Shown here one piece after another: positions 1 to 64,000 of a stretch of 64,000 nt of DNA. Both the position numbers and the translations under genes were made by a program. Position 1 is the first letter of the stretch. Every line of letters begins with the position of its first letter. Source of the DNA: Desulfosporosinus acidiphilus SJ4 (GTDB lineage: Bacteria; Bacillota; Desulfitobacteriia; Desulfitobacteriales; Desulfitobacteriaceae). A model generated the notes under the pieces. The model was not told where the DNA came from. It ran no database searches and was given only the letters and a program-made list of their open reading frames with translations. The stretch lies in the NCBI RefSeq assembly GCF_000255115.2, contig NC_018068.1, forward strand, positions 372,001 through 436,000. The letters run 5' to 3'.

Positions 1-74
1 GCTTTCGGCTACTTTTATTTAGGGTTTGGCATATATTTCCTCTAAGTCTTTGGTTGACAAAGGTTCGATCCTAT

Positions 75-794
75 TTATTCAATTCGTGACGCTATGCCGA
101 GCCATGTTTCTTTGGTTAAAAAACTCTCTTCTACTTGCCCTTCTAACTCCAAAAATCGTTTAAAGGGAATACTGAACGAAAGAATATCTTTGTTGATATA
201 TTTTCTTGCCGAAGGGTCGGTTAGTCCTATAACACACTTGGGTTCTTTCTCCTCAGCTTGGGCCAGAGGATATAGTACAGATTGATGACAACCGGCACCA
301 AATTCGATTTTAACATTGTCTTGGGTAGGTTTATCGTAATTGGCGAACTGTACCAGAGCGGAAAGCTGGTCGGCATTTACCAGGAAGATAATGACTTCCG
401 GCGTTTCGTCCTGAGCTAATTCAGCCAAAGGCTTAAAAATAAGATAAGGTTTTGCCTCAACGTCCGGCAATCCGGTGGCAAATTTTGCGGCCAGTTCAGG
501 ATTTTTCTTATAGAATTCTCCTTCTTTGCCTCCTACGCCGCCCGTTGAGAGGAAATATTCAATAAAACCTAATTGAAACCGTTGAAAACCTAAGCCGACT
601 TTCCCGCCACTACATGTTGTGGTTTTGTTATCAAATGCGGCAACACGACCTTTGGCTGCGGCATTTAACATAGAGATTGTGCAGCCCCATTTCCCTTCCT
701 TAAACTGCAAGGCTCCCTCAGGTTTAGAGTCTGAACGAAATACGGCAACAGGTTGATACTTAAGTTTAATAGCATCGGCGATCTTACTTTTCAT
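75..794 (-). CDS. DUF169 family protein
   Basis: A 239-residue protein with the look of the DUF169 family, a group of unknown function common in anaerobes and archaea. It has a soluble composition with no signal peptide. Visible family-like parts are an N-terminal KYQPVAVF segment, a Cys-containing GCTISMLN segment around residue 38 and a conserved [16 protein letters not shown] segment near residue 165. The start lies behind an AGGAGT site. It is downstream of the marR gene on the same strand, and a GTTGT-N4-ACAAC dyad between the two genes matches the one in the marR promoter, so MarR control is likely. The family call rests on recalled sequence pattern; no biochemical role can be given. 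Confidence 0.8.
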
Positions 795-967
795 ACTAAC
801 TCCTCCTTATTCATATTTCAGTTATTAATCCAGCAGGTCATAGAAATCAGGTTATTCCTTGCAAAGCTAAAACAACTACCGATTGTCATGCAACCATTAT
901 TTAACTGAACCGGCTTCGTTATTAGTTCCTCCTTTCCTATTTCCCTTAAAACTATTACCAAAGCCAA

Positions 968-1003
968 TTATCATTATGGTTGTCACAACAACTATAATGA
1001 TAA
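968..1003. promoter_or_regulatory. Inverted repeat with MarR-type operator core
   Basis: A 36-bp dyad with 16-bp arms (one mismatch) around CACA lies between the marR stop codon and the DUF169 gene. Its core, GTTGT-CACA-ACAAC (979-992), is the same GTTGT-N4-ACAAC pattern found at the marR promoter, so it is probably a second operator. It could also act as a weak terminator for marR. Confidence 0.6.
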
Positions 1004-1010
1004 ATAATAA

Positions 1011-1436
1011 CTAATCGAGATTATCATAGATTTGATTTAATAGTCTTATCAATTCTGCAGCTTTTTGTTTTTCTATTCCCATGGTAGCTTCCTCCAGTAA
1101 TTGCATAGCTTTAGGAATTAATTCCTCTCTTAATGCCCATCCGTTATTTGTCAAGAAGACCTGATAAGCTCTTTTATCAACAGGATGAGGCTTACGGACA
1201 ATTAAATCTTTCATTTGTAACTTTTCAAGAATGCGATTAGTATTTGGTTTATCTTTAAAGATGATATCTGCCAACTCTTTAGGGGTAAGACCTTCTTGTG
1301 CCCATAAACAGTTAAGGACAGACCATTGTTCCGGCGTAACATTATAGTCATTAAATCGTTGAAATAACTTATTTTTAAGTTTTGTATTTGTCTTATTTAG
1401 GATAAACCCCAATGAATCCTCTAATTTAAATTCCAT
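1011..1436 (-). CDS. MarR family transcriptional regulator
   Basis: A 141-residue winged-helix regulator of the MarR family. The helix-turn-helix and wing are recognisable around residues 45-95 (VLNCLWAQEGLTPKELA, then the DKPNTNRILEKLQMKDLI recognition region and the VDKRAY wing). The C-terminal helix (AELIRLLNQIYDNL) would serve dimerisation. MarR proteins bind short palindromes as dimers and usually repress themselves and neighbours until a small molecule or oxidant releases them. A palindrome overlaps the start region of its own promoter (1451-1464) and a matching one precedes the DUF169 gene, so autoregulation and control of DUF169 are likely. The signal is not evident. Confidence 0.92.
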   Translation of the reverse strand: MEFKLEDSLGFILNKTNTKLKNKLFQRFNDYNVTPEQWSVLNCLWAQEGLTPKELADIIFKDKPNTNRILEKLQMKDLIVRKPHPVDKRAYQVFLTNNGWALREELIPKAMQLLEEATMGIEKQKAAELIRLLNQIYDNLD

Positions 1437-1450
1437 CTGCTATCACCTCA

Positions 1451-1496
1451 GTTGTTATGACAACTATATTATATACGCGTCGCAATTTTCAGTCAA
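1451..1496 (-). promoter_or_regulatory. marR promoter with overlapping operator
   Basis: On the minus strand TTGACT (1496-1491) and TATAAT (1474-1469) are separated by 17 bp, a near-consensus sigma-A promoter. The dyad GTTGT-TATG-ACAAC (1464-1451) covers the expected transcription start just downstream of the -10, the classic position for autorepression. Confidence 0.75.
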
Positions 1497-1529
1497 TACA
1501 TAAGTCAGTCTCTCCATTTATTCTCTAGT

Positions 1530-1696
1530 CGAGGGACTCCTACTTCTATCAGTGGGAGTGGTCCGCGTTTACTGCTTCGGTGGGAGTACTTCAGTGTGAT
1601 AGCATTTGTTATTGGCTAGGCGCTTTCGGTGAAACTGTCCACGGGACACTTACGTCACCAAAGCTCTGATGTTCAGCTTTAGCTAAACGAGTTCAC
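1530..1696. repeat. Dispersed structured repeat, family A copy 1 (IS200/IS605 end-like)
   Basis: The element starts with a hairpin (ACTCCTACTT / AGTGGGAGT) followed by TGGTCC, contains a GTCCACGGGAC mini-hairpin, and ends with TTCAGC-TTTA-GCT and GAGTTCAC. The 3' end matches copies at 30523-30604 and 57276-57380. A subterminal hairpin followed by a fixed 3' terminus is typical of IS200/IS605 right ends and the omegaRNA scaffold of TnpB. No transposase or tnpB is adjacent. Confidence 0.6.
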
Positions 1697-1779
1697 AGGA
1701 AATTGGTGACGAATCAGGCAATGCTGTCTCTGTTAATAAGGTAAGTTTTGCCGGCGATTACTTTGTTATTTATTTCCCA

Positions 1780-1808
1780 TTGACCCCATTACCCTGGCGG
1801 GGTATAAT
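1780..1808 (+). promoter_or_regulatory. Promoter with CsoR/CstR-like operator
   Basis: TTGACC (1780-1785) and TATAAT (1803-1808) are spaced by 17 bp. The spacer and -10 edge hold the palindrome TACCC-TGGCG-GGGTA (1790-1804), the pattern of CsoR-family operators, which includes the persulfide sensor CstR. The downstream gene encodes rhodanese, TusA and DsrE domains, which are typical CstR regulon functions. No csoR/cstR gene is present in this window. Confidence 0.6.
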
Positions 1809-1919
1809 ATAACTGTTTCAAGTTCTTATTATCACAAGTACATCCACAAAAATTGCAAACGGCTAAAAGTTTGCTTTTAAAAGTTCAAACTAAAAATTAG
1901 TATGATTTGGGAGGAATTC

Positions 1920-4373
1920 ATGATGAAAAAGGTCCTGATCGTTGGTGGAGTAGCTGGGGGAGCCTCTGCTGCTGCACGTTTAAGAAGACTTGATGAAAAA
2001 GCTCAGATTATCCTGTTTGAAAGAGATGACTATATTTCTTTCGCCAATTGCGGTCTTCCCTATTATATCGGCGAAACGATCAAAGAAAGAGAGAAGCTTC
2101 TCGTTCAAACTCCTGAAGCTATGAAAGCAAGGTTTAACATTGATGTAAGAATCAATAGTGAAGTTATAGGTATTGATACGGAAAAGAAACTGGTTACCGT
2201 CAGAAGCAAGGAGCAAGGGATCTATGAAGAATCTTATGATGACCTTGTTCTTTCACCCGGAGCCAAAGCTCTCCGGCCGAATATTCCAGGGATAGACAGT
2301 TCGAAAATATTCACCTTAAGAAACATTCCGGATACAGACAGGATTAAGGCCTATGTTGATCACAAGGGTATAAATAGTGCCATAGTTATCGGCGGAGGTT
2401 TCGTCGGGGTCGAAATGGCCGAGAACCTGATCGAGAGAGGCTTGAAGGTTACCTTAGTTGAAGCCGCTCCCCACATTTTAGCACCTTTTGATTCAGACAT
2501 GGTGGTCATGGCTGAAAAGGAATTAGTCGAAAATGGCGTGGATCTTATCTTGGCTGACGGTGTCAAAGCCTTTAAAGAAATTGGAAGCCAAATCGAGGTG
2601 ACCTTGAGCAGCTCAAAAGTGGTTTCTGCTGATCTGGTCATTCTAGCCATCGGGGTGGCTCCTGATACTGCCTTTCTAAAAAATTCAGGTATAGAGTTAG
2701 GGCCGAAAGGTCATATCGTCGTTGATGAAAGAATGGAAACCAATGTCAAGGGAGTTTACGCAGTCGGGGATGCTATAGAGGTTATTGACTTTATTACGGG
2801 AGCAAAGACGGCTGTCCCCTTGGCTGGGCCGGCAAATAAGCAAGGAAGAATTGCTGCCGATAATATTGCGGGTTTGAATTCGATTTACAAAGGCACTCAG
2901 GGAACATCGATTCTCAAAGTTTTCAGTTTAACGGCGGCCAGCACAGGAGCCAATGAGCGCACTCTGCAAAAAGCAAATCTGCCTTACCGGGTTGTCTATG
3001 TTCATCCTGTGGCTCACGCCTCTTATTACCCGGCTGCTTTACAGCTGACTTTGAAACTGATTTTTAATGATCAGGGACAAATATTGGGAGCCCAGGGAAT
3101 CGGTTACGATGGCGTTGATAAACGAATCGATGTTATTGCAGCTGCTATTCGCTTAAAAGGCACGGTCGACGATTTAGCGGAATTGGAATTAGCCTATGCT
3201 CCGCCCTTCTCATCGGCCAAAGACCCTGTCAATATGGCTGGATTTCTGGCTCAAAACGTTCTGGCGGGAAGAACTCATGTGGCGGCCTGGAAGGATATTG
3301 AGTTGTCTCAACTTAACGATTCAATCCTTCTCGATGTGCGAACGGAAGAGGAATTCAGCAATGGACACATACCCGGTTCTCTCAACATTCCCCTGGATAG
3401 CTTAAGAGATAGAATGGGTGAGCTCGATAAGAACAAACAGATCATTGGCTACTGTCAGGTAGGTTTAAGGGGTTACGTTGCCGACAGGATTTTGAGCCAA
3501 AATGGCTATAAGGTATTAAATATTACCGGCGGCTATAAAACTGTCTCTCTGCAAGAATTCCAGCCTCAAAACTCAGACTCCGAGAGTCGGCAGTCCGCTC
3601 CGGGAGGCGGAGAGGCAAAGAATACACCTCAGGGGTATTTTGATAAAAGTATTGATGCCTGCGGGTTGTGCTGTCCCGGACCATTAATGCAGGTGAAAGC
3701 GGCTATGGACACTTTACAACAAGGCCAAGTACTCAAGATTTTGGCATCTGATCCTGGTTTTTATGAGGATATTAAAGCCTGGGCGAAAAGAACCAACAAT
3801 CAATTGATCGATGTGGCCAAGGCCGGGGGTGTCATTTCAGCCTTCATCAAAAAGGGCGCCCAAAGGGACCCGCTTAAGCAAGAGTCGGCAGCGGCAAACT
3901 TAAAGGATAATAAGAGCATACTTGTTTTTAGCGGAGATTTAGATAAGGCCATAGCATCCTTTATTATTGCCAATGGAGCTGCAGCCATGGGGAAAAAAGT
4001 AACGATGTTTTTCACCTTCTGGGGTCTGAATATCCTGCGAAAACATGAAAAAGTCAACACTCAGAAGGGTTTCATGGATAAGATGTTTAGCATGATGATG
4101 CCGAGAGGAAGCAAACGCCTTAAGTTATCTAAGATGAATATGCTGGGTATGGGTGGAAAAATGATCAGAAAGGTTATGAAGGATAAAAACGTTTCTTCCC
4201 TTGAAGACCTCATCAAGGCCGCAATGTGCAATGGAGTAGAGATAGTAGCCTGCCAAATGTCAATGGATGTCATGGGGATCAAACAAGAGGAATTACTCGA
4301 CGGCATTAAAGTTGGCGGAGTCGGTTATTATTTAGGGGAAGCAGAGGATTCCAACGTAAATTTGTTTATCTAA
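1920..4373 (+). CDS. CoA-disulfide reductase - rhodanese - TusA - DsrE2 fusion
   Basis: A protein of about 817 residues with four sulfur-handling modules. Residues about 1-445 form an FAD/NAD(P)H CoA-disulfide reductase (N-terminal GGVAGG, catalytic Cys in SFANCGLPYYIG, second dinucleotide site VIGGGFVG, FAD site GVYAVGDA). Residues about 455-545 form a rhodanese with active loop CQVGLR. Residues about 575-645 form a TusA domain (CGLCCPGPLMQVK). The last ~155 residues form a DsrE2-like domain with Cys in MCNGVEIVACQ. Together they suggest reduction of CoA-persulfides or polysulfide and relay of the sulfane sulfur. GGAGG sits 5 bp before ATG 1920 and 8 bp before ATG 1923; an upstream ATG at 1902 overlaps that RBS and is rejected. 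A cytoplasmic location is likely. Confidence 0.9.
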   Translation: MMKKVLIVGGVAGGASAAARLRRLDEKAQIILFERDDYISFANCGLPYYIGETIKEREKLLVQTPEAMKARFNIDVRINSEVIGIDTEKKLVTVRSKEQGIYEESYDDLVLSPGAKALRPNIPGIDSSKIFTLRNIPDTDRIKAYVDHKGINSAIVIGGGFVGVEMAENLIERGLKVTLVEAAPHILAPFDSDMVVMAEKELVENGVDLILADGVKAFKEIGSQIEVTLSSSKVVSADLVILAIGVAPDTAFLKNSGIELGPKGHIVVDERMETNVKGVYAVGDAIEVIDFITGAKTAVPLAGPANKQGRIAADNIAGLNSIYKGTQGTSILKVFSLTAASTGANERTLQKANLPYRVVYVHPVAHASYYPAALQLTLKLIFNDQGQILGAQGIGYDGVDKRIDVIAAAIRLKGTVDDLAELELAYAPPFSSAKDPVNMAGFLAQNVLAGRTHVAAWKDIELSQLNDSILLDVRTEEEFSNGHIPGSLNIPLDSLRDRMGELDKNKQIIGYCQVGLRGYVADRILSQNGYKVLNITGGYKTVSLQEFQPQNSDSESRQSAPGGGEAKNTPQGYFDKSIDACGLCCPGPLMQVKAAMDTLQQGQVLKILASDPGFYEDIKAWAKRTNNQLIDVAKAGGVISAFIKKGAQRDPLKQESAAANLKDNKSILVFSGDLDKAIASFIIANGAAAMGKKVTMFFTFWGLNILRKHEKVNTQKGFMDKMFSMMMPRGSKRLKLSKMNMLGMGGKMIRKVMKDKNVSSLEDLIKAAMCNGVEIVACQMSMDVMGIKQEELLDGIKVGGVGYYLGEAEDSNVNLFI

Positions 4374-4393
4374 GCATGCAGTTTAAAGTATGT

Positions 4394-4432
4394 AAGGCCC
4401 GACCGTCATTATAGATGACAGTTGGGCCTTTT
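4394..4432. terminator. Bidirectional terminator
   Basis: AAGGCCCGACCGTCAT pairs with ATGACAGTTGGGCCTT (one mismatch region) followed by T residues. It lies between the plus-strand fusion gene and the minus-strand microprotein gene and can serve both. Confidence 0.8.
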
Positions 4433-4452
4433 GCGTTCATTGTAAATGAATT

Positions 4453-4590
4453 TTATTCCTGGGTCGGAATTAGCTTTGCCGCAGCAATTGCTTTGGCCAA
4501 TGGACATTCATCCGTGTGTTTATCTCCACAGTGGTGGCACAATGCGGCAAGTGCTTCGATGGCAGTTTGTTTTTTCGCTGCATCAAACAT
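4453..4590 (-). CDS. 45-residue Cys/His-rich microprotein
   Basis: A small open reading frame with ATG at 4590 preceded by a G-rich RBS (AAGGGGGGGG) and TAA at 4455-4453. The product is 45 residues with a metal-site-like core: C-H-H-C, then H-x3-C (residues 18-29: CHHCGDKHTDEC), flanked by Ala-rich helices. No signal peptide or membrane segment. It follows the ECF sigma gene on the same strand and is preceded by a near copy of the sequence upstream of that sigma gene (CTATCC-N15-CGTCT). I recognise no named family. It might bind zinc, and by context could be a target or a modulator of the sigma factor; the latter is speculation. Confidence 0.65.
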   Translation of the reverse strand: MFDAAKKQTAIEALAALCHHCGDKHTDECPLAKAIAAAKLIPTQE

Positions 4591-4617
4591 TAAAACCCCC
4601 CCCTTCGTATTATCTTA

Positions 4618-4660
4618 GTTACATAATTAAGACGAACAAAGGGAGGATTGGATAGCATAC
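4618..4660 (-). promoter_or_regulatory. Putative ECF-sigma promoter of the microprotein gene
   Basis: On the minus strand CTATCC (4655-4650) is followed after exactly 15 bp by CGTCT (4634-4630). The same two boxes with the same spacing precede the ECF sigma gene. CGTC is a common -10 box of ECF promoters. The start codon follows about 40 bp later. Confidence 0.6.
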
Positions 4661-4686
4661 CGATAGATTTATTTAAAATTATTTTT

Positions 4687-5277
4687 TCATTCTATACCAG
4701 CAGGTCCTAATTTAAACGAACCTATATTTTTATACATATTACCATTGGACAAAGATTTCCGAAGCATCGTACGAGCTTTGTGCAAGCGCCATTTCACAAG
4801 TTCGTTCGATATAGATAGGATTTCGGCAACTTCTTTAGTAGAGCAGCCGTTAATTTCTCTGAGAGTAAAGATTTCCCGCTGCTGATCGGGGAGCTGAGAG
4901 ATAGCTTTAAAGAGAATTTCCTTCATTGCAGTTTTTTGACATTTATTATCAGGGTCTGGCTCTGTGGTATTATTTATATTCTCTATTTCTTCAGAGGAGT
5001 TCTCCTTCCGTACACAGCTTTTACGTTTGTAGTCAATAGTTGTATTAACCGCGATACGATATAACCATGTTGAGAATTTAGCTTGGCCATTAAATGATTG
5101 CTTGGATAGAAAGGCTTTTAAGAATGATTCTTGAGTTAAATCTTGAGCCAGATGATAATCTCCAGTCATACCGTAAATGAGATTCAATATTTTATCTTCA
5201 TTCTTACTAATTAGTTCTTCAAAACTATCTTGATTTTCCGCACTATCCGGTCCATAAATGTTACGCTTGATTTGCAT
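4687..5277 (-). CDS. ECF-type RNA polymerase sigma factor
   Basis: A 196-residue sigma-70 family factor of the extracytoplasmic-function type. Region 2 covers residues about 22-90 (YGMTGDYHLAQDLTQESFLKA, FSTWLYRIAVN), and region 4 covers about 115-180 with the helix-turn-helix CSTKEVAEILSISNELVKWR. Sigma regions 1 and 3 are absent, as usual for the class. An AACCTCC-complement RBS precedes the ATG. No anti-sigma gene with a membrane segment follows; the only downstream same-strand gene is the 45-residue Cys/His protein. The promoter boxes shared by both genes suggest autoregulation. Inducing signal unknown. Confidence 0.92.
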   Translation of the reverse strand: MQIKRNIYGPDSAENQDSFEELISKNEDKILNLIYGMTGDYHLAQDLTQESFLKAFLSKQSFNGQAKFSTWLYRIAVNTTIDYKRKSCVRKENSSEEIENINNTTEPDPDNKCQKTAMKEILFKAISQLPDQQREIFTLREINGCSTKEVAEILSISNELVKWRLHKARTMLRKSLSNGNMYKNIGSFKLGPAGIE

Positions 5278-5310
5278 ATTGAACCTCCAGAATGATTATT
5301 ATTTAGTTAG

Positions 5311-5353
5311 GTCATATAATTTAGACGAACTAATTCAACTATGGATAGTATAA
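5311..5353 (-). promoter_or_regulatory. Putative autoregulated ECF-sigma promoter
   Basis: On the minus strand CTATCCA (5348-5342) and CGTCT (5327-5323) stand 15 bp apart between CTATCC and CGTC, preceded by TATA and followed by AAATTAT. Box sequence and spacing are identical to the element at 4618-4660, and 17 of 20 positions of the downstream half agree (GTCATATAATTTAGACGAAC read on plus). Confidence 0.6.
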
Positions 5354-5544
5354 GTGTAAGGGATTTTTTTATTATATGGTAGACAAACTATCCTAAAGTC
5401 GAATTCTTGAAGAAAACTTTAGAATCGAAGCCTCTGAAAAGTCCCGCTTTATAATTATTGAAGTGTGTAAGGAGTAAGTAGAATAAATAATGAGACTTTG
5501 TAAAGGATAAACAACATATAAACTTGTATAGGAGTGATATTTTA

Positions 5545-5784
5545 ATGGAGCAACCTGTTATCGCCCAAAAGTCCCCCATCCCTGTGGACCTTAAAAAAGG
5601 TGAAACATATTATTACTGCACCTGTGGAAAAAGTGCTAAGCAACCATTTTGCAATGGAGCACACGAAGGGACCTCTTTTACACCAACCGCATTTACAGCA
5701 CAAAAAGATGAAACAGCGTACCTGTGTGCATGTAAACACACCAAGAATCCACCTTACTGCGATGGAACGCATAATAATCTATAA
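5545..5784 (+). CDS. Tandem CDGSH iron-sulfur domain protein
   Basis: A 79-residue soluble protein with two CDGSH-type [2Fe-2S] motifs: CTCGKSAKQPFCNGAH (about residues 30-45) and CACKHTKNPPYCDGTH (about 60-75). Each has the 3-Cys-1-His ligand set C-x-C-x2-[ST/H]-x3-P-x-C-x-G-x-H. The first motif carries Asn where the canonical Asp stands, the second is CDGTH. Tandem bacterial CDGSH proteins are small redox or cluster-transfer proteins. AGGAG lies 10 bp before ATG 5545; a longer frame from TTG 5524 would run through the RBS and is not used. It is monocistronic, with a terminator after it. Confidence 0.93.
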   Translation: MEQPVIAQKSPIPVDLKKGETYYYCTCGKSAKQPFCNGAHEGTSFTPTAFTAQKDETAYLCACKHTKNPPYCDGTHNNL

Positions 5785-5807
5785 GGTTTAATAATTGATA
5801 TAATAGG

Positions 5808-5841
5808 AAAATCGCGCTCTTAGTTTAGAGTGCGATTTTCT
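5808..5841 (+). terminator. Rho-independent terminator
   Basis: AAAATCGCGCTCT pairs with AGAGTGCGATTTT around TAGTTT, ending the CDGSH transcript. The flanking A and T runs would let it work in both directions. Confidence 0.8.
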
Positions 5842-5892
5842 TTAATCAGATATAATGTCCTTTAGAGAATAAACGCTTTTTACTAAGCCCAA

Positions 5893-5950
5893 TAAACCGG
5901 GTTAGCTCAAAGCCTGAGCAGGTTCGTATAGGATGGCCCGGTGACCGTAA
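5893..5950 (+). ncRNA. Structured leader upstream of thioredoxin-like gene
   Basis: Immediately 5' of the thioredoxin RBS the sequence folds as an outer stem CCGGG/CCCGG (about 5898 and 5937) enclosing an inner hairpin GCTCA-AAGCC-TGAGC and a single-stranded AGGTTCGTATAGGATGG. The GC-rich fold stands out in AT-rich intergenic DNA. I do not recognise it as a known riboswitch class; it could be a cis-regulatory RNA or an attenuator-like hairpin close to the RBS. Confidence 0.4.
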
Positions 5951-5968
5951 AGGGGGAGAGTTATTCGT

Positions 5969-6292
5969 ATGAGTATTGAATCTGCGATTCAAATTCAAAC
6001 AGAAGCGCAGCTTGAGAAGTTAAAGTCTGAGGTGGAATTGATGATTCTCTATTTTTCCTCGAAGACTTGTAATGTCTGCCGGGCTGTTTTTCCTAAGTTG
6101 ATGAATCTCGTTGAGGGGTATCCGGTTAAGGTCGTCACGATATCTATTGATGAACAGAGGGAAATAGCCGGGCAAGCCTTGGTATTTACAGTGCCGACAG
6201 TTTTGATAGTTCATGAAGGCCGAGAAATTCTGCGGGAAAGCAGATTTATTGATTTCCGGAATATAGAAAGAATCTTAAATCACTTTGCCTAA
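5969..6292 (+). CDS. Thioredoxin family protein
   Basis: A 107-residue thioredoxin-fold protein. The active site is C-N-V-C in SSKTCNVCRAVFPKL (about residues 29-43) and the cis-proline segment is TVPTVLIV (about residue 75). The CNVC pair differs from the WCGPC of housekeeping thioredoxins, so this is a thioredoxin-like oxidoreductase, possibly serving a dedicated partner. No signal peptide, so cytoplasmic. A GGGGGAG site precedes ATG. It stands alone between two terminators, behind a structured leader. Confidence 0.88.
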   Translation: MSIESAIQIQTEAQLEKLKSEVELMILYFSSKTCNVCRAVFPKLMNLVEGYPVKVVTISIDEQREIAGQALVFTVPTVLIVHEGREILRESRFIDFRNIERILNHFA

Positions 6293-6352
6293 TGCAATCT
6301 GCACGAGTATAACGGTTTAAAATTCAATCCGACGTTCTCATCTGTTTATACA

Positions 6353-6379
6353 ATGTGGGTTCTTCGGGACCCACTTTGT
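6353..6379 (+). terminator. Rho-independent terminator
   Basis: GTGGGT-TCTTCGGG-ACCCAC hairpin with a short T-rich tail downstream of the thioredoxin-like gene. Confidence 0.65.
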
Positions 6380-6552
6380 TAGTTTTGAGCCGAAAAAAGG
6401 GCCTATTTCCCAGAGGTTTCCGTAGATAGATTAGTCCATTGGATGAATGTCGTCTATTTTATCCGGAAAATGACAGAATCCCCGAAAGTGGTTTCGGAAG
6501 AGCAGCAAAACGAGGTATAATTGAGGAAATGGTAAACCATGGAGGGAGAACG

Positions 6553-7056
6553 ATGAAACAGAAAGTCCTAAAGAAACAGCAAAATAGTAAGAAATGCTTA
6601 GTCTGCGGCTTAAAGAATGACCTCGGATTAAAAGCGTCTTTTTACGAAACCGACATGAATGAATTGATTGCTATCTTTAACCCCCTTGAGGAACACCAAA
6701 GTTATCCGGGAAGACTGCACGGCGGAATTGCTGGAGCAATCTTGGATGAAACGATTGGCAGAGCAATCATGATCCAGGATGATACGATTTGGGGAGTTAC
6801 CGTTGAATTGAATATAAAATATAAAAAGCCTATTCCCCTGGATGAAGAATTACGAGTTGTGGGCAGAATTACTAAAGATTCTAAACGATTGTTTGAAGGG
6901 ACAGGGGAAATACTCTTGCCTGATGGGGAAATTGCAGCAACAGCTTGGGGCAAGTACATGAAAATGCCCATCGATAAAATAGCAGACTTTAATGAGGACG
7001 AACAAGAATGGCGAATTGTATCGTCAAAAAACGAACCCACTGAAATAGAGGTTTAA
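6553..7056 (+). CDS. PaaI-type hotdog thioesterase
   Basis: A 167-residue hotdog-fold acyl-CoA thioesterase-like protein. The family helix is visible in RLHGGIAGAILDETIGRA (about residues 55-72), with His-Gly-Gly and Asp/Glu at the expected active-site positions; the later strands VTVELNIKYKKPIPLDEELRV are typical. A short N-terminal CLVCGLKN segment resembles the Cys-pair start seen in some members. GGAGGGAG lies 4-9 bp before ATG 6553. A reading frame open from 6439 without an RBS is ignored. The substrate is not deducible; CoA-ester hydrolysis is inferred from the family. Confidence 0.85.
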   Translation: MKQKVLKKQQNSKKCLVCGLKNDLGLKASFYETDMNELIAIFNPLEEHQSYPGRLHGGIAGAILDETIGRAIMIQDDTIWGVTVELNIKYKKPIPLDEELRVVGRITKDSKRLFEGTGEILLPDGEIAATAWGKYMKMPIDKIADFNEDEQEWRIVSSKNEPTEIEV

Positions 7057-7103
7057 TGTTTTAGTAAGTACTTAGGTACAACAGTTGATGGAGAGATGAT
7101 GCA

Positions 7104-7853
7104 ATGGACTCAATCAGTGTTAAACAGTACATAAGATATATTGAATTAGATAGGGAAAGAGTCCCATCATTTTCGGAATATCCTTTTAACCTCCCGGCAA
7201 TCAAGAGTCTGCAGAGGTTATCATTTCATCCGCAAGTCACATTTATTGTGGGAGAAAATGGTTCCGGGAAGTCAACGATCTTAGAATCAATAGCCGTAGC
7301 TTATGGGTTTAATGCTGAAGGAGGCACTAAGAATTTCAATTTTACGTCTAAAGCTACTCATTCTGGACTGAATAATTATATTAAAGTTGTCAAAGGCACT
7401 CAAAGGCCTCGGGATGGCTTCTTTTTAAGAGCGGAAAGTTTTTATAATTTCGCTTCAAATATCGATGACTTGGATTCAGAATCCGGTGGACCGTCAATCA
7501 TTAACTCCTATGGCGGCATATCACTGCATGAGCAATCACATGGAGAGTCGTTTTTTGCTTTATTTCAAAATAGATTCGGCGGTAAAGGCATTTACATTCT
7601 GGATGAACCTGAGGCAGCTTTATCACCAACGCGGCAAATGTCTATGCTTTCCATAATGCATGATTTGGTTGGGGAAGGGTCTCAGTTTATTATTGCAACT
7701 CATTCCCCAATCATAATGGCGTATCCCCAGGCATGGATATACGAAATTAAAGAAGGAATTGAAACTGTAAAGTATGAGGATACCGAACATTATCAGGTTA
7801 CACGTGCTTTTATTAATAACCCTAAGAAGATGCTACGAGTACTTCTGGAATAA
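7104..7853 (+). CDS. AAA/ABC-like predicted ATPase (COG3910 type)
   Basis: A 249-residue P-loop ATPase with ABC/SMC-like order: Walker A GENGSGKST (about residue 50), signature-like LHEQSHGES (about 142), Walker B GIYILDEPEAALS (about 160) and a switch His in IIATHSPIIM (about 200). It has no membrane segments and no coiled-coil insertion, so it is neither a transporter subunit nor an SMC protein; it fits the stand-alone predicted ATPases of COG3910. Such proteins are of unknown function, and some relatives act with toxins or nucleases, but no partner gene is adjacent here. Confidence 0.85.
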   Translation: MDSISVKQYIRYIELDRERVPSFSEYPFNLPAIKSLQRLSFHPQVTFIVGENGSGKSTILESIAVAYGFNAEGGTKNFNFTSKATHSGLNNYIKVVKGTQRPRDGFFLRAESFYNFASNIDDLDSESGGPSIINSYGGISLHEQSHGESFFALFQNRFGGKGIYILDEPEAALSPTRQMSMLSIMHDLVGEGSQFIIATHSPIIMAYPQAWIYEIKEGIETVKYEDTEHYQVTRAFINNPKKMLRVLLE

Positions 7854-8300
7854 TGTGAACGAGTCAGTTCGTGGTTAATGGCCCTCCGTGAAATATATCA
7901 AGACTAAACATTCTGATATAATTGACATTTGCTACAGAACTATAATAAACTAGGTTATACCTTAAAACGAGAGGATGGTTTTTTTGTTAAATGTGTCTGT
8001 AATGGTGATTTTCAACTAAACAGTTGAGAGAGGCTGCCTTGTAAAACGTGGGTGTTAAACCCGCTTTTTAAGTGTGCCTTTCTGAAAGTGCAACGTTTGC
8101 GCTTTTGGATAACGCCTTACAGATTACTGCCTACAATAACCATTTGAGTTATAACAGTGTCAACCTTTGACGATAAGGTCAACCAAGCTGGCATTGAAAC
8201 TATGGCGAAGATTTCGTTATAGTTATGTAGAGTGTAACAGGCATGTCCTGCTGCACTTTATTTATTTTCTCAATATCGTTATGTGATTTTATACGTCAGT
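7854..8300. other. Intergenic stretch without a recognised gene
   Basis: About 450 bp with no credible reading frame. A weak hairpin GTGGGT-GTTAA-ACCCGC followed by T5 lies at 8049-8071 and might end the ATPase transcript. A short frame ending at about 8221 (DDKVNQAGIETMAKISL) resembles a protein tail, but nothing upstream of it is open, so it may be a gene relic. Confidence 0.4.
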
Positions 8301-8307
8301 TAAAATC

Positions 8308-8384
8308 ATTGCCCACAGGAGTAGTCTGCATATTTTGGAGATCTTAAAGATCTTTAAAATAAGACAGCTTCTCTTGTGGGCAAT
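8308..8384 (+). ncRNA. Long hairpin leader before mutS2-like gene
   Basis: ATTGCCCACAGGAG (8308-8321) pairs with CTCTTGTGGGCAAT (8371-8384), 14 bp with one G-U, enclosing a smaller AGATCTT/AAGATCT dyad. The 3' arm ends 12 bp before the AAGGAGG RBS of the next gene. This is either a cis-acting leader or a small palindromic element. Confidence 0.45.
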
Positions 8385-8410
8385 TTCATTGTTATAAGGA
8401 GGATTTATTG

Positions 8411-10351
8411 ATGAATACCGACAATACGCTGGAATTTAATAGTATACTTGAAACTTTGGCGAAATACGCACTTTCTCAAAAGGCACAGGATAAATTGCTC
8501 TCTCTAAAGCCATTTTTAAGCGAGCGGGAGTGTAAATCCAAAATGCAGGAAACAACAGAGGCGCGGAAAATGTTAGAGGGTATAGGTACGCCGCCGCTTG
8601 CGGCCATGAAAGAGCTTGATAAAATTTTAGATTTAACCGTGAAAGGCTCTATGCTGACTCCTGAACAGTTTACAGGTATCTGTGATTTTATTTCTTCCTG
8701 CAAAAGAATGAAGAAATATCTTAAAAAGGCTGAAGCGTTTAATACGGAGATCGCCTTTTATGGTCATTCTTTAAGTTCTCTCGACATGCTCTTAGAGGAG
8801 ATTGAGCGCTGCATCAGAAATGAAGCGGTGGACGATAACGCTTCTCCCGCTCTTCGGGATATACGCAGAAAAATAGAGAACACAAAATCAGCCGTTAATC
8901 TAAAGCTTGACGCTATCCTTCGCAGTAAAAAAGAATGGTTCAGTGATGGATATGTCACCATCCGTAACGGACGGTTTGTCTTGCCGGTTAAAAAAGGCTA
9001 TAAAAATCAGTTAAGCGGTACAATAGTTGATACTTCGAGTTCAGGCGGCACGTATTTTATTGAGCCTACAGCCGTTAGAAAACTGCAGGAAGAACTGGCC
9101 GTTTTAGCAATTGATGAAGAGAATGAGATGAGAAAAATATTATATACCCTTACTGTCCTCGTTGATGAGCATATGAATGAGTTGAGGATCAACAAGGACT
9201 GTATGGAAACCTTAGATTTTATATTTGCCAAGGCCAAGCTGTCTATGGATATGAAGGCAATTCCTGTCTTTATTACAACGGAACGAAAAATAGTCATAAA
9301 GCAGGGAAGGCATCCCCTATTGAAGCAAGATCAATGCGTCCCTCTTGATTTTGAACTAGGAGGGGATCTTCGCGATGAAGCAATTAACGGTATTGTAATT
9401 ACCGGGCCAAATACAGGCGGTAAGACCGTGGCCTTAAAGACGATTGGCTTACTGTCCATGATGGCTCAAAGCGGGCTTCATGTTCCTGTGTCCCAGGGCA
9501 GCGTCTTTTGTATGCATAATAGTATTTTCTGCGATATTGGTGATGGTCAAAGTATTTCTGAGAATCTATCCACTTTTTCGTCCCATATTAAAAACATCGT
9601 TGCCATTCTTAAAGGCGTATCCGGCGAAAGTCTTGTTTTGCTTGATGAGTTAGGTTCCGGTACAGATCCTGCCGAGGGAATGGGACTGGCAGTTGCAATT
9701 TTAGCTGAATTAATTCAGAGAGGCTGTCTTTTTGTTGCGACCACCCATTACCCGGAAATAAAGGATTTTGCCAAGAACACTAAAGGACTTATGAATGCAC
9801 GCATGGAGTTTGATCGAGAAAATCTACAGCCTTTATACAAGCTGCAAATCGGCGAGGCTGGAGAAAGCTGTGCCTTATTTATTGCCCAAAGATTAGGATT
9901 CCCGGGGCATATGCTAAAGCGAGCTCAAGTGGAAGCATATCGAGGCAGATCTTCGGGGTCAAGCGACAGAAATACTATTCTGTTTGACGAGGATAAGACT
10001 AAGACGGATGCTGATACCGTTCCCTACAGTAAAATTCAAAAAGAAGTTCCGAAGGAAAAATCGCCCTCACGGAGCGAAAGCTTTAATATCGGAGACTGTG
10101 TAACGGTTTACCCGCAAAAATTGCTTGGCCTTATTTACAAGAGAGCCAATGAAAAGGGCGAACTGGGAGTACAGATAAAAGATAAGAAGCAGCTTATCAA
10201 TCACAAGCGGATTAAGCTTTTCATTCCTACAAGCGAACTTTACCCTGAGGATTATGATTTTTCGATTGTTTTTGATACGGTTGAAAACCGAAAGGCCAGA
10301 CACCAATTAGAAAAAGGGCACGATGTCGTGATCGAATATGAGGAGGATTAA
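8411..10351 (+). CDS. MutS2-like ATPase lacking the Smr domain
   Basis: A protein of about 646 residues of the MutS2 branch of MutS ATPases. The N-terminal helical core and clamp (about 1-300) include SSSGGTYFIEP, typical of MutS2; the ATPase carries Walker A TGPNTGGKT (about 335), a Ser-rich IGDGQSISENLSTFSSH signature and Walker B LVLLDELGSGTDPAEG (about 415). Canonical MutS2 is about 780-790 residues and ends in an Smr nuclease domain; here the protein stops after a basic linker and a small beta-rich tail (IGDCVTVYPQK onward). It is therefore probably a paralogue without endonuclease activity. Mismatch repair is not expected; ribosome rescue or recombination suppression known for MutS2 may not apply. 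AAGGAGG precedes an ATGATG pair (8408/8411). Confidence 0.85.
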   Translation: MNTDNTLEFNSILETLAKYALSQKAQDKLLSLKPFLSERECKSKMQETTEARKMLEGIGTPPLAAMKELDKILDLTVKGSMLTPEQFTGICDFISSCKRMKKYLKKAEAFNTEIAFYGHSLSSLDMLLEEIERCIRNEAVDDNASPALRDIRRKIENTKSAVNLKLDAILRSKKEWFSDGYVTIRNGRFVLPVKKGYKNQLSGTIVDTSSSGGTYFIEPTAVRKLQEELAVLAIDEENEMRKILYTLTVLVDEHMNELRINKDCMETLDFIFAKAKLSMDMKAIPVFITTERKIVIKQGRHPLLKQDQCVPLDFELGGDLRDEAINGIVITGPNTGGKTVALKTIGLLSMMAQSGLHVPVSQGSVFCMHNSIFCDIGDGQSISENLSTFSSHIKNIVAILKGVSGESLVLLDELGSGTDPAEGMGLAVAILAELIQRGCLFVATTHYPEIKDFAKNTKGLMNARMEFDRENLQPLYKLQIGEAGESCALFIAQRLGFPGHMLKRAQVEAYRGRSSGSSDRNTILFDEDKTKTDADTVPYSKIQKEVPKEKSPSRSESFNIGDCVTVYPQKLLGLIYKRANEKGELGVQIKDKKQLINHKRIKLFIPTSELYPEDYDFSIVFDTVENRKARHQLEKGHDVVIEYEED

Positions 10352-10449
10352 AAGTTTAGTGATTAATCCTTGCATTATATTATACAAACAATAGAGATTC
10401 ATGAAGAGCAGTGATGGAATCATTGCCGGATGCAGTACCTTCCTAAATG

Positions 10450-10478
10450 GCCGGATCACAAGGTGATCCGGCTCTTTT
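10450..10478 (+). terminator. Rho-independent terminator
   Basis: GCCGGATCAC-AAG-GTGATCCGGC with tail TCTTTT, a strong terminator for the mutS2-like gene. Confidence 0.9.
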
Positions 10479-10530
10479 GCCCTCATTAGAAAGGAAGTAA
10501 ATCACGGGTTGATACGCAGGGCGATAGAAC

Positions 10531-11079
10531 ATGAATTTTCTGAAATCATCGGGTACTATCCTTGATAAGGTTGTAAAGATCTTAAACACAGCGCTGGTGC
10601 TTTTTACCTTCATCATAGTGTTGTCTGCTCATTTCAGAATGTCCTTGTATGAACAGGTATACGGTTTTACTTATCTGAGAGTGCTAACCCATGCTTTAAT
10701 GGCTTATCTGTTTGTATTGTTAGTTGTTACCTTATGTAAAATATGGCATCAAAGGACGCAATTACTTAAATCTTACCTAATTATATCAGTGGTCTCCTAT
10801 ACACTGATCAATTATGTTAATATAGACAGTATCATTGTTAAAAATAATATTGAACGTTACAACAAGGGAAATCCTATAGACATTACATATTTGACAACTC
10901 TATCTTATGATGTTGTTCCCAAGCTCGAAGAACTTGCTGCCGGTACATCGGATCAATTGCTGGCTAATCAGCTGGAGAAAGGGCTTACCAATAAAAAACA
11001 AGCATTGGCTAAAGAGAGGCCCTGGCAGTCTTTCAATATCTCCATGTACAGGGCAAGTAAAGTCCTATTACAGCACTAA
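10531..11079 (+). pseudogene. Truncated DUF4173 (DUF4153-like) membrane protein
   Basis: The 182-residue frame matches only the C-terminal part of DUF4173 membrane proteins, which are usually about 500 residues: three membrane segments near residues 17-35, 53-75 and 80-98, then the family-typical NYVNIDSIIVKNNIERY and DITYLTTLSYDVVPKLEEL. The missing N-terminal two thirds are not found upstream, where only 50 bp separate it from a terminator. No clear RBS precedes the ATG. I read it as a decayed gene fragment; a functional short protein is less likely. The family has no firm biochemical role. Confidence 0.6.
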
Positions 11080-11411
11080 GCTCAGACTCAGAAATTCTCA
11101 GCGTTTATTACACCAGCAATTACTTTTAGAAGGAGCAGCACTATGTTTTCGAATGACATGAATTAATTGATGGCAATTAGGTTGTGTTAACAGTTACCGC
11201 TGTTCATTACTATCTTACTGCACTTTCTGTGAGGCTTGGCAGGAGCAGTTAAATAAGATGTTGAATTTTACTACTGAGTGAAAGAACCTGAAATATATTA
11301 CTTGAAATGGGATAACTTAAATTGAGGATTGCTGTATATTAAATAAAAACAACGAGTTAATTAAGATAAGTAGCTTATTAAATGAAGATAAATAACAAGG
11401 AGGCTCCCACA
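11080..11411. other. Intergenic stretch, nothing recognised
   Basis: AT-rich sequence between the DUF4173 fragment and the DUF89 gene. I see no frame, strong hairpin or repeat in it; it presumably holds the promoter of the DUF89 gene. Confidence 0.5.
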
Positions 11412-12269
11412 TTGAACGTTGTCTTGGATTGTATCCCCTGCTATATCAAACAAACTATCAATACCTTAGCTCAAACCGATATCTCTGAGGACGAAATGAG
11501 AGAAATTATTCATCAGACGCTGCCTCTCTTTCCGCAATTAGATCCTCAAGGAACCCCCGCCGAAAATTCGACGATTGTTTTGAGAAAAGTCAACGAGCTC
11601 TTAGGAAACAAGGATCCGTTTCATGAGGCCAAGAAGGAGTCTAATGAATTGGCGCTTAAACTTCTCCCCCAGCTAAAGGAGAGAATTAAGCAGAGTTCAG
11701 ATCCCCTCATGATGTCTTTGAAAATTGCAGTTGCCGGGAATATTATCGATATGGGCATTCTGAAGGACTTCGATGTTGAAGGAAGCATTCGGGAGGCTAT
11801 GGAGAAAAATTTTGCCCGGGATGATTATTCGTCTTTCCAAACAAAATTAAAAGAAGCCAAGGAAATCTTAATTCTTGGAGATAACAGCGGAGAAATTGCT
11901 TTCGATCGGCTTTTGGCTGAACAGCTGTCCGAGCTGGGGATCAGAGTAACATATGCGGTTAAGGATCAACCAATTTTGAATGATGCTACGATGGAGGACG
12001 CGGAGCATGTAGGTATGACAGAGCAAGCTCGTGTTATTTCCAATGGCAGCATCTTTTTGGGGACTGTTCTCAAAGATTGCTCCGATGAATTCTTACAAGC
12101 CTATAAAATGGCTGATTTAATCGTTTGTAAAGGGCAGGCCAATTATGAATCGCTGGAGGCTCTGGGCAAAGAGGATCAAAGACTTTATTTTCTGCTGCGG
12201 GCAAAGTGTGAAATTGTGGCCGAGAATTTAGGGGTTCAACTGGGCGAAATGGTATTTTGTCTTAGCTGA
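11412..12269 (+). CDS. DUF89 / damage-control phosphatase family protein
   Basis: A 285-residue protein of the DUF89 family (COG1578, ARMT1-like), metal-dependent phosphatases thought to remove damaged or surplus phosphometabolites. The N-terminal Cys pair DCIPCYIKQ, the Asn-rich AVAGNIIDMG segment (about residue 105) and the metal-binding LILGDNSGEIAFDRLL (about 145) are visible, as is VKDQPILNDATMEDA. TTG at 11412 is chosen because AAGGAGG lies 8 bp upstream; the ATG at 11382 lies before that RBS. The substrate cannot be read from sequence. It is followed closely by an ABC exporter operon, perhaps cotranscribed. Confidence 0.85.
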   Translation: MNVVLDCIPCYIKQTINTLAQTDISEDEMREIIHQTLPLFPQLDPQGTPAENSTIVLRKVNELLGNKDPFHEAKKESNELALKLLPQLKERIKQSSDPLMMSLKIAVAGNIIDMGILKDFDVEGSIREAMEKNFARDDYSSFQTKLKEAKEILILGDNSGEIAFDRLLAEQLSELGIRVTYAVKDQPILNDATMEDAEHVGMTEQARVISNGSIFLGTVLKDCSDEFLQAYKMADLIVCKGQANYESLEALGKEDQRLYFLLRAKCEIVAENLGVQLGEMVFCLS

Positions 12270-12330
12270 AGTGAATGGATTTATCAAGCTTTTCCTTTTT
12301 TGGGAAAATAATAAGTTGGGAAGGCAGACC

Positions 12331-13137
12331 ATGGTTGGAGTTTTGAGAATGTATGGAGTGTTCACTCGCAAGTCCTTCCAAAGGGCGGCGGCGTATCGTT
12401 TTGATGCCTGGACGCGAATTCTGGGCAATGTCATCATGCTTTTCCTTTGGGGGTTTATTTGGTATGCCCTTTATAAGGGAAAAGCTTCGGTGGGAAATGT
12501 TACCTTTCATTCTATGTTGAGCTATATCTTAATAAGCCAAGCTCTTCAGGGAATTCATAGTGCAGGGACCCCGCTGTGGGAGATTCAGGAACGGGTACGG
12601 ACCGGAGATATCGCGATGGAGATGCTCAGACCTTATGATTATCCACTGCGTATGCTCTTTACTGATTTGGGGAGTATCCTTTTCTATTTTCTTACGGCTG
12701 TACTGCCAATTTATACGGTCATTTTTCTGGTCTTTAAACCCACAATGCCTGTATCCCTTTCCCAAGGCCTTTTGTTTATTGTTTCGGCGGTAATGGGCTA
12801 TTTTATTCGTTATTGTATCGAGCTGACCTTTGGTTTATTTACCTTTTGGCTCGTTGAAACCGGAGGTGTAGAGGATGTTTTCTATTTCTCAATTTTTTTA
12901 TTTTCAGGTTCAGCAGTTCCTTTGTGGTTTTTTCCGAAATGGCTTGAACATTTAGCCCTTTACTTACCTTTTCAAGGAATATATTTTGTGCCGAACTCCA
13001 TTTTTGTCGGACAGCTAAGTGGGCAGCCCCTGCTGATGGCACTTTTTACTCAGGTTGTCTGGTTAGCAGCATGCTTTGCTCTGCTGCGTTTTGTTTGGGC
13101 TAAGGCATCCGGGAAAATTGTTATTCAGGGGGGATAG
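12331..13137 (+). CDS. ABC-2 type permease, COG4587 type
   Basis: A 268-residue integral membrane protein with about six hydrophobic segments (for example IMLFLWGFIWYALY, LFYFLTAVLPIYTVIFLVF and LFTQVVWLAACFALLRF). It belongs to the ABC-2 permeases that occur in fixed threes with a COG3694 permease and a COG4586 ATPase. ATG 12331 follows GGGAAGG; a GTG at 12271 directly after the DUF89 stop would add 20 residues without RBS. The three-gene set is an exporter of unknown cargo, loosely called daunorubicin/antibiotic-type. The stop lies 2 bp from the next start, so translation is probably coupled. Confidence 0.88.
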   Translation: MVGVLRMYGVFTRKSFQRAAAYRFDAWTRILGNVIMLFLWGFIWYALYKGKASVGNVTFHSMLSYILISQALQGIHSAGTPLWEIQERVRTGDIAMEMLRPYDYPLRMLFTDLGSILFYFLTAVLPIYTVIFLVFKPTMPVSLSQGLLFIVSAVMGYFIRYCIELTFGLFTFWLVETGGVEDVFYFSIFLFSGSAVPLWFFPKWLEHLALYLPFQGIYFVPNSIFVGQLSGQPLLMALFTQVVWLAACFALLRFVWAKASGKIVIQGG

Positions 13138-13139
13138 AT

Positions 13140-13952
13140 GTGCTTCGGTTGTTGCTCAGAGGAATAAAAATGTACTTTTATATGATAGGTGTCAGCATTC
13201 GAACGCAGATGCAATATCGCTATGCTTTTATTATGAATATTTTGGGTTGGGCTATGACCTATGCCGGAACAGCCATTACCATGTGGGTCTTGCTTTATTC
13301 CTTTGGGGCCATCGGGGGCTGGAGTTTTTGGGAACTCCTCTTTCTCTTCGCTCTCTCAGTATTATCCTGGGGTGTATGCGTTGTTTTTTTCTTTCATTTT
13401 CGGACCTTAGATCAATTTATTGTCCAAGGAACCTTTGATCGCTTTTTGGTTCGACCAATCCATCCCTTTTTTCACTTCATGTCCATGAAATTTGACGTCG
13501 GTGCTTTTGGGCAATTTCTCTTTAGTATTGTTGCAGTAGTACTGGCTTACGGCAAACTTCATCTTCACTGGAATGCCGGGCAGTGGCTTGTTTTTGGGGG
13601 TGCCGTCATCGGCGGAACTCTCATTCAAGGAGGACTTTTGATCGCTATCTCGGCTTTAGCGTTTTGGACCACTCGTTCGGAACAAGTTTATTGGGTTGTC
13701 ATGTGGCCGGCCAAAAGCCTCATGAACTACCCGCTTACAATTTATCCGCGGATTGTTCAGTTAGCGGTGACCTTTATTTTGCCGTTTGCCTTTGTGAATT
13801 ACCTTCCGTCCCTTATTCTCTTGGGAAAAACAAGCAGTATCTACCCGTCCTGCTGGGGTATGTTCAGTATTTTGGTGGGAGTTGTTTTCTTCTGGCTTTG
13901 TTTTCAATTCTGGATGTTGGGCTTAAATCGCTATAAAAGTGCAGGTTCATAA
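13140..13952 (+). CDS. ABC-2 type permease, COG3694 type
   Basis: A 270-residue membrane protein with about six transmembrane segments, the second permease of the exporter. GTG 13140 follows GGGG by 6 bp and lies directly after the TAG of the first permease. Family features include the RTLDQFIVQGTFDRFLVRPIHPF loop that follows the second or third membrane segment, which in relatives contacts the ATPase. Heterodimer formation with the preceding permease is inferred from the constant pairing of the families. Confidence 0.88.
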   Translation: MLRLLLRGIKMYFYMIGVSIRTQMQYRYAFIMNILGWAMTYAGTAITMWVLLYSFGAIGGWSFWELLFLFALSVLSWGVCVVFFFHFRTLDQFIVQGTFDRFLVRPIHPFFHFMSMKFDVGAFGQFLFSIVAVVLAYGKLHLHWNAGQWLVFGGAVIGGTLIQGGLLIAISALAFWTTRSEQVYWVVMWPAKSLMNYPLTIYPRIVQLAVTFILPFAFVNYLPSLILLGKTSSIYPSCWGMFSILVGVVFFWLCFQFWMLGLNRYKSAGS

Positions 13953-13985
13953 GGTTTATTTCTGGTTGGGGAGGACATTTATTTT

Positions 13986-14978
13986 ATGAGTTTAATAGAA
14001 GTAAACCATCTCTCGAAAGAGTTTCAAATAGCCAAACGACAAGAGGGGATCAGGGGAGCGCTGAGGAGTCTCTTTTACAGAGAATACACAACAAAACTGG
14101 CAGTGCAGGATATTTCTTTTGCCATTCATCCGGGGGAAATTGTTGGCTATATTGGCCCCAACGGAGCCGGCAAATCCACGACGATCAAGATGCTGACCGG
14201 GATTCTCGTGCCGTCTTCCGGCGATATTCGAGTTAATGGTATTGTCCCCTTTAAAGAACGCCAAAAAAATGCGCGGCAAATAGGAGTAGTCTTCGGCCAG
14301 AGGACTCAACTTTGGTGGGATTTACCGACCATTGAATCCTTTGAACTCCTGCGGCAGGTATTTCAAATTCCTGATGAGCGGTATCGGCGAAATATGGCCA
14401 GATTTACCGAGATTTTAGGCCTTGAAGAATTTTTGCATACCCCTGTTCGGCAATTGTCTTTGGGTCAGCGAATGCGGGCAGACATTGCTGCTTCTTTACT
14501 CCATGATCCGGTAATCCTCTTTCTCGATGAACCCACTATTGGTTTAGATGTGGTGGCGAAAGAACGGATGCGAAACTTCATCCGGGAAATAAACCGGGAG
14601 AGAGGGGTTACGGTTATCCTTACAACTCATGATATGTCCGATATTGAAAAGCTTTGTCAGAGAATGATTCTAATTGATCATGGTCAAGTAATGTATGACG
14701 GAGAAATCGCGAAGATCAAAGAACGGTTTGGGAAAGAGCGGGTCCTGATCATTGATTTAGAAGAGGAAATAGCCAATTTCTCTATTGATGGGGCAAAGGT
14801 TATTAAACAGGAGGGGTATCGGAAATGGCTGCAATTCAATCGTGACGTGATGAGCGCCTCCCAGCTCATCAGTCGCATCTCGGAGAACTATGAAATTAAG
14901 GATTTATCAATCCAAGATCCCGAAATTGAGGTTATGATTCGCAATATTTATGAAAGCGGACTGGACTGTGAGTTTTAG
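13986..14978 (+). CDS. ABC transporter ATP-binding protein, COG4586 type
   Basis: A 330-residue ATPase: Walker A GPNGAGKST (about residue 58), signature LSLGQRMRADIA (about 157), Walker B VILFLDEPTIGLD (about 178) and switch His in ILTTHDMSD. The N-terminal extension before the P-loop (KEFQIAKRQEGIRGALRSLF) and the roughly 100-residue C-terminal tail are characteristic of COG4586 as opposed to generic NodI-type ATPases. It drives the two permeases encoded immediately upstream. GGGGAGG precedes the ATG. Confidence 0.92.
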   Translation: MSLIEVNHLSKEFQIAKRQEGIRGALRSLFYREYTTKLAVQDISFAIHPGEIVGYIGPNGAGKSTTIKMLTGILVPSSGDIRVNGIVPFKERQKNARQIGVVFGQRTQLWWDLPTIESFELLRQVFQIPDERYRRNMARFTEILGLEEFLHTPVRQLSLGQRMRADIAASLLHDPVILFLDEPTIGLDVVAKERMRNFIREINRERGVTVILTTHDMSDIEKLCQRMILIDHGQVMYDGEIAKIKERFGKERVLIIDLEEEIANFSIDGAKVIKQEGYRKWLQFNRDVMSASQLISRISENYEIKDLSIQDPEIEVMIRNIYESGLDCEF

Positions 14979-15160
14979 ATTCTAACGTATCATCGTTTCC
15001 GGATAGACGATCATCAACAAATTTCTGCCACTCTTGAGCAAAATTATCTAAAATAATATCGGGTCAGTTCGAGAAACGTCTCTGGCGATATCAATAGCTT
15101 CGCTGTTGTTCTTATATAAACCCAAAATGCCGGTGATCTCCAGTATTTGCTATAGACTGA

Positions 15161-15190
15161 CTAGCAATATGGGTTGTACGATATTGCTAG
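15161..15190. repeat. Perfect 10-bp inverted repeat upstream of trmB
   Basis: CTAGCAATAT (15161-15170) and ATATTGCTAG (15181-15190) are exact inverted copies separated by 10 bp, about 60 bp before trmB. It could be an operator or an RNA hairpin. There is no T-run, so it is not a terminator. Confidence 0.5.
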
Positions 15191-15249
15191 GATGCGTTAA
15201 TCTATGACTGATTGACCATTTGATTGTCATAAATGGAGGAGACAAATAG

Positions 15250-15888
15250 ATGCGGCTGAGAAAAAAGTGGTGGGCAAGGCCCGAATTGGAAAGAGATAAT
15301 AAGGCGATTTTCAACCCTTCACAGCACAAGGGGAAATGGAAAGAGCTTTTCGGCAATAAAAATCCCATCCATTTAGAATTAGGCTGCGGCCGAGGACGTT
15401 TTATCAATGAACTCGCCGGAAGTTGTGACGATACCAACTACCTTGCCATTGATGTTTATGAAGAACTTTTAGTTTATGTTTTAAGAAAGGCTAATGAAGG
15501 CCGCTTGAATAACCTAAAGGTTATTCCGATGAATATCGGGAATATCGAAGACATCTTTGCTCCGGATGAAATTGAGAAACTTTACATTAATTTTTGCAAT
15601 CCTTGGCCTAATAAACGACACCATAAGAGAAGGCTAACCCATCCGAATTTCCTTAGACGTTATCAAACCTTTTTGCTAAAGGGAGGGGAAATTTGGTTTA
15701 AGACGGACAGTGAATTACTTTTTGCGGATAGTCTTGAGTATTTTAAAACCGCGGGTTTTAAGGAGCTCTATCGGACTTATGATTTACACCAAAGTGATTT
15801 CAACCATAACATTATGACAGAGTATGAAGAGAAGTTTTGTAATCAAGGAATCAAAATCATGTTTGGCAGGTTCATAAATATTAAATAA
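15250..15888 (+). CDS. trmB: tRNA (guanine-N7-)-methyltransferase
   Basis: A 212-residue SAM-dependent methyltransferase that makes m7G46 in the tRNA variable loop. Motif I is LELGCGRGRFINEL (about residue 42), and the TrmB-specific INFCNPWPNKRHHKRRLTHPNFL block (about 117-140) with catalytic-region Asp/Asn-Pro-Trp-Pro is complete, followed by GGEIWFKTDSELL and the C-terminal TEYEEKF. GGAGGA precedes the ATG. It is a normal-length housekeeping gene with its own terminator. Confidence 0.95.
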   Translation: MRLRKKWWARPELERDNKAIFNPSQHKGKWKELFGNKNPIHLELGCGRGRFINELAGSCDDTNYLAIDVYEELLVYVLRKANEGRLNNLKVIPMNIGNIEDIFAPDEIEKLYINFCNPWPNKRHHKRRLTHPNFLRRYQTFLLKGGEIWFKTDSELLFADSLEYFKTAGFKELYRTYDLHQSDFNHNIMTEYEEKFCNQGIKIMFGRFINIK

Positions 15889-15901
15889 AGAAGGAAATTT
15901 A

Positions 15902-15933
15902 GTCGGGATATTGACAGATCCCGACATTTTTAT
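15902..15933 (+). terminator. Rho-independent terminator
   Basis: GTCGGGAT-ATTGACAG-ATCCCGAC followed by ATTTTTATT, downstream of trmB. Confidence 0.9.
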
Positions 15934-16148
15934 TACTCTATATCCTTTTTTAAAGGATATTTCAACATGAAAAAACAATAAATTTAGTAAAATTCAGGAA
16001 TTTATTATTCTTATCATGGAAGGAAATGGAGGAAGAATGTAGAAGAGGTATTGACTAGGAAGCTTACAGTCAAGGGCTTCCAATTTAGGTTTGATAGCTC
16101 GAATGACAAATTTTAAAGATATTAAGCGGGGGATCAAAGCTGTATAAG

Positions 16149-17816
16149 GTGTTAGAGACCAAAAAGCATAAAAATATCGAGCTCATCAAACGGATTAAGA
16201 TTTTGAATGCTCGTTCCTATGAAATTGTTTTTCAAGAGCCGCACAAGGCATTAAAGCTCTGCAAGTGCGCCAGTTATTTGGCGCAAAAATATAATTTTCA
16301 AGAGGAAAGGGCTATTAGTCTTTTAGTAACCGGCTACGCTAACAGAGGGCTCTCCAATACTTCCAAGTGTGTTAAAGACATGCTGACTGTTGTCCAACTA
16401 TTTGAAAAGATGGGGCACAATCAAGGGCAAATGAAAGCATTAAACTTATTAGGGATTAACTATTTCTACTTAGGAAATTATGAGTTTGCTCTGGAATATT
16501 TCAGAAATTCTTTAGCGATAGCCAACTCCAGTGGTGACGAAGAGTTTACTGCCTTAATTTTTAATAATATAGGTGAAATTCACCGCCAACTGGAGCAATA
16601 TCAAGAAGCTTTAGCATATTACAAAAAGGCGTTTGCTACAAGTAAACATTTAAATAACTTTACGAATATGGCCGGAATTCTAATAAATATGGGACATGTC
16701 TATAGCAGCCTGGATCAAGAGAATGAGAGTTTAAATCTTTGTCGGGAGAGCCTTAACTACAGCAAGAAAATTGGCGATAGGATAAAAATTGGTGAAGCGT
16801 TAAGCAGCCTGGGGGAAGTCTACGATAAATTGAAAAAAGAACAGATTGCCTTAAGATATTATCTGAATAGCCTGTGCATTCTTGAGAATTGTGGCAATAA
16901 GTATTACAGAGTCAATGTTTTGCTGAGGATTGGTAAGTTGCTCATTAAGCAAAGTCAAGATGAGGGCTTTGCGTATCTTCAAAAGGCGTTGATACTTGCT
17001 GAAGAGATCTCTGCTGAGAATGAACTGGCTAAAATCCATTTATCTCTATCTTCTTATTATGAAGGTAAGGGGGATTTTGCAGCGGCTCTGGACCATTATA
17101 AAAAGTATAATCATTCAAGAAACAAAGTAAGGAATGAAAAAGTAAAAGAACATTTGAAATTAGCAGCCGCTGAATCTCGCCTTGAACAGGTGAAAAAGGA
17201 AGCTGAACTATATAGGCTCAGTAATATTGAATTAAAGAAAGCCAATCAAAAGATGTCAAAGTACCAAGAACAGTTAGAAAAAGATAACCAGAAATTGAAA
17301 CTTCTTTCAACGTTGGATGAAGTCACTGGAATTCCCAATAGACGCTCCTTTGAGGAGACTCTTAAAAGAGAATGGAATCGTTGCTTGCGTGAAGGGAAGC
17401 CCTTATCTTTAATCATTGTGGATATTGATAATTTTAAACGTTACAATGATTCTTACGGACACTTGCAGGGCGATAAGTGTTTAAGAAACGTTGCCAAGTT
17501 CTTAGCCGGCATTTTGAAACGGTCTTCCGATTTTATCGGGAGATTTGGAGGAGAAGAATTTGCTGCCATTTTATCCAATACTAGTTATGAGGACGCTCTA
17601 AATATTGCCAACCAGATGAAGAAAGGAATAGAACGGCAGAAAATAGCTCATGATCAGTCTTCAACAATTCCCTATATTACGGTCAGCCTTGGTCTGGCTA
17701 CTACTGTCCCAACCTTTGAATCAACCATCGTAGAATTAGTGAGTGTTGCGGATAAATTGTTGTATCAGGCCAAAAGGCAGGGACGTAATCAGGTATGTGC
17801 AGTACGTTTACTATAA
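16149..17816 (+). CDS. TPR-repeat diguanylate cyclase (GGDEF)
   Basis: A 555-residue protein with an N-terminal array of about six tetratricopeptide repeats (residues about 50-330, for example ALEYFRNSLAIAN, ALAYYKKAFATSK and ALRYYLNSLCILE), a coiled coil (about 335-385) and a C-terminal GGDEF domain. The active motif is GGEEF in GRFGGEEFAAIL and an RxxD inhibitory site (RSSD) stands five residues before it, so it should make c-di-GMP with product feedback. There is no membrane segment, so it is a cytoplasmic sensor probably regulated by protein contacts through the TPRs. Start is uncertain: GTG 16149 has a poor RBS, while a CTG at 16140 lies 7 bp behind GGGGG. Confidence 0.92.
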   Translation: MLETKKHKNIELIKRIKILNARSYEIVFQEPHKALKLCKCASYLAQKYNFQEERAISLLVTGYANRGLSNTSKCVKDMLTVVQLFEKMGHNQGQMKALNLLGINYFYLGNYEFALEYFRNSLAIANSSGDEEFTALIFNNIGEIHRQLEQYQEALAYYKKAFATSKHLNNFTNMAGILINMGHVYSSLDQENESLNLCRESLNYSKKIGDRIKIGEALSSLGEVYDKLKKEQIALRYYLNSLCILENCGNKYYRVNVLLRIGKLLIKQSQDEGFAYLQKALILAEEISAENELAKIHLSLSSYYEGKGDFAAALDHYKKYNHSRNKVRNEKVKEHLKLAAAESRLEQVKKEAELYRLSNIELKKANQKMSKYQEQLEKDNQKLKLLSTLDEVTGIPNRRSFEETLKREWNRCLREGKPLSLIIVDIDNFKRYNDSYGHLQGDKCLRNVAKFLAGILKRSSDFIGRFGGEEFAAILSNTSYEDALNIANQMKKGIERQKIAHDQSSTIPYITVSLGLATTVPTFESTIVELVSVADKLLYQAKRQGRNQVCAVRLL

Positions 17817-17830
17817 ATCTCTAGTTATTC

Positions 17831-17870
17831 AAAAGAGTTCAGCGGTTATTATACCGCTGAACTCTTTTGT
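17831..17870 (+). terminator. Rho-independent terminator
   Basis: Perfect 16-bp stem AAAAGAGTTCAGCGGT / ACCGCTGAACTCTTTT with a TATTAT loop, downstream of the GGDEF gene. Confidence 0.92.
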
Positions 17871-17890
17871 ACTGTCAGTCTAATTTAGCT

Positions 17891-17985
17891 GCCGCAGGCC
17901 ATGACGATAAGCAGCCGAGCTTATCTCCACCCTGCGACTCATTACGCAAAATCCCGCAGTATGGATTGGCCGAGTGTCTCTGAAA
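17891..17985. repeat. Dispersed structured repeat, family B copy 1
   Basis: About 95 bp with two hairpins: GATAAGC-N6-GCTTATC (17906-17925) and CTGCG...CGCAG spanning ACTCATTACGC, then TGGATTGGCCGAGTG. Similar sequence and fold recur at 32901-33000 and 52334-52425. The function is unknown. Confidence 0.6.
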
Positions 17986-18015
17986 CCATGAACGGTGCAT
18001 GAATTTTGGCTGCCT

Positions 18016-18813
18016 TTATTCCAAATTAAGCCGTTTGCTCAAAATGAAATTAGTGGCTGCGAAGTAAGACGCACAGGGTATTCCGATCAAAATTAATCCA
18101 TACATAAATATTAATTCAAGGCGAAAAAAGTCATTGGAGGTAACATTGTAAAAGACAATATTTACTGAATGGACTATCTTAGGAATCCGACATGCCAGTA
18201 TGATGTAGATTTGAGTAATCGTATTCAGGGCGATAAAGGCTCCGAATGATACTATTATTTTATGCCTGCTGAACAAATGCCCGATAGCTATAGAGGTATA
18301 TACCATTAATATGCCTGAAGCTAAGGTTATAAGTCCGCCAAGGATTAGCTCAAGTATCAGAAGATAGGCTGGGGCTCCTAAATAGCCGGTTACTTGATTG
18401 TGAAATACTGCCAAACCCTGAATGATTTTACCAAGAGTTCCTTGTTTGTAAGAAATTATCTCTATCGAAATCATGGCGGCAATAACACTGGCGATCATCC
18501 ACAGCATGGATACCAGCAGTTTGCTGAGAATGTGCTTCCAAGACTTAACGGGAAGCGTATACATTAAATAGCCCTCATCAGAAAGCAGGTTTTTATAAAA
18601 TCTTTGAATCATCACCGTAAGGGTCATCACGAACATCCCCGCCATAATTATGACATAGAAAACCATACTGATTTTTGAGGGTATTTGCCATGACTGGTTA
18701 TCAAACACTGAAAGAATTTTATTGATGACGGCGAACACCAGTAAGGAAAGAAAGATGGGAAGGAACATTCTTCCGGTTGCTTTTATTTCATATTTCAAAA
18801 GTTTAGTTAGCAT
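18016..18813 (-). CDS. ABC-2 type membrane permease
   Basis: A 265-residue membrane protein with about six hydrophobic segments (for example FLPIFLSLLVFAVI, FYVIIMAGMFVMTLTVM and LILELILGGLITLASGILMVY). It is the permease of a GntR-ATPase-permease operon; its start overlaps the ATPase stop by 7 bp (ATG at 18813 inside the ATPase gene), so the two are translationally coupled. Operons of this type (YtrA-like) in Firmicutes respond to cell-envelope stress or antibiotics, which is the likely but unproven role here. Confidence 0.88.
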   Translation of the reverse strand: MLTKLLKYEIKATGRMFLPIFLSLLVFAVINKILSVFDNQSWQIPSKISMVFYVIIMAGMFVMTLTVMIQRFYKNLLSDEGYLMYTLPVKSWKHILSKLLVSMLWMIASVIAAMISIEIISYKQGTLGKIIQGLAVFHNQVTGYLGAPAYLLILELILGGLITLASGILMVYTSIAIGHLFSRHKIIVSFGAFIALNTITQIYIILACRIPKIVHSVNIVFYNVTSNDFFRLELIFMYGLILIGIPCASYFAATNFILSKRLNLE

Positions 18814-19505
18814 TTGAACACCTCCCTGAATAAGAGATCTACAGATTTCCCTTTGGCATCTCGTATATCATCTACCGAAGATGTCAATACCACGTTGCCT
18901 TGATTGAGAAAGATCACATAATCCAGTATTTTCTCAATATCTGATATTAGGTGGGATGAGATAATTATCGTTGCATTTTCATTATAATTACCCAAAATTG
19001 TTTCTAGTATATAATCCCGAGCTGCCGGGTCCACCCCGCCTATGGGTTCATCTAAAAGATAAAGCTCTGCTTCCCGGCTCATAACAAGAATCAGCTGTAC
19101 TTTTTCCTTTGTCCCTTTGGACATGGTTTTTAATCGATCATCAGGGCTGATATTCAGTCTCTTCAGCATGTCATAAGCCTTCTCGGCTTTGAAATCAGTA
19201 TAGAAATCAGAAAAAAATTCGATGATTTGATGGACGCGCATCCAATCATTTAAATAGGTCCTTTCAGGAAGGTAAGACACAACTTTTTTAGTCTCAACGC
19301 CTGGTTTCTTGCCGCCAATGAGCATAGTTCCGGCAGTCGGTGTCAAGAGTTCGTTTGCTAACTTAATGAGGGTACTTTTTCCACTGCCGTTTGGTCCCAG
19401 AAGCCCTACAATCTGTCCACGCTCAATTTTTAGATCAACGGCAGATAAAGCGGTTTTGCTGCCAAATTTTTTCGTAAGGCCGTTGCATTCTAAAATAGTG
19501 CTCAT
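18807..19505 (-). CDS. ABC transporter ATP-binding protein
   Basis: A 232-residue ATPase: Walker A LLGPNGSGKST (about residue 37), signature-region TMSKGTKEKVQLI (about 130), Walker B LYLLDEPIGGVDP (about 152) and switch His in IISSHLISDIEK. The signature LSGGQ is replaced by MSKGT, as is common in this YtrB/YhcG-like subgroup. It is the middle gene of the operon, overlapping both neighbours, and energises the downstream permease. Confidence 0.92.
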   Translation of the reverse strand: MSTILECNGLTKKFGSKTALSAVDLKIERGQIVGLLGPNGSGKSTLIKLANELLTPTAGTMLIGGKKPGVETKKVVSYLPERTYLNDWMRVHQIIEFFSDFYTDFKAEKAYDMLKRLNISPDDRLKTMSKGTKEKVQLILVMSREAELYLLDEPIGGVDPAARDYILETILGNYNENATIIISSHLISDIEKILDYVIFLNQGNVVLTSSVDDIRDAKGKSVDLLFREVFKC

Positions 19506-19873
19506 TATTTCATCTCCTTTGCCATATTAGTAATGATTGCTAAAATCTCTTTCTGATCAAAGCCCATTAGTCGCATTTTTTCTAGGAAATCATAGATTTG
19601 ATCCCGGGCCAATTTGGTTTTTGCCAGTTCAATCATTCTCGCATCCTCCGTTATCGACCGACCGCTGGTGCGGTGGGTTATTATGAGGCCATCTTCTTCC
19701 AACTTCACTAGAGCTCGCTGCATGGTATTGGGATTTACCGCGGCCTCTTGTGCCATATCCCGCACTGAAGGCAGTTTTGATCCGGGAGGATAAACTCCGG
19801 AAAACACCATTAGTTTGATCTGCTCAACAAGCTGGGTGTAAATGGGTCTATCAGATTTCAGATCCCATGGCAT
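19505..19873 (-). CDS. GntR-family repressor (YtrA/YhcF type)
   Basis: A 122-residue regulator with an N-terminal winged helix-turn-helix (IYTQLVEQIKLMVFSGVYPPGSKLPSVRDMAQEA, then NPNTMQRALVKLEEDGLI) and only a short C-terminal helical dimerisation region, which is the YtrA subfamily architecture. It is the first gene of an operon with an ABC ATPase and permease; its stop overlaps the ATPase start by 1 bp. A perfect 36-bp palindrome directly upstream is its obvious operator, so it probably represses its own operon until an envelope-active compound induces it. Confidence 0.93.
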   Translation of the reverse strand: MPWDLKSDRPIYTQLVEQIKLMVFSGVYPPGSKLPSVRDMAQEAAVNPNTMQRALVKLEEDGLIITHRTSGRSITEDARMIELAKTKLARDQIYDFLEKMRLMGFDQKEILAIITNMAKEMK

Positions 19874-19885
19874 GTTATCACCTCG

Positions 19886-19921
19886 TGTATTATTGTATTA
19901 AGCGCTTAATACAATAATACA
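19886..19921. promoter_or_regulatory. Perfect 36-bp palindromic operator
   Basis: The sequence is an uninterrupted palindrome with 18-bp arms centred on AAGC|GCTT between 19903 and 19904, beginning 12 bp upstream of the GntR start codon. Its TGTATTATTG / CAATAATACA outer blocks and GCGC centre fit a dimeric GntR operator. Confidence 0.85.
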
Positions 19922-20017
19922 TTATTTCGGATAAATGTCAAGAGGAAACTGTCCTACCTTCAGTCTTTATGTAATATAATGGAACTGTACAAATTTTTAA
20001 CAGGAGGAGAACATTAT

Positions 20018-20587
20018 ATGGCTAAAAAGATTTTAATCATTGCTGGGGACGCCGTAGAAGCTCTGGAAGTTTATTATCCCTATTTTCGTGTCTTAGAAGA
20101 AGGATTTGAAGCTGTTATTGCTTCGCCAAGCAAGAAAGTGCTGCGTACCGTTGTTCATGATTTCGAGGGCTGGGAAACATATACTGAGAAACCGGGCTAT
20201 CAACTGGAATCCCATAGTTCTTTTGCCGATGTTGATCCAACCCAATATGATGGTTTGATCATTCCTGGAGGCCGTGCTCCGGAATATATTCGCCTCGATG
20301 AGAACATTCCCTGTATTGTCGGGCATTTTTTGGAGGCAGGGAAGCCTGTAGGGGCAATCTGTCACGCCGCTCTTGTACTGAGTGCTTTAAAAGACAAAAA
20401 GTATTTCGAAGGGCGTACGATGACGGCTTACACGGCTTGCAGTCTTGATGTGGAAGGTTTAGGTGCCAACTATACTAAAGAAACGCTTCATGTAGATAAC
20501 AATATTGTTTCTGGCCACGCTTGGCCCGATCTCCCCGGTTTTATGAGGGAATTTCTTAAGTTAGTTAGAGATAGCGAATTGAATTAA
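20018..20587 (+). CDS. DJ-1/PfpI family protein
   Basis: A 189-residue class I glutamine-amidotransferase-like protein of the DJ-1/PfpI group. The nucleophile elbow is GAICHAALVLSAL (Cys about 105), preceded by IIPGGRAPEY with the conserved Gly-Gly-Arg. Members act as proteases, glyoxalase/deglycases or chaperones, so a stress role is likely but the activity is open. CAGGAGGAG lies 7 bp before ATG 20018. A TATAAT at 19975-19980 places transcription start near 19987, which excludes the earlier ATG at 19979. Confidence 0.9.
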   Translation: MAKKILIIAGDAVEALEVYYPYFRVLEEGFEAVIASPSKKVLRTVVHDFEGWETYTEKPGYQLESHSSFADVDPTQYDGLIIPGGRAPEYIRLDENIPCIVGHFLEAGKPVGAICHAALVLSALKDKKYFEGRTMTAYTACSLDVEGLGANYTKETLHVDNNIVSGHAWPDLPGFMREFLKLVRDSELN

Positions 20588-20637
20588 AGCCCTTAGACCA
20601 GCTCTGTCTGGGCGGGAAAGCCAAAATAGAAAAAAGT

Positions 20638-20662
20638 AAGACACCCAGAGGGTGTCTTTAAT
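20638..20662 (+). terminator. Rho-independent terminator
   Basis: AAGACACCC-AGA-GGGTGTCTT, downstream of the DJ-1/PfpI gene; A-rich on the left and T-rich on the right, so it may also serve the converging pyridoxal kinase gene. Confidence 0.8.
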
Positions 20663-20696
20663 TATGAATGAATTAATCAGCAAAATGAGTCTTTTC

Positions 20697-21560
20697 TTAT
20701 CTCTCTTCGGTAAGTAATCCTAATTGCTGGATAAGGTAAGGGAGTGCTCGTTCAAAACATACGCCGAAGCGTTTTTCCTGACCGGACTTTTCAGTTAACT
20801 GTATACACTTGAGTGTATAGTTTACCGCAATTTGCAGGGCTTCTTCGAGAGAAAAATTATTTAGGAGTCCTGCTAATAAGGTACTGCTGAAAACATCCCC
20901 TGTGCCGTGGAAGTGACCGTCAACGCTGGCATTGAAGGCATAACTGATCTTGCCCGTGCCATTGTCGAGGGAAGCAGCACCTAATGTCCCTCTTTTAAAG
21001 GAAATGCCTGTCAGAACAATCTTTTTTGCCCCTAAAACTGAAAGCCTTTTAAGCAACGATTCAATGTATTCCTGAGAGTAATTTTCTCCGACATACTCTT
21101 CCTCTAAAAGAAACGCAGCTTCGGTTAAATTTGGTACAATAATATCTGCTTTAGCACATAATTTACTCATTCCCTTGGCCATTTCCGGGGAATAAACAGA
21201 GTACAAAACCCCGTTGTCCGCCATGACCGGATCGACCATGACGAGTGTTTCTTTACTTCTAAATGTATCAAAGAGTTCGGCTACTAAATCAATTTGTTCA
21301 AATGACCCTAAAAAACCGCTGTATAAGGCGTCAAATTTGATATTAAGGGATTGCCAATGATTCGATATAGGTTTAATATCGGTGGTTAAATCCCTATAGG
21401 TAAAACCCTCAAAACCACCGGTATGGGTGGATAAGATAGCTGTAGGCAAGACACTGGTGTCAAAGCCTGCCGCGGAGAGAATCGGCAGGGCAACCGTCAG
21501 TGAACACCTGCCGACACAAGAAATATCGTGAATTGCCGCGATTCTTTTTTGTTTGTCCAT
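20697..21560 (-). CDS. Pyridoxal/pyridoxamine kinase (PfkB-like)
   Basis: A 287-residue kinase of the ribokinase/PfkB superfamily, PdxK/PdxY type, which phosphorylates pyridoxal or pyridoxamine in B6 salvage. The N-terminal AAIHDISCVGRCSLTVALPIL is typical, LVMVDPVMADNG (about 110) is the substrate/phosphate region, and GTGDVFSSTLLAGLL (about 222) carries the catalytic Asp and anion hole. ATG 21560 is preferred because GAGAGAGG lies 10 bp upstream; an ATG 11 codons earlier lacks one. It is cytoplasmic and its neighbours are functionally unrelated. Confidence 0.9.
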   Translation of the reverse strand: MDKQKRIAAIHDISCVGRCSLTVALPILSAAGFDTSVLPTAILSTHTGGFEGFTYRDLTTDIKPISNHWQSLNIKFDALYSGFLGSFEQIDLVAELFDTFRSKETLVMVDPVMADNGVLYSVYSPEMAKGMSKLCAKADIIVPNLTEAAFLLEEEYVGENYSQEYIESLLKRLSVLGAKKIVLTGISFKRGTLGAASLDNGTGKISYAFNASVDGHFHGTGDVFSSTLLAGLLNNFSLEEALQIAVNYTLKCIQLTEKSGQEKRFGVCFERALPYLIQQLGLLTEER

Positions 21561-21642
21561 CTTTTTGTAACCTCTCTCCATAAGATTTTTCATCCAATCG
21601 TGAGACTTTTTAATAGTTCCCTAAAATAATCCTGAAAACCCT

Positions 21643-23055
21643 TTACTCGTTCATAGAGCCGACTCTTGAGGGATCAACCTCATAACTCTGTAACTTTCGA
21701 TACAGATTTCTAACACTGATGCCCAATAAACCGGCTGTTTGAGTTTTATTGCCCTTTGCCTTTTTAAGAGTAGCTGCGATGTAGTGCTTTTCTACCTCTT
21801 CTAACGTAGGGTAATGATTGCTTCTGAACAAATCCGAAAACTCTGCTTCCGAATGGATAACGGGAGACGGTTTCGGAATATGCTCTGATTCTCCCCAGAT
21901 GTCTTTAGAAGTTATCTTTCCGTCAATAGCTAAAATTCGGCCCCGCTCAATTAGATGACAGAGCTCGCGAACATTTCCGGGAAAACTATAATTGAGTAAT
22001 TTTTCCTCCGTTTCAGGTAATAACGTGTAAGCAGGGTCCTGTGATTTGGCACAGTGGCTTTCAAGAAAGTATCTTGACAGCGGAAGAATATCGTCTCGCC
22101 GTTCACGCAAGGGTGGAACAATTAAGGTTAAACCGTTTAAACGGTAAAATAAATCTTCGCGAAACCTTCCTTGACTGATTTCCAGGCGGAGATCTCGGTT
22201 GGTTGCCGCGACAATCCGAACATCTACCCGCCGCAGCCGGGTATCACCGACGCGCCGGAATTCACCGCTCTCTAAAAATCGTAACAATTTGATTTGAATG
22301 GATAAAGGCATTTCTCCAATTTCATCCAGAAAGAGGGTGCCCTTGTCGGCCATTTCTACTAAACCAATTTTTTGTGCTGCTGCGCCGGTAAAGGCTCCTT
22401 TTTCATGTCCGAAAAGCTCGCTCTCAATTAAGGATTCAGGAATGGCCCCTGAGTTTACCGGAATGAAAGGCCGGTTAAATCGTGAACTGCAGAAATGGAT
22501 GGTTTTAGCAATTAATTCTTTGCCTACGCCGCTTTCTCCCTGAACGAGGACGGAGGCATCAGTTTGAGCTACTTTGCGGGTCATTTCCAGGAGCGCCAAC
22601 ATGGCCGTACTTTCAGCGATCATTTTTAGTTCCGGAGTCTGACGGTTCACCACCTGTCTCAGCCCTTTATTTTCGCGCAGCAATTCTTGTTTTTCAAGGG
22701 CCTTTTGCAGCGTGATTTCAAGTTCGGACAAATTACAGGGTTTGGTCAGGTAATCATACGCTCCCAGCTTCATTGCCTCAATGGCTGATTCGATGGTACC
22801 GTTCCCGGTTAACATCACGACCTGGAGATCGGGCTGGAATTGTTTAAAGGTTGGTAAAAGGGCAAGTCCATCCCCATCCGGCAGCTTGATGTCCAAGAGG
22901 ACTGCGTCAATCAGGGTTTCTTTGAGAAAAGATAAACCTTCTTGAGCGGTGCCGGCTTCCAGAACCTCGTAGCCTTTACGCTTTAAACGCTGGGCTATTA
23001 TGGTTCGCAACGCTTCCTCATCGTCTAAGATTAGAATCTTTTGCCATTGTTTCAT
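21643..23055 (-). CDS. NtrC-family sigma-54 response regulator
   Basis: A 470-residue regulator with a receiver (residues about 5-120, phosphoacceptor Asp in VLLDIKLPDGDG), AAA+ sigma-54 activation domain (about 140-370; Walker A GESGVGKE, GAFTGA loop contacting sigma-54, Walker B GTLFLDEIGEM) and Fis-type HTH (TQTAGLLGISVRNLYRKLQ). ATG 23055 follows AGGTG by 9 bp; an in-frame GTG at 23067 overlaps the kinase stop. It is cotranscribed with the histidine kinase. A sigma-54 promoter and TGACA-N3-TGTCA repeats lie before the adjacent YeiH exporter gene, the most likely target. Confidence 0.95.
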   Translation of the reverse strand: MKQWQKILILDDEEALRTIIAQRLKRKGYEVLEAGTAQEGLSFLKETLIDAVLLDIKLPDGDGLALLPTFKQFQPDLQVVMLTGNGTIESAIEAMKLGAYDYLTKPCNLSELEITLQKALEKQELLRENKGLRQVVNRQTPELKMIAESTAMLALLEMTRKVAQTDASVLVQGESGVGKELIAKTIHFCSSRFNRPFIPVNSGAIPESLIESELFGHEKGAFTGAAAQKIGLVEMADKGTLFLDEIGEMPLSIQIKLLRFLESGEFRRVGDTRLRRVDVRIVAATNRDLRLEISQGRFREDLFYRLNGLTLIVPPLRERRDDILPLSRYFLESHCAKSQDPAYTLLPETEEKLLNYSFPGNVRELCHLIERGRILAIDGKITSKDIWGESEHIPKPSPVIHSEAEFSDLFRSNHYPTLEEVEKHYIAATLKKAKGNKTQTAGLLGISVRNLYRKLQSYEVDPSRVGSMNE

Positions 23056-23059
23056 GGAT

Positions 23060-25195
23060 TTAATCACCTGCCTTATGGAAGGGCAAGGTTATTTTGACGC
23101 ATGTTCCTTGTCCTTCCGTACTTTCCAGAGCCATCGCGCCCTGCATTTTCAGAACAATTCCATAACTGACATATAAGCCCAACCCTGTTCCTTGGCCGAT
23201 GGATTTTGTGGTAAAGAATGGATCAAAAGCTTTTTTTAGATTGGCCTGAGAAATTCCTTCCCCATAATCTTGGACTATGAAGTTTATGGTTTCACCATCC
23301 CGGTATCCCTTAACTTCAATAATACCGCTTTCAGGAGAGGCATCTAAGGCATTGGTAAGCAGGTTTAGGACAACTTGCTGCCACTCATTTTCATTACCCA
23401 AGGAGTAAAGACTGCTTTCCAATTGAAGTTTTATTTCAAGCTGCTTTTGTTTCGCTTTATGAGCAATAAGTTCCACTGCCTGCATGCTGGCGGCAGCAAT
23501 ATCGATAAGGTCTGTTCCTTCATTACTGCGTTTCCGAGCAAAACCCAGTAAACGGTCGGTAATTTTTTTGCAGCGGACAATTTGTTCTAGGACGATTTTA
23601 AAGCCGCCTTTAAATTCTTCAGTTGTTGGTTGAGGTTCCTCTTCATTCATGCGGTCCAGTAAATCTTCACAATGGGCAGCGACTATTGCCAAGGGGTTGT
23701 TAATCTCATGAGCTACCCCCGAAGCCAAAAGTCCAACCGCTGCCATTTTATCGGTTTCGATCATGCGAGCTTCCATTTCCACTTCTTGAGTCACGTCGTC
23801 TAGCAAGAGTAAATAAGCCGCATTCTCGGGATTATCGGGCGATAAATTGTAATACATTTGGCGAAAATACCGTCGTTCTTCGTGCACAAAAACGGAGATT
23901 GTACGGCCGTTTTCCAATTGGACATTTTCAGATTCTTTGACGTTAACAACTTGGTCGCAGGGGCTATCTGCTAAATTATCCCCAAACCATTCAGCAAATT
24001 TCGAATTCCACCAAATGATCCTTCGTTCGGTATTTAAAAGAACCATTCCTGCACCGACTCCGTCAACGACAGTGGTTAAAAGTTCCTTTTCATTTTTCAG
24101 ATTTTCGTTTTTCTCATCTAAAGAATTCAGCAGTTGATTGAAGGATTTGACCAGTCTTCCGATTTCATCCCAACTCTCGATCGGAATATGAGATTCTAAG
24201 TTTCCTGTTGAAATAATTTGCTGGACTTGGGCTTCAAGATTTTCAATGGGATGCACGACTTGTAAGCCAAACGCGATGCTCAGAATCATAACTAAGACCA
24301 TAATTAAGATGGCGATTATGATAAGCCGTAAGGCAAACTCATTAATTGGTTTATTAGCTTCTCGTGTGGGCTGCTCAATGACAACTGCCCAATTTGGCGA
24401 ACCCACTGAGGTATAGCTTCCGACCACGGATATCCCGCTGAGACTTTTGTACTCACTTCCTTGAGAATAAGCTTTACCGTCCAGAAAGCTTTGGACGGCA
24501 GCATTATCACGTATTTTATCCGGATGCAAACGAAGAAAGGAGTCACTGGTACCCATTAAATTCCCGGTTTGATCCACGAAAAATATGTATTCACCTTCAC
24601 CTAATTGGAGACTATCATAGCGATTGATGATTCTATTGACGTCAATTTGAGCTTGGAGATAACCAATGTTCCTTTTTGTCGCGGGGTCTTGAATGGTCAC
24701 CGTTAAGTAGATTTTCGGCCGTTTATCATGGGTGTAAAGTACCTTACTGATTGCCGGGAATGTTCCCGGCGAAATAATATTTTCAAGTTTTGCAGCAGGA
24801 GAGGGAGCAGATACCCCTTCCTGATAAGAAATTTGGTCGATCACTTTATAATTTATATCGCTGACCTGAATTTTTTCGATTAAGGGATCCTTTTGCAAAA
24901 GTGTTTCCAGAATAACCTGGCGCAACGTTTTATCTTTACCAACCAGGGCGTAGGCGCTGGTTGGTTTGGTTAGGGTTAAACTGTTCTCAAGATTTGCAAA
25001 GGTATCTTTTAACTCATGAGCCAGGACTGTCACCTGCTCAAAATTTTGAGCATAGATATCCTTTTCCAGATTTTGACGCACGGATGTAAAACCTAAATAT
25101 CCAAGAAAGAACAGCGGAAGAATGGACATGGTAACACCAAATAATAAAAAATGAACTTTTATGCGCATCCACCAAGGAATTGAGCTGTTATTCAC
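23060..25195 (-). CDS. Membrane sensor histidine kinase (NtrB-like)
   Basis: A 711-residue kinase. Order: membrane segment about 16-36, extracellular dCACHE-like sensor about 40-285, second membrane segment about 290-315 (LIIIAILIMVLVMILSIAFG), HAMP about 315-370, PAS about 385-480, HisKA with the phospho-His in ASGVAHEINNPLA (about 495) and HATPase_c with N, G1 and G2 boxes (NLLTNALDA, DYGEGI, GTGLGL). GTG 25195 is chosen because GGAGG lies 7 bp upstream; the longer frame from 25300 would overlap the previous gene by 65 bp. Partner of the downstream sigma-54 regulator; the ligand is extracellular and unknown. Confidence 0.94.
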   Translation of the reverse strand: MNNSSIPWWMRIKVHFLLFGVTMSILPLFFLGYLGFTSVRQNLEKDIYAQNFEQVTVLAHELKDTFANLENSLTLTKPTSAYALVGKDKTLRQVILETLLQKDPLIEKIQVSDINYKVIDQISYQEGVSAPSPAAKLENIISPGTFPAISKVLYTHDKRPKIYLTVTIQDPATKRNIGYLQAQIDVNRIINRYDSLQLGEGEYIFFVDQTGNLMGTSDSFLRLHPDKIRDNAAVQSFLDGKAYSQGSEYKSLSGISVVGSYTSVGSPNWAVVIEQPTREANKPINEFALRLIIIAILIMVLVMILSIAFGLQVVHPIENLEAQVQQIISTGNLESHIPIESWDEIGRLVKSFNQLLNSLDEKNENLKNEKELLTTVVDGVGAGMVLLNTERRIIWWNSKFAEWFGDNLADSPCDQVVNVKESENVQLENGRTISVFVHEERRYFRQMYYNLSPDNPENAAYLLLLDDVTQEVEMEARMIETDKMAAVGLLASGVAHEINNPLAIVAAHCEDLLDRMNEEEPQPTTEEFKGGFKIVLEQIVRCKKITDRLLGFARKRSNEGTDLIDIAAASMQAVELIAHKAKQKQLEIKLQLESSLYSLGNENEWQQVVLNLLTNALDASPESGIIEVKGYRDGETINFIVQDYGEGISQANLKKAFDPFFTTKSIGQGTGLGLYVSYGIVLKMQGAMALESTEGQGTCVKITLPFHKAGD

Positions 25196-25235
25196 CCTTT
25201 GGCCTCCGTCCACCGGCTTACTTCGAAAACGATTA

Positions 25236-25604
25236 TCAGAGAACTCCCCATTTGCGGGTATAATCCAATTTAATGATGTACTCATCCTTATGGAAACCAT
25301 GTTCGCTTAAAATGCGGATGACATTATTGACCTCGAAAGATTGAGTTTCCATCTGAACAAAACCTTTTCTTCCGGTTATGGCCCAATCATCGTGAGCGTT
25401 TAGAAGTATTTCCATCATCTGGGCAATCCGCTCTAAGCGATCAGTCAAATAGTTTTTCCAAGCCCTTACATCTTCGGGTTTAACGTCTTTTCCCAGGGTC
25501 ACTTCAGTAATAAGGGTATTATTTTTGTTTTTCAATTTTGGAAAGTTCTGGTGGTACAGTTGAATAATTACCCTTTGTACACAGGTCTCATTGTTAATAT
25601 TCAT
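25236..25604 (-). CDS. Small protein upstream of the histidine kinase, unrecognised
   Basis: A 122-residue soluble protein, likely alpha/beta, with the segments LITEVTLGKDVKPEDVRAWK, LERIAQMMEILLNAHDDWAI and VNNVIRILSEHGFHKDEYIIKL. I do not recognise a family. AGGAG lies 8 bp before the ATG and the stop is 40 bp before the kinase start, so it is the first gene of a three-gene operon with the two-component system. It may be an accessory of signalling (for example a sensor or phosphorelay modulator), but this is inference from position only. Confidence 0.75.
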   Translation of the reverse strand: MNINNETCVQRVIIQLYHQNFPKLKNKNNTLITEVTLGKDVKPEDVRAWKNYLTDRLERIAQMMEILLNAHDDWAITGRKGFVQMETQSFEVNNVIRILSEHGFHKDEYIIKLDYTRKWGVL

Positions 25605-25893
25605 AGGTCAGGCTCCTATTCTCATCAATTCTAGGGTGTTTTAGTTCTATGGTATTCCAGTGAACCTGCAAACAAATTTGCTCTAGGATTATTTTAACTG
25701 TTTTGCGAATATAGGTATAGGGCAAAAAAACCTACTATAAGTTTTTTCGCCCTATATTATGATACTAAAAGAAACTAAAACGTTCGGTTGTATTCTATCC
25801 ACCGGCATGGGTGTTACTATTTTGTGGTCTAAAACAGGGGTTAATAAGTAAGAAGACAGTGTCTTAGCAGCTAACTAAATTTTAGAGACAAGA

Positions 25894-27243
25894 CTACTTA
25901 ACTGCCTGCCAAAATCCTCCGAGAATAATGGTTGAGAAGATGAAACCTAACGGAACATTGACACATACTCCCGCGGTGAAAGCTGCAAAGGGCTTCCAAC
26001 CAACAGAAGTTAAATCTCTGAAACGAGTTGTCAGTCCAATACAGAGGAAGGTAAAAATAAAGGTCCAGCTTCTTAAAACTTTAATCGGGCCGATAACATT
26101 TGCTGTAACAGAGGCGGCAGAAGCGGGAGCGGAAGATGCAACGATAATTGTTAAAAGAATCGAGGCAATGAAGAAACCAATAACGAATTTGGGGAAACGA
26201 GCCCAGATTTCACCGGCTTGGGGTTTAGCTCCGTTCTCATCTTTTTCCCACTTTGTTACAGAAATTAAAGCCATAATGAAACACCAGATTCCAATCCACA
26301 TATCCCGCCCGACAACCTTCATCAGCGTAAAGGTTCTGATTGCTTGTTCGCTGATGGCAGCAGCAGCGGCCATACCGGCGGCATCAGCAAACTCAGAGGT
26401 TCCAATCCAGGCTCCGCCGGGACCATCAGGAATTCCCAAAGCTTTAATGACGAAAGGTAGGGCAATAACCATAACAATAGCCCAGACAACAACCAAGGAA
26501 ATAGCAACGGAAACATGCTGCTTTTCAGATTTAACTGAACTGCCGATGGCAATCGAAGCCGAAACGCCGCAGATTGATCCTCCGGCAGCTAGTGTAGCGG
26601 CAAAGCGATGATCAAGTTTTAGTACTCTCGTGCCTATAAAGTAAATGGTTAAGTAAGTTGATACTGCAATAACGGTTGCTTGCAAAAAGGCGGCCGGTCC
26701 GGCTTGAACTATCATGGTAAAAGGAAGAGTTGCTCCCAAGAGAACAATACCTGTCTTGACATAGAATTCTGTTCTTAATGAGGTATTAAACCATTCCGGA
26801 AGTCTAAACAGATTAGCGATAATCATACCGATCACAAGAGCCCAGAGGGGAGACTCCAGATTATAGTGATTAGAGAATTTGCTTGCCCCGAGAATATAAA
26901 TAACAATACTGGCTATGAAGAGAAGGGTAAAGCCTAGAATAAATTCCCCGACTTTATGGCCTAAGGTTTTAACAGCTACGGTAAAAATAACGGTAAATAC
27001 TAACCATAACAGAAAAAGATTCGTGAGATTGGCCGAAATAAAGGCCGTAATTTTGCTAAAATCAGTCCAGTTTCCGGGGAAATTTACGGCGATGGAACTC
27101 ATAAACTTGTTGCCGGAAATCCATAAGAGAAGAGCGACTACGACGATACCGAGTCCTAACCAGACAGCCCAGTAATCCTCTTTCTTAAAAAGATCCCCCA
27201 GCCCGCCTGACGGTTTTGTTTGGGTAGACATGTTGGTGCTCAT
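25894..27243 (-). CDS. YeiH-family putative sulfate/sulfite exporter, paralogue 1
   Basis: A 449-residue membrane protein with about ten to eleven hydrophobic segments, of the YeiH/UPF0324 family (COG2855). The family core LAAGGSICGVSASIAIGSSVK (about residue 215) and GTSEFADAAGMAAAAA (about 285) are clear. Relatives occur with sulfonate-degradation genes as presumed sulfite or sulfonate exporters; transport has rarely been shown. AAAGGAGTG precedes the ATG. A GG-N10-GC sigma-54 promoter about 260 bp upstream with activator-like palindromes suggests control by the adjacent NtrC-type regulator. A close paralogue is encoded just upstream. Confidence 0.9.
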   Translation of the reverse strand: MSTNMSTQTKPSGGLGDLFKKEDYWAVWLGLGIVVVALLLWISGNKFMSSIAVNFPGNWTDFSKITAFISANLTNLFLLWLVFTVIFTVAVKTLGHKVGEFILGFTLLFIASIVIYILGASKFSNHYNLESPLWALVIGMIIANLFRLPEWFNTSLRTEFYVKTGIVLLGATLPFTMIVQAGPAAFLQATVIAVSTYLTIYFIGTRVLKLDHRFAATLAAGGSICGVSASIAIGSSVKSEKQHVSVAISLVVVWAIVMVIALPFVIKALGIPDGPGGAWIGTSEFADAAGMAAAAAISEQAIRTFTLMKVVGRDMWIGIWCFIMALISVTKWEKDENGAKPQAGEIWARFPKFVIGFFIASILLTIIVASSAPASAASVTANVIGPIKVLRSWTFIFTFLCIGLTTRFRDLTSVGWKPFAAFTAGVCVNVPLGFIFSTIILGGFWQAVK

Positions 27244-27500
27244 ATGTTTTTCACTCCTTTTTGACTTTGTGAAAGTGTAAAAATGTACAAGATGAATTCA
27301 ACGAGTCGCCATACTTTGAGACGTATATGCTTATCCCACCCCCCGCTTTTTTGTAGAGCCCAAACTTTTTGGATATCCCTGCGTCTCGAAGCAGCAGTGT
27401 ATAAAAACTCTTTGGATTGCTCCGCTACAAATAGGTAAAAGTTTGGTCAATACTCGTGATACCTTGGATCAATTAGTTTAATTTCCATATAATCATATAA

Positions 27501-27516
27501 GCAATTGCTATGCCAA
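27501..27516 (-). promoter_or_regulatory. Sigma-54 promoter of YeiH paralogue 1
   Basis: Read on the minus strand: TTGGCATAGCAATTGC, with GG at 27514-27513 and GC at 27502-27501 separated by exactly 10 bp, matching the -24/-12 consensus TGGCA-N6-TTGC. Transcription would start near 27489 and leave a leader of about 245 nt. Confidence 0.85.
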
Positions 27517-27584
27517 GTCTCCTTTTTAAAGGGAAATCCGCCGCGATAGGGTTTTTATCTCCTTAACTTAACGTATCTTTATGG

Positions 27585-27637
27585 TTTGGCAATAGTGACA
27601 ATTTGTCACTATTGCCAAATTGTCCTGACAAAATGTC
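27585..27637. promoter_or_regulatory. Enhancer-type palindromes (TGACA-N3-TGTCA)
   Basis: A perfect palindrome with 17-bp arms around one T covers 27585-27619 (outer blocks TTTGGCAATAG / CTATTGCCAAA); its centre reads TGACA-ATT-TGTCA. A second TGACA-AAA-TGTCA lies at 27625-27637. Both sit 70-125 bp upstream of the sigma-54 promoter, where NtrC-type activators bind. Confidence 0.8.
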
Positions 27638-27670
27638 ATTGTATGATGTTTGTTTACCTAATCATTAAAG

Positions 27671-27716
27671 AAAGGCGTTCTCACCCCACTAATAATAGTG
27701 ATGTGAGAACGCCTTT
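27671..27716. terminator. Hairpin/terminator, family C copy 1
   Basis: AAAGGCGTTCTCAC pairs perfectly with GTGAGAACGCCTTT around an inner CACTA...TAGTG dyad. It follows YeiH paralogue 2 on the minus strand and can terminate it. A diverged relative lies at 34378-34422. Confidence 0.7.
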
Positions 27717-27785
27717 AGCCATTTAACACCCACTGGGTTTTCTGAGTTAAGTTTTTACCCGGCCCCCTGTATATTTTTCACGAGA

Positions 27786-29135
27786 TTACTTAACCGTTAT
27801 CCAATAGTTCCCCATGATTACAACCGACAACAAATATCCAAGAGGAATATTTACTAACACGCCGGCAGTAAATGCCGCAAAGGGTTTCCAACCCACGGAA
27901 GCAAGTTCTTTTAAGCGGCTGGATAAACCGATGGAGAGAAAGGTAAAAATAAATGCCCAATTTCTTAATTCGATAATAGGACTAATAATGTGATCATTGA
28001 GAACTTTGGAAGTCATTAAATCAGAAGAAGCAGCAAATAAGGTAATAATAATAGAAGCAATAATAAAGCCTAATACAAATTTAGGAAAGCGAATCCAAAT
28101 ATCAAGAGCATTGGGATTGGTAGTGCCATGCCGTTTATCCCATCTTGTGATTGAAGTAAGGGCCATAATAAAACACCAGATACCAATAAACATGTCACGG
28201 CCTACAACCTTCATAAGAGTAAAGGTTTTAATCGCTTGTTCATTAATAGCAGCAGCCGCGGCCATTCCGGGAGCATCTGCAAATTCTGCTGTGCCAATCC
28301 AAGCGCCTGCCGGACCGGGTAAAATATTTAAGGCTTTAATAGCAAGGGGAAGAATGAAAATCATGATGATAGAACAGAGAATTATTAAGGAAATTGCCAT
28401 GGATACATGCTGCTTTTCTGCCTTCACAGTCCCTCCCACGGCGATGGCGGCTGAAACTCCGCAGATGGAGCCTCCTGCTGCAAGTGTTGCAGCAAAGCGT
28501 TTATCGAGGGAGAAGATTTTTGTTCCTGTCCAGTAGATGGTTAGAAATGTAGCCACCGCAATAATGGTTGCTTGGGCAAAAGCCGTTGAACCGGCTTGGA
28601 GAATTAAAATGACGGGTAGGGAAGCCCCCATCAGGACAATCCCAATTTTTACATATAATTGCGTTTGGAGAGCGGTGCTTAACCAATAAGGGATTTTCAG
28701 GAAATTGCTGATCATTAGTCCTATAACTAGTGCCAGGAGCGGAGTCTCAAAGTTATAGCGTTTCATAACATCCCAAGAACCCCATACCGAAACGAGAAGA
28801 CTCAGGAAAAAAAGAAACGTGAATCCTACGAAAAATCGTTTAACTTCTCCGGTAAGGGCTTTCATGGCAACTGAAAATAAAACAAGAAAAAACATGTAAA
28901 GTGCCAAAAGAGCACTTTTATGGCTGCCTATATAAGTTATTGCAGTCCTATAATCACTATATTCAGGTATTTTAAGTACAATCCAATTCATAAAGCTATT
29001 GCCAAGACCCCAAAAAATGATGGCTGATAATACAATGGTCAGTCCCAACCACATGGCCCAATAATCTTCCTGTCTCCAAAGGTCGGACCAACCTCCTGAT
29101 GGGTTTGTTGATTTTTTGATTGCTGCATAACCCAA
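27786..29135 (-). CDS. YeiH-family putative sulfate/sulfite exporter, paralogue 2
   Basis: A 449-residue paralogue of the neighbouring exporter, with the same membrane topology and core segments (LAAGGSICGVSAAIAVGGTVK, GTAEFADAPGMAAAAA). TTG 29135 is chosen because AGGAGG lies 7 bp upstream, which also makes both paralogues exactly 449 residues. Upstream I see a TATAAT flanked by the inverted repeat CTAACTTA/TAAGTTAG rather than a GG-N10-GC element, so it appears to be expressed from a sigma-A promoter, unlike its paralogue. The duplication suggests division by substrate or by regulation. Confidence 0.9.
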   Translation of the reverse strand: MGYAAIKKSTNPSGGWSDLWRQEDYWAMWLGLTIVLSAIIFWGLGNSFMNWIVLKIPEYSDYRTAITYIGSHKSALLALYMFFLVLFSVAMKALTGEVKRFFVGFTFLFFLSLLVSVWGSWDVMKRYNFETPLLALVIGLMISNFLKIPYWLSTALQTQLYVKIGIVLMGASLPVILILQAGSTAFAQATIIAVATFLTIYWTGTKIFSLDKRFAATLAAGGSICGVSAAIAVGGTVKAEKQHVSMAISLIILCSIIMIFILPLAIKALNILPGPAGAWIGTAEFADAPGMAAAAAINEQAIKTFTLMKVVGRDMFIGIWCFIMALTSITRWDKRHGTTNPNALDIWIRFPKFVLGFIIASIIITLFAASSDLMTSKVLNDHIISPIIELRNWAFIFTFLSIGLSSRLKELASVGWKPFAAFTAGVLVNIPLGYLLSVVIMGNYWITVK

Positions 29136-29161
29136 TAGCACCCCTCCTATACTCAACCACC

Positions 29162-29191
29162 CTAACTTAACTTCATTATATACTAAGTTAG
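29162..29191. promoter_or_regulatory. Promoter region with inverted repeat before YeiH paralogue 2
   Basis: CTAACTTA (29162-29169) and TAAGTTAG (29184-29191) are exact inverted copies 14 bp apart, enclosing TATAAT on the minus strand. Probably an operator overlapping the -10 region. Confidence 0.5.
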
Positions 29192-29334
29192 CACTGGATA
29201 TAGTATAATCTTGGATTTAATAGAAATTTACTTTTCTGGTTTATTGTTTATTTACAGGGAAGAAGACTGCCGGGACTCACTAATCAAGAAAACTTGACAT
29301 GTGCTGGGTTTGCGATGGCAGAAGCATATAAGTG

Positions 29335-29367
29335 AAAAAAACAGGCGCCCAATAATTTTTGAGCACC
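29335..29367 (-). terminator. Rho-independent terminator of the HTH gene
   Basis: Minus strand GGTGCTCAA-AAATTA-TTGGGCGCC, a 9-bp stem with G-U pairs, followed by TGTTTTTTT. Confidence 0.75.
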
Positions 29368-29406
29368 CCCATGATATAATATTCTTTAAAAAGGAGATCT
29401 TATTTT

Positions 29407-29628
29407 TCAGGCGTTTTGGTAGCGATACCCTTCCTTTTTTAACATTTTTTTGACTTTCGTTAACTCCAACGGGTCGAAAAGCCGAAGCTCTTTACCGCTG
29501 CGTATCGTCCAAATCTGAGGATTTAGAAATCCTTCCTGGATTAGTTTCTTAAACTTAAACCTTGATACTTCAAGGTAATATGTGGCCTCGGTTGTATTTA
29601 ATAAAGAAAACTTGTATTGAGGGGTCAT
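29407..29628 (-). CDS. Small HTH (MerR/excisionase-like) protein
   Basis: A 73-residue protein with a winged-helix motif of the excisionase/MerR N-terminal kind: LLNTTEATYYLEVSRFKFKK is the helix-turn-helix and LRLFDPLELTKVKKML the following helix. AAAGGAGG lies 8 bp before ATG 29628, so the longer open frame from 29667 is rejected. No recombinase or phage gene is nearby, so it is likely a small regulator rather than a true excisionase. Target unknown; inverted repeats in the upstream region (29764-29807) are candidates. Confidence 0.7.
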   Translation of the reverse strand: MTPQYKFSLLNTTEATYYLEVSRFKFKKLIQEGFLNPQIWTIRSGKELRLFDPLELTKVKKMLKKEGYRYQNA

Positions 29629-29952
29629 TGATTCAGCCTCCTTTGATAAGATTGGTTGAGGGTCCAATTAAAAAAGTATTGACTTCAATGACATCTGACT
29701 CAACAAGCAGTAATAGCCTCACCCCTTTTCTCGAGCGCTGCCTTCTATTAATTATATACTTCGAGTATTAACTAAATATTAATAAAACTTTATACCTAGG
29801 TTAATACTTGTAGGGACGTTGATGACGTAAGTTATGGTAAATTATACCGTGATCCGTGGACATGAGGATAAGAGGAATGCAGTGAAGTAAAGAAAACGTT
29901 ATAGGCGTGAATAACGCTATTGATTAGATGATGATTTAGAGGGAGTGTTAAT
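29629..29952. promoter_or_regulatory. Divergent intergenic region with inverted repeat
   Basis: Divergent promoters of the HTH gene and the isochorismatase-like gene must lie here. AGTATTAAC (29764-29772) and GTTAATACT (29799-29807) are exact inverted copies separated by 26 bp of AT-rich DNA, a plausible regulator site. I see nothing else. Confidence 0.4.
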
Positions 29953-30501
29953 GTGGAAAAGTATTATTTAAATGGGGAAGATACTGTTCTCATGGTTATC
30001 GACATTCAAGAACGATTAGTCCCATCCATGAAATATGGAGAAAAAGTTATTAAAAACACCAATACCTTAATTTCCATCGCTCAAAAATTAGGAATTCCGA
30101 TTATTGTAACAGAACAATATCCCAAGGGTTTGGGGAAGACCGTGCCGGAAGTAAGCAACAATCTTGTCCGATCCTTAACGTTCGAAAAGATTACGTTTTC
30201 AGGATGTACCAGCGAAGTGGCTTCGGCTCTCCAAGTATTGGGGAGAAAAAAGATCATCATAACCGGGATGGAAACTCATGTTTGTGTATTCCAAACGGTC
30301 AGAGATTTATTGGCTCAAGGTTACCATGTTATTGCAGCGACTGATGCGATATCTTCAAGAACCAAAGAAAATTTTCGCAACGGGTTAGCCCTTATGTCAG
30401 CCATGGGAGCAGTTGTTTCGAATACTGAGACTATATTTTTTGATTTAATGAAACAAGCGGGGACACCTCTTTTTAAGGAACTTTCTGCACTCATAAAATA
30501 G
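29953..30501 (+). CDS. Isochorismatase-superfamily cysteine hydrolase
   Basis: A 182-residue hydrolase with the full catalytic set of the isochorismatase/nicotinamidase fold: Asp in LMVIDIQERLVPSM (about residue 17), Lys in FEKITFSGC (about 77) and Cys in GMETHVCVFQTV (about 106). Substrates in the family vary (isochorismate, nicotinamide, carbamoyl groups), and the metal-site His set of nicotinamidase is not evident, so a generic cysteine hydrolase is the safe call. GTG 29953 follows GAGGGAG. Monocistronic. Confidence 0.88.
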   Translation: MEKYYLNGEDTVLMVIDIQERLVPSMKYGEKVIKNTNTLISIAQKLGIPIIVTEQYPKGLGKTVPEVSNNLVRSLTFEKITFSGCTSEVASALQVLGRKKIIITGMETHVCVFQTVRDLLAQGYHVIAATDAISSRTKENFRNGLALMSAMGAVVSNTETIFFDLMKQAGTPLFKELSALIK

Positions 30502-30522
30502 ACCATCTTGAACGATGAAATG

Positions 30523-30604
30523 ATAGGCGCTTTCGGCGAAACGGTCCACAGGACACTTTCGTCATCGAAGCCCCGATGTTCAGCTTTAGCTGAACGAGTT
30601 CACT
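30523..30604. repeat. Dispersed structured repeat, family A copy 2
   Basis: About 80 bp matching the 3' half of copy 1 from AGGCGCTTTCGG onward: nested hairpins around GTCCACAGGAC and TTTCG/CGAAA, then GATGTTCAGC-TTTA-GCTGAAC and terminal GAGTTCAC. It fills most of the gap between the isochorismatase-like gene and the SRAP gene. Confidence 0.6.
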
Positions 30605-30623
30605 AGAAAGGTTGAGGGTTAAG

Positions 30624-31298
30624 ATGTGCGGACGATTCTCCTTGATCCAAGTCAAGGACCTTGAAAAGCGTTTTGAGTTTGAACAGATAGAATTTGAGTT
30701 TGAGCCGCGATATAATATTGCCCCGTCCCAACAAGTTCCCGGTGTGCTCCGTCAGAATGGCCGCAATCGTCTATGTATGTTTCGTTGGGGTTTAATACCC
30801 AATTGGGCCAAAGATGAACGTATAGGGAACAAAATGATTAATGCCCGTGGGGAAACGTTAAAGGAAAAGCAGAGCTTTCGTAAGTCCCTGGAACAAAGAC
30901 GCTGTCTGGTTCTGGCGGATGGCTTTTATGAGTGGAAAAGGGAAGGGCGGGTTAAGAAACCTTACCGCATTACACTTCACGACGGCAGGCCTTTTGCCTT
31001 TGCCGGTTTATGGGATTCCTGGCTGACACCGGCGGGACAAAGGGTAAATTCCTGTACGATTGTTACTACATCTTCGAACACGCTGATGGAGACAATCCAT
31101 CAGCGAATGCCTGTTATCCTGCCTCAGAAAAATGAGGCTCTTTGGTTAAATGTCGATGTTGTCTCCGGTGGTGAGGCTCAGAGCCTTTTGACACCCTATC
31201 CGGCGGAGCAGATGGATGCCTATGAAGTATTGCCCCTGGTAAACTCGCCAAGCTATGAAGGTCCCGAGTGCGTTATAGGTGCAAGCAGTTTATTTTGA
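30624..31298 (+). CDS. SRAP (HMCES/YedK) family protein
   Basis: A 224-residue SOS-response-associated peptidase family protein. After Met removal Cys2 (MCGRFSL) is the residue that forms a thiazolidine cross-link with abasic sites in single-stranded DNA. Other family landmarks are RYNIAPSQQVPG, MFRWGLIPNWA, NARGETLKEKQSFR (Asn and Glu), GFYEWKR and TTSSNTLMETIHQRMPVILP with the active His. The start at 30624 is fixed by the required Met-Cys; an upstream in-frame start at 30612 is wrong. It shields abasic sites during replication, inferred from the family. Confidence 0.95.
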   Translation: MCGRFSLIQVKDLEKRFEFEQIEFEFEPRYNIAPSQQVPGVLRQNGRNRLCMFRWGLIPNWAKDERIGNKMINARGETLKEKQSFRKSLEQRRCLVLADGFYEWKREGRVKKPYRITLHDGRPFAFAGLWDSWLTPAGQRVNSCTIVTTSSNTLMETIHQRMPVILPQKNEALWLNVDVVSGGEAQSLLTPYPAEQMDAYEVLPLVNSPSYEGPECVIGASSLF

Positions 31299-31441
31299 GT
31301 ATCAGTTTGATGATGCCGGCTTCAGAGTGTGATGAAAATCCAAAAGACAACTTATTGGATAACAAATATTTTGGAGGAAATAATATTAAATGAGGTTTTT
31401 GGTACTTGTATAAAACCACTTTCTTTATGGAGGAATTTTGC

Positions 31442-31990
31442 ATGAAAAAGTTTATTTGCACTGTTTGTGGATATGTTCATGAAGGTGATAATCCACCGGA
31501 AGTTTGCCCAATTTGTAAAGCCACCAAAGATAAATTTAAAGAAATGACCGATGAATTAAACTTTGCAGATGAACACAGGATTGGTGTTGCAGCAACAGGA
31601 TGTGATGATGAATTACTGGAAGGATTAAGAGCAAATTTCATGGGTGAATGCACAGAGGTGGGTATGTATCTTGCGATGTCACGCCAAGCAGACCGTGAAG
31701 GTTACCCCGAGGTTGCTGAAGCATATAAGAGAATTGCCTGGGAAGAAGCAGAGCATGCATCAAAGTTTGCTGAACTCTTAGGTGAAGTTGTGGTCGCTGA
31801 TACTAAAGCTAATTTATCAGCTCGAGTTGAGGCCGAATATGGTGCTTGTGAAGGCAAAAAGAAACTTGCCACCATAGCTAAGCAAAATAATCTGGATGCT
31901 ATCCACGATACGGTTCATGAAATGTGTAAAGACGAAGCCCGGCACGGCAAAGCTTTCAAAGGCTTACTTGATAGATACTTTAGCAAATAA
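31442..31990 (+). CDS. Reverse rubrerythrin (rubredoxin N-terminal)
   Basis: A 182-residue peroxide-detoxifying protein. The rubredoxin-like [Fe(SCys)4] domain is N-terminal (FICTVCGY and PEVCPICKA, residues 3-45), followed by the ferritin-like diiron four-helix bundle (E in [43 protein letters not shown]). This order is the reverse of classical rubrerythrin, as in the clostridial RevRbr peroxidases. GGAGG precedes ATG 31442. Upstream an RBS-like GGAGG and a seven-codon frame (31391 on) may be a leader. It is followed at 33 bp by a DUF1540 gene, probably cotranscribed. Confidence 0.95.
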
Positions 31991-32022
31991 GATAGGTGAA
32001 AAGGATAAAGGAGTGTGTCGTA

Positions 32023-32340
32023 GTGCAAAATATCAATTGTAGTGTGGCAAATTGTTCACATAATAAAACCGGTGTTTGTTATGCAAATAGAGTTGATATC
32101 GGAGGTGCCACTGCTTCTACTGAGAAAGGAACGGTATGCGGTTCGTTCTTAAATAAATATGAATACAGCAGCTTAACTAATAATACGAATTCCTCAGGAC
32201 CCTGTGATGCTCTTACCTGCAATGCAGTGAGCTGTAATCATAATGAAAACAACCTTTGTAATTTGGATTCTATCCAAGTGGCAGGTGATGAGGCTCATAT
32301 CTATTCTGAAACACAATGTTCTAGTTTTGATAATAAGTGA
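32023..32340 (+). CDS. Tandem DUF1540 Cys-rich protein
   Basis: A 105-residue protein with two DUF1540 repeats, each a four-Cys unit with the pattern C-x4-C-x7-C-x17-20-C (first: INCSVANCSHNKTGVCYANR to TVCGSF; second: LTCNAVSCNHNENNLCNLD to TQCSSF). DUF1540 proteins are probable small metal-binding proteins of Clostridia, some spore-associated. GTG 32023 lies 9 bp behind AAAGGAG. It follows the reverse rubrerythrin gene and shares the terminator downstream. Confidence 0.88.
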   Translation: MQNINCSVANCSHNKTGVCYANRVDIGGATASTEKGTVCGSFLNKYEYSSLTNNTNSSGPCDALTCNAVSCNHNENNLCNLDSIQVAGDEAHIYSETQCSSFDNK

Positions 32341-32375
32341 TTTTCGATAAACCGAAACTTCAAAAACAGACTCCT

Positions 32376-32421
32376 AAAAACCCCTGCAATCCTGAATTGT
32401 ATCCAGGTTTCAGGGGTTTTT
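32376..32421. terminator. Bidirectional terminator
   Basis: AAAAACCCCTG...CAGGGGTTTTT with an inner CCTG/CAGG stem, between the convergent DUF1540 and DUF1992 genes. Confidence 0.9.
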
Positions 32422-32445
32422 AATATAAAATTAAGCTGTAAGGGA

Positions 32446-32772
32446 TTATTTTTTTCGCTTTTTATATTCTGTTATCAAGTTATATTTTAACCGTTTCTCT
32501 TCAATCTCTCTGTGAATCGCCAGCTTTTCTTCTTGGCTTTCACAGCAAACAAGCCGCTCGCGCAATTCTTCAATATCCTTTAATAGCTGGACTTCTTCAG
32601 GAACAAATCCGGCATTTTTCAAAACCATAAGTCCGGCACGGATTTCCACGGGAAGGCTTGCCCAATAATCGAGACTGATAGGTTTGCCCTGGGAGGGGAG
32701 GTTATCAAATTCACCGTTTCTGAAGGCCTCTTGAATCCTATCTTCCGCTATTTTATCGAAAATGCTGGACAT
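32446..32772 (-). CDS. DUF1992 (DnaJ-C28-like) protein
   Basis: A 108-residue protein of the DUF1992 family: IFDKIAEDRIQEAFRNGEFDNLPSQGKP is the signature, then a helical region with ELRERL and a Lys-rich C-terminus. The family shares its domain with the DnaJ homologue DNAJC28, but no J domain is present. AAGGAG lies 10 bp before ATG 32772; the open frame from 32805 has no better site. Function unknown. Confidence 0.9.
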   Translation of the reverse strand: MSSIFDKIAEDRIQEAFRNGEFDNLPSQGKPISLDYWASLPVEIRAGLMVLKNAGFVPEEVQLLKDIEELRERLVCCESQEEKLAIHREIEEKRLKYNLITEYKKRKK

Positions 32773-32900
32773 CAGGCGACAACTCCTTACCATTAAGTGA
32801 CCCATCCGTTACGTTAATTATATAGGATTTGAAGAGTTTTATTAACAACTAATTTCGGCGAGTTGAAAAACGAAGTTCATTTGTACTAACGGAATCCCCT

Positions 32901-33000
32901 GCAGCGATGGCCGAAATGATAAGCGAATGGGCTAATCGCCACACTGCAACTCATTACGCATACTTTCGCAGTGCGGATCGGCCGAGTGCTTCTGAAGTCA
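32901..33000. repeat. Dispersed structured repeat, family B copy 2
   Basis: GATAAGC-N6-GCTAATC hairpin followed by GCCACACTGC-AACTCATTACGCATAC-TTTCGCAGTG (6-bp stem CACTGC/GCAGTG) and CGGATCGGCCGAGTGCTTC. It aligns with 17891-17985 and 52334-52425. The rest of this 500-bp gap holds no gene, apart from a possible short relic (GMERETVRQWLTRR, ending at 33080). Confidence 0.6.
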
Positions 33001-33276
33001 AACTAGTGCGATACTCTTCACCTGCGGTTATCGGGATGGAGAGAGAGACCGTCCGCCAGTGGTTAACTAGGAGAAGTTAGTGTTTTCGATTGCCGGCTGA
33101 GCAGCATGATAGACCTTTGAAAAGCTGAGAATACACGGGCGCTCGATGAGATAAGCTTATAAGATAAGACTATGAGATAAGCCTAGTATTAAGGTTGACA
33201 AAATATTTAGCCTTTATCTAAACTAATGATGAAGGTTGAATTATTTTAATTTCAGGAAGAATAAGGAGGGTCCATA

Positions 33277-34272
33277 ATGACTTATTTAAAACAACCCTTA
33301 GAAAACACTAAACTGCCCTTGAAAAATAGATTGGTAATGCCGCCAATGGCTACTGCAAAATCCGAAGCAGACGGGAATATCAATCAGGGTATCTTGGACT
33401 ATTATGATGAAAAGACAAAGGGTGGTTATCTTTCTCTGGTAATCATTGAACATAGTTATGTTATGCGTGAAGGTAAGGCAAGTGAAAAACAAGTTTCTGT
33501 TGCCGAGGATTCCGTAGTGGACAGCCTGAAAAGGCTTTCTGACCTTATCCATAAAAATGGATGCAAAACCGTAATGCAAATAAACCATGCCGGAAGTGCT
33601 GCTGTTAAAGAAGTCACCGGTATGGACCCCGTTGGCCCTTCGGCGGTGAGTAATCCTTCCAAAGAAAATGCTGTGGTACCTGCATCTCTGGATGAAAACG
33701 GGATTAAGTCAATTGTAAGTGCTTTCAGGGACGCTGCTGTTCGGGTGAAGAAGGCAGGTTTTGACGGCGTGGAGATCCATTCTGCCCATGGCTATCTCCT
33801 CAATCAATTCCTTTCGCCGCTGACCAACAAAAGAACCGATGACTATGGCGGGGATATAACAGGCAGAATCAAAATCCACTTGGAAATCATTAGCGCAATC
33901 CGCGAAGCGGCAGGCGACTTTCCCATTCTTTTGCGCATGGGAGCTACGGATTACAGAGAAGGAGGACTGACTGTTGAAGACAGCCAAAAAGCTGCGGCTG
34001 CCTTTGAACAGGCCGGGGTAGATATGTTGGATATCTCGGGGGGGATGTGCAGATTTGCGCTTCCGGGGGTTCAAGAACCGGGATATTTTGCCCCTTATTC
34101 TGCTGCGGTCAAAGAAGCAGTATCCATTCCTGTTCTTGTTACTGGGGGAATTACAAAGGCGAGTGAAGCGGAAGCTGTCCTTAGGGACAAAAAGGCTGAT
34201 TTAATTGGGGTTGGCAGGGCCATCTACAAAGATTCTGCTTGGGCCAAAAACGCTATGGAAAGTCTTGAGTAA
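33277..34272 (+). CDS. Old yellow enzyme family NADH:flavin oxidoreductase
   Basis: A 331-residue single-domain FMN enzyme of the OYE family, without the iron-sulfur and NADH domains of 2,4-dienoyl-CoA reductase. Landmarks: LKNRLVMPPMAT, MQINHAG (about 101), the active-site and FMN-binding EIHSAHGYLLNQFLSPLTNKR (about 167-187; His-x2-His), and VTGGITK plus IGVGRAI near the end for phosphate binding. It reduces activated C=C bonds of enones or related compounds. AAGGAGG precedes the ATG. Monocistronic. Confidence 0.93.
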   Translation: MTYLKQPLENTKLPLKNRLVMPPMATAKSEADGNINQGILDYYDEKTKGGYLSLVIIEHSYVMREGKASEKQVSVAEDSVVDSLKRLSDLIHKNGCKTVMQINHAGSAAVKEVTGMDPVGPSAVSNPSKENAVVPASLDENGIKSIVSAFRDAAVRVKKAGFDGVEIHSAHGYLLNQFLSPLTNKRTDDYGGDITGRIKIHLEIISAIREAAGDFPILLRMGATDYREGGLTVEDSQKAAAAFEQAGVDMLDISGGMCRFALPGVQEPGYFAPYSAAVKEAVSIPVLVTGGITKASEAEAVLRDKKADLIGVGRAIYKDSAWAKNAMESLE

Positions 34273-34377
34273 AAAGATTGACATATGAAATTTGAGTTGT
34301 GTTCGAACTCGAACTCGTTTAATCAAGGGGTTGTGGAAAAACTTAACTCGGAAAACAAAAAATGGGGCAAAATAGCC

Positions 34378-34422
34378 AAAGGCGTTATCATTTCGCTACT
34401 ATAGTGGAGTGACAACGTCTTT
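34378..34422. repeat. Hairpin, family C copy 2
   Basis: AAAGGCGTTATCA...TGACAACGTCTTT with an inner CTACTATAGTGG core; it resembles the hairpin at 27671-27716 in both arms and core. It probably terminates the OYE gene. Confidence 0.55.
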
Positions 34423-34587
34423 CTTTAGTGATTAGGGAAGAAAAAGTGGGAATGACCTCTATGTCGTTGAGCGGTATCACTGATGAATAGAAAATTTACA
34501 TAACAGAGTGTATAGAAACTATAACCTCCGGTTGTATACGAGATGGGCTAATATGTGCTACGACAGTGTCTTCGTCCTCTAGAATAG

Positions 34588-34640
34588 TTGCAGAGCTTAG
34601 CTGCTTTAGGCTTAGCGCCTGCTAAGTCTTTTCTAGATAA
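34588..34640 (+). ncRNA. Possible leader hairpin region before the asr promoter
   Basis: TCTAGAA...TTCTAGA and CTTAGC...GCTAAG are nested inverted repeats around an inner AGGCTTAGCGCCT. They lie upstream of the proposed asr promoter, so they may be a terminator, an operator or part of a longer transcript. Confidence 0.35.
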
Positions 34641-34673
34641 CACTGCGATTTAAAATCAATTTTTATCTTTATT

Positions 34674-34716
34674 TGTGATAGGAGTCACACTCACAAAGGA
34701 CTTTTAGGATTATACT
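34674..34716 (+). promoter_or_regulatory. Crp/Fnr-type site and -10 box of asrABC
   Basis: TGTGA-TAGGAG-TCACA (34674-34689) matches the Crp/Fnr consensus TGTGA-N6-TCACA exactly. TATACT at 34711-34716 is a good -10, putting the start near 34723 and the site centre at about -41.5, the class II activator position. Confidence 0.7.
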
Positions 34717-34756
34717 TAACCATAGTACGTAAAAGAAACCAAAGGAAGTGTTGAAT

Positions 34757-35767
34757 TTGGGCTTTAGGTATACTGCCGCGGCGTTTAATCAACTTCTCGA
34801 GAGTCTTAGGAAAAACCACCGAGTATATGCCCCGACTTTGTTAAAGGGCAAAGGGAAGTTTTCCGATACTGATTTGGTTGGGTATGCTGAAGTTTCAAAC
34901 ATTGAAGATGTTGTATTTAACCAAAAATCCTATTATTCCCCTAAGGAAACCTTCTATCCGATGACTCAGAGACTCTTCTATTTTAATGAAAACGAGTTTA
35001 CGGAATCTGTGGTTGATGAAAAAGGTATTATTGTTCTCCTGCGTGCTTGTGATATCCAGGCGGTAGAGCGTTTGGACAAAATTATGTTAGAAAACGGCCC
35101 GTCTCCGGATTATTATTACGAGAGGCTGAGGAATAAACTTAAGCTGATTGTCATGGACTGTCAGGAAGGCTTTGACAGTTGTTTTTGTGTCAGTATGGGG
35201 GCGAATAAGACTGAGAATTATAACGCCTCCCTGCGGCTGGAAAACGGCTTTTATCTAAGTGATGTCAAGGAGGACATTGAGGGACTGTTCGCCTCCCACG
35301 GCGAGAACGTTGAGGTATCTCCCCAGTTTGTTGAACGTAATAAGCTGGTGATTCAGGTCCCGGAAAATTTAGACCTGGAAAAGACAGCAGCAAATCCTAT
35401 CTGGGAAGAATATGGTTCACGCTGTATTGCCTGCGGACGATGTACGGTGGTTTGCCCGAGCTGCAGCTGTTATACAATGCAGGACATTTTCTATGAAGAT
35501 AATCCAAAATGTGGAGAGCGGCGCCGGGTTTGGGCCAGCTGCCATATTGACGGCTTCACAGATATGGCGGGGGGGCACAGTTTTCGCCGTAATAACGGAG
35601 AACGGATGCGCTTTAAGGTTATGCACAAAATAAAAGATTTCAAACAGAGATTTGGAGTTCCTATGTGTGTCGGCTGCGGTCGTTGTGACAATGCTTGTCC
35701 GGAATATATCTCCTTAGCTAACTGCATCCACCGCTTGGGCAAAGAGGAGGCAGAAAGCCGTGGTTAA
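34757..35767 (+). CDS. asrA: Anaerobic sulfite reductase subunit A
   Basis: A 336-residue iron-sulfur electron-transfer subunit. The C-terminal part has two [4Fe-4S] ferredoxin motifs: CIACGRCTVVCPSCSC (about 220) and CVGCGRCDNACPEY (about 303). The N-terminal region (FSDTDLVGYAEV, LRACDIQAVERLD) is typical AsrA. AsrA passes electrons from AsrB to the siroheme subunit AsrC, reducing sulfite to sulfide in the cytoplasm. TTG 34757 is preferred: it gives MGFRYTAAAFNQ, like known AsrA starts, 9 bp behind AAAGGAA; GTG at 34748 is too close to that site. Confidence 0.93.
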   Translation: MGFRYTAAAFNQLLESLRKNHRVYAPTLLKGKGKFSDTDLVGYAEVSNIEDVVFNQKSYYSPKETFYPMTQRLFYFNENEFTESVVDEKGIIVLLRACDIQAVERLDKIMLENGPSPDYYYERLRNKLKLIVMDCQEGFDSCFCVSMGANKTENYNASLRLENGFYLSDVKEDIEGLFASHGENVEVSPQFVERNKLVIQVPENLDLEKTAANPIWEEYGSRCIACGRCTVVCPSCSCYTMQDIFYEDNPKCGERRRVWASCHIDGFTDMAGGHSFRRNNGERMRFKVMHKIKDFKQRFGVPMCVGCGRCDNACPEYISLANCIHRLGKEEAESRG

Positions 35768-36581
35768 AAACAACTATTTACCTTTTAAAGCCAGGATTCT
35801 CGCTAAATATCAACAGACGGAACTGGATTGGACATACCGTTTGGAGTGTCAAGCAGAGCCTGTCTCGGGTCAATTCATGGAAGTCTCTCTTCCCGGTGTG
35901 GGAGAATGCCCGATTTCCATCAGTGACTTTGGGGAAGGTTATATCGAAATGACCATCCGCAGGGTGGGCAAAGTAACTGAGGGGATTGATAAATTAGCTC
36001 CCGGAGATTATCTTTTCCTGCGAGGTCCCTATGGAAATGGCTTTCCTCTTGAGTCCTTTTACGATAAACATTTGATTATTGCTGCCGGGGGAACTGGACT
36101 TGCTCCGGTCAAAAGTGTCATTAACCACTTTTACGCTCAGCCGGAGCTTTTAAAACGATGCGAGATTTTGACCGGTTTTAAAACTCCCACAGATGTCTTG
36201 TTCAAAAGCGATTTGGAAAAATGGTCTCAAACTTTTAGAGTCGAGGTCACCGTGGACAAACTAGATGAGTTCGGAAACCTTGAAGTAATTGCTGATTCTT
36301 GTACCCGCAGAACAGGCCTTATTACCAGCCTGATTCCGGATGTTCAGATTCCCTCACTTGAGGATGTGCGGGTTATCATCGTCGGGCCTCCGGTGATGAT
36401 GAAATTCACCGCTCAAGAATTTCTGTGCAGAGGTTTGGCTAAAGAAAATATCTGGGTTTCCTTTGAACGCAAGATGTCTTGCGGCCTTGGCAAATGCGGG
36501 CACTGCAAGATTGATGAAACTTATGTCTGTTTGGAAGGGCCGGTTTTTAATTTTACCAAAGCTCAAACTCTCTTGGATTAA
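35760..36581 (+). CDS. asrB: Anaerobic sulfite reductase subunit B
   Basis: A 273-residue ferredoxin-NADP reductase-like subunit with FAD domain (ISISDFGEGYIEMTIRRVGKVT), NAD-binding domain (LIIAAGGTGLAPVKSVINHF) and a C-terminal [2Fe-2S] motif C-x4-C-x2-C-x8-C in MSCGLGKCGHCKIDETYVC. It oxidises NADH and feeds AsrA. GTG 35760 overlaps asrA by 8 bp behind GAGGAGG, so translation is coupled. Confidence 0.94.
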   Translation: MVKNNYLPFKARILAKYQQTELDWTYRLECQAEPVSGQFMEVSLPGVGECPISISDFGEGYIEMTIRRVGKVTEGIDKLAPGDYLFLRGPYGNGFPLESFYDKHLIIAAGGTGLAPVKSVINHFYAQPELLKRCEILTGFKTPTDVLFKSDLEKWSQTFRVEVTVDKLDEFGNLEVIADSCTRRTGLITSLIPDVQIPSLEDVRVIIVGPPVMMKFTAQEFLCRGLAKENIWVSFERKMSCGLGKCGHCKIDETYVCLEGPVFNFTKAQTLLD

Positions 36582-36596
36582 TAGGGGGGATCAAAG

Positions 36597-37583
36597 ATGA
36601 CCATCAATACAAAAAAAGTTATGAAAAATGCTTGGCGGATCACGAAAGACAGGGATTTAACCTGCCTGCGCCTTAGAGTACCCGGAGGGCATCTGCCGGT
36701 AAAGCTGCTTCCTTTAATCCAAGAGATAGCGGAACAGTTTGGGACTGGGGCAGTGCATCTCACCACGAGACAAGGCTTTGAAATTCCCGGTATTCCCTTT
36801 GAGAATATGACAGAAATTAATGCCCTGCTGGCTCCATACCTTGAGGAATTGGAAATTAATATTGGTGTAAGTCTTGATCAGCCTGCTCAAGGGTATCCTG
36901 CGGCAGGGACTCGTAATGTAGTAGCCTGTATAGGCAACCAGGTCTGCACCAACGGTGTCTTTGATACGACTGCTTTAGCTAAAGACATCGAGAAAATTAT
37001 TTACCCCAATAATCCTCACGTCAAAATCGCAGTCACCGGCTGCCCGAATGATTGCGTAAAGGTCCATATGCATGATATCGGTATTATAGGGCAGGTCGAA
37101 CCTTTATATGATGCCCAACGCTGCATCGGCTGCCAAGCCTGCGTTAAAAATTGTGCCAAGGTTTCTACCGGAGCTCTTTCCATGGTCAATTATAAAGTTA
37201 AACGGGATGCTTCCCGCTGCATTGGCTGCGGCGAATGCGTTTTGAAATGTCCGACAAGTGCCTGGACTCGGGGCGGGCAATATTATCGGATCGTCGTTAT
37301 GGGCAGAACAGGGAAAAAGAATCCCCGTTTAGCCGCTCCCTTCCTGGAATGGGCGGAACGGGAAACGGTCTTGAAGCTTTGCGCCAACCTTTATGACTAT
37401 ATTGATAAGTATATTGACCGTTCTCTTCCTAAAGAGCACGTAGGCTATATCTTGGATCGCACAGGCTATCCTATTTTTAAAGAGGAGATGCTCAAGGGAG
37501 TCGATCTGGGTCCGAAAACAAAAACAGCCAATCATTTAGATTTTGCGGGATACGTTTACGATAAAAAATGTGTTTTTGATTAA
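36597..37583 (+). CDS. asrC: Anaerobic sulfite reductase subunit C (siroheme)
   Basis: The 328-residue catalytic subunit. Siroheme-[4Fe-4S] ligands are C-x5-C in ACIGNQVCTNG (about 103) and C-x3-C in TGCPNDCVKVHMHD (about 143); a ferredoxin-like insert follows with CIGCQACVKNCAK and CIGCGECVLKCPTS (about 175-225). The N-terminal HLTTRQGFEIPGI segment is the nitrite/sulfite reductase half-domain. It reduces sulfite to sulfide by six electrons. Last gene of asrABC, 15 bp after asrB, with GGGGGG RBS. Confidence 0.96.
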   Translation: MTINTKKVMKNAWRITKDRDLTCLRLRVPGGHLPVKLLPLIQEIAEQFGTGAVHLTTRQGFEIPGIPFENMTEINALLAPYLEELEINIGVSLDQPAQGYPAAGTRNVVACIGNQVCTNGVFDTTALAKDIEKIIYPNNPHVKIAVTGCPNDCVKVHMHDIGIIGQVEPLYDAQRCIGCQACVKNCAKVSTGALSMVNYKVKRDASRCIGCGECVLKCPTSAWTRGGQYYRIVVMGRTGKKNPRLAAPFLEWAERETVLKLCANLYDYIDKYIDRSLPKEHVGYILDRTGYPIFKEEMLKGVDLGPKTKTANHLDFAGYVYDKKCVFD

Positions 37584-37775
37584 TAAGGGTCCTCTTTTTA
37601 GACAACGGGTTCTTTTTTGAGGTACAAACTAAGATTTCGCAAGAATTAGCACTTAAATTAGTCCTGATTTAGAAGCAAAATTAGCACAATATTTTCGTCT
37701 ATTTATTGTCCTTGCTTTCTTAAACAGCAGGAATATAATGATCATATGGAAATCAGACCTAAGGGGGAAATATCT

Positions 37776-38303
37776 ATGAACCAGACCATTGAAACTATTA
37801 TGAAAAGGAAAGGCTCGATGAGCTATACTGCTGAGCAAATTAAGGAAAGCGATATGACAGCCATTATTTCTTCTGGCATAGCCGGCCCAACGGGTAGAAA
37901 TTTTCAAAACAGACATTTCACCGTTGTGCAAAATGCAGAATTACTCCGTCAAATAAATGACGGTATTCGTACATTAATGTCTGCGCCGGTTGAATATAAC
38001 CCATTATATGGTGCTCCGACACTCATCATTACCTCAGCTCCAATCGATTCACCATTTGCTGAACAAGACTGTGCTGCAGCTGTAGAAAATATGGCCTTAG
38101 CTGCTACAGCTTTAGGACTTGGCTCGCGCTATCTCCTCTCTCCGACAAGATTTATTGAGAGTGAAGCAGGGAAAACCGTAAAGCAAGCGTTGGCTATTCC
38201 GGAAGGATACCGCAGCGTCGCTTGCCTTATCGCAGGGTACGATGCCGATCCTTCTCAGGCTCCAGTTACGAGGAACATGGATGTCGTTAACTATGTAAAG
38301 TAG
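37776..38303 (+). CDS. Nitroreductase family protein
   Basis: A 175-residue FMN-dependent nitroreductase-like flavoprotein. The N-terminal METIMKRKGSMSYTAEQI-type start (here TIETIMKRKGS), IAGPTGRNFQNRHF and the ENMALAATALGLGSRYL helix are characteristic, and the GYRSVACLIAGYDA end segment fits. Electron acceptor unknown. AAGGGGG lies 8 bp before ATG 37776; an earlier in-frame ATG (37746) lies before that site. Confidence 0.9.
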   Translation: MNQTIETIMKRKGSMSYTAEQIKESDMTAIISSGIAGPTGRNFQNRHFTVVQNAELLRQINDGIRTLMSAPVEYNPLYGAPTLIITSAPIDSPFAEQDCAAAVENMALAATALGLGSRYLLSPTRFIESEAGKTVKQALAIPEGYRSVACLIAGYDADPSQAPVTRNMDVVNYVK

Positions 38304-38324
38304 CTAATATGCAAAATAAGTTAG

Positions 38325-38374
38325 TGGGGAGTTGTTTGCGAACTTCAATAGTTTGCAGAACAACTCCCCATTTT
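38325..38374. terminator. Terminator hairpin
   Basis: TGGGGAGTTGTT pairs with AACAACTCCCCA around an inner AACT/AGTT stem, then TTTTCT. It lies between convergent nitroreductase and GNAT genes. Confidence 0.85.
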
Positions 38375-38407
38375 CTAGTTCAACTGGCATAGATGATCAG
38401 AAATCCT

Positions 38408-38812
38408 TTAGGTAGTAAGATAAGTAATGAACATTGGCGTTGAGGCTTCGCCAATATCAAACCCACATTTCTTATAAAACCCTATTTCTGTATCATAGGC
38501 AATTAAAACCTTACGTGCGTATTTCTCATAGGACTTAAGCATTGAATTAACCAATTCTTTACCAATGCCTTGATTTTGGTGTTCTGGTCTAACTAACAAA
38601 TAATGAAAGTAAGCAGTCATCGCACCATCAGAGAGACAATTGATTAGTCCAACTAATTTTTCTCCATACCATGCCGAAACTACTGAATGTGAATTTTTCA
38701 TCGCTACTTGGAGCTTATCAGGATAATTTCCCGAACTCCATTTAACTGAAAGAAACAAGTCTTGTAATTGTTCAACAGTAAAATCTTTCGTAGTTTTATA
38801 TGTAATCTCCAT
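38408..38812 (-). CDS. GNAT family N-acetyltransferase
   Basis: A 134-residue GNAT acetyltransferase. The acetyl-CoA loop is RPEHQNQGIGKELVNSML (Q/R-x2-G-x-G/A, about residues 75-92), followed by VLIAYDTEIGFYKKCGFDIG. The acceptor substrate cannot be inferred. It is the only gene of its transcript, converging on the nitroreductase gene. Confidence 0.9.
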   Translation of the reverse strand: MEITYKTTKDFTVEQLQDLFLSVKWSSGNYPDKLQVAMKNSHSVVSAWYGEKLVGLINCLSDGAMTAYFHYLLVRPEHQNQGIGKELVNSMLKSYEKYARKVLIAYDTEIGFYKKCGFDIGEASTPMFITYLTT

Positions 38813-38904
38813 ATCAACCCTCCAATCAAATTCAGATTGAATTCGGCGATATTGGATAATTTACCTTCTTTTATCAAAGATTATCATACTTAGGCAAACA
38901 ATAG

Positions 38905-38966
38905 GGGATGCCATGCCGGTACAGAAAAGGCGAAAATCTAAGCCTTTGCACTGGATGACATCCCCG
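38905..38966 (-). terminator. Inverted repeat downstream of the FAD oxidase gene
   Basis: GGGGATGCCAT (38907 region) and ATGACATCCCC (38957 region) are inverted copies with one mismatch and an inner GGC/GCC pairing, just after the minus-strand oxidase stop codon. Probably its terminator. Confidence 0.55.
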
Positions 38967-38974
38967 CTTTAACT

Positions 38975-40099
38975 TTAATAGATCATATTCTTTACCATTT
39001 CAGCCAAAGTCAGTGAGGAGGTTAAACCGGGCGATTCTATGCCGATTAGATTTATGACTCCTTCCAGGCCGCGTTCGGCTTCATGACAGACAATGAAATC
39101 TCGGAAGGGATCACCCGGGGCTTGAATTTTCGGCCGAATACCTGCCATATCAGGGAGGAAATCCTCAGAGTCTAAAAATGACATGTAAGTTGTTACAGCG
39201 TCATAAAATTCCTGGCCATGTGTCTCATCAACATCATAGTTTAACGTCTCGGTATAGATGGCATTGGGGCCGAATCTCAGCCGTCCATCCAAGGATTTGG
39301 TGGCATGGATGCCCAAGCCCTTCAGTTCTTTCAAGGGAGGCGGATAGATCAGGTGTGATACCAGTCCAGCCTTGGAATTGGAAACACTAAAATATTCTCC
39401 TTTACAGGGGTAGAGACGATAACCGCTCTTGTCAATGTCAATTCCTAAATAGGAAGCAATAAGATCGGAATGTAAGCCGGCGCAGTTGATAAGCCACTGA
39501 CAGCGAATGGCTTCAAGCCGGCCTGCCGGGTTGCGGTAAGTTACCTCGTAGCTATTGCCCTTGGGATCAATCCCCAGGACGTCATGCTGATAGGCTATCA
39601 TAGCTCCTTGCTCAAGAGCTAACCATTCAAGTCTCAACATTAGCTGGTGAGAATCAATAATTCCGGTGGATGGAGACAAAACGGCGGCAACTGCCTGAAT
39701 ATGGGGTTCTAATTTAGAAATCTCATCTTTTGTCAGGAGTTCCAGATCATTAACCCCGTTTTTTTGCCCTTGCTTCAGAAGGGAGGCTAACACCGGGATT
39801 TCCTGTCCGTTGCGGGCGATAATCAACTTTCCGATACGCTGATGGGGGATGTTCCATTCCTGACAAAAGCGATAAAGGCGTTGATTCCCTGCAACACATA
39901 AATTTGCCTTAAGACTTCCGGTTGGATAATAAATTCCTGCATGGATGACCTCGCTGTTGCGGCTGGAAGTTTCTTGTCCGAATTTATTATGCCTCTCAAG
40001 CAAGACAAAAGAACGGTCAACGAATTGTTTTGACAGTTCCGCAGCAATGGCTAAGCCGACGACTCCGGCTCCGATAACGACAATATCTACTTGTTCCAT
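38975..40099 (-). CDS. L-2-hydroxyglutarate oxidase-like FAD enzyme
   Basis: A 374-residue DAO-fold flavoprotein. The FAD dinucleotide motif is VVIGAGVVGLAIAAEL (about residue 6), then HNKFGQETSSRNSEVIHAGIYYP, which is very characteristic of LhgO, and LINCAGLHSDLIA and CKGEYFSV. LhgO-type enzymes oxidise L-2-hydroxyglutarate to 2-oxoglutarate, usually as metabolite repair. ATG 40099 follows AAGGGAA; the frame stays open to 40198 without RBS. Substrate assignment is by family only. Confidence 0.88.
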   Translation of the reverse strand: MEQVDIVVIGAGVVGLAIAAELSKQFVDRSFVLLERHNKFGQETSSRNSEVIHAGIYYPTGSLKANLCVAGNQRLYRFCQEWNIPHQRIGKLIIARNGQEIPVLASLLKQGQKNGVNDLELLTKDEISKLEPHIQAVAAVLSPSTGIIDSHQLMLRLEWLALEQGAMIAYQHDVLGIDPKGNSYEVTYRNPAGRLEAIRCQWLINCAGLHSDLIASYLGIDIDKSGYRLYPCKGEYFSVSNSKAGLVSHLIYPPPLKELKGLGIHATKSLDGRLRFGPNAIYTETLNYDVDETHGQEFYDAVTTYMSFLDSEDFLPDMAGIRPKIQAPGDPFRDFIVCHEAERGLEGVINLIGIESPGLTSSLTLAEMVKNMIY

Positions 40100-40196
40100 A
40101 GTAATCGTTCCCTTTTCATAATTGATTCCGCCTTGTTGTGTGAAGGTTTGGATGTTAGTCAAGGTATTGTTAAAAAGCCGAAAGAAGCAATAACAC

Positions 40197-40231
40197 AATG
40201 GCCTACCGATAATTAATGCCGGTAGGCCATT
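40197..40231. terminator. Hairpin between paaK and the FAD oxidase gene
   Basis: AATGGCCTACCG...CGGTAGGCCATT, a perfect 12-bp stem. It lies after the minus-strand paaK stop; the T-run is weak in that direction, so termination is likely but not certain. Confidence 0.6.
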
Positions 40232-40280
40232 ATCATTTTTAAATCAGAAAGCGTAATATTTTCGTAGGTCATAAATCGAA

Positions 40281-41513
40281 TTAATACCTATTATCGAAAA
40301 TACGAGTGGACTTCTTTTCGCTTCTGGGAAGTTCTCCAATGGAAACAGCCTTTGGCACAATGGTTATGCCGATTTTTGCTTTACAGTGATGCTTGACATT
40401 CTGTTCAATGACACGTTTGTCGGCGGCTTGTTCAATTTCAAAGAACACGGTCATAATATCTTTGCCATTTAAATGATCGATAATTACCTGATATTCGCTG
40501 CTTGCTCCTTCAACTTCCCGCAGCATTTCATCAATTTGGGCCGGAAAAATATTCGTGCCCTTCACTTTTATCATGTCGTCAGTGCGTCCGATCAGGGTGT
40601 CAATCCTTGGGTATTTCAAGCCGCAGGCACAGTCCCCCGCTATAAACCGGGTCAAATCGTGAGTGCGGTAGCGTATAAGCGGAGCGCCCTCTTTGCTGAG
40701 AGTAGTAATGACTAACTCACCGATTTCTCCAAAGGGAACCGGCTCTCCGGTGGTTGGATTAATAATCTCGAAATAGAAATAATCATCCCAGTAATGCATC
40801 CCGCATTCATGGTCACAGCTCATAGCGATGCCAGGCCCATAGATTTCGGTTAAACCATAGATATCATAGAGTTGGACTCCCAGCTCGTTAGCTATACGGC
40901 GGCGCATTTTTTCTCCCCAGCGCTCTGAACCGATGATTCCCTTTCTAAGGTAAATTTTATCTTTGACTTTGCGTTTCGTAATTTCCTCCGCTAAAAGCAA
41001 AGCATAGGATGACGTGGCACATAAAACGGTACTTTTTAAATCTTTCATCATTTGAATTTGTTTATCCGTATTCCCTGGTCCCATGGGAATAACCATGGCC
41101 CCCAACAACTCGGCACCGGTTTGAAAGCCAATCCCGGCAGTCCACAAACCATACCCTGGGGTAATATGGACACGGTCTAAATTGGTTAGTCCGGCAGTTT
41201 CATAGCAGCGTTTGAACATTTCAGCCCAATCTGCAACATCCTTTTTTGTATAAGGAATGATAACCGGCGTGCCTGTTGTACCGGAAGAGGAGTGAATGCG
41301 CACGATTTCACTGTCGGGAACTGCCTGAAGTCCCAAAGGGTAGGCCTCTCTTAAATCACCTTTATCTGTAAAAGGAAGCTTTTCAAAATCCTCTTGACTC
41401 TGGATAGCCGCAAGGTCAATACCCTTAAATTTTTTCTTATAAAACCCATCGACTTGGGAAAGCTTAGCAAGCATTTTTTTAATGGCTTCGAACTGGGTTT
41501 CACTCATCATCAT
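40281..41513 (-). CDS. Phenylacetate-CoA ligase family enzyme
   Basis: A 410-residue AMP-forming acyl-CoA ligase of the PaaK type, slightly shorter than the usual ~430. The ATP/AMP motif is HSSSGTTGTPVIIPYTKKD (about residue 72), then YGLTEIYGPGIA, LIRYRTHDLTRF and GRTDDMIKVKGTNIFPAQID. It follows iorB by 2 bp; AAAGGAGT overlaps the iorB stop, and three ATG codons in a row leave a start ambiguity of two residues. With IorAB it suggests interconversion of aryl-pyruvate, aryl-acetyl-CoA and aryl acetate with ATP gain. Confidence 0.9.
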   Translation of the reverse strand: MMMSETQFEAIKKMLAKLSQVDGFYKKKFKGIDLAAIQSQEDFEKLPFTDKGDLREAYPLGLQAVPDSEIVRIHSSSGTTGTPVIIPYTKKDVADWAEMFKRCYETAGLTNLDRVHITPGYGLWTAGIGFQTGAELLGAMVIPMGPGNTDKQIQMMKDLKSTVLCATSSYALLLAEEITKRKVKDKIYLRKGIIGSERWGEKMRRRIANELGVQLYDIYGLTEIYGPGIAMSCDHECGMHYWDDYFYFEIINPTTGEPVPFGEIGELVITTLSKEGAPLIRYRTHDLTRFIAGDCACGLKYPRIDTLIGRTDDMIKVKGTNIFPAQIDEMLREVEGASSEYQVIIDHLNGKDIMTVFFEIEQAADKRVIEQNVKHHCKAKIGITIVPKAVSIGELPRSEKKSTRIFDNRY

Positions 41514-41515
41514 AA

Positions 41516-42103
41516 TTACTCCTTTAAGGCAGTTATAGCTCCTGCCCGTAATGCTTTTAGATTCATTTCCCTAAATCTTTGGGGAACTTTCTCCTCGATC
41601 GTCTTTTCCATTTCTTCCGCAGAAATATCAAGGATACCGGCAGCTAGAGCAGCCCCCAAAAGGGCAATATTTAGAACTTTAGTGCTGCCGCAGGCAGTGA
41701 AAATCGGCTCGACATCGATGCTAATCAGATGTTCAACGTGACGTTCCAGATAGTCAAGCATTTCCTTTCCATCATAATTTGTTTTGGCGAGGGAGTCTGT
41801 GACCGGTTTGATTGCTTTTTGACTGACAATGACTGTTCCCTTTGCCTTTAAATAAGGTAAACTTCTTACCGCCTCCGCAGGTTCAAAGCCGATAATAATG
41901 TCGGCGGACTTGAGCGGAATCAAAGGAGAATGAATTTCTTCGCCAATGCGAACATGACTTACAACACAACCTCCACGCTGGGCCATGCCGATGGTTTCTG
42001 CCGTACGCACGTTTTTGCCCTTATTCATGGCCGCTTGGGCAATGAGTTTCGATGCCAGTACCGTACCTTGACCGCCGACACCGGCTAAAATACAATTAAT
42101 CAT
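41516..42103 (-). CDS. iorB: Indolepyruvate:ferredoxin oxidoreductase subunit beta
   Basis: A 195-residue gamma-type domain of 2-oxoacid:ferredoxin oxidoreductases: GVGGQGTVLASKLIAQAAM at the N-terminus, GMAQRGGCVVSHVRIG about residue 40, and GFEPAEAVR. IorB pairs with the thiamine-diphosphate subunit IorA to turn aryl-pyruvates into aryl-acetyl-CoA plus reduced ferredoxin. It overlaps iorA by 4 bp (translational coupling) and lies in the T-box operon iorA-iorB-paaK. Confidence 0.94.
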   Translation of the reverse strand: MINCILAGVGGQGTVLASKLIAQAAMNKGKNVRTAETIGMAQRGGCVVSHVRIGEEIHSPLIPLKSADIIIGFEPAEAVRSLPYLKAKGTVIVSQKAIKPVTDSLAKTNYDGKEMLDYLERHVEHLISIDVEPIFTACGSTKVLNIALLGAALAAGILDISAEEMEKTIEEKVPQRFREMNLKALRAGAITALKE

Positions 42104-43902
42104 TCGTTTGCACCCCCGATCGCCTTAAAGGGACAGACTTGCGCACATATTGAGCAGCCATAGCATAAGGAAGATTCGATATGCACTTTGTCTTTTTCTT
42201 TGACAATGGCCGGACAACCCAACTCTTTAATACATAGCCTACAGCCTGTACACTTGTCAGGATCAACAGTGTAGAGAGGAGCCGGCTCTGTTACTGCAAT
42301 ACAGGGAGACTTGAATATAATAGCAGATACTCCCTTATTAGATGATGCTTCTTTGACGGCAGCAATGGATGCCTTGAGATCAAAAGGGTCCATAGTCACG
42401 AGATAGTTTACGCCAAGCGCCTTTAGTACTTCGGTAATACTGATCTTTTCAGAGATATTTCCCATCATGGTCTTTCCGGTTCCGGGATGGGGCTGATGAC
42501 CGGTCATCGCTGTCGTAGAGTTATCTAAGATGATCAGGACAATATCGGTTTCATTGTAAACAGCATTAATGACACCGGGTATTCCTGTATGGAAAAACGT
42601 TGAGTCACCAATAAAAGCAAAATTAACCGTATCGGGTTCCGCTCTGTGAAGTCCTTGAGCTATAGTAATTCCAGCGCCCATGCAAAGACAAGTATCAACC
42701 ATTTCCAGGGGTTTAGCATTCCCTAAAGTGTAACAACCGATGTCGCCGGAGAAAACCGCTTTTCGCCCTTTCATAGCTTGTTTGACTGCATAAAAAGATG
42801 CTCTGTGGGGGCAGCCTGCACACAATACGGGAGGTCTGATGGGAAGGACGGGTATATTTTCCGGGGGAGTGACCAGGGAAGCAGCCATGGTAGGGGGTAC
42901 GTTCAGAAATTCCCCCACGGCCGCAGTGACCGACTCCACTGAATTTTCTCCGGCCTTGGGGATATGCTGAGTCAACTTACCGTTGATTTTGACAGGCAAA
43001 TGATACTTGCCGCATAAATAGATCAATTCCTTTTCAATGACTGGATCAAGTTCTTCGACCACAAGAACTTCCTCGAGACCTTGCAGGAATTCTAAGGCAA
43101 GTTTTTCAGGGAAGGGATGGGGTGTGGCAACCCGGAATAGTTTGCACTCCTTGTTTAATTGCGCTAATGCCTCGCAAGTATAGGCATAACTTATTCCTCC
43201 GGCGGCGATGCCTTTCTTTCCGCTTCCTCGAACGGTATTAAACTGATATGACGAAAAGTCTTCGCTGAGCTGAGGGTGTCGTTCTTCAATTTTCAAATGA
43301 TTTAAATAGGAAAGACGAGGGAAAATTGCCCACTTAGGATCTTTAATAAAACCTTCCGTTCTTACTTCGCAGCGTTTTTCTTCGAGGTTTACTGCCGCAT
43401 AGCCATGACACACTCGGGTAGTAGGACGGAACAATACCGGAGTATTATATTTTTCCGAGTATTCGAAGGCATCACCAATCATCAGATAGGCTTCTTCCGG
43501 CGAAGAGGGGTCAAAGACAGGTAATTTTGCAAAAATCCCAAAGTGGCGGGTATCCTGTTCTGTCTGAGAGGAAATAGGACCGGGATCATCCGCGACTACA
43601 ATTACCATACCTCCCTTGACACCAAGGTAAGCCAGACTCATCAGCGGGTCAGAGGCAACGTTAAGACCGACTTGCTTCATGGTAACCATGGTTCGCAGTC
43701 CGGCAAAAGCAGCGCCGGCAGCAACCTCTAGAGCTGATTTTTCGTTGACTGACCATTCTACATAGATTCCGGGATTTCTCTTAGCAACTGTTTCTAAAAT
43801 TTCCGTTGAAGGGGTTCCTGGATATCCTGTCACGACTCCGACTCCGGAACGAATTGCCCCCAGGGCAATAGCCTGATTCCCCATTAATAACTCCAATGCC
43901 AT
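42100..43902 (-). CDS. iorA: Indolepyruvate:ferredoxin oxidoreductase subunit alpha
   Basis: A 600-residue thiamine-diphosphate enzyme. N-terminal pyrimidine-binding domain (GVGVVTGYPGTPSTEIL), C-terminal half with CAGCPHRASFYA and the TPP/Mg motif GDSTFFHTG...NAVYNETDIVLIILDN, then two [4Fe-4S] motifs CTGCRLCIKELGCPA and CYGCSICAQVCPF. It oxidatively decarboxylates indolepyruvate and related aryl-pyruvates from transamination of aromatic amino acids. GGGAGG precedes the ATG. First gene after the T-box leader. Confidence 0.96.
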   Translation of the reverse strand: MALELLMGNQAIALGAIRSGVGVVTGYPGTPSTEILETVAKRNPGIYVEWSVNEKSALEVAAGAAFAGLRTMVTMKQVGLNVASDPLMSLAYLGVKGGMVIVVADDPGPISSQTEQDTRHFGIFAKLPVFDPSSPEEAYLMIGDAFEYSEKYNTPVLFRPTTRVCHGYAAVNLEEKRCEVRTEGFIKDPKWAIFPRLSYLNHLKIEERHPQLSEDFSSYQFNTVRGSGKKGIAAGGISYAYTCEALAQLNKECKLFRVATPHPFPEKLALEFLQGLEEVLVVEELDPVIEKELIYLCGKYHLPVKINGKLTQHIPKAGENSVESVTAAVGEFLNVPPTMAASLVTPPENIPVLPIRPPVLCAGCPHRASFYAVKQAMKGRKAVFSGDIGCYTLGNAKPLEMVDTCLCMGAGITIAQGLHRAEPDTVNFAFIGDSTFFHTGIPGVINAVYNETDIVLIILDNSTTAMTGHQPHPGTGKTMMGNISEKISITEVLKALGVNYLVTMDPFDLKASIAAVKEASSNKGVSAIIFKSPCIAVTEPAPLYTVDPDKCTGCRLCIKELGCPAIVKEKDKVHIESSLCYGCSICAQVCPFKAIGGANE

Positions 43903-43959
43903 TGCTTTACCTCCCTGATAGTTTCTCCATATTCAAAGCCAAAGGTTTTTGAGAATACA

Positions 43960-44240
43960 AAAAAGCTATACCTCCCACATCAATATGGGGCGATATAGCT
44001 CGCGGTGCCACCCAATTCAGAAACCGACCTTATGCTGAAAGGCTGGTCTCTCTTCAAAAGATACGCAACGTAGGCGTTTAAGCCGACGTATTAATATCCT
44101 TCCCTTGTAACGTCGGGACAGACGGCGCGGGATAGTCAAGCTTATGCTCTTTCCCCCTGCTCCTCCCAGAACCATTCGCTGATTTCCGTTACACCGGACC
44201 TCTCACCAAACGCCGGCTCGCTTTGCAATAGTTATCAGTT
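43960..44240 (-). promoter_or_regulatory. T-box riboswitch (probable Trp specifier)
   Basis: On the minus strand the T-box sequence GGGTGGCACCGCG (44013-44001) is followed by a terminator (AGCTATATCGCCCCA pairing with TGTGGGAGGTATAGCT, then T6, 44000-43960). Stem I shows GAGCCGGCGTTTGGTGAGAG with the distal loop motif, and the 3' side reads GCGAATGGTTCTGGGAGG; TGG at 44174-44172 stands at the specifier position (GAA-NNN), indicating tRNA-Trp. TTC directly after it is the alternative (Phe). Uncharged tRNA would turn on iorAB-paaK. Confidence 0.92.
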
Positions 44241-44280
44241 ACTTTTTCTGATCAACGGATTTAATTTTGAAATTACTGTA

Positions 44281-44309
44281 ATTTTAGATGGTGCGGGTTT
44301 CTTTGTCAA
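44281..44309 (-). promoter_or_regulatory. Promoter of the T-box/ior operon
   Basis: Minus strand TTGACA (44309-44304) and TAAAAT (44286-44281) with 17 bp between them; transcription would start near 44274, just before stem I. Confidence 0.8.
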
Positions 44310-44450
44310 TAGGTGTTCAGAGGGTCGGTTCTGCGATAAGGACTAGCAATATTTACTTTGATCAAATTGTGTGATAAAATAAGCCAATATCAGAGTGACA
44401 ACTTCGCAGTGCATCATTTGTTATCATTTATCAATGAGGTGAGATTTATA

Positions 44451-45497
44451 ATTAACTTAGGTATCAGTTCTTCGAATTTTGTCGAACACATTAAAGGTTT
44501 AGTAAAAAATAAAGGGAAAAATAGAACCAATATTTACTTAACATTAACTTTAATCGCAATTGTCCTTGCTGCAGGCTTCGTACTTTCAACTAGAAAAACA
44601 ATTTCGCTTATTATTGATGGTAAGCCGGAGAGTGTCATTACTTATAGATCGAATGTAAATCAAGTGTTATTAAGTGAAGGTGTTAAGGTAACACCATATG
44701 ATAAAGTTATTCCTCCCTTGGATTCGAAGGTATCTAATAATTCGGCGATTACCGTCAAACATGCTGTGGCAGTAAAATTAAATATTGCAGGGAAAGAGAC
44801 CACCAAATACTCTCCTGCGGATACTGTCAATGACTTCTTGACTGCGCAAGGGATTGTCTTAGGTTCGGAAGACAAGGTGACACCTGATAAAACGACTAAA
44901 TTGCATGATGGGATAGAAATTGATGTGGCTCGAGTAGAGCACAAGAGTGTATCTGCCCTTGAGACGGTGGCCTTTAATACAATTAGAAGGCCTGACAGTA
45001 GTTTGCCTAATACTTATCTCAAAACCATTCAAGACGGACAAAATGGAGAAAAACAAACAGTTTTTGATGTGATTTATGAAAATGGCAAGGAAATTTCGCG
45101 TAAGATTATTGGTGAACATTTTATCAAACAGCCGGTGGATAAAATAATGGTGGCTGGAACCTTTCCCTCAATGCCTGTATCAAGGGGCGGGGAACAACTG
45201 GATTTTAAAAAGGTAATTCAAGTTAAGGCAACGGCCTATTACGCCGTTAGTGGCGTTGGCAGAACTTATACCAGTTCCGGACGAATGGCAGTAAGAAATC
45301 CGGAAGGATATAGTACCATTGCGGTAGATCCAAGTGTGATACCCTATGGGACAAAAGTTTTTGTTGAAGGTTATGGTTATGCTGTCGCTGCAGACACCGG
45401 TACTGCCATAAGAGGTAATTGGATTGACGTTTTCTTTGACACCTCTGCGGAAGCTCGTAGATGGGCTGTCAAATACGTGAAGGTATATATACTCTAA
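44451..45497 (+). CDS. YabE-like protein with DUF348, G5 and 3D domains
   Basis: A roughly 348-residue exported protein: membrane segment TNIYLTLTLIAIVLAAGFVL, two DUF348 ubiquitin-like repeats (ISLIIDGKPESVITYRSNVNQVL and LNIAGKETTKYSPADTVNDFL), a G5 domain and a C-terminal 3D domain (VKATAYY, STIAVDPSVIPYGTKVFV, AADTGTAIRGNWIDVFF) with the three conserved Asp of lytic murein-cleaving enzymes. It is similar to Bacillus YabE and resuscitation-type factors, so a cell-wall remodelling role is likely. Start is difficult: AGGTGAG at 44437-44443 is 7 bp before an in-frame ATT (44451), a rare start codon; GTG 44439 and TTG 44358 are in frame but have no RBS. Confidence 0.88.
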   Translation: MNLGISSSNFVEHIKGLVKNKGKNRTNIYLTLTLIAIVLAAGFVLSTRKTISLIIDGKPESVITYRSNVNQVLLSEGVKVTPYDKVIPPLDSKVSNNSAITVKHAVAVKLNIAGKETTKYSPADTVNDFLTAQGIVLGSEDKVTPDKTTKLHDGIEIDVARVEHKSVSALETVAFNTIRRPDSSLPNTYLKTIQDGQNGEKQTVFDVIYENGKEISRKIIGEHFIKQPVDKIMVAGTFPSMPVSRGGEQLDFKKVIQVKATAYYAVSGVGRTYTSSGRMAVRNPEGYSTIAVDPSVIPYGTKVFVEGYGYAVAADTGTAIRGNWIDVFFDTSAEARRWAVKYVKVYIL

Positions 45498-45595
45498 CAA
45501 CTCTGCGGCTTAAATTTAGTCTGAAAGTAACTCTACCCCGCTGTAGAAATCGAAGGAGTGGGGATGTTGCAAACGCATAAGCGCCCCCATTAAAC

Positions 45596-45650
45596 AAAAC
45601 CTTGCATAAAGAGTGGTTAAAATCATCCACTTATATGCAGGGTTTTATTT
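45596..45650 (+). terminator. Terminator of the yabE-like gene
   Basis: AAAACC-TTGCATA...TATGCA-GGTTTT long stem with inner AGTGG/CCACT, followed by ATTTAT. Confidence 0.8.
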
Positions 45651-45651
45651 A

Positions 45652-45776
45652 TAAAAACGTATAAATACTCATTATGCAAAGGTCCCTTTTAATTAGGGAC
45701 GAAAGTAACTATTGATCGAAAAGGTTCTATTAATCGCTAATTCTTAAAACTCTGGCTTGAAGCTAGAGTTTTTTTT
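45652..45776 (+). ncRNA. Candidate small RNA or orphan leader
   Basis: Between the terminator at 45596-45650 and the next gene a second strong terminator (AAAACTCT-GGCT...AGCTAGAGTTTT, T8, 45746-45776) follows a hairpin GTCCCTTTTAATTAGGGAC (about 45683-45701) with no reading frame before it. A terminator without a gene suggests a small RNA of about 100 nt or an attenuator of the downstream hydrolase gene. Confidence 0.45.
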
Positions 45777-45963
45777 GTTTTTAAAAAGGTTCTCAAAACA
45801 TTTAGGAGCTCTCTCGGTAATAATGTAGAAAAGCTAGTACGTGTAAATTGCGTATGGTAAAATATGTAAACAAATTACCTGATTGGTATTATTACATAAG
45901 TACCATGAAATCATTGAGGGAACAAATCAGTATGTACAAGCTAAAAAGGAGTTGTTGAATGCA

Positions 45964-46875
45964 ATGGGAAGCTTGGAAAACCTGAAAAGTCTTAATAGGC
46001 ATAAACGACTGAAACGATTAAGAACGTTAAATTACTTAATGGATTGGCTTAGATACAATATATCAACAAGATCCACAATCATTATCGGCGTATTGCTTTT
46101 GTTGTTTTTTGGCTTTTTCTTGCCATTTAGGGCTGGCAAGGCGAATAATCCTAATGGTAACAACTCACTAAAAAATCTTGCGTCTGCACAAGTTTCTAAT
46201 CCTGCATCAGACAATGATCTACATAGATCCACCGTTCTGCCGGCTCAAACTCAAACTCAAAGTCGGACACAGACACAGAAGAAGACACAGGCACAGACTA
46301 TTGCACCCACTCCGGAACATAGCAGCAAAATCAAAGCTGACTTTTCCAACGCCATTTTTGTAGGTGATTCCATAACCTTCGGCTTTAAGAATTCTCATAA
46401 TACCCCGGTGAAACAGGATCACGTCTATGCCAAAATTGGTGCCCATGTATACGAAGGTATTGGATTATTGGGAGACAATAGCGACTTAATCAAGAGCAGG
46501 TGCAACGGATCGGTGGATTATGTTTTCCTTATGTTTGGGGCCAATGATTATGGTTATGATGCAAAGTCCTATAAACAATGGTACAAGGAATTAGTGGAAC
46601 ACTCCAAAAAGATGTTTCCCGATGCCAAAATCATACTGCAGTCTGTTATGCCCATGAAAAGTACTCCAGAACAACCACAAAGGAATTTAGAACCGGAAAA
46701 AATGAATAGAGTTGTAAAAACGGTGGCAGCTGATGAAAATGTTAAATATTTAGATGTTTCTCAAAGCATCGCTAATGCAAAAAGCCTGCTGCTTGCAGAT
46801 GGACTGCACTTTAAACCTGAGCTGTATCCCTTATGGATCTCTGTAATTAAAGCCAATGAAAAACAACTGGCCTAA
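45964..46875 (+). CDS. Membrane-anchored SGNH/GDSL hydrolase
   Basis: A 303-residue protein with a cytoplasmic basic N-terminus, one membrane segment (TIIIGVLLLLFFGFFLPF, about residue 36-53), a Gln/Thr-rich low-complexity linker (QTQTQSRTQTQKKTQAQT) and an extracellular SGNH domain: block I FVGDSITFG, block III FGANDYG, block V ADGLHFKP. Such enzymes act as esterases or acetyltransferases on wall polysaccharides. RBS AAAGGAG lies 12 bp before ATG 45964; in-frame TTG 45955 is an alternative. One of three SGNH proteins in this region. Confidence 0.88.
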   Translation: MGSLENLKSLNRHKRLKRLRTLNYLMDWLRYNISTRSTIIIGVLLLLFFGFFLPFRAGKANNPNGNNSLKNLASAQVSNPASDNDLHRSTVLPAQTQTQSRTQTQKKTQAQTIAPTPEHSSKIKADFSNAIFVGDSITFGFKNSHNTPVKQDHVYAKIGAHVYEGIGLLGDNSDLIKSRCNGSVDYVFLMFGANDYGYDAKSYKQWYKELVEHSKKMFPDAKIILQSVMPMKSTPEQPQRNLEPEKMNRVVKTVAADENVKYLDVSQSIANAKSLLLADGLHFKPELYPLWISVIKANEKQLA

Positions 46876-46894
46876 ACCGTGTTTTGGAATCAAT

Positions 46895-46945
46895 AAAAAG
46901 CCGTTGCTTAGTGGAATCATGTTCCCCAAACAACGGCTTTTTTAT
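46895..46945. terminator. Bidirectional terminator
   Basis: AAAAAGCCGTTG...CAACGGCTTTTTT with an inner GGAA/TTCC stem, between convergent SGNH hydrolase genes. Confidence 0.9.
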
Positions 46946-47039
46946 TCTATCAAGCTTCATGCCGCTTTAGCATTATCACTTATAATTGAAGGATTTATTT
47001 ATAGGGCAGAACCCGCTGCCGGTCATGGTGACCGAAGAG

Positions 47040-47942
47040 CTATACGGCATTCTTCTGAAGAAAGTTCAGCCAAGAAGTATAAAAAGAAGGAGTGTAATGA
47101 ATCCCATCGGCTGCATAATAACTCGGATTATAATTTACTAGAGCAGAGGGATTGATAAATCCAACATGTTCGGTTTGAGCTATTTGAAAGATGGCTGAAT
47201 TGAATTCATTAATAGCAGTATTATTTAAAGCAGGATTCTTTTGAGTTGCTTTACTTTGCACCGGGAGGATAGCCTGTACATATATCTGGGCATTGGGGCA
47301 CTCGGCCTTAACGGTATTGATCAAATCAGTATAATGTTTAGAAAACTGAGCTTTTGTGTATTTCCCGACATCATTAACTCCGCACATAATAAATACTCTT
47401 TTAGGATTTTCTTTGGCGGCTGAATCAACCATTTGCTTAACCTTATCTGTGCCTATTCCCACTTGAGCATAAACCTTAGAGTCATCTAACAGTCGGTAGG
47501 CGGATAATCCCTTCGTGATCGAATCTCCCAAAAACACATCGTTGTTAAACGTTTGTTCATACTTGCCTGAGGAAGGACTGGAGTCAATCGGTTGACTTTT
47601 CGAGTAAATTTGGGCAACCCGGGTCTTATCCTCAACCGACTGTGCAGATGTTTCGCCTTGAAGGAGAGCTTGCGTTATTATATTGTTGAACAGCATGTTT
47701 GCCAGTATGGTATTATTGGCACTAAAAATATTATTTGTAGTCCCCTCTTGGTTCGATAGTATAGGACTAACTGAACTTGCAGCCAATGGATCTCCGGAAT
47801 GTAAAAGCTCATCCTTTAAAAACTGTTCAAAGACATTTAATCCGTTTGAGAGTCCGTCATTAAGTTCTATCTTATTTGAAGAATTTTGATTCAGATTGTT
47901 TTCTAATAAAGAAGTCATTAAATCAGGATTAGATATATACAT
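47040..47942 (-). CDS. SGNH/GDSL hydrolase without visible signal peptide
   Basis: A 300-residue protein. The C-terminal half is an SGNH hydrolase: FLGDSITKG (about residue 137), CGVNDVG (about 187) and ADGIHYTP (about 277). The N-terminal ~130 residues are polar and Asn/Ser/Gln-rich (NNLNQNSSNKIELNDG, FSANNTILANMLFNNIITQAL) with no hydrophobic segment, unlike the two related hydrolases nearby. Export by an unusual route, a phase-variable start or a cytoplasmic role are all possible. It is divergently transcribed from the lipoprotein-MBOAT operon across a Pho-box array. Confidence 0.85.
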   Translation of the reverse strand: MYISNPDLMTSLLENNLNQNSSNKIELNDGLSNGLNVFEQFLKDELLHSGDPLAASSVSPILSNQEGTTNNIFSANNTILANMLFNNIITQALLQGETSAQSVEDKTRVAQIYSKSQPIDSSPSSGKYEQTFNNDVFLGDSITKGLSAYRLLDDSKVYAQVGIGTDKVKQMVDSAAKENPKRVFIMCGVNDVGKYTKAQFSKHYTDLINTVKAECPNAQIYVQAILPVQSKATQKNPALNNTAINEFNSAIFQIAQTEHVGFINPSALVNYNPSYYAADGIHYTPSFYTSWLNFLQKNAV

Positions 47943-48047
47943 TATGTTATATCCTCCTTTCGGGAGCGGAACGGTTCGCCTTATACATTTTAAAAATAAT
48001 AATTACAATAAATATACTATTGCAAAACTCTTAAATCAAGGAAACAA

Positions 48048-48098
48048 CTGTAAATTCATCTTAAATATAATGTAAGGTTCCTGTAATAATACTGTAAC
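48048..48098 (+). promoter_or_regulatory. Tandem Pho-box array with 11-bp period
   Basis: Seven-base units begin every 11 bp: CTGTAAA (48048), TCTTAAA (48059, degenerate), ATGTAAG (48070), CTGTAAT (48081), CTGTAAC (48092). The last two form the 7-4-7 layout of a PhoB/PhoP box. The array ends 10 bp before a TTGACA. Confidence 0.65.
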
Positions 48099-48108
48099 AA
48101 ATTGCGTC

Positions 48109-48143
48109 TTGACAAGGATTTCGGATTCATATAGCCTATACTT
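48109..48143 (+). promoter_or_regulatory. Promoter of the lipoprotein-MBOAT operon
   Basis: TTGACA (48109-48114) with a 17-bp spacer to TAGCCT (48132-48137); a better TATACT lies 6 bp further on. Immediately downstream of the Pho-box array. Confidence 0.55.
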
Positions 48144-48219
48144 ATGAGTTTATTCACATAAATCCACAGAATTCAAAGAAAATTAAGTACTTATTTAGAA
48201 AAACGGAGGAAAAAGGGAA

Positions 48220-48702
48220 ATGGCGAAAAAGTTTGGGTTTATTTCTTTAGTTCTGTTGTTTATTAGTCTTTTAACGATTGCAGGATGCGGTTCTTCACAA
48301 ACTGTGGCGGCAAAAGACCCGTCTGTGGCAGACATAGTCCAGAAAATCAAACAAACTTCTGATATTTCGAGTATGCGAGTTGCCGATGCAGCAGGTTTGA
48401 AAAAGTTATACGGCATGAACAGTGATGAACTTTCCGATTTTGCACTTTTCACGGCACCTTCTAATATAAAAGCTGATGAAATAGCGATTTTTAAAGTTAA
48501 GAACTCTGCTGATATACAGAGTGTTAAGGATCAAGTTACCAAACGAATAGATAAACAACAAAAAAGCTTCGGCGGTTATCTTCCGGATGAAACCTATCTT
48601 ATTCAACACAATATCGTAAAAACTAAAGGGAATTTTGTAATTATGATAATATCTAAAGATGCCGACAAAATTTCCAGTGCCGTCGATCAAGTTTTGAATT
48701 AA
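48220..48702 (+). CDS. DUF4358 lipoprotein
   Basis: A 160-residue lipoprotein: signal peptide FISLVLLFISLLTIAGC with lipobox Cys at about residue 23, then a small DUF4358 domain (MNSDELSDFALFTAPSNIKADEIAIFKV, IQSVKDQVTKRIDKQQKSF). DUF4358 proteins are extracytoplasmic, of unknown function, and frequently sit next to MBOAT acyltransferase genes, as here. GGAGG precedes the ATG. First gene of a four-gene run (lipoprotein, MBOAT, DHHW, SGNH). Confidence 0.9.
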   Translation: MAKKFGFISLVLLFISLLTIAGCGSSQTVAAKDPSVADIVQKIKQTSDISSMRVADAAGLKKLYGMNSDELSDFALFTAPSNIKADEIAIFKVKNSADIQSVKDQVTKRIDKQQKSFGGYLPDETYLIQHNIVKTKGNFVIMIISKDADKISSAVDQVLN

Positions 48703-48737
48703 GAAAAAATAATCTATTCGTTTAGGGAGTGCACAGA

Positions 48738-50144
48738 TTGGTTTTTAGCAGTTTGCTTTTTATATTTAAATTTTTGCCTATTACGCTTTTACTGTATTAC
48801 GTGGCTCCTAAGCCCCTGAGAAATATGATCTTGATTCTAGCAAGCTTGGTATTCTATGCTTGGGGAGAACCCATATATATAGTAATTATGATTTTTGCGA
48901 TCATATTTGACTACACTAATGGACTTCTTATCGAAAAAAACTCTGCTCATAAGTTCAGAAAACGATTGGGCTTAATTGCTTCGTTAACAGTAAATCTAGG
49001 TTTGTTAAGTTTTTTTAAATACTATGGTTTTTTTGTCAGCAACTTTTCTGCGTTGTTTCATCTTAACTTAACCACTAAAAGTCTCCCCTTGCCTCTTGGG
49101 ATTTCTTTTTATACATTTCAATCAATGTCCTATATTATTGATGTTTATTTAGGGAAAGTCCCTGCCCAAAAGAAAATTTTGGCTTATGCGACCTTTGTAA
49201 CTATGTTCCCCCAACTGGTCGCGGGACCCATTGTAAGATATATTGATATATCGAAGCAGATTAATAATAGGAAAGAAAATCTACTTCAGTTTTTGGATGG
49301 GCTTGAGTTATTTATTATCGGCCTAGCTAAGAAAGTTTTACTGGCCAATAATATTGGGGTGTTATGGAGCAGCGTTAAAGCGACTCCAATAGGGGAGATG
49401 TCTGTTCTTACAGCTTGGATAGGGATTGTTTCCTTTACCTTTCAGATCTATTTTGACTTCAGCGGATATTCTGATATGGCCATTGGTCTTGCCAAAATGC
49501 TAGGCTTTGAATTAAACATTAACTTTAATTATCCCTACATATCCCGAAACGTGACAGAGTTTTGGCGGAGATGGCATATCTCTCTTGGTACTTGGTTTAG
49601 AGAATATTTATACATTCCGTTAGGTGGAAACAGAAAAGGGAGCCTGAAGCAGCTTAGAAACTTATTTGTTGTCTGGTTTTTAACGGGTTTTTGGCATGGC
49701 GCCAACTGGAACTTTATAGTATGGGGTTTGTATTTTGGAACCTTCGTAGTCATGGAGAAGTTTTTCCTCTTAAGATGGTTAAATAATAAGCCAAGTTGGA
49801 TCGGACATGTATATACTCTTTTGGTTGTTATTGTTGGCTGGGTGTTTTTTGAGTTTGACAATTTAACTCAGGGGTTAGGTTTTATTAAAACAATGTTCGG
49901 CATGGGCACAAATAAACTGATTGATGGGCATGCACTATATTATCTCTATACTAATGCCATCTTAATGATTATCCTTGCCATTGGTTCTACTCCCCTTATT
50001 TATAAATTACTGACAAAGATTAAAATGACAATGAAAATAACCGGGACAATTGCGATTCCTGTTGCCTACATGCTAATTATGTTTTTGTGTACAGCTTATT
50101 TAGTTAATGAAAGTTATAACCCATTTTTATATTTCAGATTTTAA
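48738..50144 (+). CDS. MBOAT family O-acyltransferase (AlgI/PatA/DltB-like)
   Basis: A 468-residue integral membrane acyltransferase with about 11-12 membrane segments. Family blocks: WRRWHISLGTWFREYLYIPLGGNRKG and the catalytic His in FLTGFWHGANWNFIVWG. Such proteins pass acyl groups, usually acetyl, across the membrane to a partner that modifies a polysaccharide. TTG 48738 is preferred (AGGGAG 8 bp upstream), giving MVFSSLLFIFKFLPI, the usual MBOAT start; GTG 48729 overlaps the RBS. It belongs with the DHHW and SGNH genes downstream. Confidence 0.95.
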   Translation: MVFSSLLFIFKFLPITLLLYYVAPKPLRNMILILASLVFYAWGEPIYIVIMIFAIIFDYTNGLLIEKNSAHKFRKRLGLIASLTVNLGLLSFFKYYGFFVSNFSALFHLNLTTKSLPLPLGISFYTFQSMSYIIDVYLGKVPAQKKILAYATFVTMFPQLVAGPIVRYIDISKQINNRKENLLQFLDGLELFIIGLAKKVLLANNIGVLWSSVKATPIGEMSVLTAWIGIVSFTFQIYFDFSGYSDMAIGLAKMLGFELNINFNYPYISRNVTEFWRRWHISLGTWFREYLYIPLGGNRKGSLKQLRNLFVVWFLTGFWHGANWNFIVWGLYFGTFVVMEKFFLLRWLNNKPSWIGHVYTLLVVIVGWVFFEFDNLTQGLGFIKTMFGMGTNKLIDGHALYYLYTNAILMIILAIGSTPLIYKLLTKIKMTMKITGTIAIPVAYMLIMFLCTAYLVNESYNPFLYFRF

Positions 50145-50217
50145 CTCAACGATTCGATCAAAAAGCTGAGTATACAAGCAATTGGATTTATGTAATTCAT
50201 TAGAAAGAAGAATTGTC

Positions 50218-51342
50218 TTGAAGAAATATAGTTTATCTTATAAATATTTGCTGGGAATTTTAATGGGCACGTATATCCTTGTGCTTGTATTTTTAAATAT
50301 GATCACACCGATTAAACGGTTTTCGGAAACTGAAAATAGGGATTTAGAACAGAGACCTGCTTTTTCTTTCGATAATCTCTTTCATGGACGATTTACCAAA
50401 GAGTATGAGAAGTACATTGAAGATCAATTTTTTATCAGAGATATGTGGATTGGTATTAAAACTGACTGTGAACGAATATTGCTTAAAAACGAAAGTAATG
50501 GCGTGTTTTTAAGCAAGAATAATTACTTAATCCAGTCCTTTCTTATGCCCAGCGACCAAAATTTCAAGGCTAAAATTGATACTATCAATCAGATTGCGGC
50601 ACAGGCTCCGTTGGCAAACAAGTATTTAATGATGGTACCGACGACTGCCGAGATATTAAAGGATGATCTTCCTGCCTATGCTCCAAATGACAGTGAATCG
50701 GCTGCCATTAAGAAAACCAAGGAACTGCTGGATAAAAGCATAACCTTCGTCGATGTATCGAACACCCTAACTACGAAAAAAAACGAGTACATTTTTTATC
50801 GGAATGATCACCATTGGACTTCTAAAGGTGCCTATTACGCATATAATGAACTTTCAAAGTATATGGGTTTTAAGGCCCATGACGAAAGCTATTACAATAT
50901 TAAGGATGTTACTGATGATTTTCTGGGTTCTTTATCGTCTAAAAGCGGCTATCAATTTCTAAAACCGGATAGTATTGATCTGTATATACCTAAACATGAA
51001 AAAAGCTATTCAGTAGATTATCTGGATCTGAATAAGGTTACGGATAGCATCTACGACATGAAAAGCCTTCAGACCAAAGATAAGTACAATGTTTTTTTTG
51101 GCGGCAATTTCGGACTCATTAAAATAACGACCCATGTGCCTGGCGGGAAAAAGTTGTTGGTAGTTAAAGATTCCTATGCCAATAGTTTAATACCTTTTCT
51201 GATGGATCATTACAGCGAAATCTATGTTGTTGATCCAAGGTATTACGAAGATGATTTGAGTAAATTGGTTAGAACAAATAATATTAATGATCTGCTCATT
51301 TTATATAACGTTAATACCTTCTATAATGATGCATCCTATTAA
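50218..51342 (+). CDS. DHHW family protein (AlgJ/AlgX-like)
   Basis: A 374-residue protein with one N-terminal membrane anchor (LLGILMGTYILVLVFLNM) and an extracellular SGNH-like domain. The name-giving motif is DHHWTSKGAYYAY (about residue 200), with LVVKDSYANSLIPFL near the end providing the Ser. DHHW proteins are the usual partners of MBOAT acyltransferases and carry out the extracellular O-acetyl transfer. TTG 50218 follows GAAAGAAGA; a frame open from TTG 50182 has no RBS. The polymer modified is unknown. Confidence 0.92.
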   Translation: MKKYSLSYKYLLGILMGTYILVLVFLNMITPIKRFSETENRDLEQRPAFSFDNLFHGRFTKEYEKYIEDQFFIRDMWIGIKTDCERILLKNESNGVFLSKNNYLIQSFLMPSDQNFKAKIDTINQIAAQAPLANKYLMMVPTTAEILKDDLPAYAPNDSESAAIKKTKELLDKSITFVDVSNTLTTKKNEYIFYRNDHHWTSKGAYYAYNELSKYMGFKAHDESYYNIKDVTDDFLGSLSSKSGYQFLKPDSIDLYIPKHEKSYSVDYLDLNKVTDSIYDMKSLQTKDKYNVFFGGNFGLIKITTHVPGGKKLLVVKDSYANSLIPFLMDHYSEIYVVDPRYYEDDLSKLVRTNNINDLLILYNVNTFYNDASY

Positions 51343-51387
51343 AATAAACATTAGACAAAGAACTGTCTTGGTTTGGAGGTAGATGCT

Positions 51388-52173
51388 GTGGATTTTAGCA
51401 AATTTAAACGCTGGCCGGTTATTTTAGGTCTTATAATTTGTCTTATAGCAGTAATAACTGTTGTTATATTTAATTTTACTGCCTCAAATAAAGCCCAGGC
51501 TTCGGTTTCCGCTACAAATTCAGCAGAAAAAAGCGGGACTGCGGAATTGCCCAAAGATTCAGCAACGAACAATTCTCAAACAGATTTAACTCAGCCTCAA
51601 TCTTCTGCTTCCCAAACCGCTTCATCCCAGCCACAAACTTCAAATTTTAAGGAATTCTTTAAGAACGATGCATTTCTTGGGGATTCCATATCTGAGGGAT
51701 TATCATTTTATGATTTCCTGGATGACAGCAGGGTAATAGCAGATAAAGGGCTTAGTATCACAAAAGGGATTGATGAGGCAGATAAAATCATTGCACTCAA
51801 ACCTCAGCGCGTTTTTATTCTTATTGGGTTAAACGAGGCCGATGACAGGACAGCAAGCAGCACACTGGTCGATGAGTATACTAAATTAGTAGAAAAATTA
51901 AAAACAAGTCTGCCAAATTCCAAAATTTATGTTACATCTATTCTTCCGGTTTTAGAAAATCTCGTTAAGAATTCTCATCTTAACAATGCCCATATAAAAG
52001 AATGTAATGCTGGACTAATCGATATGGCCAACAAAGAAAATGTGAATTATGTTAATTTGGCTTCGATTCTAAATGATAGTAATAAGAATTTATATGAAGA
52101 CGACGGCATCCATTATAAATCCGATTTTTATAGAATGTGGTTAACTTATTTAGAGAACCTTCTTAAAAATTAA
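51388..52173 (+). CDS. Membrane-anchored SGNH/GDSL hydrolase
   Basis: A 261-residue protein: membrane anchor WPVILGLIICLIAVITVVIFNF (about 8-29), a Ser/Thr/Gln-rich linker and an SGNH domain with FLGDSISEG, IGLNEAD (Asn kept, following Asp replaced by Glu) and DDGIHYKSDFY. GTG 51388 follows GGAGG by 8 bp. Last gene of the O-acylation run; likely an extracellular esterase or acetyltransferase acting on the same polymer as the DHHW protein. Its GDS block and layout make it a close relative of the product of 47040-47942. Confidence 0.88.
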   Translation: MDFSKFKRWPVILGLIICLIAVITVVIFNFTASNKAQASVSATNSAEKSGTAELPKDSATNNSQTDLTQPQSSASQTASSQPQTSNFKEFFKNDAFLGDSISEGLSFYDFLDDSRVIADKGLSITKGIDEADKIIALKPQRVFILIGLNEADDRTASSTLVDEYTKLVEKLKTSLPNSKIYVTSILPVLENLVKNSHLNNAHIKECNAGLIDMANKENVNYVNLASILNDSNKNLYEDDGIHYKSDFYRMWLTYLENLLKN

Positions 52174-52240
52174 TTGACTGTGGCACGTTCCCGTTGGTTT
52201 TATTCCAAGGTTTAACTTTAAGTTTGATTTTATGAAAAAG

Positions 52241-52280
52241 GGGTCAGTTCAAAGTGTATTCTTTGATCTGACCCTTTATT
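52241..52280 (+). terminator. Rho-independent terminator
   Basis: GGGTCAGTTCAAAG...CTTTGATCTGACCC followed by TTTATTTC, closing the O-acylation operon. Confidence 0.85.
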
Positions 52281-52333
52281 TCTCTATAAGAAAGTGAACC
52301 TTCGATTGTTCATTATTTTCCAACAATTAATAA

Positions 52334-52425
52334 GGCAGCCGTCGGCGACGATAAGGGGCGAGCTTATCGCCACACTGCATTTCATTACACATACTGCTGT
52401 TACGCTTGTGGTTCATTGGTCCGGT
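52334..52425. repeat. Dispersed structured repeat, family B copy 3
   Basis: GATAAG-GGGCGAG-CTTATC hairpin followed by GCCACACTGC-ATTTCATTACACATAC; the second hairpin is decayed in this copy. It aligns with 17891-17985 and 32901-33000. Confidence 0.55.
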
Positions 52426-52496
52426 AGTGGATATAGTATATAATAGTTACAAAGATTCGTGTTTAAAGGTGCTTTAAGAAAGTACGTGGAGGATTT

Positions 52497-54431
52497 ATGG
52501 ACTATTCTCGTATTTTATTTGTTGCCCCATATGAGGAACTCGCTGAAGAAGCCCGAAAAACGGTCAGCTTCTTGGAGAAACCATGTCGAGTCATTGTGGC
52601 AGATATGAGTGATGGGGCAGCGGCAGCTCAAAAAGCTCTAAATGATGGGATTGAGGTTATTATCAGCCGTGGAGGAACGGCTTCTTTAATTCGCCAAGCA
52701 GTAACTATTCCTGTCATCGAAGTTGAGGTTACCGGCTATGATATTTTGCGCGCCTTAAACCCCTTAAGAGAAATAGACGGAACTTTCGGGATTATAGGTT
52801 TTCCCTCTGTAATTAAAGGCTGCCAAACCGTCGCTGAAATGCTTGGTCTTAATTATCATATATGTGAACTGGGTGAAGGAGATGAAGAGCTTCTCTCTGT
52901 TAATACCGAAGAATTCGCCCAAACAAAAGTAATTGTTGGGGATACCATCGCAGTTCGCTATTCTGAGATTCTAAACTGCCCAGTCCACCTCATAAAATCC
53001 GGACCGGAATCAATTGCCGCAGCTATTATGCAAGCAGAGCAACTTATTGAGGCCTTGGAAAAGGAACGAGCCAAAACAGCCCTCAGTACCGTTATTCTCA
53101 ATGCTGTTCATGAAGGTGTCGTAACCATAGATAAAGAAGGGACGATCGTTAACATAAATGCTGAGGCCCAGAAAATGTTGGGGCTTTCTTCGGATATTTT
53201 GGGAAAACCTGCGAAGGGTCTCTTTCGCTCTCAATTGCTGGCAGGCCCCCAAGTCCGAAAAATTACGGGGTATCCGGACATAGTGAATGGTAAAGATTTA
53301 GTTATAAACCTTTATCCAATACTTGTTCGGGAAGTTCACCTCGGAACTGTTATGACCTTGCAGAATACCCTTGAAATTCAGCAAGCGGAATATAATATTC
53401 GCCGAAAGCTGTATCACAAAGGATTAATTGCCAAACTGTCCCTCGATGACTTTAAAGGGAATTGCAAATCGGTACGTTCAGCATTAGACCAAGCCCGAAA
53501 ATACGCTTTTACAGACAGCAGTATTCTAATCCAAGGGGAATCAGGTACGGGGAAGGAGATTATAGCCCAGGGAATTCATCAAGTGAGCTTGCGCCAAAAA
53601 GGACCCTTCGTAGCCATAAACTGTGCCGCCCTGCCAGAGAATTTATTGGAAAGTGAGCTATTTGGTTATGAAGAGGGGGCTTTTACCGGTGCCCGCAAAG
53701 GAGGAAAGCAGGGTCTGTTTGAATTAGCCCATAAAGGTACTCTTTTTCTTGATGAGGTTGGAGAATTGCCCCTTCATGTTCAGGCTCGTTTGCTGCGAAT
53801 TCTCCAAGAAAAGGAAGTCATGCGGGTAGGGGGTGACCGGATAATTCCGGTAGATGTGCGGCTGATCTCTGCAACCCATAGGAATCTGAATGAAGCTGTA
53901 GAGAAGAATGAATTTCGGGCCGATTTATTTTATCGCTTAAATGTTTTAGGATTAATGGTTCCCCCTCTACGAGAACGTAAAGGGGATATCAGACTTTTGA
54001 TGGATCAATTTTTGAGTGAGCTTGCTCCCAAATTGGGTAAGACGCGGCTCAAGTACCCTGAAGAAGTCTATCAGGCCTTTGAAAGTTATCATTGGCCGGG
54101 AAACGTGCGGGAACTGAGAAATTGCGTGGAGAAACTCATCGTTCTTTCCGAAACAAATTTGATTTTGCCTGAAAGCCTAAAGGCTATTCCTTTTATTACT
54201 CAAAATAAAATTGAGCTTGCCAATGTCTCGGCATCCTCTAAGCCCCCTGAGGGTTCAGAAGAGACGGGAGAATTCCATGAGGAAGATAACCTCGTGTCCA
54301 TTCAAGGAAGCTTAAATGATATAGAAAAACGTATCATCGAGAAAGTGGTCAAACTAGAAAACCACAACCTTTCCCGCGCAGCAAAACGTCTTGGAATTGA
54401 CCGCTCAACCTTATGGCGAAAAAGACGCTGA
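52497..54431 (+). CDS. PrpR-type sigma-54 activator
   Basis: A 644-residue enhancer-binding protein: PrpR_N ligand domain (about 1-180; VIISRGGTASLIRQAVTIPVIEVEVTGYDILRAL), PAS (about 195-305), AAA+ (about 320-555; Walker A GESGTGKE, GAFTGA, GTLFLDEVGEL) and C-terminal Fis HTH (NLSRAAKRLGIDRSTLWRKR). PrpR_N domains bind small organic acids or their CoA-related metabolites. The next genes, a split UxaA/SuyAB-type lyase, have a GG-N10-GC sigma-54 promoter, so they are the likely target. GGAGG precedes ATG. Confidence 0.95.
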   Translation: MDYSRILFVAPYEELAEEARKTVSFLEKPCRVIVADMSDGAAAAQKALNDGIEVIISRGGTASLIRQAVTIPVIEVEVTGYDILRALNPLREIDGTFGIIGFPSVIKGCQTVAEMLGLNYHICELGEGDEELLSVNTEEFAQTKVIVGDTIAVRYSEILNCPVHLIKSGPESIAAAIMQAEQLIEALEKERAKTALSTVILNAVHEGVVTIDKEGTIVNINAEAQKMLGLSSDILGKPAKGLFRSQLLAGPQVRKITGYPDIVNGKDLVINLYPILVREVHLGTVMTLQNTLEIQQAEYNIRRKLYHKGLIAKLSLDDFKGNCKSVRSALDQARKYAFTDSSILIQGESGTGKEIIAQGIHQVSLRQKGPFVAINCAALPENLLESELFGYEEGAFTGARKGGKQGLFELAHKGTLFLDEVGELPLHVQARLLRILQEKEVMRVGGDRIIPVDVRLISATHRNLNEAVEKNEFRADLFYRLNVLGLMVPPLRERKGDIRLLMDQFLSELAPKLGKTRLKYPEEVYQAFESYHWPGNVRELRNCVEKLIVLSETNLILPESLKAIPFITQNKIELANVSASSKPPEGSEETGEFHEEDNLVSIQGSLNDIEKRIIEKVVKLENHNLSRAAKRLGIDRSTLWRKRR

Positions 54432-54472
54432 CGGGAAGTTTTTTCAGATAAGCAATTTCTGTAGGAATATAC

Positions 54473-54530
54473 AACACTGTTTTATTATGCAACAAATATA
54501 TTGTTTCATAATAAAACGGTGTTCTTTTAT
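54473..54530 (+). terminator. Terminator/UAS inverted repeat
   Basis: AACACTGTTTTATTATG pairs with CATAATAAAACGGTGTT, then CTTTTAT. The loop contains the palindrome ATGCAACA-N7-TGTTTCAT (54487-54509), a plausible activator binding site 125 bp upstream of the sigma-54 promoter. The element may do both jobs. Confidence 0.65.
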
Positions 54531-54633
54531 ACGAAGAAAATTTTTAAGTCTATGCAGTACATTTTCAGCTCGTAATACTAAAAATCATGGAGTTTAGCTA
54601 ATAGAAATGCTATTTTAACAATTCTCAAGACTT

Positions 54634-54647
54634 GGCATGATTTTTGC
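54634..54647 (+). promoter_or_regulatory. Sigma-54 promoter of the UxaA/SuyAB-like genes
   Basis: CTTGGCATGATTTTTGCGTG: GG at 54634-54635 and GC at 54646-54647, exactly 10 bp apart, matching TGGCA-N6-TTGC. It lies about 40 bp before the first start codon. Confidence 0.85.
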
Positions 54648-54685
54648 GTGAATAAGAGAAATATATCTTTTGGAGGTGAATTTCT

Positions 54686-54973
54686 TTGAAAAAACAAGCT
54701 GTTGTAATTAATGTTAAGGACAACGTAGCTACACTAGTGGACGATTTCACTTCGGGTACTGAAATTCATTATTTTTTAGGAGACCAAGAGCAATCCGTGA
54801 TACTTCTCCAAGATATCCCTCTTGGCCATAAAGTTGCTCTTCGGGAAATCAAAAAAGGGGAAGAGGTCATTAAATACGGAGAAAGCCTAGGAGGCGCGAC
54901 CGCCGATATTAAAGTGGGCCAACATGTTCATGTTCATAACATGGAAAGTTTGCGGGGCCGAGGAGATAAGTAA
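54686..54973 (+). CDS. UxaA/SuyA-type SAF-domain small subunit
   Basis: A 95-residue SAF-domain protein like the N-terminal part of altronate/galactarate dehydratases or the small subunit SuyA of (2R)-sulfolactate sulfo-lyase. IPLGHKVALREIKKGEEVIKYG and the end GQHVHVHNM are the family signature; His in HVHVHN probably takes part at the active site. TTG 54686 follows GGAGGTG. The large subunit gene starts 16 bp after its stop, and both follow one sigma-54 promoter. Confidence 0.9.
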   Translation: MKKQAVVINVKDNVATLVDDFTSGTEIHYFLGDQEQSVILLQDIPLGHKVALREIKKGEEVIKYGESLGGATADIKVGQHVHVHNMESLRGRGDK

Positions 54974-54989
54974 AGAGGAGGAATAGGTC

Positions 54990-56147
54990 ATGGAGATTTT
55001 AGGATATAGACGTCCGGATGGCAAAGTAGGAATTCGCAATCACATTGCTATCATTCCTACCGCAGTATGTTCCGGTACGGTGGCAGCAAATATCGCAGCA
55101 CAAGTTCCCGGTGCGGTTGCTCTTCCCAATCAACATGGTTGCTGCCAAATTGGGGCTGATCATGAACAAACAGTCCGCACTCTTATCGGTTTAGGGAAGA
55201 ACCCCAATGTTGCGGCTGTTTTGGTTGTAGGACTTGGGTGTGAAGGAGTGCCTATTCGTGACGTTGCCGAGGAAATCGCGGTTACAGGAAAACCTGTAGA
55301 GGTAGTCGTTATTCAAGAAGTCGGTGGTACTCTCAAAGCCACAGCTGAAGGTCTGCGCAAAGCCGGTGAACTTGCCCGTAAAGTTGCGCATCTGCAGCCT
55401 GAAAAGATAGATGTCAGTGAGCTTGTTATGGCCATCGAGTGCGGCGGTTCTGACTTCACTTCCGGTCTGGCTTCGAATCCGGCCTGTGGAATTGCTTCAG
55501 ATTTGCTTGTTGCTGCGGGTGGCACTTCAATGCTTTCAGAGACAACAGAATTTATCGGTGCCGAACACGTTTTAGCCCGTCGCTGTAAAACACCGGAGAT
55601 TGGGGAAAAATTAATCCGTTATGTCCGTGACTGTGAAGAAAGAGCAAAGCTATTGAATGTAGATATTCGCGGCGGTCAACCGACACCGGGAAATATTGCC
55701 GGCGGCATCAGTTCCATTGAAGAAAAATCTTTAGGCTGTATCCATAAAGCTGGACATGCCCCTATTCAGGATGTTTTGGCCTATGGCGAAGTTCCTAAGG
55801 GTAAGGGTCTATATGTTATGGATTCTCCCGGTCAGGATATTGAGTCAATTACCGGAATGGTCGCAGGCGGAGCTACTGTCGTTATCTTCACTACCGGACG
55901 GGGAACCCCAACAGGTTGTCCGATTGCTCCTGTTATTAAAATCACTGGAAATGAGCGAACATTTAAAATGATGGAAGACAATATGGATATCGATGCTTCA
56001 ACCATTATTTCCGGCGAAGAAACAATTGAACAGGTTGGCAAAAGAATTTACGAGATGGTCGTTGAAGTTGCAAATGGACATATGCCTAAGGCAGAAAGTC
56101 TTGGTCACAAGGAGTTTGGAATTTATAAAATTGCGCCGACCTACTAA
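54990..56147 (+). CDS. UxaA/SuyB-type lyase large subunit
   Basis: A 385-residue C-terminal UxaA domain protein. Visible are RRPDGKVGIRNH, NQHGCCQIGADHEQT, LGCEGVP, IECGGSDFTSGLASNPACG and RGTPTGCPIAPVIKITGN, with conserved Cys likely holding an iron centre. The family includes altronate and galactarate dehydratases and SuyB, which releases sulfite from 3-sulfolactate to give pyruvate. No uronate genes are nearby, and the window is rich in sulfite genes, so a sulfonate substrate is worth considering; sequence alone does not decide. AAAGAGGAGG precedes the ATG. Confidence 0.88.
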   Translation: MEILGYRRPDGKVGIRNHIAIIPTAVCSGTVAANIAAQVPGAVALPNQHGCCQIGADHEQTVRTLIGLGKNPNVAAVLVVGLGCEGVPIRDVAEEIAVTGKPVEVVVIQEVGGTLKATAEGLRKAGELARKVAHLQPEKIDVSELVMAIECGGSDFTSGLASNPACGIASDLLVAAGGTSMLSETTEFIGAEHVLARRCKTPEIGEKLIRYVRDCEERAKLLNVDIRGGQPTPGNIAGGISSIEEKSLGCIHKAGHAPIQDVLAYGEVPKGKGLYVMDSPGQDIESITGMVAGGATVVIFTTGRGTPTGCPIAPVIKITGNERTFKMMEDNMDIDASTIISGEETIEQVGKRIYEMVVEVANGHMPKAESLGHKEFGIYKIAPTY

Positions 56148-56238
56148 TACTTCCAGGGGAGCCTTTAGGATAGGAATTTAGAATATCAGGCCTGAGACCT
56201 GAGCTGAAGATTTATTTAAATTGAATATGTCGGTTTAA

Positions 56239-56270
56239 AGAAGGGTTTTCTAAATGTGGAGAACCCTTCT
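56239..56270. terminator. Hairpin after the lyase operon
   Basis: AGAAGGGTTTTC pairs with GAGAACCCTTCT around TAAATGTG; the T-run is weak. Probably the terminator of the lyase operon. Confidence 0.55.
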
Positions 56271-56384
56271 ATGCTCTATCAGGCATTCATCTTCCGAAGC
56301 GGCACCTGGTTGACGTAGTCTAAAATTTTAAAATCAATGTCGAAAATAATCGGAATAAATTTTGTAAAAAAGCGTATTTGATTA

Positions 56385-56413
56385 TTGATTTATAATTAAT
56401 TTAATTATAAAAT
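56385..56413 (+). promoter_or_regulatory. Rubredoxin promoter with PerR-like palindrome
   Basis: TTGATT (56385-56390) and TAAAAT (56408-56413), 17 bp apart. The spacer is a perfect palindrome TTATAATTAA-T-TTAATTATAA (56390-56410), similar in composition and layout to Fur/PerR boxes. The genes served encode peroxide/superoxide defence proteins. Confidence 0.6.
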
Positions 56414-56498
56414 AGTAACAGAACAAAGATCTGAACCTCACCGAAAATTTATCACCAGTGATTAGTACTTAAAACTATTATATTAGGGGGAAAAGGTA

Positions 56499-56660
56499 AT
56501 GAAAAAATATCAATGTTCTGTTTGCGGCTATGTTTACGATCCGGCTCTAGGAGATCCCGATTCGGGAATAGCACCGGGCACAGCTTTTGAAGACATTCCG
56601 GATGATTGGGTTTGTCCCACATGCGGTGTAGCTAAGGATCAATTTGAACTCGCGGATTAA
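56499..56660 (+). CDS. Rubredoxin
   Basis: A 53-residue rubredoxin: [19 protein letters not shown] at the N-terminus and [14 protein letters not shown] at the end provide the two C-x2-C pairs of the Fe(SCys)4 site. Full-length for the family. GGGGGAAAAGG precedes the ATG. It sits directly before desulfoferrodoxin, to which rubredoxin donates electrons, so the two likely form an operon for superoxide reduction. Confidence 0.97.
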
Positions 56661-56719
56661 AGGAATACTTTGAATAAAGCCTGACAAAGAAGTTAAAATA
56701 ATGTGATGGAGGGATAAGA

Positions 56720-57103
56720 ATGACAAATTTGCGAGAACTATTCAAATGCAGTATTTGTGGAAATGTTGTTGAGGTAGTAAATCCGGGAGCATCGGCCTTA
56801 GTGTGCTGCCATCAGCCCATGGAGAAAATGGAAGCGGGTGTTACCGAGGCCAGTACTGAGAAACATATTCCCGTGATTGAACCGGCTGCCGGAGGGATTA
56901 AAGTTAAGGTAGGCAGTGTGGCTCACCCGATGGAAGAAAAACATTTTATTCGCTTTATTGAGGTGTTAACAAAAGATCAGGTACTTAGAGCGGAACTGAA
57001 GCCCAATGATGCACCTGAAGCACTGTTCAATGTCAATGCTTCAGAGGTTTTGGAAGTACGAGAATATTGTACAATACATGGTTTATGGAAAAATGCTCAA
57101 TAA
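56720..57103 (+). CDS. dfx: Desulfoferrodoxin (superoxide reductase)
   Basis: A 127-residue two-centre superoxide reductase. Centre I is the N-terminal desulforedoxin site (FKCSICG and LVCCHQP, four Cys). Centre II is the catalytic Fe(His)4Cys site, with ligands from EKHIPVI, AHPMEEKHFI and EYCTIHGLW. It reduces superoxide to peroxide using rubredoxin; the rubredoxin gene is 59 bp upstream. GGAGGGA precedes the ATG. A strong terminator follows. Confidence 0.96.
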   Translation: MTNLRELFKCSICGNVVEVVNPGASALVCCHQPMEKMEAGVTEASTEKHIPVIEPAAGGIKVKVGSVAHPMEEKHFIRFIEVLTKDQVLRAELKPNDAPEALFNVNASEVLEVREYCTIHGLWKNAQ

Positions 57104-57129
57104 TTAATATGACTTAAATCTTGAGGAAA

Positions 57130-57178
57130 GGGGCCGTTGCTCGCGAACTAAAATAGTTTGCAAGCAACGGCCCCCCTT
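57130..57178 (+). terminator. Rho-independent terminator
   Basis: GGGGCCGTTGCT...AGCAACGGCCCC with an inner AACT/AGTT stem, after the desulfoferrodoxin gene. Confidence 0.88.
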
Positions 57179-57275
57179 GTGCTCTGGCAAAACTATGAGA
57201 AACTATGACTTAAATACATTCATGGTTAGTAAACTTGAGATAGGTTGAGTTCTTATGTTTGCAATTTATCCAATC

Positions 57276-57380
57276 GTGAGACTCCCACTTCTTGTAAGTG
57301 GGAGTGGTCCCCGGTCTCTGCTTCGGTGGTAGAGTCCCCCACCGAAGCCCCGATGTTCAGCTTTAGCTGAACGAGTTCAC
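57276..57380. repeat. Dispersed structured repeat, family A copy 3
   Basis: CTCCCACTT-CTTGT-AAGTGGGAG hairpin and TGGTCC, then GCTTCGGTGG...CCACCGAAGC (perfect 10-bp stem), GATGTTCAGC-TTTA-GCTGAAC and terminal GAGTTCAC. Both ends match copy 1 (1530-1696) and the 3' end matches copy 2. Confidence 0.6.
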
Positions 57381-57555
57381 TCTGACGTAACGATATAAGT
57401 ACTCTAATAATTGGCGGAGGGTGCAGGGAATATCCAAAAGGCAGAGAATAGTAAGAATATAAAGACAATTACTTGGAGCCTGTTTGTTTCAACGCAGTAG
57501 GTTGATTTCTATTATGGAGAATAAGAATCGAAGAAGATTGAAGGAGTGATCAAAT

Positions 57556-59640
57556 ATGCTCCTGCAGGAAGGTACAAATAAGCGAATTTCATATTTAAAC
57601 CTTGGCGATACCATTGCCAAGGCTGTGAAGATCTTCATGGATTTAAAAATTGCTATTATCCCCGTGTTAGATGGAAAAGGAAGTCTTGTGAGTATATTCA
57701 GCAGAAGCAGCCTTTACCAGGCAATCCTCGACGGCGCAAACCATCAAGATATTGTTGACCCATACTTGATTAAAGAAGTGATCAGCATTTCTGACGATAT
57801 CTCTGACGAAGAGTTAGCCGATTTTGTAAAAGTAAGTCCTGTGGGCTCTGTTCCCGTCGTCGACAAAGAAGGTAAAGTTCTGGGTCTCTTATGCAAGGCG
57901 AACATGGTGATGACTTTATTTAGACATTCGGAACTGCTGAATGTCCAACTTAAAGCCATTTTAGATTCTATGCACAATGGTGTCATTGCCGTTGACAGCA
58001 AAGGCATGGTGACGCACCTGAATATTGGTGCCAGCCGTATATTAGGCTTAAAGTCTGACAAATATCTTGGGTCTGGATGCAATGTGCTATTACCGAATTT
58101 GGACTTAACTCCTGCCTTGATTAATGGTGAAGTTAAGATAGGGTTGAAATATAAACATGGAGATATTACCATGGTGGTGAATATAACTCCCTTAATCATT
58201 GGAGGCTGCATCGCCGGAGGAATTGTGATCTTCCAGGACCTCACAGATTTGGAGCAGGCAGCTAGGGAATTAGAGACTGTTAAAGCGTTGAATAAGACCT
58301 TTGATACAGTTCTTAATATTATTCATGATGGTATTATTGTAGTGGATGAAAAGGGCAAAACTGCCTTAGTTAATCAGGCTATGGCAGATTTTTTAGCATT
58401 GCCCTCTAAAGAAATTATCGGGAAACATATCACAGAAATTATGGCCACCAGCAGGCTGCATTTAGTAGCCGGTTCCGGTGTTTCGGAAACAAGTGATGTC
58501 ATGACAATTCAAGGTAAGCCAATTATCGTTTCCAGATTGCCCATTGTCCGAGAAGGCGAGGTTGTGGGTGCGGTAGGAAAAGCGGTTTTCCCTCAACTTG
58601 CCGAAGTCCAGGAGCTTGCCGATAAAATAAGATTATTAGAAAACAAAGTGACTTTCTTTCAGGAAGAATTGCAGAAAAATAAAACTGCCCAAGATATTAT
58701 GGACAACATTGTTGCTGAAAGCAGTGAAATGAAAAAGCTGAAAGAGGAAATAACGATCGTTGCTGAAAGCAGCTCTACTGTGTTAATTACTGGGGAAAGC
58801 GGCACAGGGAAAGAAGGTGTGGCTCAGGCCGTACATGCCTGTGGTGATCGTTGGAAAGGTCCTTTTATAAAAGTAAACTGTGCAGCTATTCCAGAAAACT
58901 TAATGGAAGCAGAAATGTTTGGCTATGTCAGGGGGGCATTTACGGGGGCCGCCAAGGGCGGAAAGCAAGGACGATTAGAGATGGCTGATGGGGGTACTCT
59001 TTTTTTAGATGAAATTGGTGACATGCCGCTTGGCTTACAGTCCAAGCTGCTTAGGGTTCTGCAAGATCGTGAATTTGAACGTTTAGGCAGTACTAAGAGC
59101 ATTAAGGTTAATGTCCGAATTATTGCTGCTACGAATAAAGATCTTAATAGAGCCATTTCTGAAGGTGAGTTCCGAGCAGATCTTTTTTATCGCCTGAATG
59201 TTATTAATCTGCATCTGCCCCCCTTGCGGGAGCGTACGCAAGATATAAAACCATTAACCTATTACTTCATCTCGAAATTTAATGCTATTCTCAAAGGAAA
59301 TGTAAAAGGCATTGCCGATGATGCTATGGCAACTCTGTTGAATTATTCTTGGCCAGGAAATATACGAGAATTGGAAAATGTTATCGAGAGAGCCGTTAAT
59401 TATACACGCAGTGGTTTAATTCGCTTAACCCATTTGCCCAATCACCTGCTCAGCAACAATACCGCTGAAAGTCAGATAAGCCTTGGCGAGATTCGCCATC
59501 AAGATCAGATAGCTCATATAGAACGAAACATGATTATTGTTGCCCTTGAGAAGGCTGGCGGAAACAAGACGAAAGCCGCAAAAATTCTTAATCTTAGCCG
59601 ATCTAGGCTTTACGATAAACTTAACAAGTATAACCTCTAA
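57556..59640 (+). CDS. CBS-PAS sigma-54 activator
   Basis: A 694-residue enhancer-binding protein: paired CBS domains (about 10-130; IPVLDGKGSLVSIFSRSSLY and VPVVDKEGKVLGLLCKANMV), two PAS domains (about 135-245 and 255-365), AAA+ (about 390-625; Walker A GESGTGKE, GAFTGA, GTLFLDEIGDM) and Fis HTH (NKTKAAKILNLSRSRLYDKL). CBS pairs usually bind adenosyl compounds, so energy or cofactor state may be sensed in addition to a PAS ligand. The thiolase operon downstream has a sigma-54 promoter and is the likely target. GGAGTG precedes ATG. Confidence 0.95.
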   Translation: MLLQEGTNKRISYLNLGDTIAKAVKIFMDLKIAIIPVLDGKGSLVSIFSRSSLYQAILDGANHQDIVDPYLIKEVISISDDISDEELADFVKVSPVGSVPVVDKEGKVLGLLCKANMVMTLFRHSELLNVQLKAILDSMHNGVIAVDSKGMVTHLNIGASRILGLKSDKYLGSGCNVLLPNLDLTPALINGEVKIGLKYKHGDITMVVNITPLIIGGCIAGGIVIFQDLTDLEQAARELETVKALNKTFDTVLNIIHDGIIVVDEKGKTALVNQAMADFLALPSKEIIGKHITEIMATSRLHLVAGSGVSETSDVMTIQGKPIIVSRLPIVREGEVVGAVGKAVFPQLAEVQELADKIRLLENKVTFFQEELQKNKTAQDIMDNIVAESSEMKKLKEEITIVAESSSTVLITGESGTGKEGVAQAVHACGDRWKGPFIKVNCAAIPENLMEAEMFGYVRGAFTGAAKGGKQGRLEMADGGTLFLDEIGDMPLGLQSKLLRVLQDREFERLGSTKSIKVNVRIIAATNKDLNRAISEGEFRADLFYRLNVINLHLPPLRERTQDIKPLTYYFISKFNAILKGNVKGIADDAMATLLNYSWPGNIRELENVIERAVNYTRSGLIRLTHLPNHLLSNNTAESQISLGEIRHQDQIAHIERNMIIVALEKAGGNKTKAAKILNLSRSRLYDKLNKYNL

Positions 59641-59684
59641 GGTCAGTTTGACTTCAGAAATTATAAACCTTGAGTCCTCCTGTC

Positions 59685-59740
59685 GTCCTGAAAGCGGACA
59701 CACTTTGAACAAATGTGTCGGCTTTCAGGACAATTTTTTT
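59685..59740 (+). terminator. Rho-independent terminator
   Basis: GTCCTGAAAGC...GCTTTCAGGAC with an inner GACACA/TGTGTC stem and a T7 tail, after the activator gene. The inner dyad might double as an activator site for the promoter at 59840. Confidence 0.88.
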
Positions 59741-59839
59741 AGAAATCGGGGGGCTTCAAAGTCATAAGTTCACGATTAGCAAAGGCATTAGACTGATAAA
59801 ATAGCTGAAATCGAAATTATTAAGACATACGGTTTCACT

Positions 59840-59853
59840 GGCATATTAATTGC
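59840..59853 (+). promoter_or_regulatory. Sigma-54 promoter of the thiolase operon
   Basis: CTGGCATATTAATTGCAAAA: GG at 59840-59841 and GC at 59852-59853, 10 bp apart, a consensus -24/-12 element about 100 bp before the thiolase start. Confidence 0.87.
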
Positions 59854-59953
59854 AAAATAATTCTTATGATTCAGACATATTAAACTACTAGGGGATTTGC
59901 AAGGGGCTATAACCACGAAAGTTCAACGGAGTATTCAATAAGGGGGAAGAAAG

Positions 59954-61312
59954 ATGCCCAAAGAAGTGCAAAGACTAAAGATAATTAGAAAAAATTATTA
60001 CAAAGACGCTAAAATCTGTGCTTATGGCGAAAGAAAGCCTGATTATTCCACAATGGGACGGAAAATTGACAACACCTACGCCAAACAGCGGGAGGTGGTA
60101 TGTGTAGAAGCTTGCCGAACTCCTTACGGGAAATCGCTGGGAGCTTTGGTTGAGTATGATGCCGCTCAGTTAGGAGCTTTAGCAATTAAAGAAGTAATCC
60201 GCAGAACTGAGGGTAAGGTTGCCCCCAGCGACGTTGATTATGTCATTATGGGGCACGTAGTTCAAGCCGGCTGCGGCCAGGTTCCCAGCCGCCAGGCTGC
60301 TCTTTTAGCGGGACTTCCTGAACATGTACCCTCGATCACGGTCAATAAAGTTTGTTCCTCGGGGGTAAAAACCATCGATTTGGCAGCTCAGATGATTGCC
60401 CTGGGAAGAGCTCAGATCGTGATAGCCGGCGGACAGGAAAGCATGAGTAACATACCTTATGCACTTCCTGATCTGAGGCGGGGAAAAAAGATGGGTTTGC
60501 TCAATGCGGCCTGTGAAGACTTAATGGTCAAAGACGGCCTTTGGGATTCTATCTATGACAGGCATATGGCTATTCACGGTTCTGAAGTAGCCGATGAATT
60601 CGGATACAGCCGCGAAGAACAGGATGAATGGGCGCTCCATTCTCAATTAGCGGCCTCAGCTGCTATGGCTGCAGGAAAACTTGATGCTGAAGTTTTTCCT
60701 GTGGCCATCAAAAAGGGTCTGGAAATTATGGAAAAGGATGAAGGGCCGCGGGCTAATTCCACGCTGGAAGGTTTAGCTAAGCTTGGACCGGTGTTTAATC
60801 ATGTTAGTGCCGTGACCAGAAAGCTCGGGAGTGTTACTGCCGGCAATGCACCCGGCACCAATGACGGCGGAGACGTGTGCCTTCTTATGAGTCGCTCTAA
60901 AGCCGACGAATTGGGAATAAAGCCTCTCTTTACCATCGTGGACTATGCTGAAGTGTCACAGCCCACGAAGGATATTGCCACGGTTCCCGGTCTTTCAATT
61001 AAAAAGGTATTGGAACAAAACAAGATGACGTTAGATGATGTTAAACTCATTGAAATCAATGAAGCTTTCGCAGCAGTTGCTCTCGTGAGCGCCAGAAGTA
61101 TTCTGGGGATGACTAAGGAACAGATGTTTGAAAAGGTTAATGTTAATGGCGGGGCAATTGCCTATGGGCATCCCATCGGTGCCACGGGTGCCAGAATCGT
61201 GATGACTTTGGCTTATGAACTGAAGCGCCGGGGCGGAGGATATGGCGTCTGTGGGATCTGTGCCGGCCATGCCCAGGGTGACGCCATGCTTATCCATGTC
61301 GATGCTGACTAA
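59954..61312 (+). CDS. Acetyl-CoA acetyltransferase (thiolase) with N-terminal extension
   Basis: A 452-residue thiolase. Acylated Cys in VNKVCSSGVKT, His in NEAFAAVALV, and GGAIAYGHPIGATGAR and GICAGHAQGDAM close the active site. About 48 residues precede the usual thiolase start (REVVCVEACRTPYG); they are basic and Tyr-rich and not recognised. GGGGGAAG lies before ATG 59954, and an internal Met at residue 34 has no good RBS. It catalyses thiolytic cleavage or condensation of acetoacetyl-CoA or a longer 3-oxoacyl-CoA; with the downstream genes a beta-oxidation-type pathway is likely. Confidence 0.93.
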   Translation: MPKEVQRLKIIRKNYYKDAKICAYGERKPDYSTMGRKIDNTYAKQREVVCVEACRTPYGKSLGALVEYDAAQLGALAIKEVIRRTEGKVAPSDVDYVIMGHVVQAGCGQVPSRQAALLAGLPEHVPSITVNKVCSSGVKTIDLAAQMIALGRAQIVIAGGQESMSNIPYALPDLRRGKKMGLLNAACEDLMVKDGLWDSIYDRHMAIHGSEVADEFGYSREEQDEWALHSQLAASAAMAAGKLDAEVFPVAIKKGLEIMEKDEGPRANSTLEGLAKLGPVFNHVSAVTRKLGSVTAGNAPGTNDGGDVCLLMSRSKADELGIKPLFTIVDYAEVSQPTKDIATVPGLSIKKVLEQNKMTLDDVKLIEINEAFAAVALVSARSILGMTKEQMFEKVNVNGGAIAYGHPIGATGARIVMTLAYELKRRGGGYGVCGICAGHAQGDAMLIHVDAD

Positions 61313-61359
61313 GCGTCAAGATAAAGATAGCCAAATAAAAGGATGGGAGTGGATTTTCG

Positions 61360-62508
61360 ATGGAATTTCAACTCAGTGACGAGACCTTAATGGTTAGAGA
61401 CATGGTCAGAAAGTTCGCCAGAAGTCAAGTGGCACCCTTAGCGGAAAAAATCGATAAGAGTCATGAGTTTCCTATGGAAACTTGGAAACAGATGAGAGAG
61501 CTGGGATTGACCGGGTTTCCGATCCCGGAAGAATGGGGCGGAGGCGGCGGTACCTATCTCGACTTTGCTATTATTGTCGAGGAATTAGCCAAAGCCTGTG
61601 CTTCGACAGCAGTTATAACCAGTGTTCATACCGGTTTGGGATGTATGAGTATCTACTTATATGGAAGCCAACGATTAAAAGAAAAATATCTAAAAAGACT
61701 GGCCACGGGCGAGATTATTGGGGCATACGCTTTGACAGAGCCTAATGCCGGTTCTGATGCCGCTTCCTTAAAATGCAGAGCTGAAGATAGGGGGGACTAT
61801 TTCTTAGTTAACGGCAGCAAAATATTCATCACCAACGGGGGACAAGCAACGACGTATTGCACGTTCGTTAAAACAGATCCCTCTCAGCCGAACGGCAAAG
61901 GTATTACCTGCTTAATCATCGAAAAGGATACCCCAGGCTTTACTATCAGCAAACCTGTGGAAAAAATGGGGATGCATGGTTCACCAACAGTGGAGCTTAA
62001 TTTTGAAAACGTGAACGTTCCAAAGGAAAATGTTCTGGGCGAAATCAACAATGGTTTTGCGGTAGCTATGGGACTTCTGGCAGGCGGCCGTATTACCATT
62101 GGCGCTCAGGGCTTGGGAATTGCTGAAGGCGCTTTGGAATATACCACCAATTATATTAAAGAGAGACAACAATTTGGCAAACCTCTGGCGGCGAATCAAG
62201 GTGTTCAGTTCATGATCGCTGAAATGGCCACAAAGATTGATGCTGCTCAGATGCTGATTTACCGGGCTGCTTGGCTCAAGGACAATAAAATGCCTCACAA
62301 TAAGGAAGCCTCAATGGCTAAATTTTTTGCCACAGATACTGCTATGGAAGTAACAACAAATTGTGTGCAGTTAATGGGCGGATATGGATATTGTTCAGAG
62401 TTTCCGGTGGAACGCATGATGAGAGATGCTAAGATCACCCAAATCTACGAAGGGTCTAATCAGATTCAGCGCATGATTATTGGCCGCGAAGTCATTGGCC
62501 GGTTCTAA
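61360..62508 (+). CDS. Acyl-CoA dehydrogenase
   Basis: A 382-residue FAD acyl-CoA dehydrogenase, full length for the short/medium-chain type. Signatures: GAYALTEPNAGSDAAS (about 125), GSKIFITNG, RQQFGKPLAANQGVQF and the end QLMGGYGYCSEFPVERMMRDAK with the catalytic Glu in IYEGSNQIQRM. It introduces the alpha-beta double bond in an acyl-CoA and needs ETF, which is not encoded in the window. Second gene of the sigma-54 operon, 47 bp after the thiolase gene. Confidence 0.95.
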   Translation: MEFQLSDETLMVRDMVRKFARSQVAPLAEKIDKSHEFPMETWKQMRELGLTGFPIPEEWGGGGGTYLDFAIIVEELAKACASTAVITSVHTGLGCMSIYLYGSQRLKEKYLKRLATGEIIGAYALTEPNAGSDAASLKCRAEDRGDYFLVNGSKIFITNGGQATTYCTFVKTDPSQPNGKGITCLIIEKDTPGFTISKPVEKMGMHGSPTVELNFENVNVPKENVLGEINNGFAVAMGLLAGGRITIGAQGLGIAEGALEYTTNYIKERQQFGKPLAANQGVQFMIAEMATKIDAAQMLIYRAAWLKDNKMPHNKEASMAKFFATDTAMEVTTNCVQLMGGYGYCSEFPVERMMRDAKITQIYEGSNQIQRMIIGREVIGRF

Positions 62509-62519
62509 TAAGGAGTAAT

Positions 62520-62545
62520 CTCCACTTATAGAAGTGGAGGGGTCT
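62520..62545. repeat. Small hairpin resembling the family A 5' end
   Basis: CTCCACTT-ATAG-AAGTGGAG followed by GGGTC lies between the dehydrogenase and CoA-transferase genes. It resembles the first hairpin of the family A repeats but lacks the rest; it could also be an mRNA-processing or stability hairpin. Confidence 0.35.
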
Positions 62546-62582
62546 TAAATGGGATAAGATTTAAAAGGAGGTTGGTTGCATC

Positions 62583-63557
62583 ATGGCTAGGCCTAAAATT
62601 GTTAGTCTGACAGAAGCAGTAGAGCAGATTAAAGATGGGGATATGTTGACCTTCGGAGGCTTTACAGTCTGGCGTCGTCCTATGGCGGCTATTTATGAAC
62701 TGATTCGCCAGAAGAAACGCAATCTTCATCTCGTAGAGGTCAACGGCGGGACACATGATGATATGCTTGTGGGCGCCGGCTGTGTAGGCATATGGGAATC
62801 GAGCTGGTGCGGACACGAACTCTATGGCAAATTTGGCAGCAATCTAGCCCGTAAAATTGAAAAAGGCGAAATTTTATATGAAGACTGGTCACATATCCAG
62901 GTTTTAAACAGACTGACTGCCGGGGCTAAAGGTCTTCCTTTTTTGCCCAGCTATTCTGCCATGGGATGCGATATGCTGAATCCGGAGAATGATAATCTCG
63001 GTAAAGCGGGACTACGGGATGGGTCGAATCCCCATATCGGGAAGCACAAATATGTGTTGTATAAAGAGCCTTTCACAGATTCGGAGATTGTTCTTGTTCC
63101 CGCCGCTAACCCGGATTGGTGCATTACCCATGTCCAGATGGTCGGCGATGAAGGAACTGTAAGAGTCGAGGGACTGAAATTCAGTGATCATGAAGTTATT
63201 AAAGCTTCTAAACACAATATTATTATCACTGAACAAATTGTTCCTGAGGAATACTTGCGGCGAGAACCGACTCGTAACATGCTGCCGGGTTACTTTGTTG
63301 ACTATATTGTTGAATTGCCTTGGGGTGCTCACCCAACGGGTTTGTATGGTGTTCATGAACCAGACGGTGAATTTATTGCTGACTTTTTCAAAGCGACTCG
63401 AACTCAAGAAGGCTTTGACCAATGGGCCGAAAAATGGATCTTTGGAGTTAAAGACTTTCAGGAATACCTTGCCAAGCTGGGAATTAACCGATTGGAATCC
63501 CTCAGGGCCAATCCGGCGCTAGGTTATTCCTCGACAATGAAAAGGGGGTCAAGATAA
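62583..63557 (+). CDS. CoA-transferase subunit A (glutaconate CoA-transferase type)
   Basis: A 324-residue subunit of a family I CoA-transferase, close to GctA in length and pattern: VEQIKDGDMLTFGGFTVWRRPMA at the N-terminus (CoA-binding Gly-Gly), SYSAMGCDMLN and HVQMVGDEGTVRVEG. It transfers CoA between carboxylic acids together with subunit B, which follows with overlapping stop/start (TAATG). AAAAGGAGG precedes the ATG. The acid substrate cannot be read, but the operon suggests activation of a short or branched carboxylate. Confidence 0.9.
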   Translation: MARPKIVSLTEAVEQIKDGDMLTFGGFTVWRRPMAAIYELIRQKKRNLHLVEVNGGTHDDMLVGAGCVGIWESSWCGHELYGKFGSNLARKIEKGEILYEDWSHIQVLNRLTAGAKGLPFLPSYSAMGCDMLNPENDNLGKAGLRDGSNPHIGKHKYVLYKEPFTDSEIVLVPAANPDWCITHVQMVGDEGTVRVEGLKFSDHEVIKASKHNIIITEQIVPEEYLRREPTRNMLPGYFVDYIVELPWGAHPTGLYGVHEPDGEFIADFFKATRTQEGFDQWAEKWIFGVKDFQEYLAKLGINRLESLRANPALGYSSTMKRGSR

Positions 63558-64000
63558 TGGAAAGCCGAAAAGGATATTCCAAACCCGGTGAATTCAAGCC
63601 AATGGATCTCTTGGCCTGTGCTGCCGCCCGGGAGGTTCAAGATGGTGAAATAGTTTTTGCGGGAACAGGTCTGCCGATGTTAGCCATTATGGTAGCTCAG
63701 CATACTCAAGCCCCCACAGCCGTATGTATTTATGAATCGGGGTCCATTGACGGCAGGCCCATTGATTTGCCAACCTCGGTTGCTGATGCACGCTGCAGCT
63801 ATCAGGCCGCTGTTGCTGATGGCTTGACTGACGTTTTTGGGCAGCTCCAGTCGGGGAAGGTTGATTTGGCTTATCTGGGGGGAGCCGAGGTTGATCGCTA
63901 CGGAAACGTTAACTGTACTTTTATGGGCGGCCCTACGGGCAAAAGACTTACCGGCAGCGGCGGAAATTCAGATATTCATTCCTTAGCCAAGAGAAGTGTT
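63557..64000 (+). CDS. CoA-transferase subunit B, cut by the window end
   Basis: The first 148 residues of a GctB-like subunit. IYESGSIDG (about residue 58) contains the probable catalytic Glu that forms the glutamyl-CoA intermediate; LGGAEVDRYGNVN and GSGGNSDIHSLAKR are typical. ATG 63557 overlaps the TAA of subunit A by one base. The gene continues beyond base 64000; about 110-120 residues should be missing. Confidence 0.88.
   Translation, partial: MESRKGYSKPGEFKPMDLLACAAAREVQDGEIVFAGTGLPMLAIMVAQHTQAPTAVCIYESGSIDGRPIDLPTSVADARCSYQAAVADGLTDVFGQLQSGKVDLAYLGGAEVDRYGNVNCTFMGGPTGKRLTGSGGNSDIHSLAKRSV

Follow-up and report, generated by a model that had tools for sequence, protein, structure and literature searches.

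A putative autoregulated ECF sigma factor regulon linked to DoxX genes in Desulfosporosinus acidiphilus, with a 45-residue Cys/His protein as a probable member

In Desulfosporosinus acidiphilus SJ4, a gene for an ECF sigma factor is followed on the same strand by a gene for a 45-residue Cys/His protein (the microprotein), and the same two promoter-like boxes stand upstream of both. The locus raises the questions of whether the boxes are promoters of this sigma factor and whether the microprotein modulates the sigma factor, as a preliminary description proposed, or is a member of its regulon with another task. The reading favoured here, which we regard as probable, is of an autoregulated, DoxX-linked ECF regulon in which the microprotein is a member with its own promoter and acts as a small effector, not as the inhibitor of the sigma factor. 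The sigma factor would recognize promoters resembling CTAWCY-N15/16-CGTCWWAA, and would activate, besides its own gene, a small regulon with DoxX-type membrane proteins at its core. The microprotein, made from its own promoter, would be a cytosolic metal- or thiol-binding effector, presumably in redox or electrophile stress. At the level of sequence, the conserved boxes, the gene associations and the purifying selection described below are established.

The sigma factor and its putative promoters

The window is the whole stretch of DNA analysed, 64,000 nucleotides long (contig NC_018068.1, positions 372,001 to 436,000). The features of the locus, in window coordinates, are as follows.

5348-5323 (-): promoter-like boxes upstream of the ECF gene, CTATCC-N15-CGTCT; matrix score 27.7 (training-set site)
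5277-4687 (-): ECF sigma factor gene, 196 aa; sigma-2 and sigma-4 domains, conserved C-terminal tail
4655-4630 (-): promoter-like boxes upstream of the microprotein gene, CTATCC-N15-CGTCT; matrix score 29.9 (training-set site)
4590-4453 (-): microprotein gene, 45 aa; predicted helix, C-x2-C-x3-H-x3-C loop, helix
4394-4430 (-): hairpin, possible terminator; -22.9 kcal/mol, z -5.7, 22 bases 3' of the microprotein stop codon

The microprotein ORF starts 96 bases beyond the end of the ECF gene. The pair is flanked by a gene for a small CDGSH iron-sulfur protein (5545-5784, +) and, on the other side, by a gene for an 823-aa fusion of pyridine-nucleotide disulfide reductase, rhodanese, TusA and DsrE-like domains (1902-4373, +). 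By these domain assignments, the pair lies in a redox/sulfur neighbourhood.

The window sigma factor has sigma-70 regions 2 and 4 only, as expected of the ECF class. It matches Pfam Sigma70_r2 with 57.7 bits (cut-off 24), Sigma70_r4_2 with 54.3 (25.7) and Sigma70_ECF with 38.9 (21.1), and NCBIfam TIGR02937 with 113.1 bits (cut-off 42.9); no equivalog cut-off was reached among the 25 matches listed of the 122 NCBIfam matches. The predicted model (pLDDT 75.6, pTM 0.38) matches ECF structures. A search at E 1e-20 found matches in 15 of 45 genomes of the family, from which four with only distant matches (30–35% identity) were dropped. Close homologues (at least 61% identity) are thus present in 11 genomes at 13 loci, with two loci each in the source genome (G000) and G024; G014 belongs to the same genus as the window. 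In a draw of 398 genomes across the phylum, 10 passed 1e-45, comprising G000, G008, G028, G007 and six others (G285, G166, G130, G084, G118 and G168), which brings the genomes with a close ECF to 17. The match in G118 covers positions 1–110 only, and this gene may be broken. Wider genome searches around G166 and G168 covered three and one genomes, respectively.

The pattern CTATCC-N15-CGTCT, first noted before both genes in the preliminary description, occurs at exactly two places in the window, and none of 100 dinucleotide shuffles contains it. The flanks reported with it are present at both sites, with TAT one base ahead of CTATCC and AATTAT one base past CGTCT. AAC-type -35 boxes are typical of many ECF sigma factors. 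In the source genome, the stricter pattern CTATCCN{14,16}CGTCYTAA has three matches, compared with none in a reversed control, and the looser CTATCCN{14,16}CGTCT has six in each, so the short form of the boxes is not in itself specific genome-wide. In the 11 ECF-carrying family genomes the strict pattern yields 16 sites as against one in the reversed control; in the other 34, in which no close ECF was found, it yields seven as against 11. One of these seven (G022) precedes a cytochrome b5-DoxX-like gene near a contig end, so this genome may carry an ECF gene that was lost in assembly. Single matches of a second, looser genome-wide pattern (30 sites in 12 genomes) mean little, because its control has 13; several have no fitting gene downstream, e.g. 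in G021:C21.

A promoter matrix was built from 12 sites and scanned over 250 bases upstream of genes, with spacers of 14–17. Scores of the training sites are circular, as the 12 sites come from the same loci. Among 228 other ORFs (100 aa or longer) at 18 loci, two reach a score of 10 and none reaches 14, in a background scan that used 150 bases and spacers of 15–16. A score of at least 14 is found before 8 of the 13 family ECF genes, several of these being training sites, which is consistent, at the level of sequence, with the autoregulation proposed earlier; the site in G023 (15.7) reads AGTC instead of CGTC. The other five ECF genes have no box of their own scoring 10 or more (G014, 8.4; G021, 3.5; G007, 2.4; G028, 2.0; G040, 1.4). 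In G014, G021, G028 and G040 a boxed cytochrome b5-DoxX gene precedes the ECF gene. G007 has the ECF, yet no score above 10 occurs before it or before either of the two DoxX genes of that genome. In G285, G166, G130, G084 and G118, the ECF gene lies within one gene of a DoxX or cytochrome b5-DoxX gene, and boxes with CTAACC or CTATCC (scores 25.0–30.0) head the group.

The two-box motif, looked for in related genomes, thus recurs before most ECF genes, before DoxX and cytochrome b5-DoxX genes, and before microprotein genes. Some of these genes are unlinked to the ECF locus: a doxX gene in G000, cytochrome b5-DoxX-like genes in G028 and G168, and a nitroreductase gene in G168, all with boxes 28–67 bases 5' of the start. 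DoxX is fused to a cytochrome b5 domain in several genomes. Genes in or near the ECF loci of various genomes encode DUF1858, DOPA-dioxygenase-like LigB, double BFD [2Fe-2S], Flavodoxin_2, hybrid cluster (prismane) and MarR proteins. Together with the FTR1 iron permease genes beside some microprotein genes (see below), this gene content suggests a setting of redox, electrophile or iron stress.

The second ECF locus of the source genome (L057 8456-17868; G000:C3, about 1.404–1.414 Mb) carries DUF1858, LigB, DoxX and double BFD protein genes, and is parted from the microprotein-FTR1 locus of that genome by two large ORFs that resemble serine recombinases by eye. The genome has an extra doxX copy (L074 7268-8308; G000:C3, about 577 kb), whose boxed upstream region is near-identical to that of the other doxX; a 113-aa ORF beside it clusters with a 259-aa LigB protein. 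From these similarities, the extra doxX and the 113-aa ORF are a recent partial duplication. In G028, only an 84-aa DoxX end is called for the boxed cytochrome b5-DoxX gene by the ECF (L066 7306-7827), which may be broken; another contig has a second boxed copy, whose frame has 221 codons.

Such duplicates bear on a different explanation of the boxes, namely that they are not the promoter of this sigma factor but a site for another regulator, or a stretch of upstream DNA that the genes have in common by duplication. The near-identical upstream regions of the duplicated doxX genes are indeed those of recent copies, and the link between the sigma factor and the boxes is itself drawn from sequence. 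Across families, however, the spacer sequences vary while the boxes persist. No sigma-70-type promoter match overlaps the boxes in the scanned part of the window (4300-5900), and it is only in the genomes with the ECF that strict sites outnumber those of the control. Another regulator, or duplication, is a distinctly improbable source of the boxes.

The microprotein as a conserved and probable member of the regulon

No Pfam or NCBIfam family matches the microprotein at E values up to 1. Its relatives occur in 9 of the 45 family genomes, at 10 loci, one of which is cut by a contig end. A search of the class (82 genomes) yields just two further matches, both weak and short, in G054 (with an internal stop) and G081, and the phylum draw adds one microprotein in G168, a metagenome-assembled genome (MAG) of another family, and two weak matches (G370 and G401). 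The total is 11 loci in 10 genomes. Named records with the microprotein come from Desulfosporosinus (five, genomes or MAGs) and from one MAG of unclassified Bacillota. The frame, whose conservation could be checked against relatives at the 10 loci other than that of the window, has an invariant C-x2-C-x3-H-x3-C. The four residues (C18, C21, H25 and C29 in the window copy) are among 21 invariant columns in nine aligned microproteins, and the copy in G168 retains the same ligands. Values of pN/pS range from 0.08 to 0.37 in the 37 pairs listed of 45, which are those with pN under 0.25, synonymous sites being saturated in many. This conservation marks the microprotein as a genuine protein that is under purifying selection.

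In the predicted model, the Cys/His loop connects two helices (pLDDT 85). Comparison with solved structures gave no usable match (Foldseek, best E 4.9 for two chains; VIA-align, Z 3.5 and 2.9), and neither did the microprotein profile against PDB sequences (best E 0.099). The invariant set of ligands makes metal binding plausible. The CCHC zinc knuckle has the pattern C-x2-C-x4-H-x4-C. The microprotein shares with it four ligands in the same order and a short loop, and differs in its spacing and in the placement of the loop between two predicted helices. In G285 and G401 (L106 and L122), MarR-family proteins have C-terminal tails that match the microprotein profile, with E values of 0.0076 and 5.1e-5. 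These tails read C-x2-C-G-x2-H-x3-C after Leu or Ile, with the spacing of the microprotein. They differ in being fused to a regulator, and as short, weak matches they may be convergent. A gene for a MarR-like regulator (by eye) also lies about 3 kb from the window pair (1011-1436, -); its product has no Cys/His tail. A literature search on MarR and zinc knuckles found nothing relevant by title among open-access papers.

The preliminary description placed the microprotein in the sigma regulon, and this is supported at the level of sequence by loci outside the training set. All seven such microprotein loci in ECF-carrying family genomes score 10.4–26.3 (G017, 26.3; G023, 19.5; G014, 15.5; G028, 12.0; G007, 11.3; G024, 11.0; second G000 locus, 10.4), the best sites having spacers of 15 or 16 and ending 24–54 bases 5' of the ATG. 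The upstream region in G168 scores 14.7. G033 and G011, in neither of which a close ECF was detected, score 3.5 and 4.2. Boxes are thus present at nine of nine microprotein loci in genomes with the ECF, compared with neither of two in genomes where none was detected, so shared regulon membership is well supported by sequence; the box-negative loci are few, and the G011 assembly is fragmentary (970 contigs).

An FTR1 iron permease gene adjoins the microprotein gene at 4 of the 11 loci (second G000 locus, G014, G024 and G028); the G000 copy was identified by domain scan and the other three as its relatives. Co-transcription of the two genes was considered and rejected. The gaps between them are 221 (G024), 226 (second G000 locus), about 260 (G014) and 427 bases (G028), and what we take to be a Fur-box-like stretch (motif by eye) precedes FTR1 in G024, G014 and the second G000 locus. 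A hairpin scan found hairpins 3' of the microprotein gene in G024, G028 and the second G000 locus. Because of the gaps, the hairpins and the Fur-box-like stretch, the microprotein and FTR1 genes are read as separate units. In the same scan the window copy had none, and the folds for G014, G017, G033 and G168 were no more than weak, while a separate folding computation gave strong hairpins for the window and G168. The window hairpin at 4394-4430 has no clean T run after it and is absent from a terminator scan of 4300-5900.

A bufferin-like nature of the microprotein was also rejected. PF05114 is DUF692, presumably the modifying enzyme of bufferin-type Cys peptides; no PF05114 gene was found in any of the 10 genomes searched, and 2 of 14 control genomes have one. 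The DoxX protein does show a weak resemblance to HvfX (57.4 bits, below the cut-off of 80).

Possible control of the sigma factor

It had been proposed that the microprotein might be a soluble, metal-binding modulator of the adjacent sigma factor. It would then be a metal-dependent anti-sigma factor or co-factor which, being itself under sigma control, would form a feedback loop. The gene arrangement is striking in this respect: at 5 of 11 microprotein loci (G000, G017, G024, G007 and G168), in two families, the gene immediately downstream of the ECF gene, in the same orientation, is that of the microprotein. The reports cited below describe small Cys-containing or cytoplasmic anti-sigma factors of DoxX-controlling ECF sigma factors (HrsE and MseR). 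This close association did not extend to genomes: the microprotein was not found in 9 of the 17 that carry the ECF (G008, G015, G021, G040, G285, G166, G130, G084 and G118), of which G040 is 78% complete and G285 has only the MarR-tail match. Conversely, G033 and G011 have the microprotein, there unboxed, with no close ECF detected. Where both genes occur they may be well apart: in G014, G023, G028 and the second G000 locus, the microprotein gene is either on a different contig from the ECF or some 9 kb away from it. The ligand order in all nine aligned microproteins is C-x2-C-x3-H-x3-C, and not the H-x3-C-x2-C of ZAS anti-sigma factors. The role of effector is favoured over that of modulator because the microprotein was not found in nine of 17 ECF genomes, occurs in two genomes in which no close ECF was detected and lacks the ZAS order; we consider a modulator unlikely.

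The earlier statement that no classical anti-sigma gene is present held for the window locus, where none was recognized among the scanned neighbours on both sides of the ECF gene, with the caveat of a DUF1858 gene in three relatives. In the ECF loci of relatives, none of the anti-sigma families was found among the part of the neighbours that was scanned, and a distant gene is possible. The motif H-x3-C-x2-C is usual in the DUF1858 family. Within 3 kb of 19 ECF loci it occurs in 7 of 583 ORFs (at least 40 aa, overlapping frames included); four of these encode DUF1858 proteins, three directly behind the ECF gene, and the other three ORFs lie outside the domain scan. From its motif and place, DUF1858 is a possible anti-sigma factor. 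The fuller proposal would be that this protein (66–72 aa) is a redox-sensitive anti-sigma factor and that the microprotein replaces it elsewhere, small Cys-rich proteins being interchangeable. Its gene stands about 25 bases behind the ECF gene in the second G000 locus, G024 (C4) and G008, and behind both the ECF and microprotein genes in G007, and the DUF1858 proteins contain HG[LM]HCFGC. Against this, the family (DUF1858/TIGR03980) is named for the hybrid cluster protein and not for sigma factors, and the maps of G015, G021, G285 and G166 show neither protein next to the ECF. Such an interchange is highly improbable.

In the favoured reading of an effector microprotein, the sigma factor may be controlled through two invariant cysteines of its own or at the level of its own transcription. 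Of these cysteines, Cys113 immediately precedes sigma-4 and Cys145 lies within it. Both are invariant across all 18 aligned ECFs, some of which are nearly identical, so the sigma factor is a candidate thiol sensor. The equivalent positions are not Cys in three solved ECFs aligned with them (SigW, Mycobacterium tuberculosis SigE and E. coli sigma-E). A tentative extension, which we consider rather unlikely, is that the two residues form a thiol or metal switch for promoter binding, so that the sigma factor would sense the signal with no anti-sigma factor, while the microprotein would buffer the metal or thiol, compete for the signal and close the loop.

Comparison with known systems

CorE-type (ECF238) and ECF57 sigma factors have no anti-sigma factor; according to one account (PMC8999054), sensing of metal or redox state is attributed, or proposed to be due, to conserved Cys residues in the sigma factor. 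In that account, CorE has a Cys-rich C-terminal domain and a linker CXC, and two Cys of ECF57 are thought to link sigma-2 and sigma-4. The sigma factor described here differs from both in its single Cys at 113 and at 145; the 18 aligned ECFs have no Cys in the tail and no invariant CXC, and so are not CorE-like.

Among open-access papers searched by title, none on a DoxX-linked ECF of the Bacillota was found, and none on Desulfosporosinus and DoxX. Bacillus catechol/quinone regulons may contain DoxX proteins. DoxX is not named in the accessible parts of two papers on these regulons (PMC6212828, PMC12673573), and the comparison was not used as evidence.

Control of DoxX by an ECF sigma factor with an anti-sigma factor is already known from Haemophilus influenzae, Neisseria and Caulobacter (PMC7907618, PMC2893595, PMC3511200). 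The RpoE2-HrsE system of H. influenzae responds to HOCl, its regulon includes a DoxX-family protein, and the anti-sigma factor HrsE has 67 aa (PMC7907618). In N. meningitidis, SigE controls DoxX, and the anti-sigma factor MseR is encoded beside it (PMC2893595). The SigF-NrsF system of Caulobacter, in which NrsF is likewise encoded beside the sigma factor, responds to chromium and cadmium through a regulon that includes DoxX (PMC3511200). The regulon predicted here resembles these in being a small stress regulon of an ECF sigma factor that includes a DoxX-family membrane protein. It differs from them in having no recognized anti-sigma factor at the window locus, and from the known DoxX-controlling ECFs also in its upstream box CTAWCY, the cytochrome b5-DoxX fusion and the microprotein. 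It would be a compact and directly testable ECF regulon of anaerobic Bacillota, with a recognizable promoter, a sigma factor with no evident anti-sigma factor and a conserved 45-aa protein outside the Pfam and NCBIfam families. DoxX proteins, whose function is poorly known, recur under ECF control in unrelated bacteria (PMC7907618, PMC3511200), and the regulon predicted here offers another place to test what they do.
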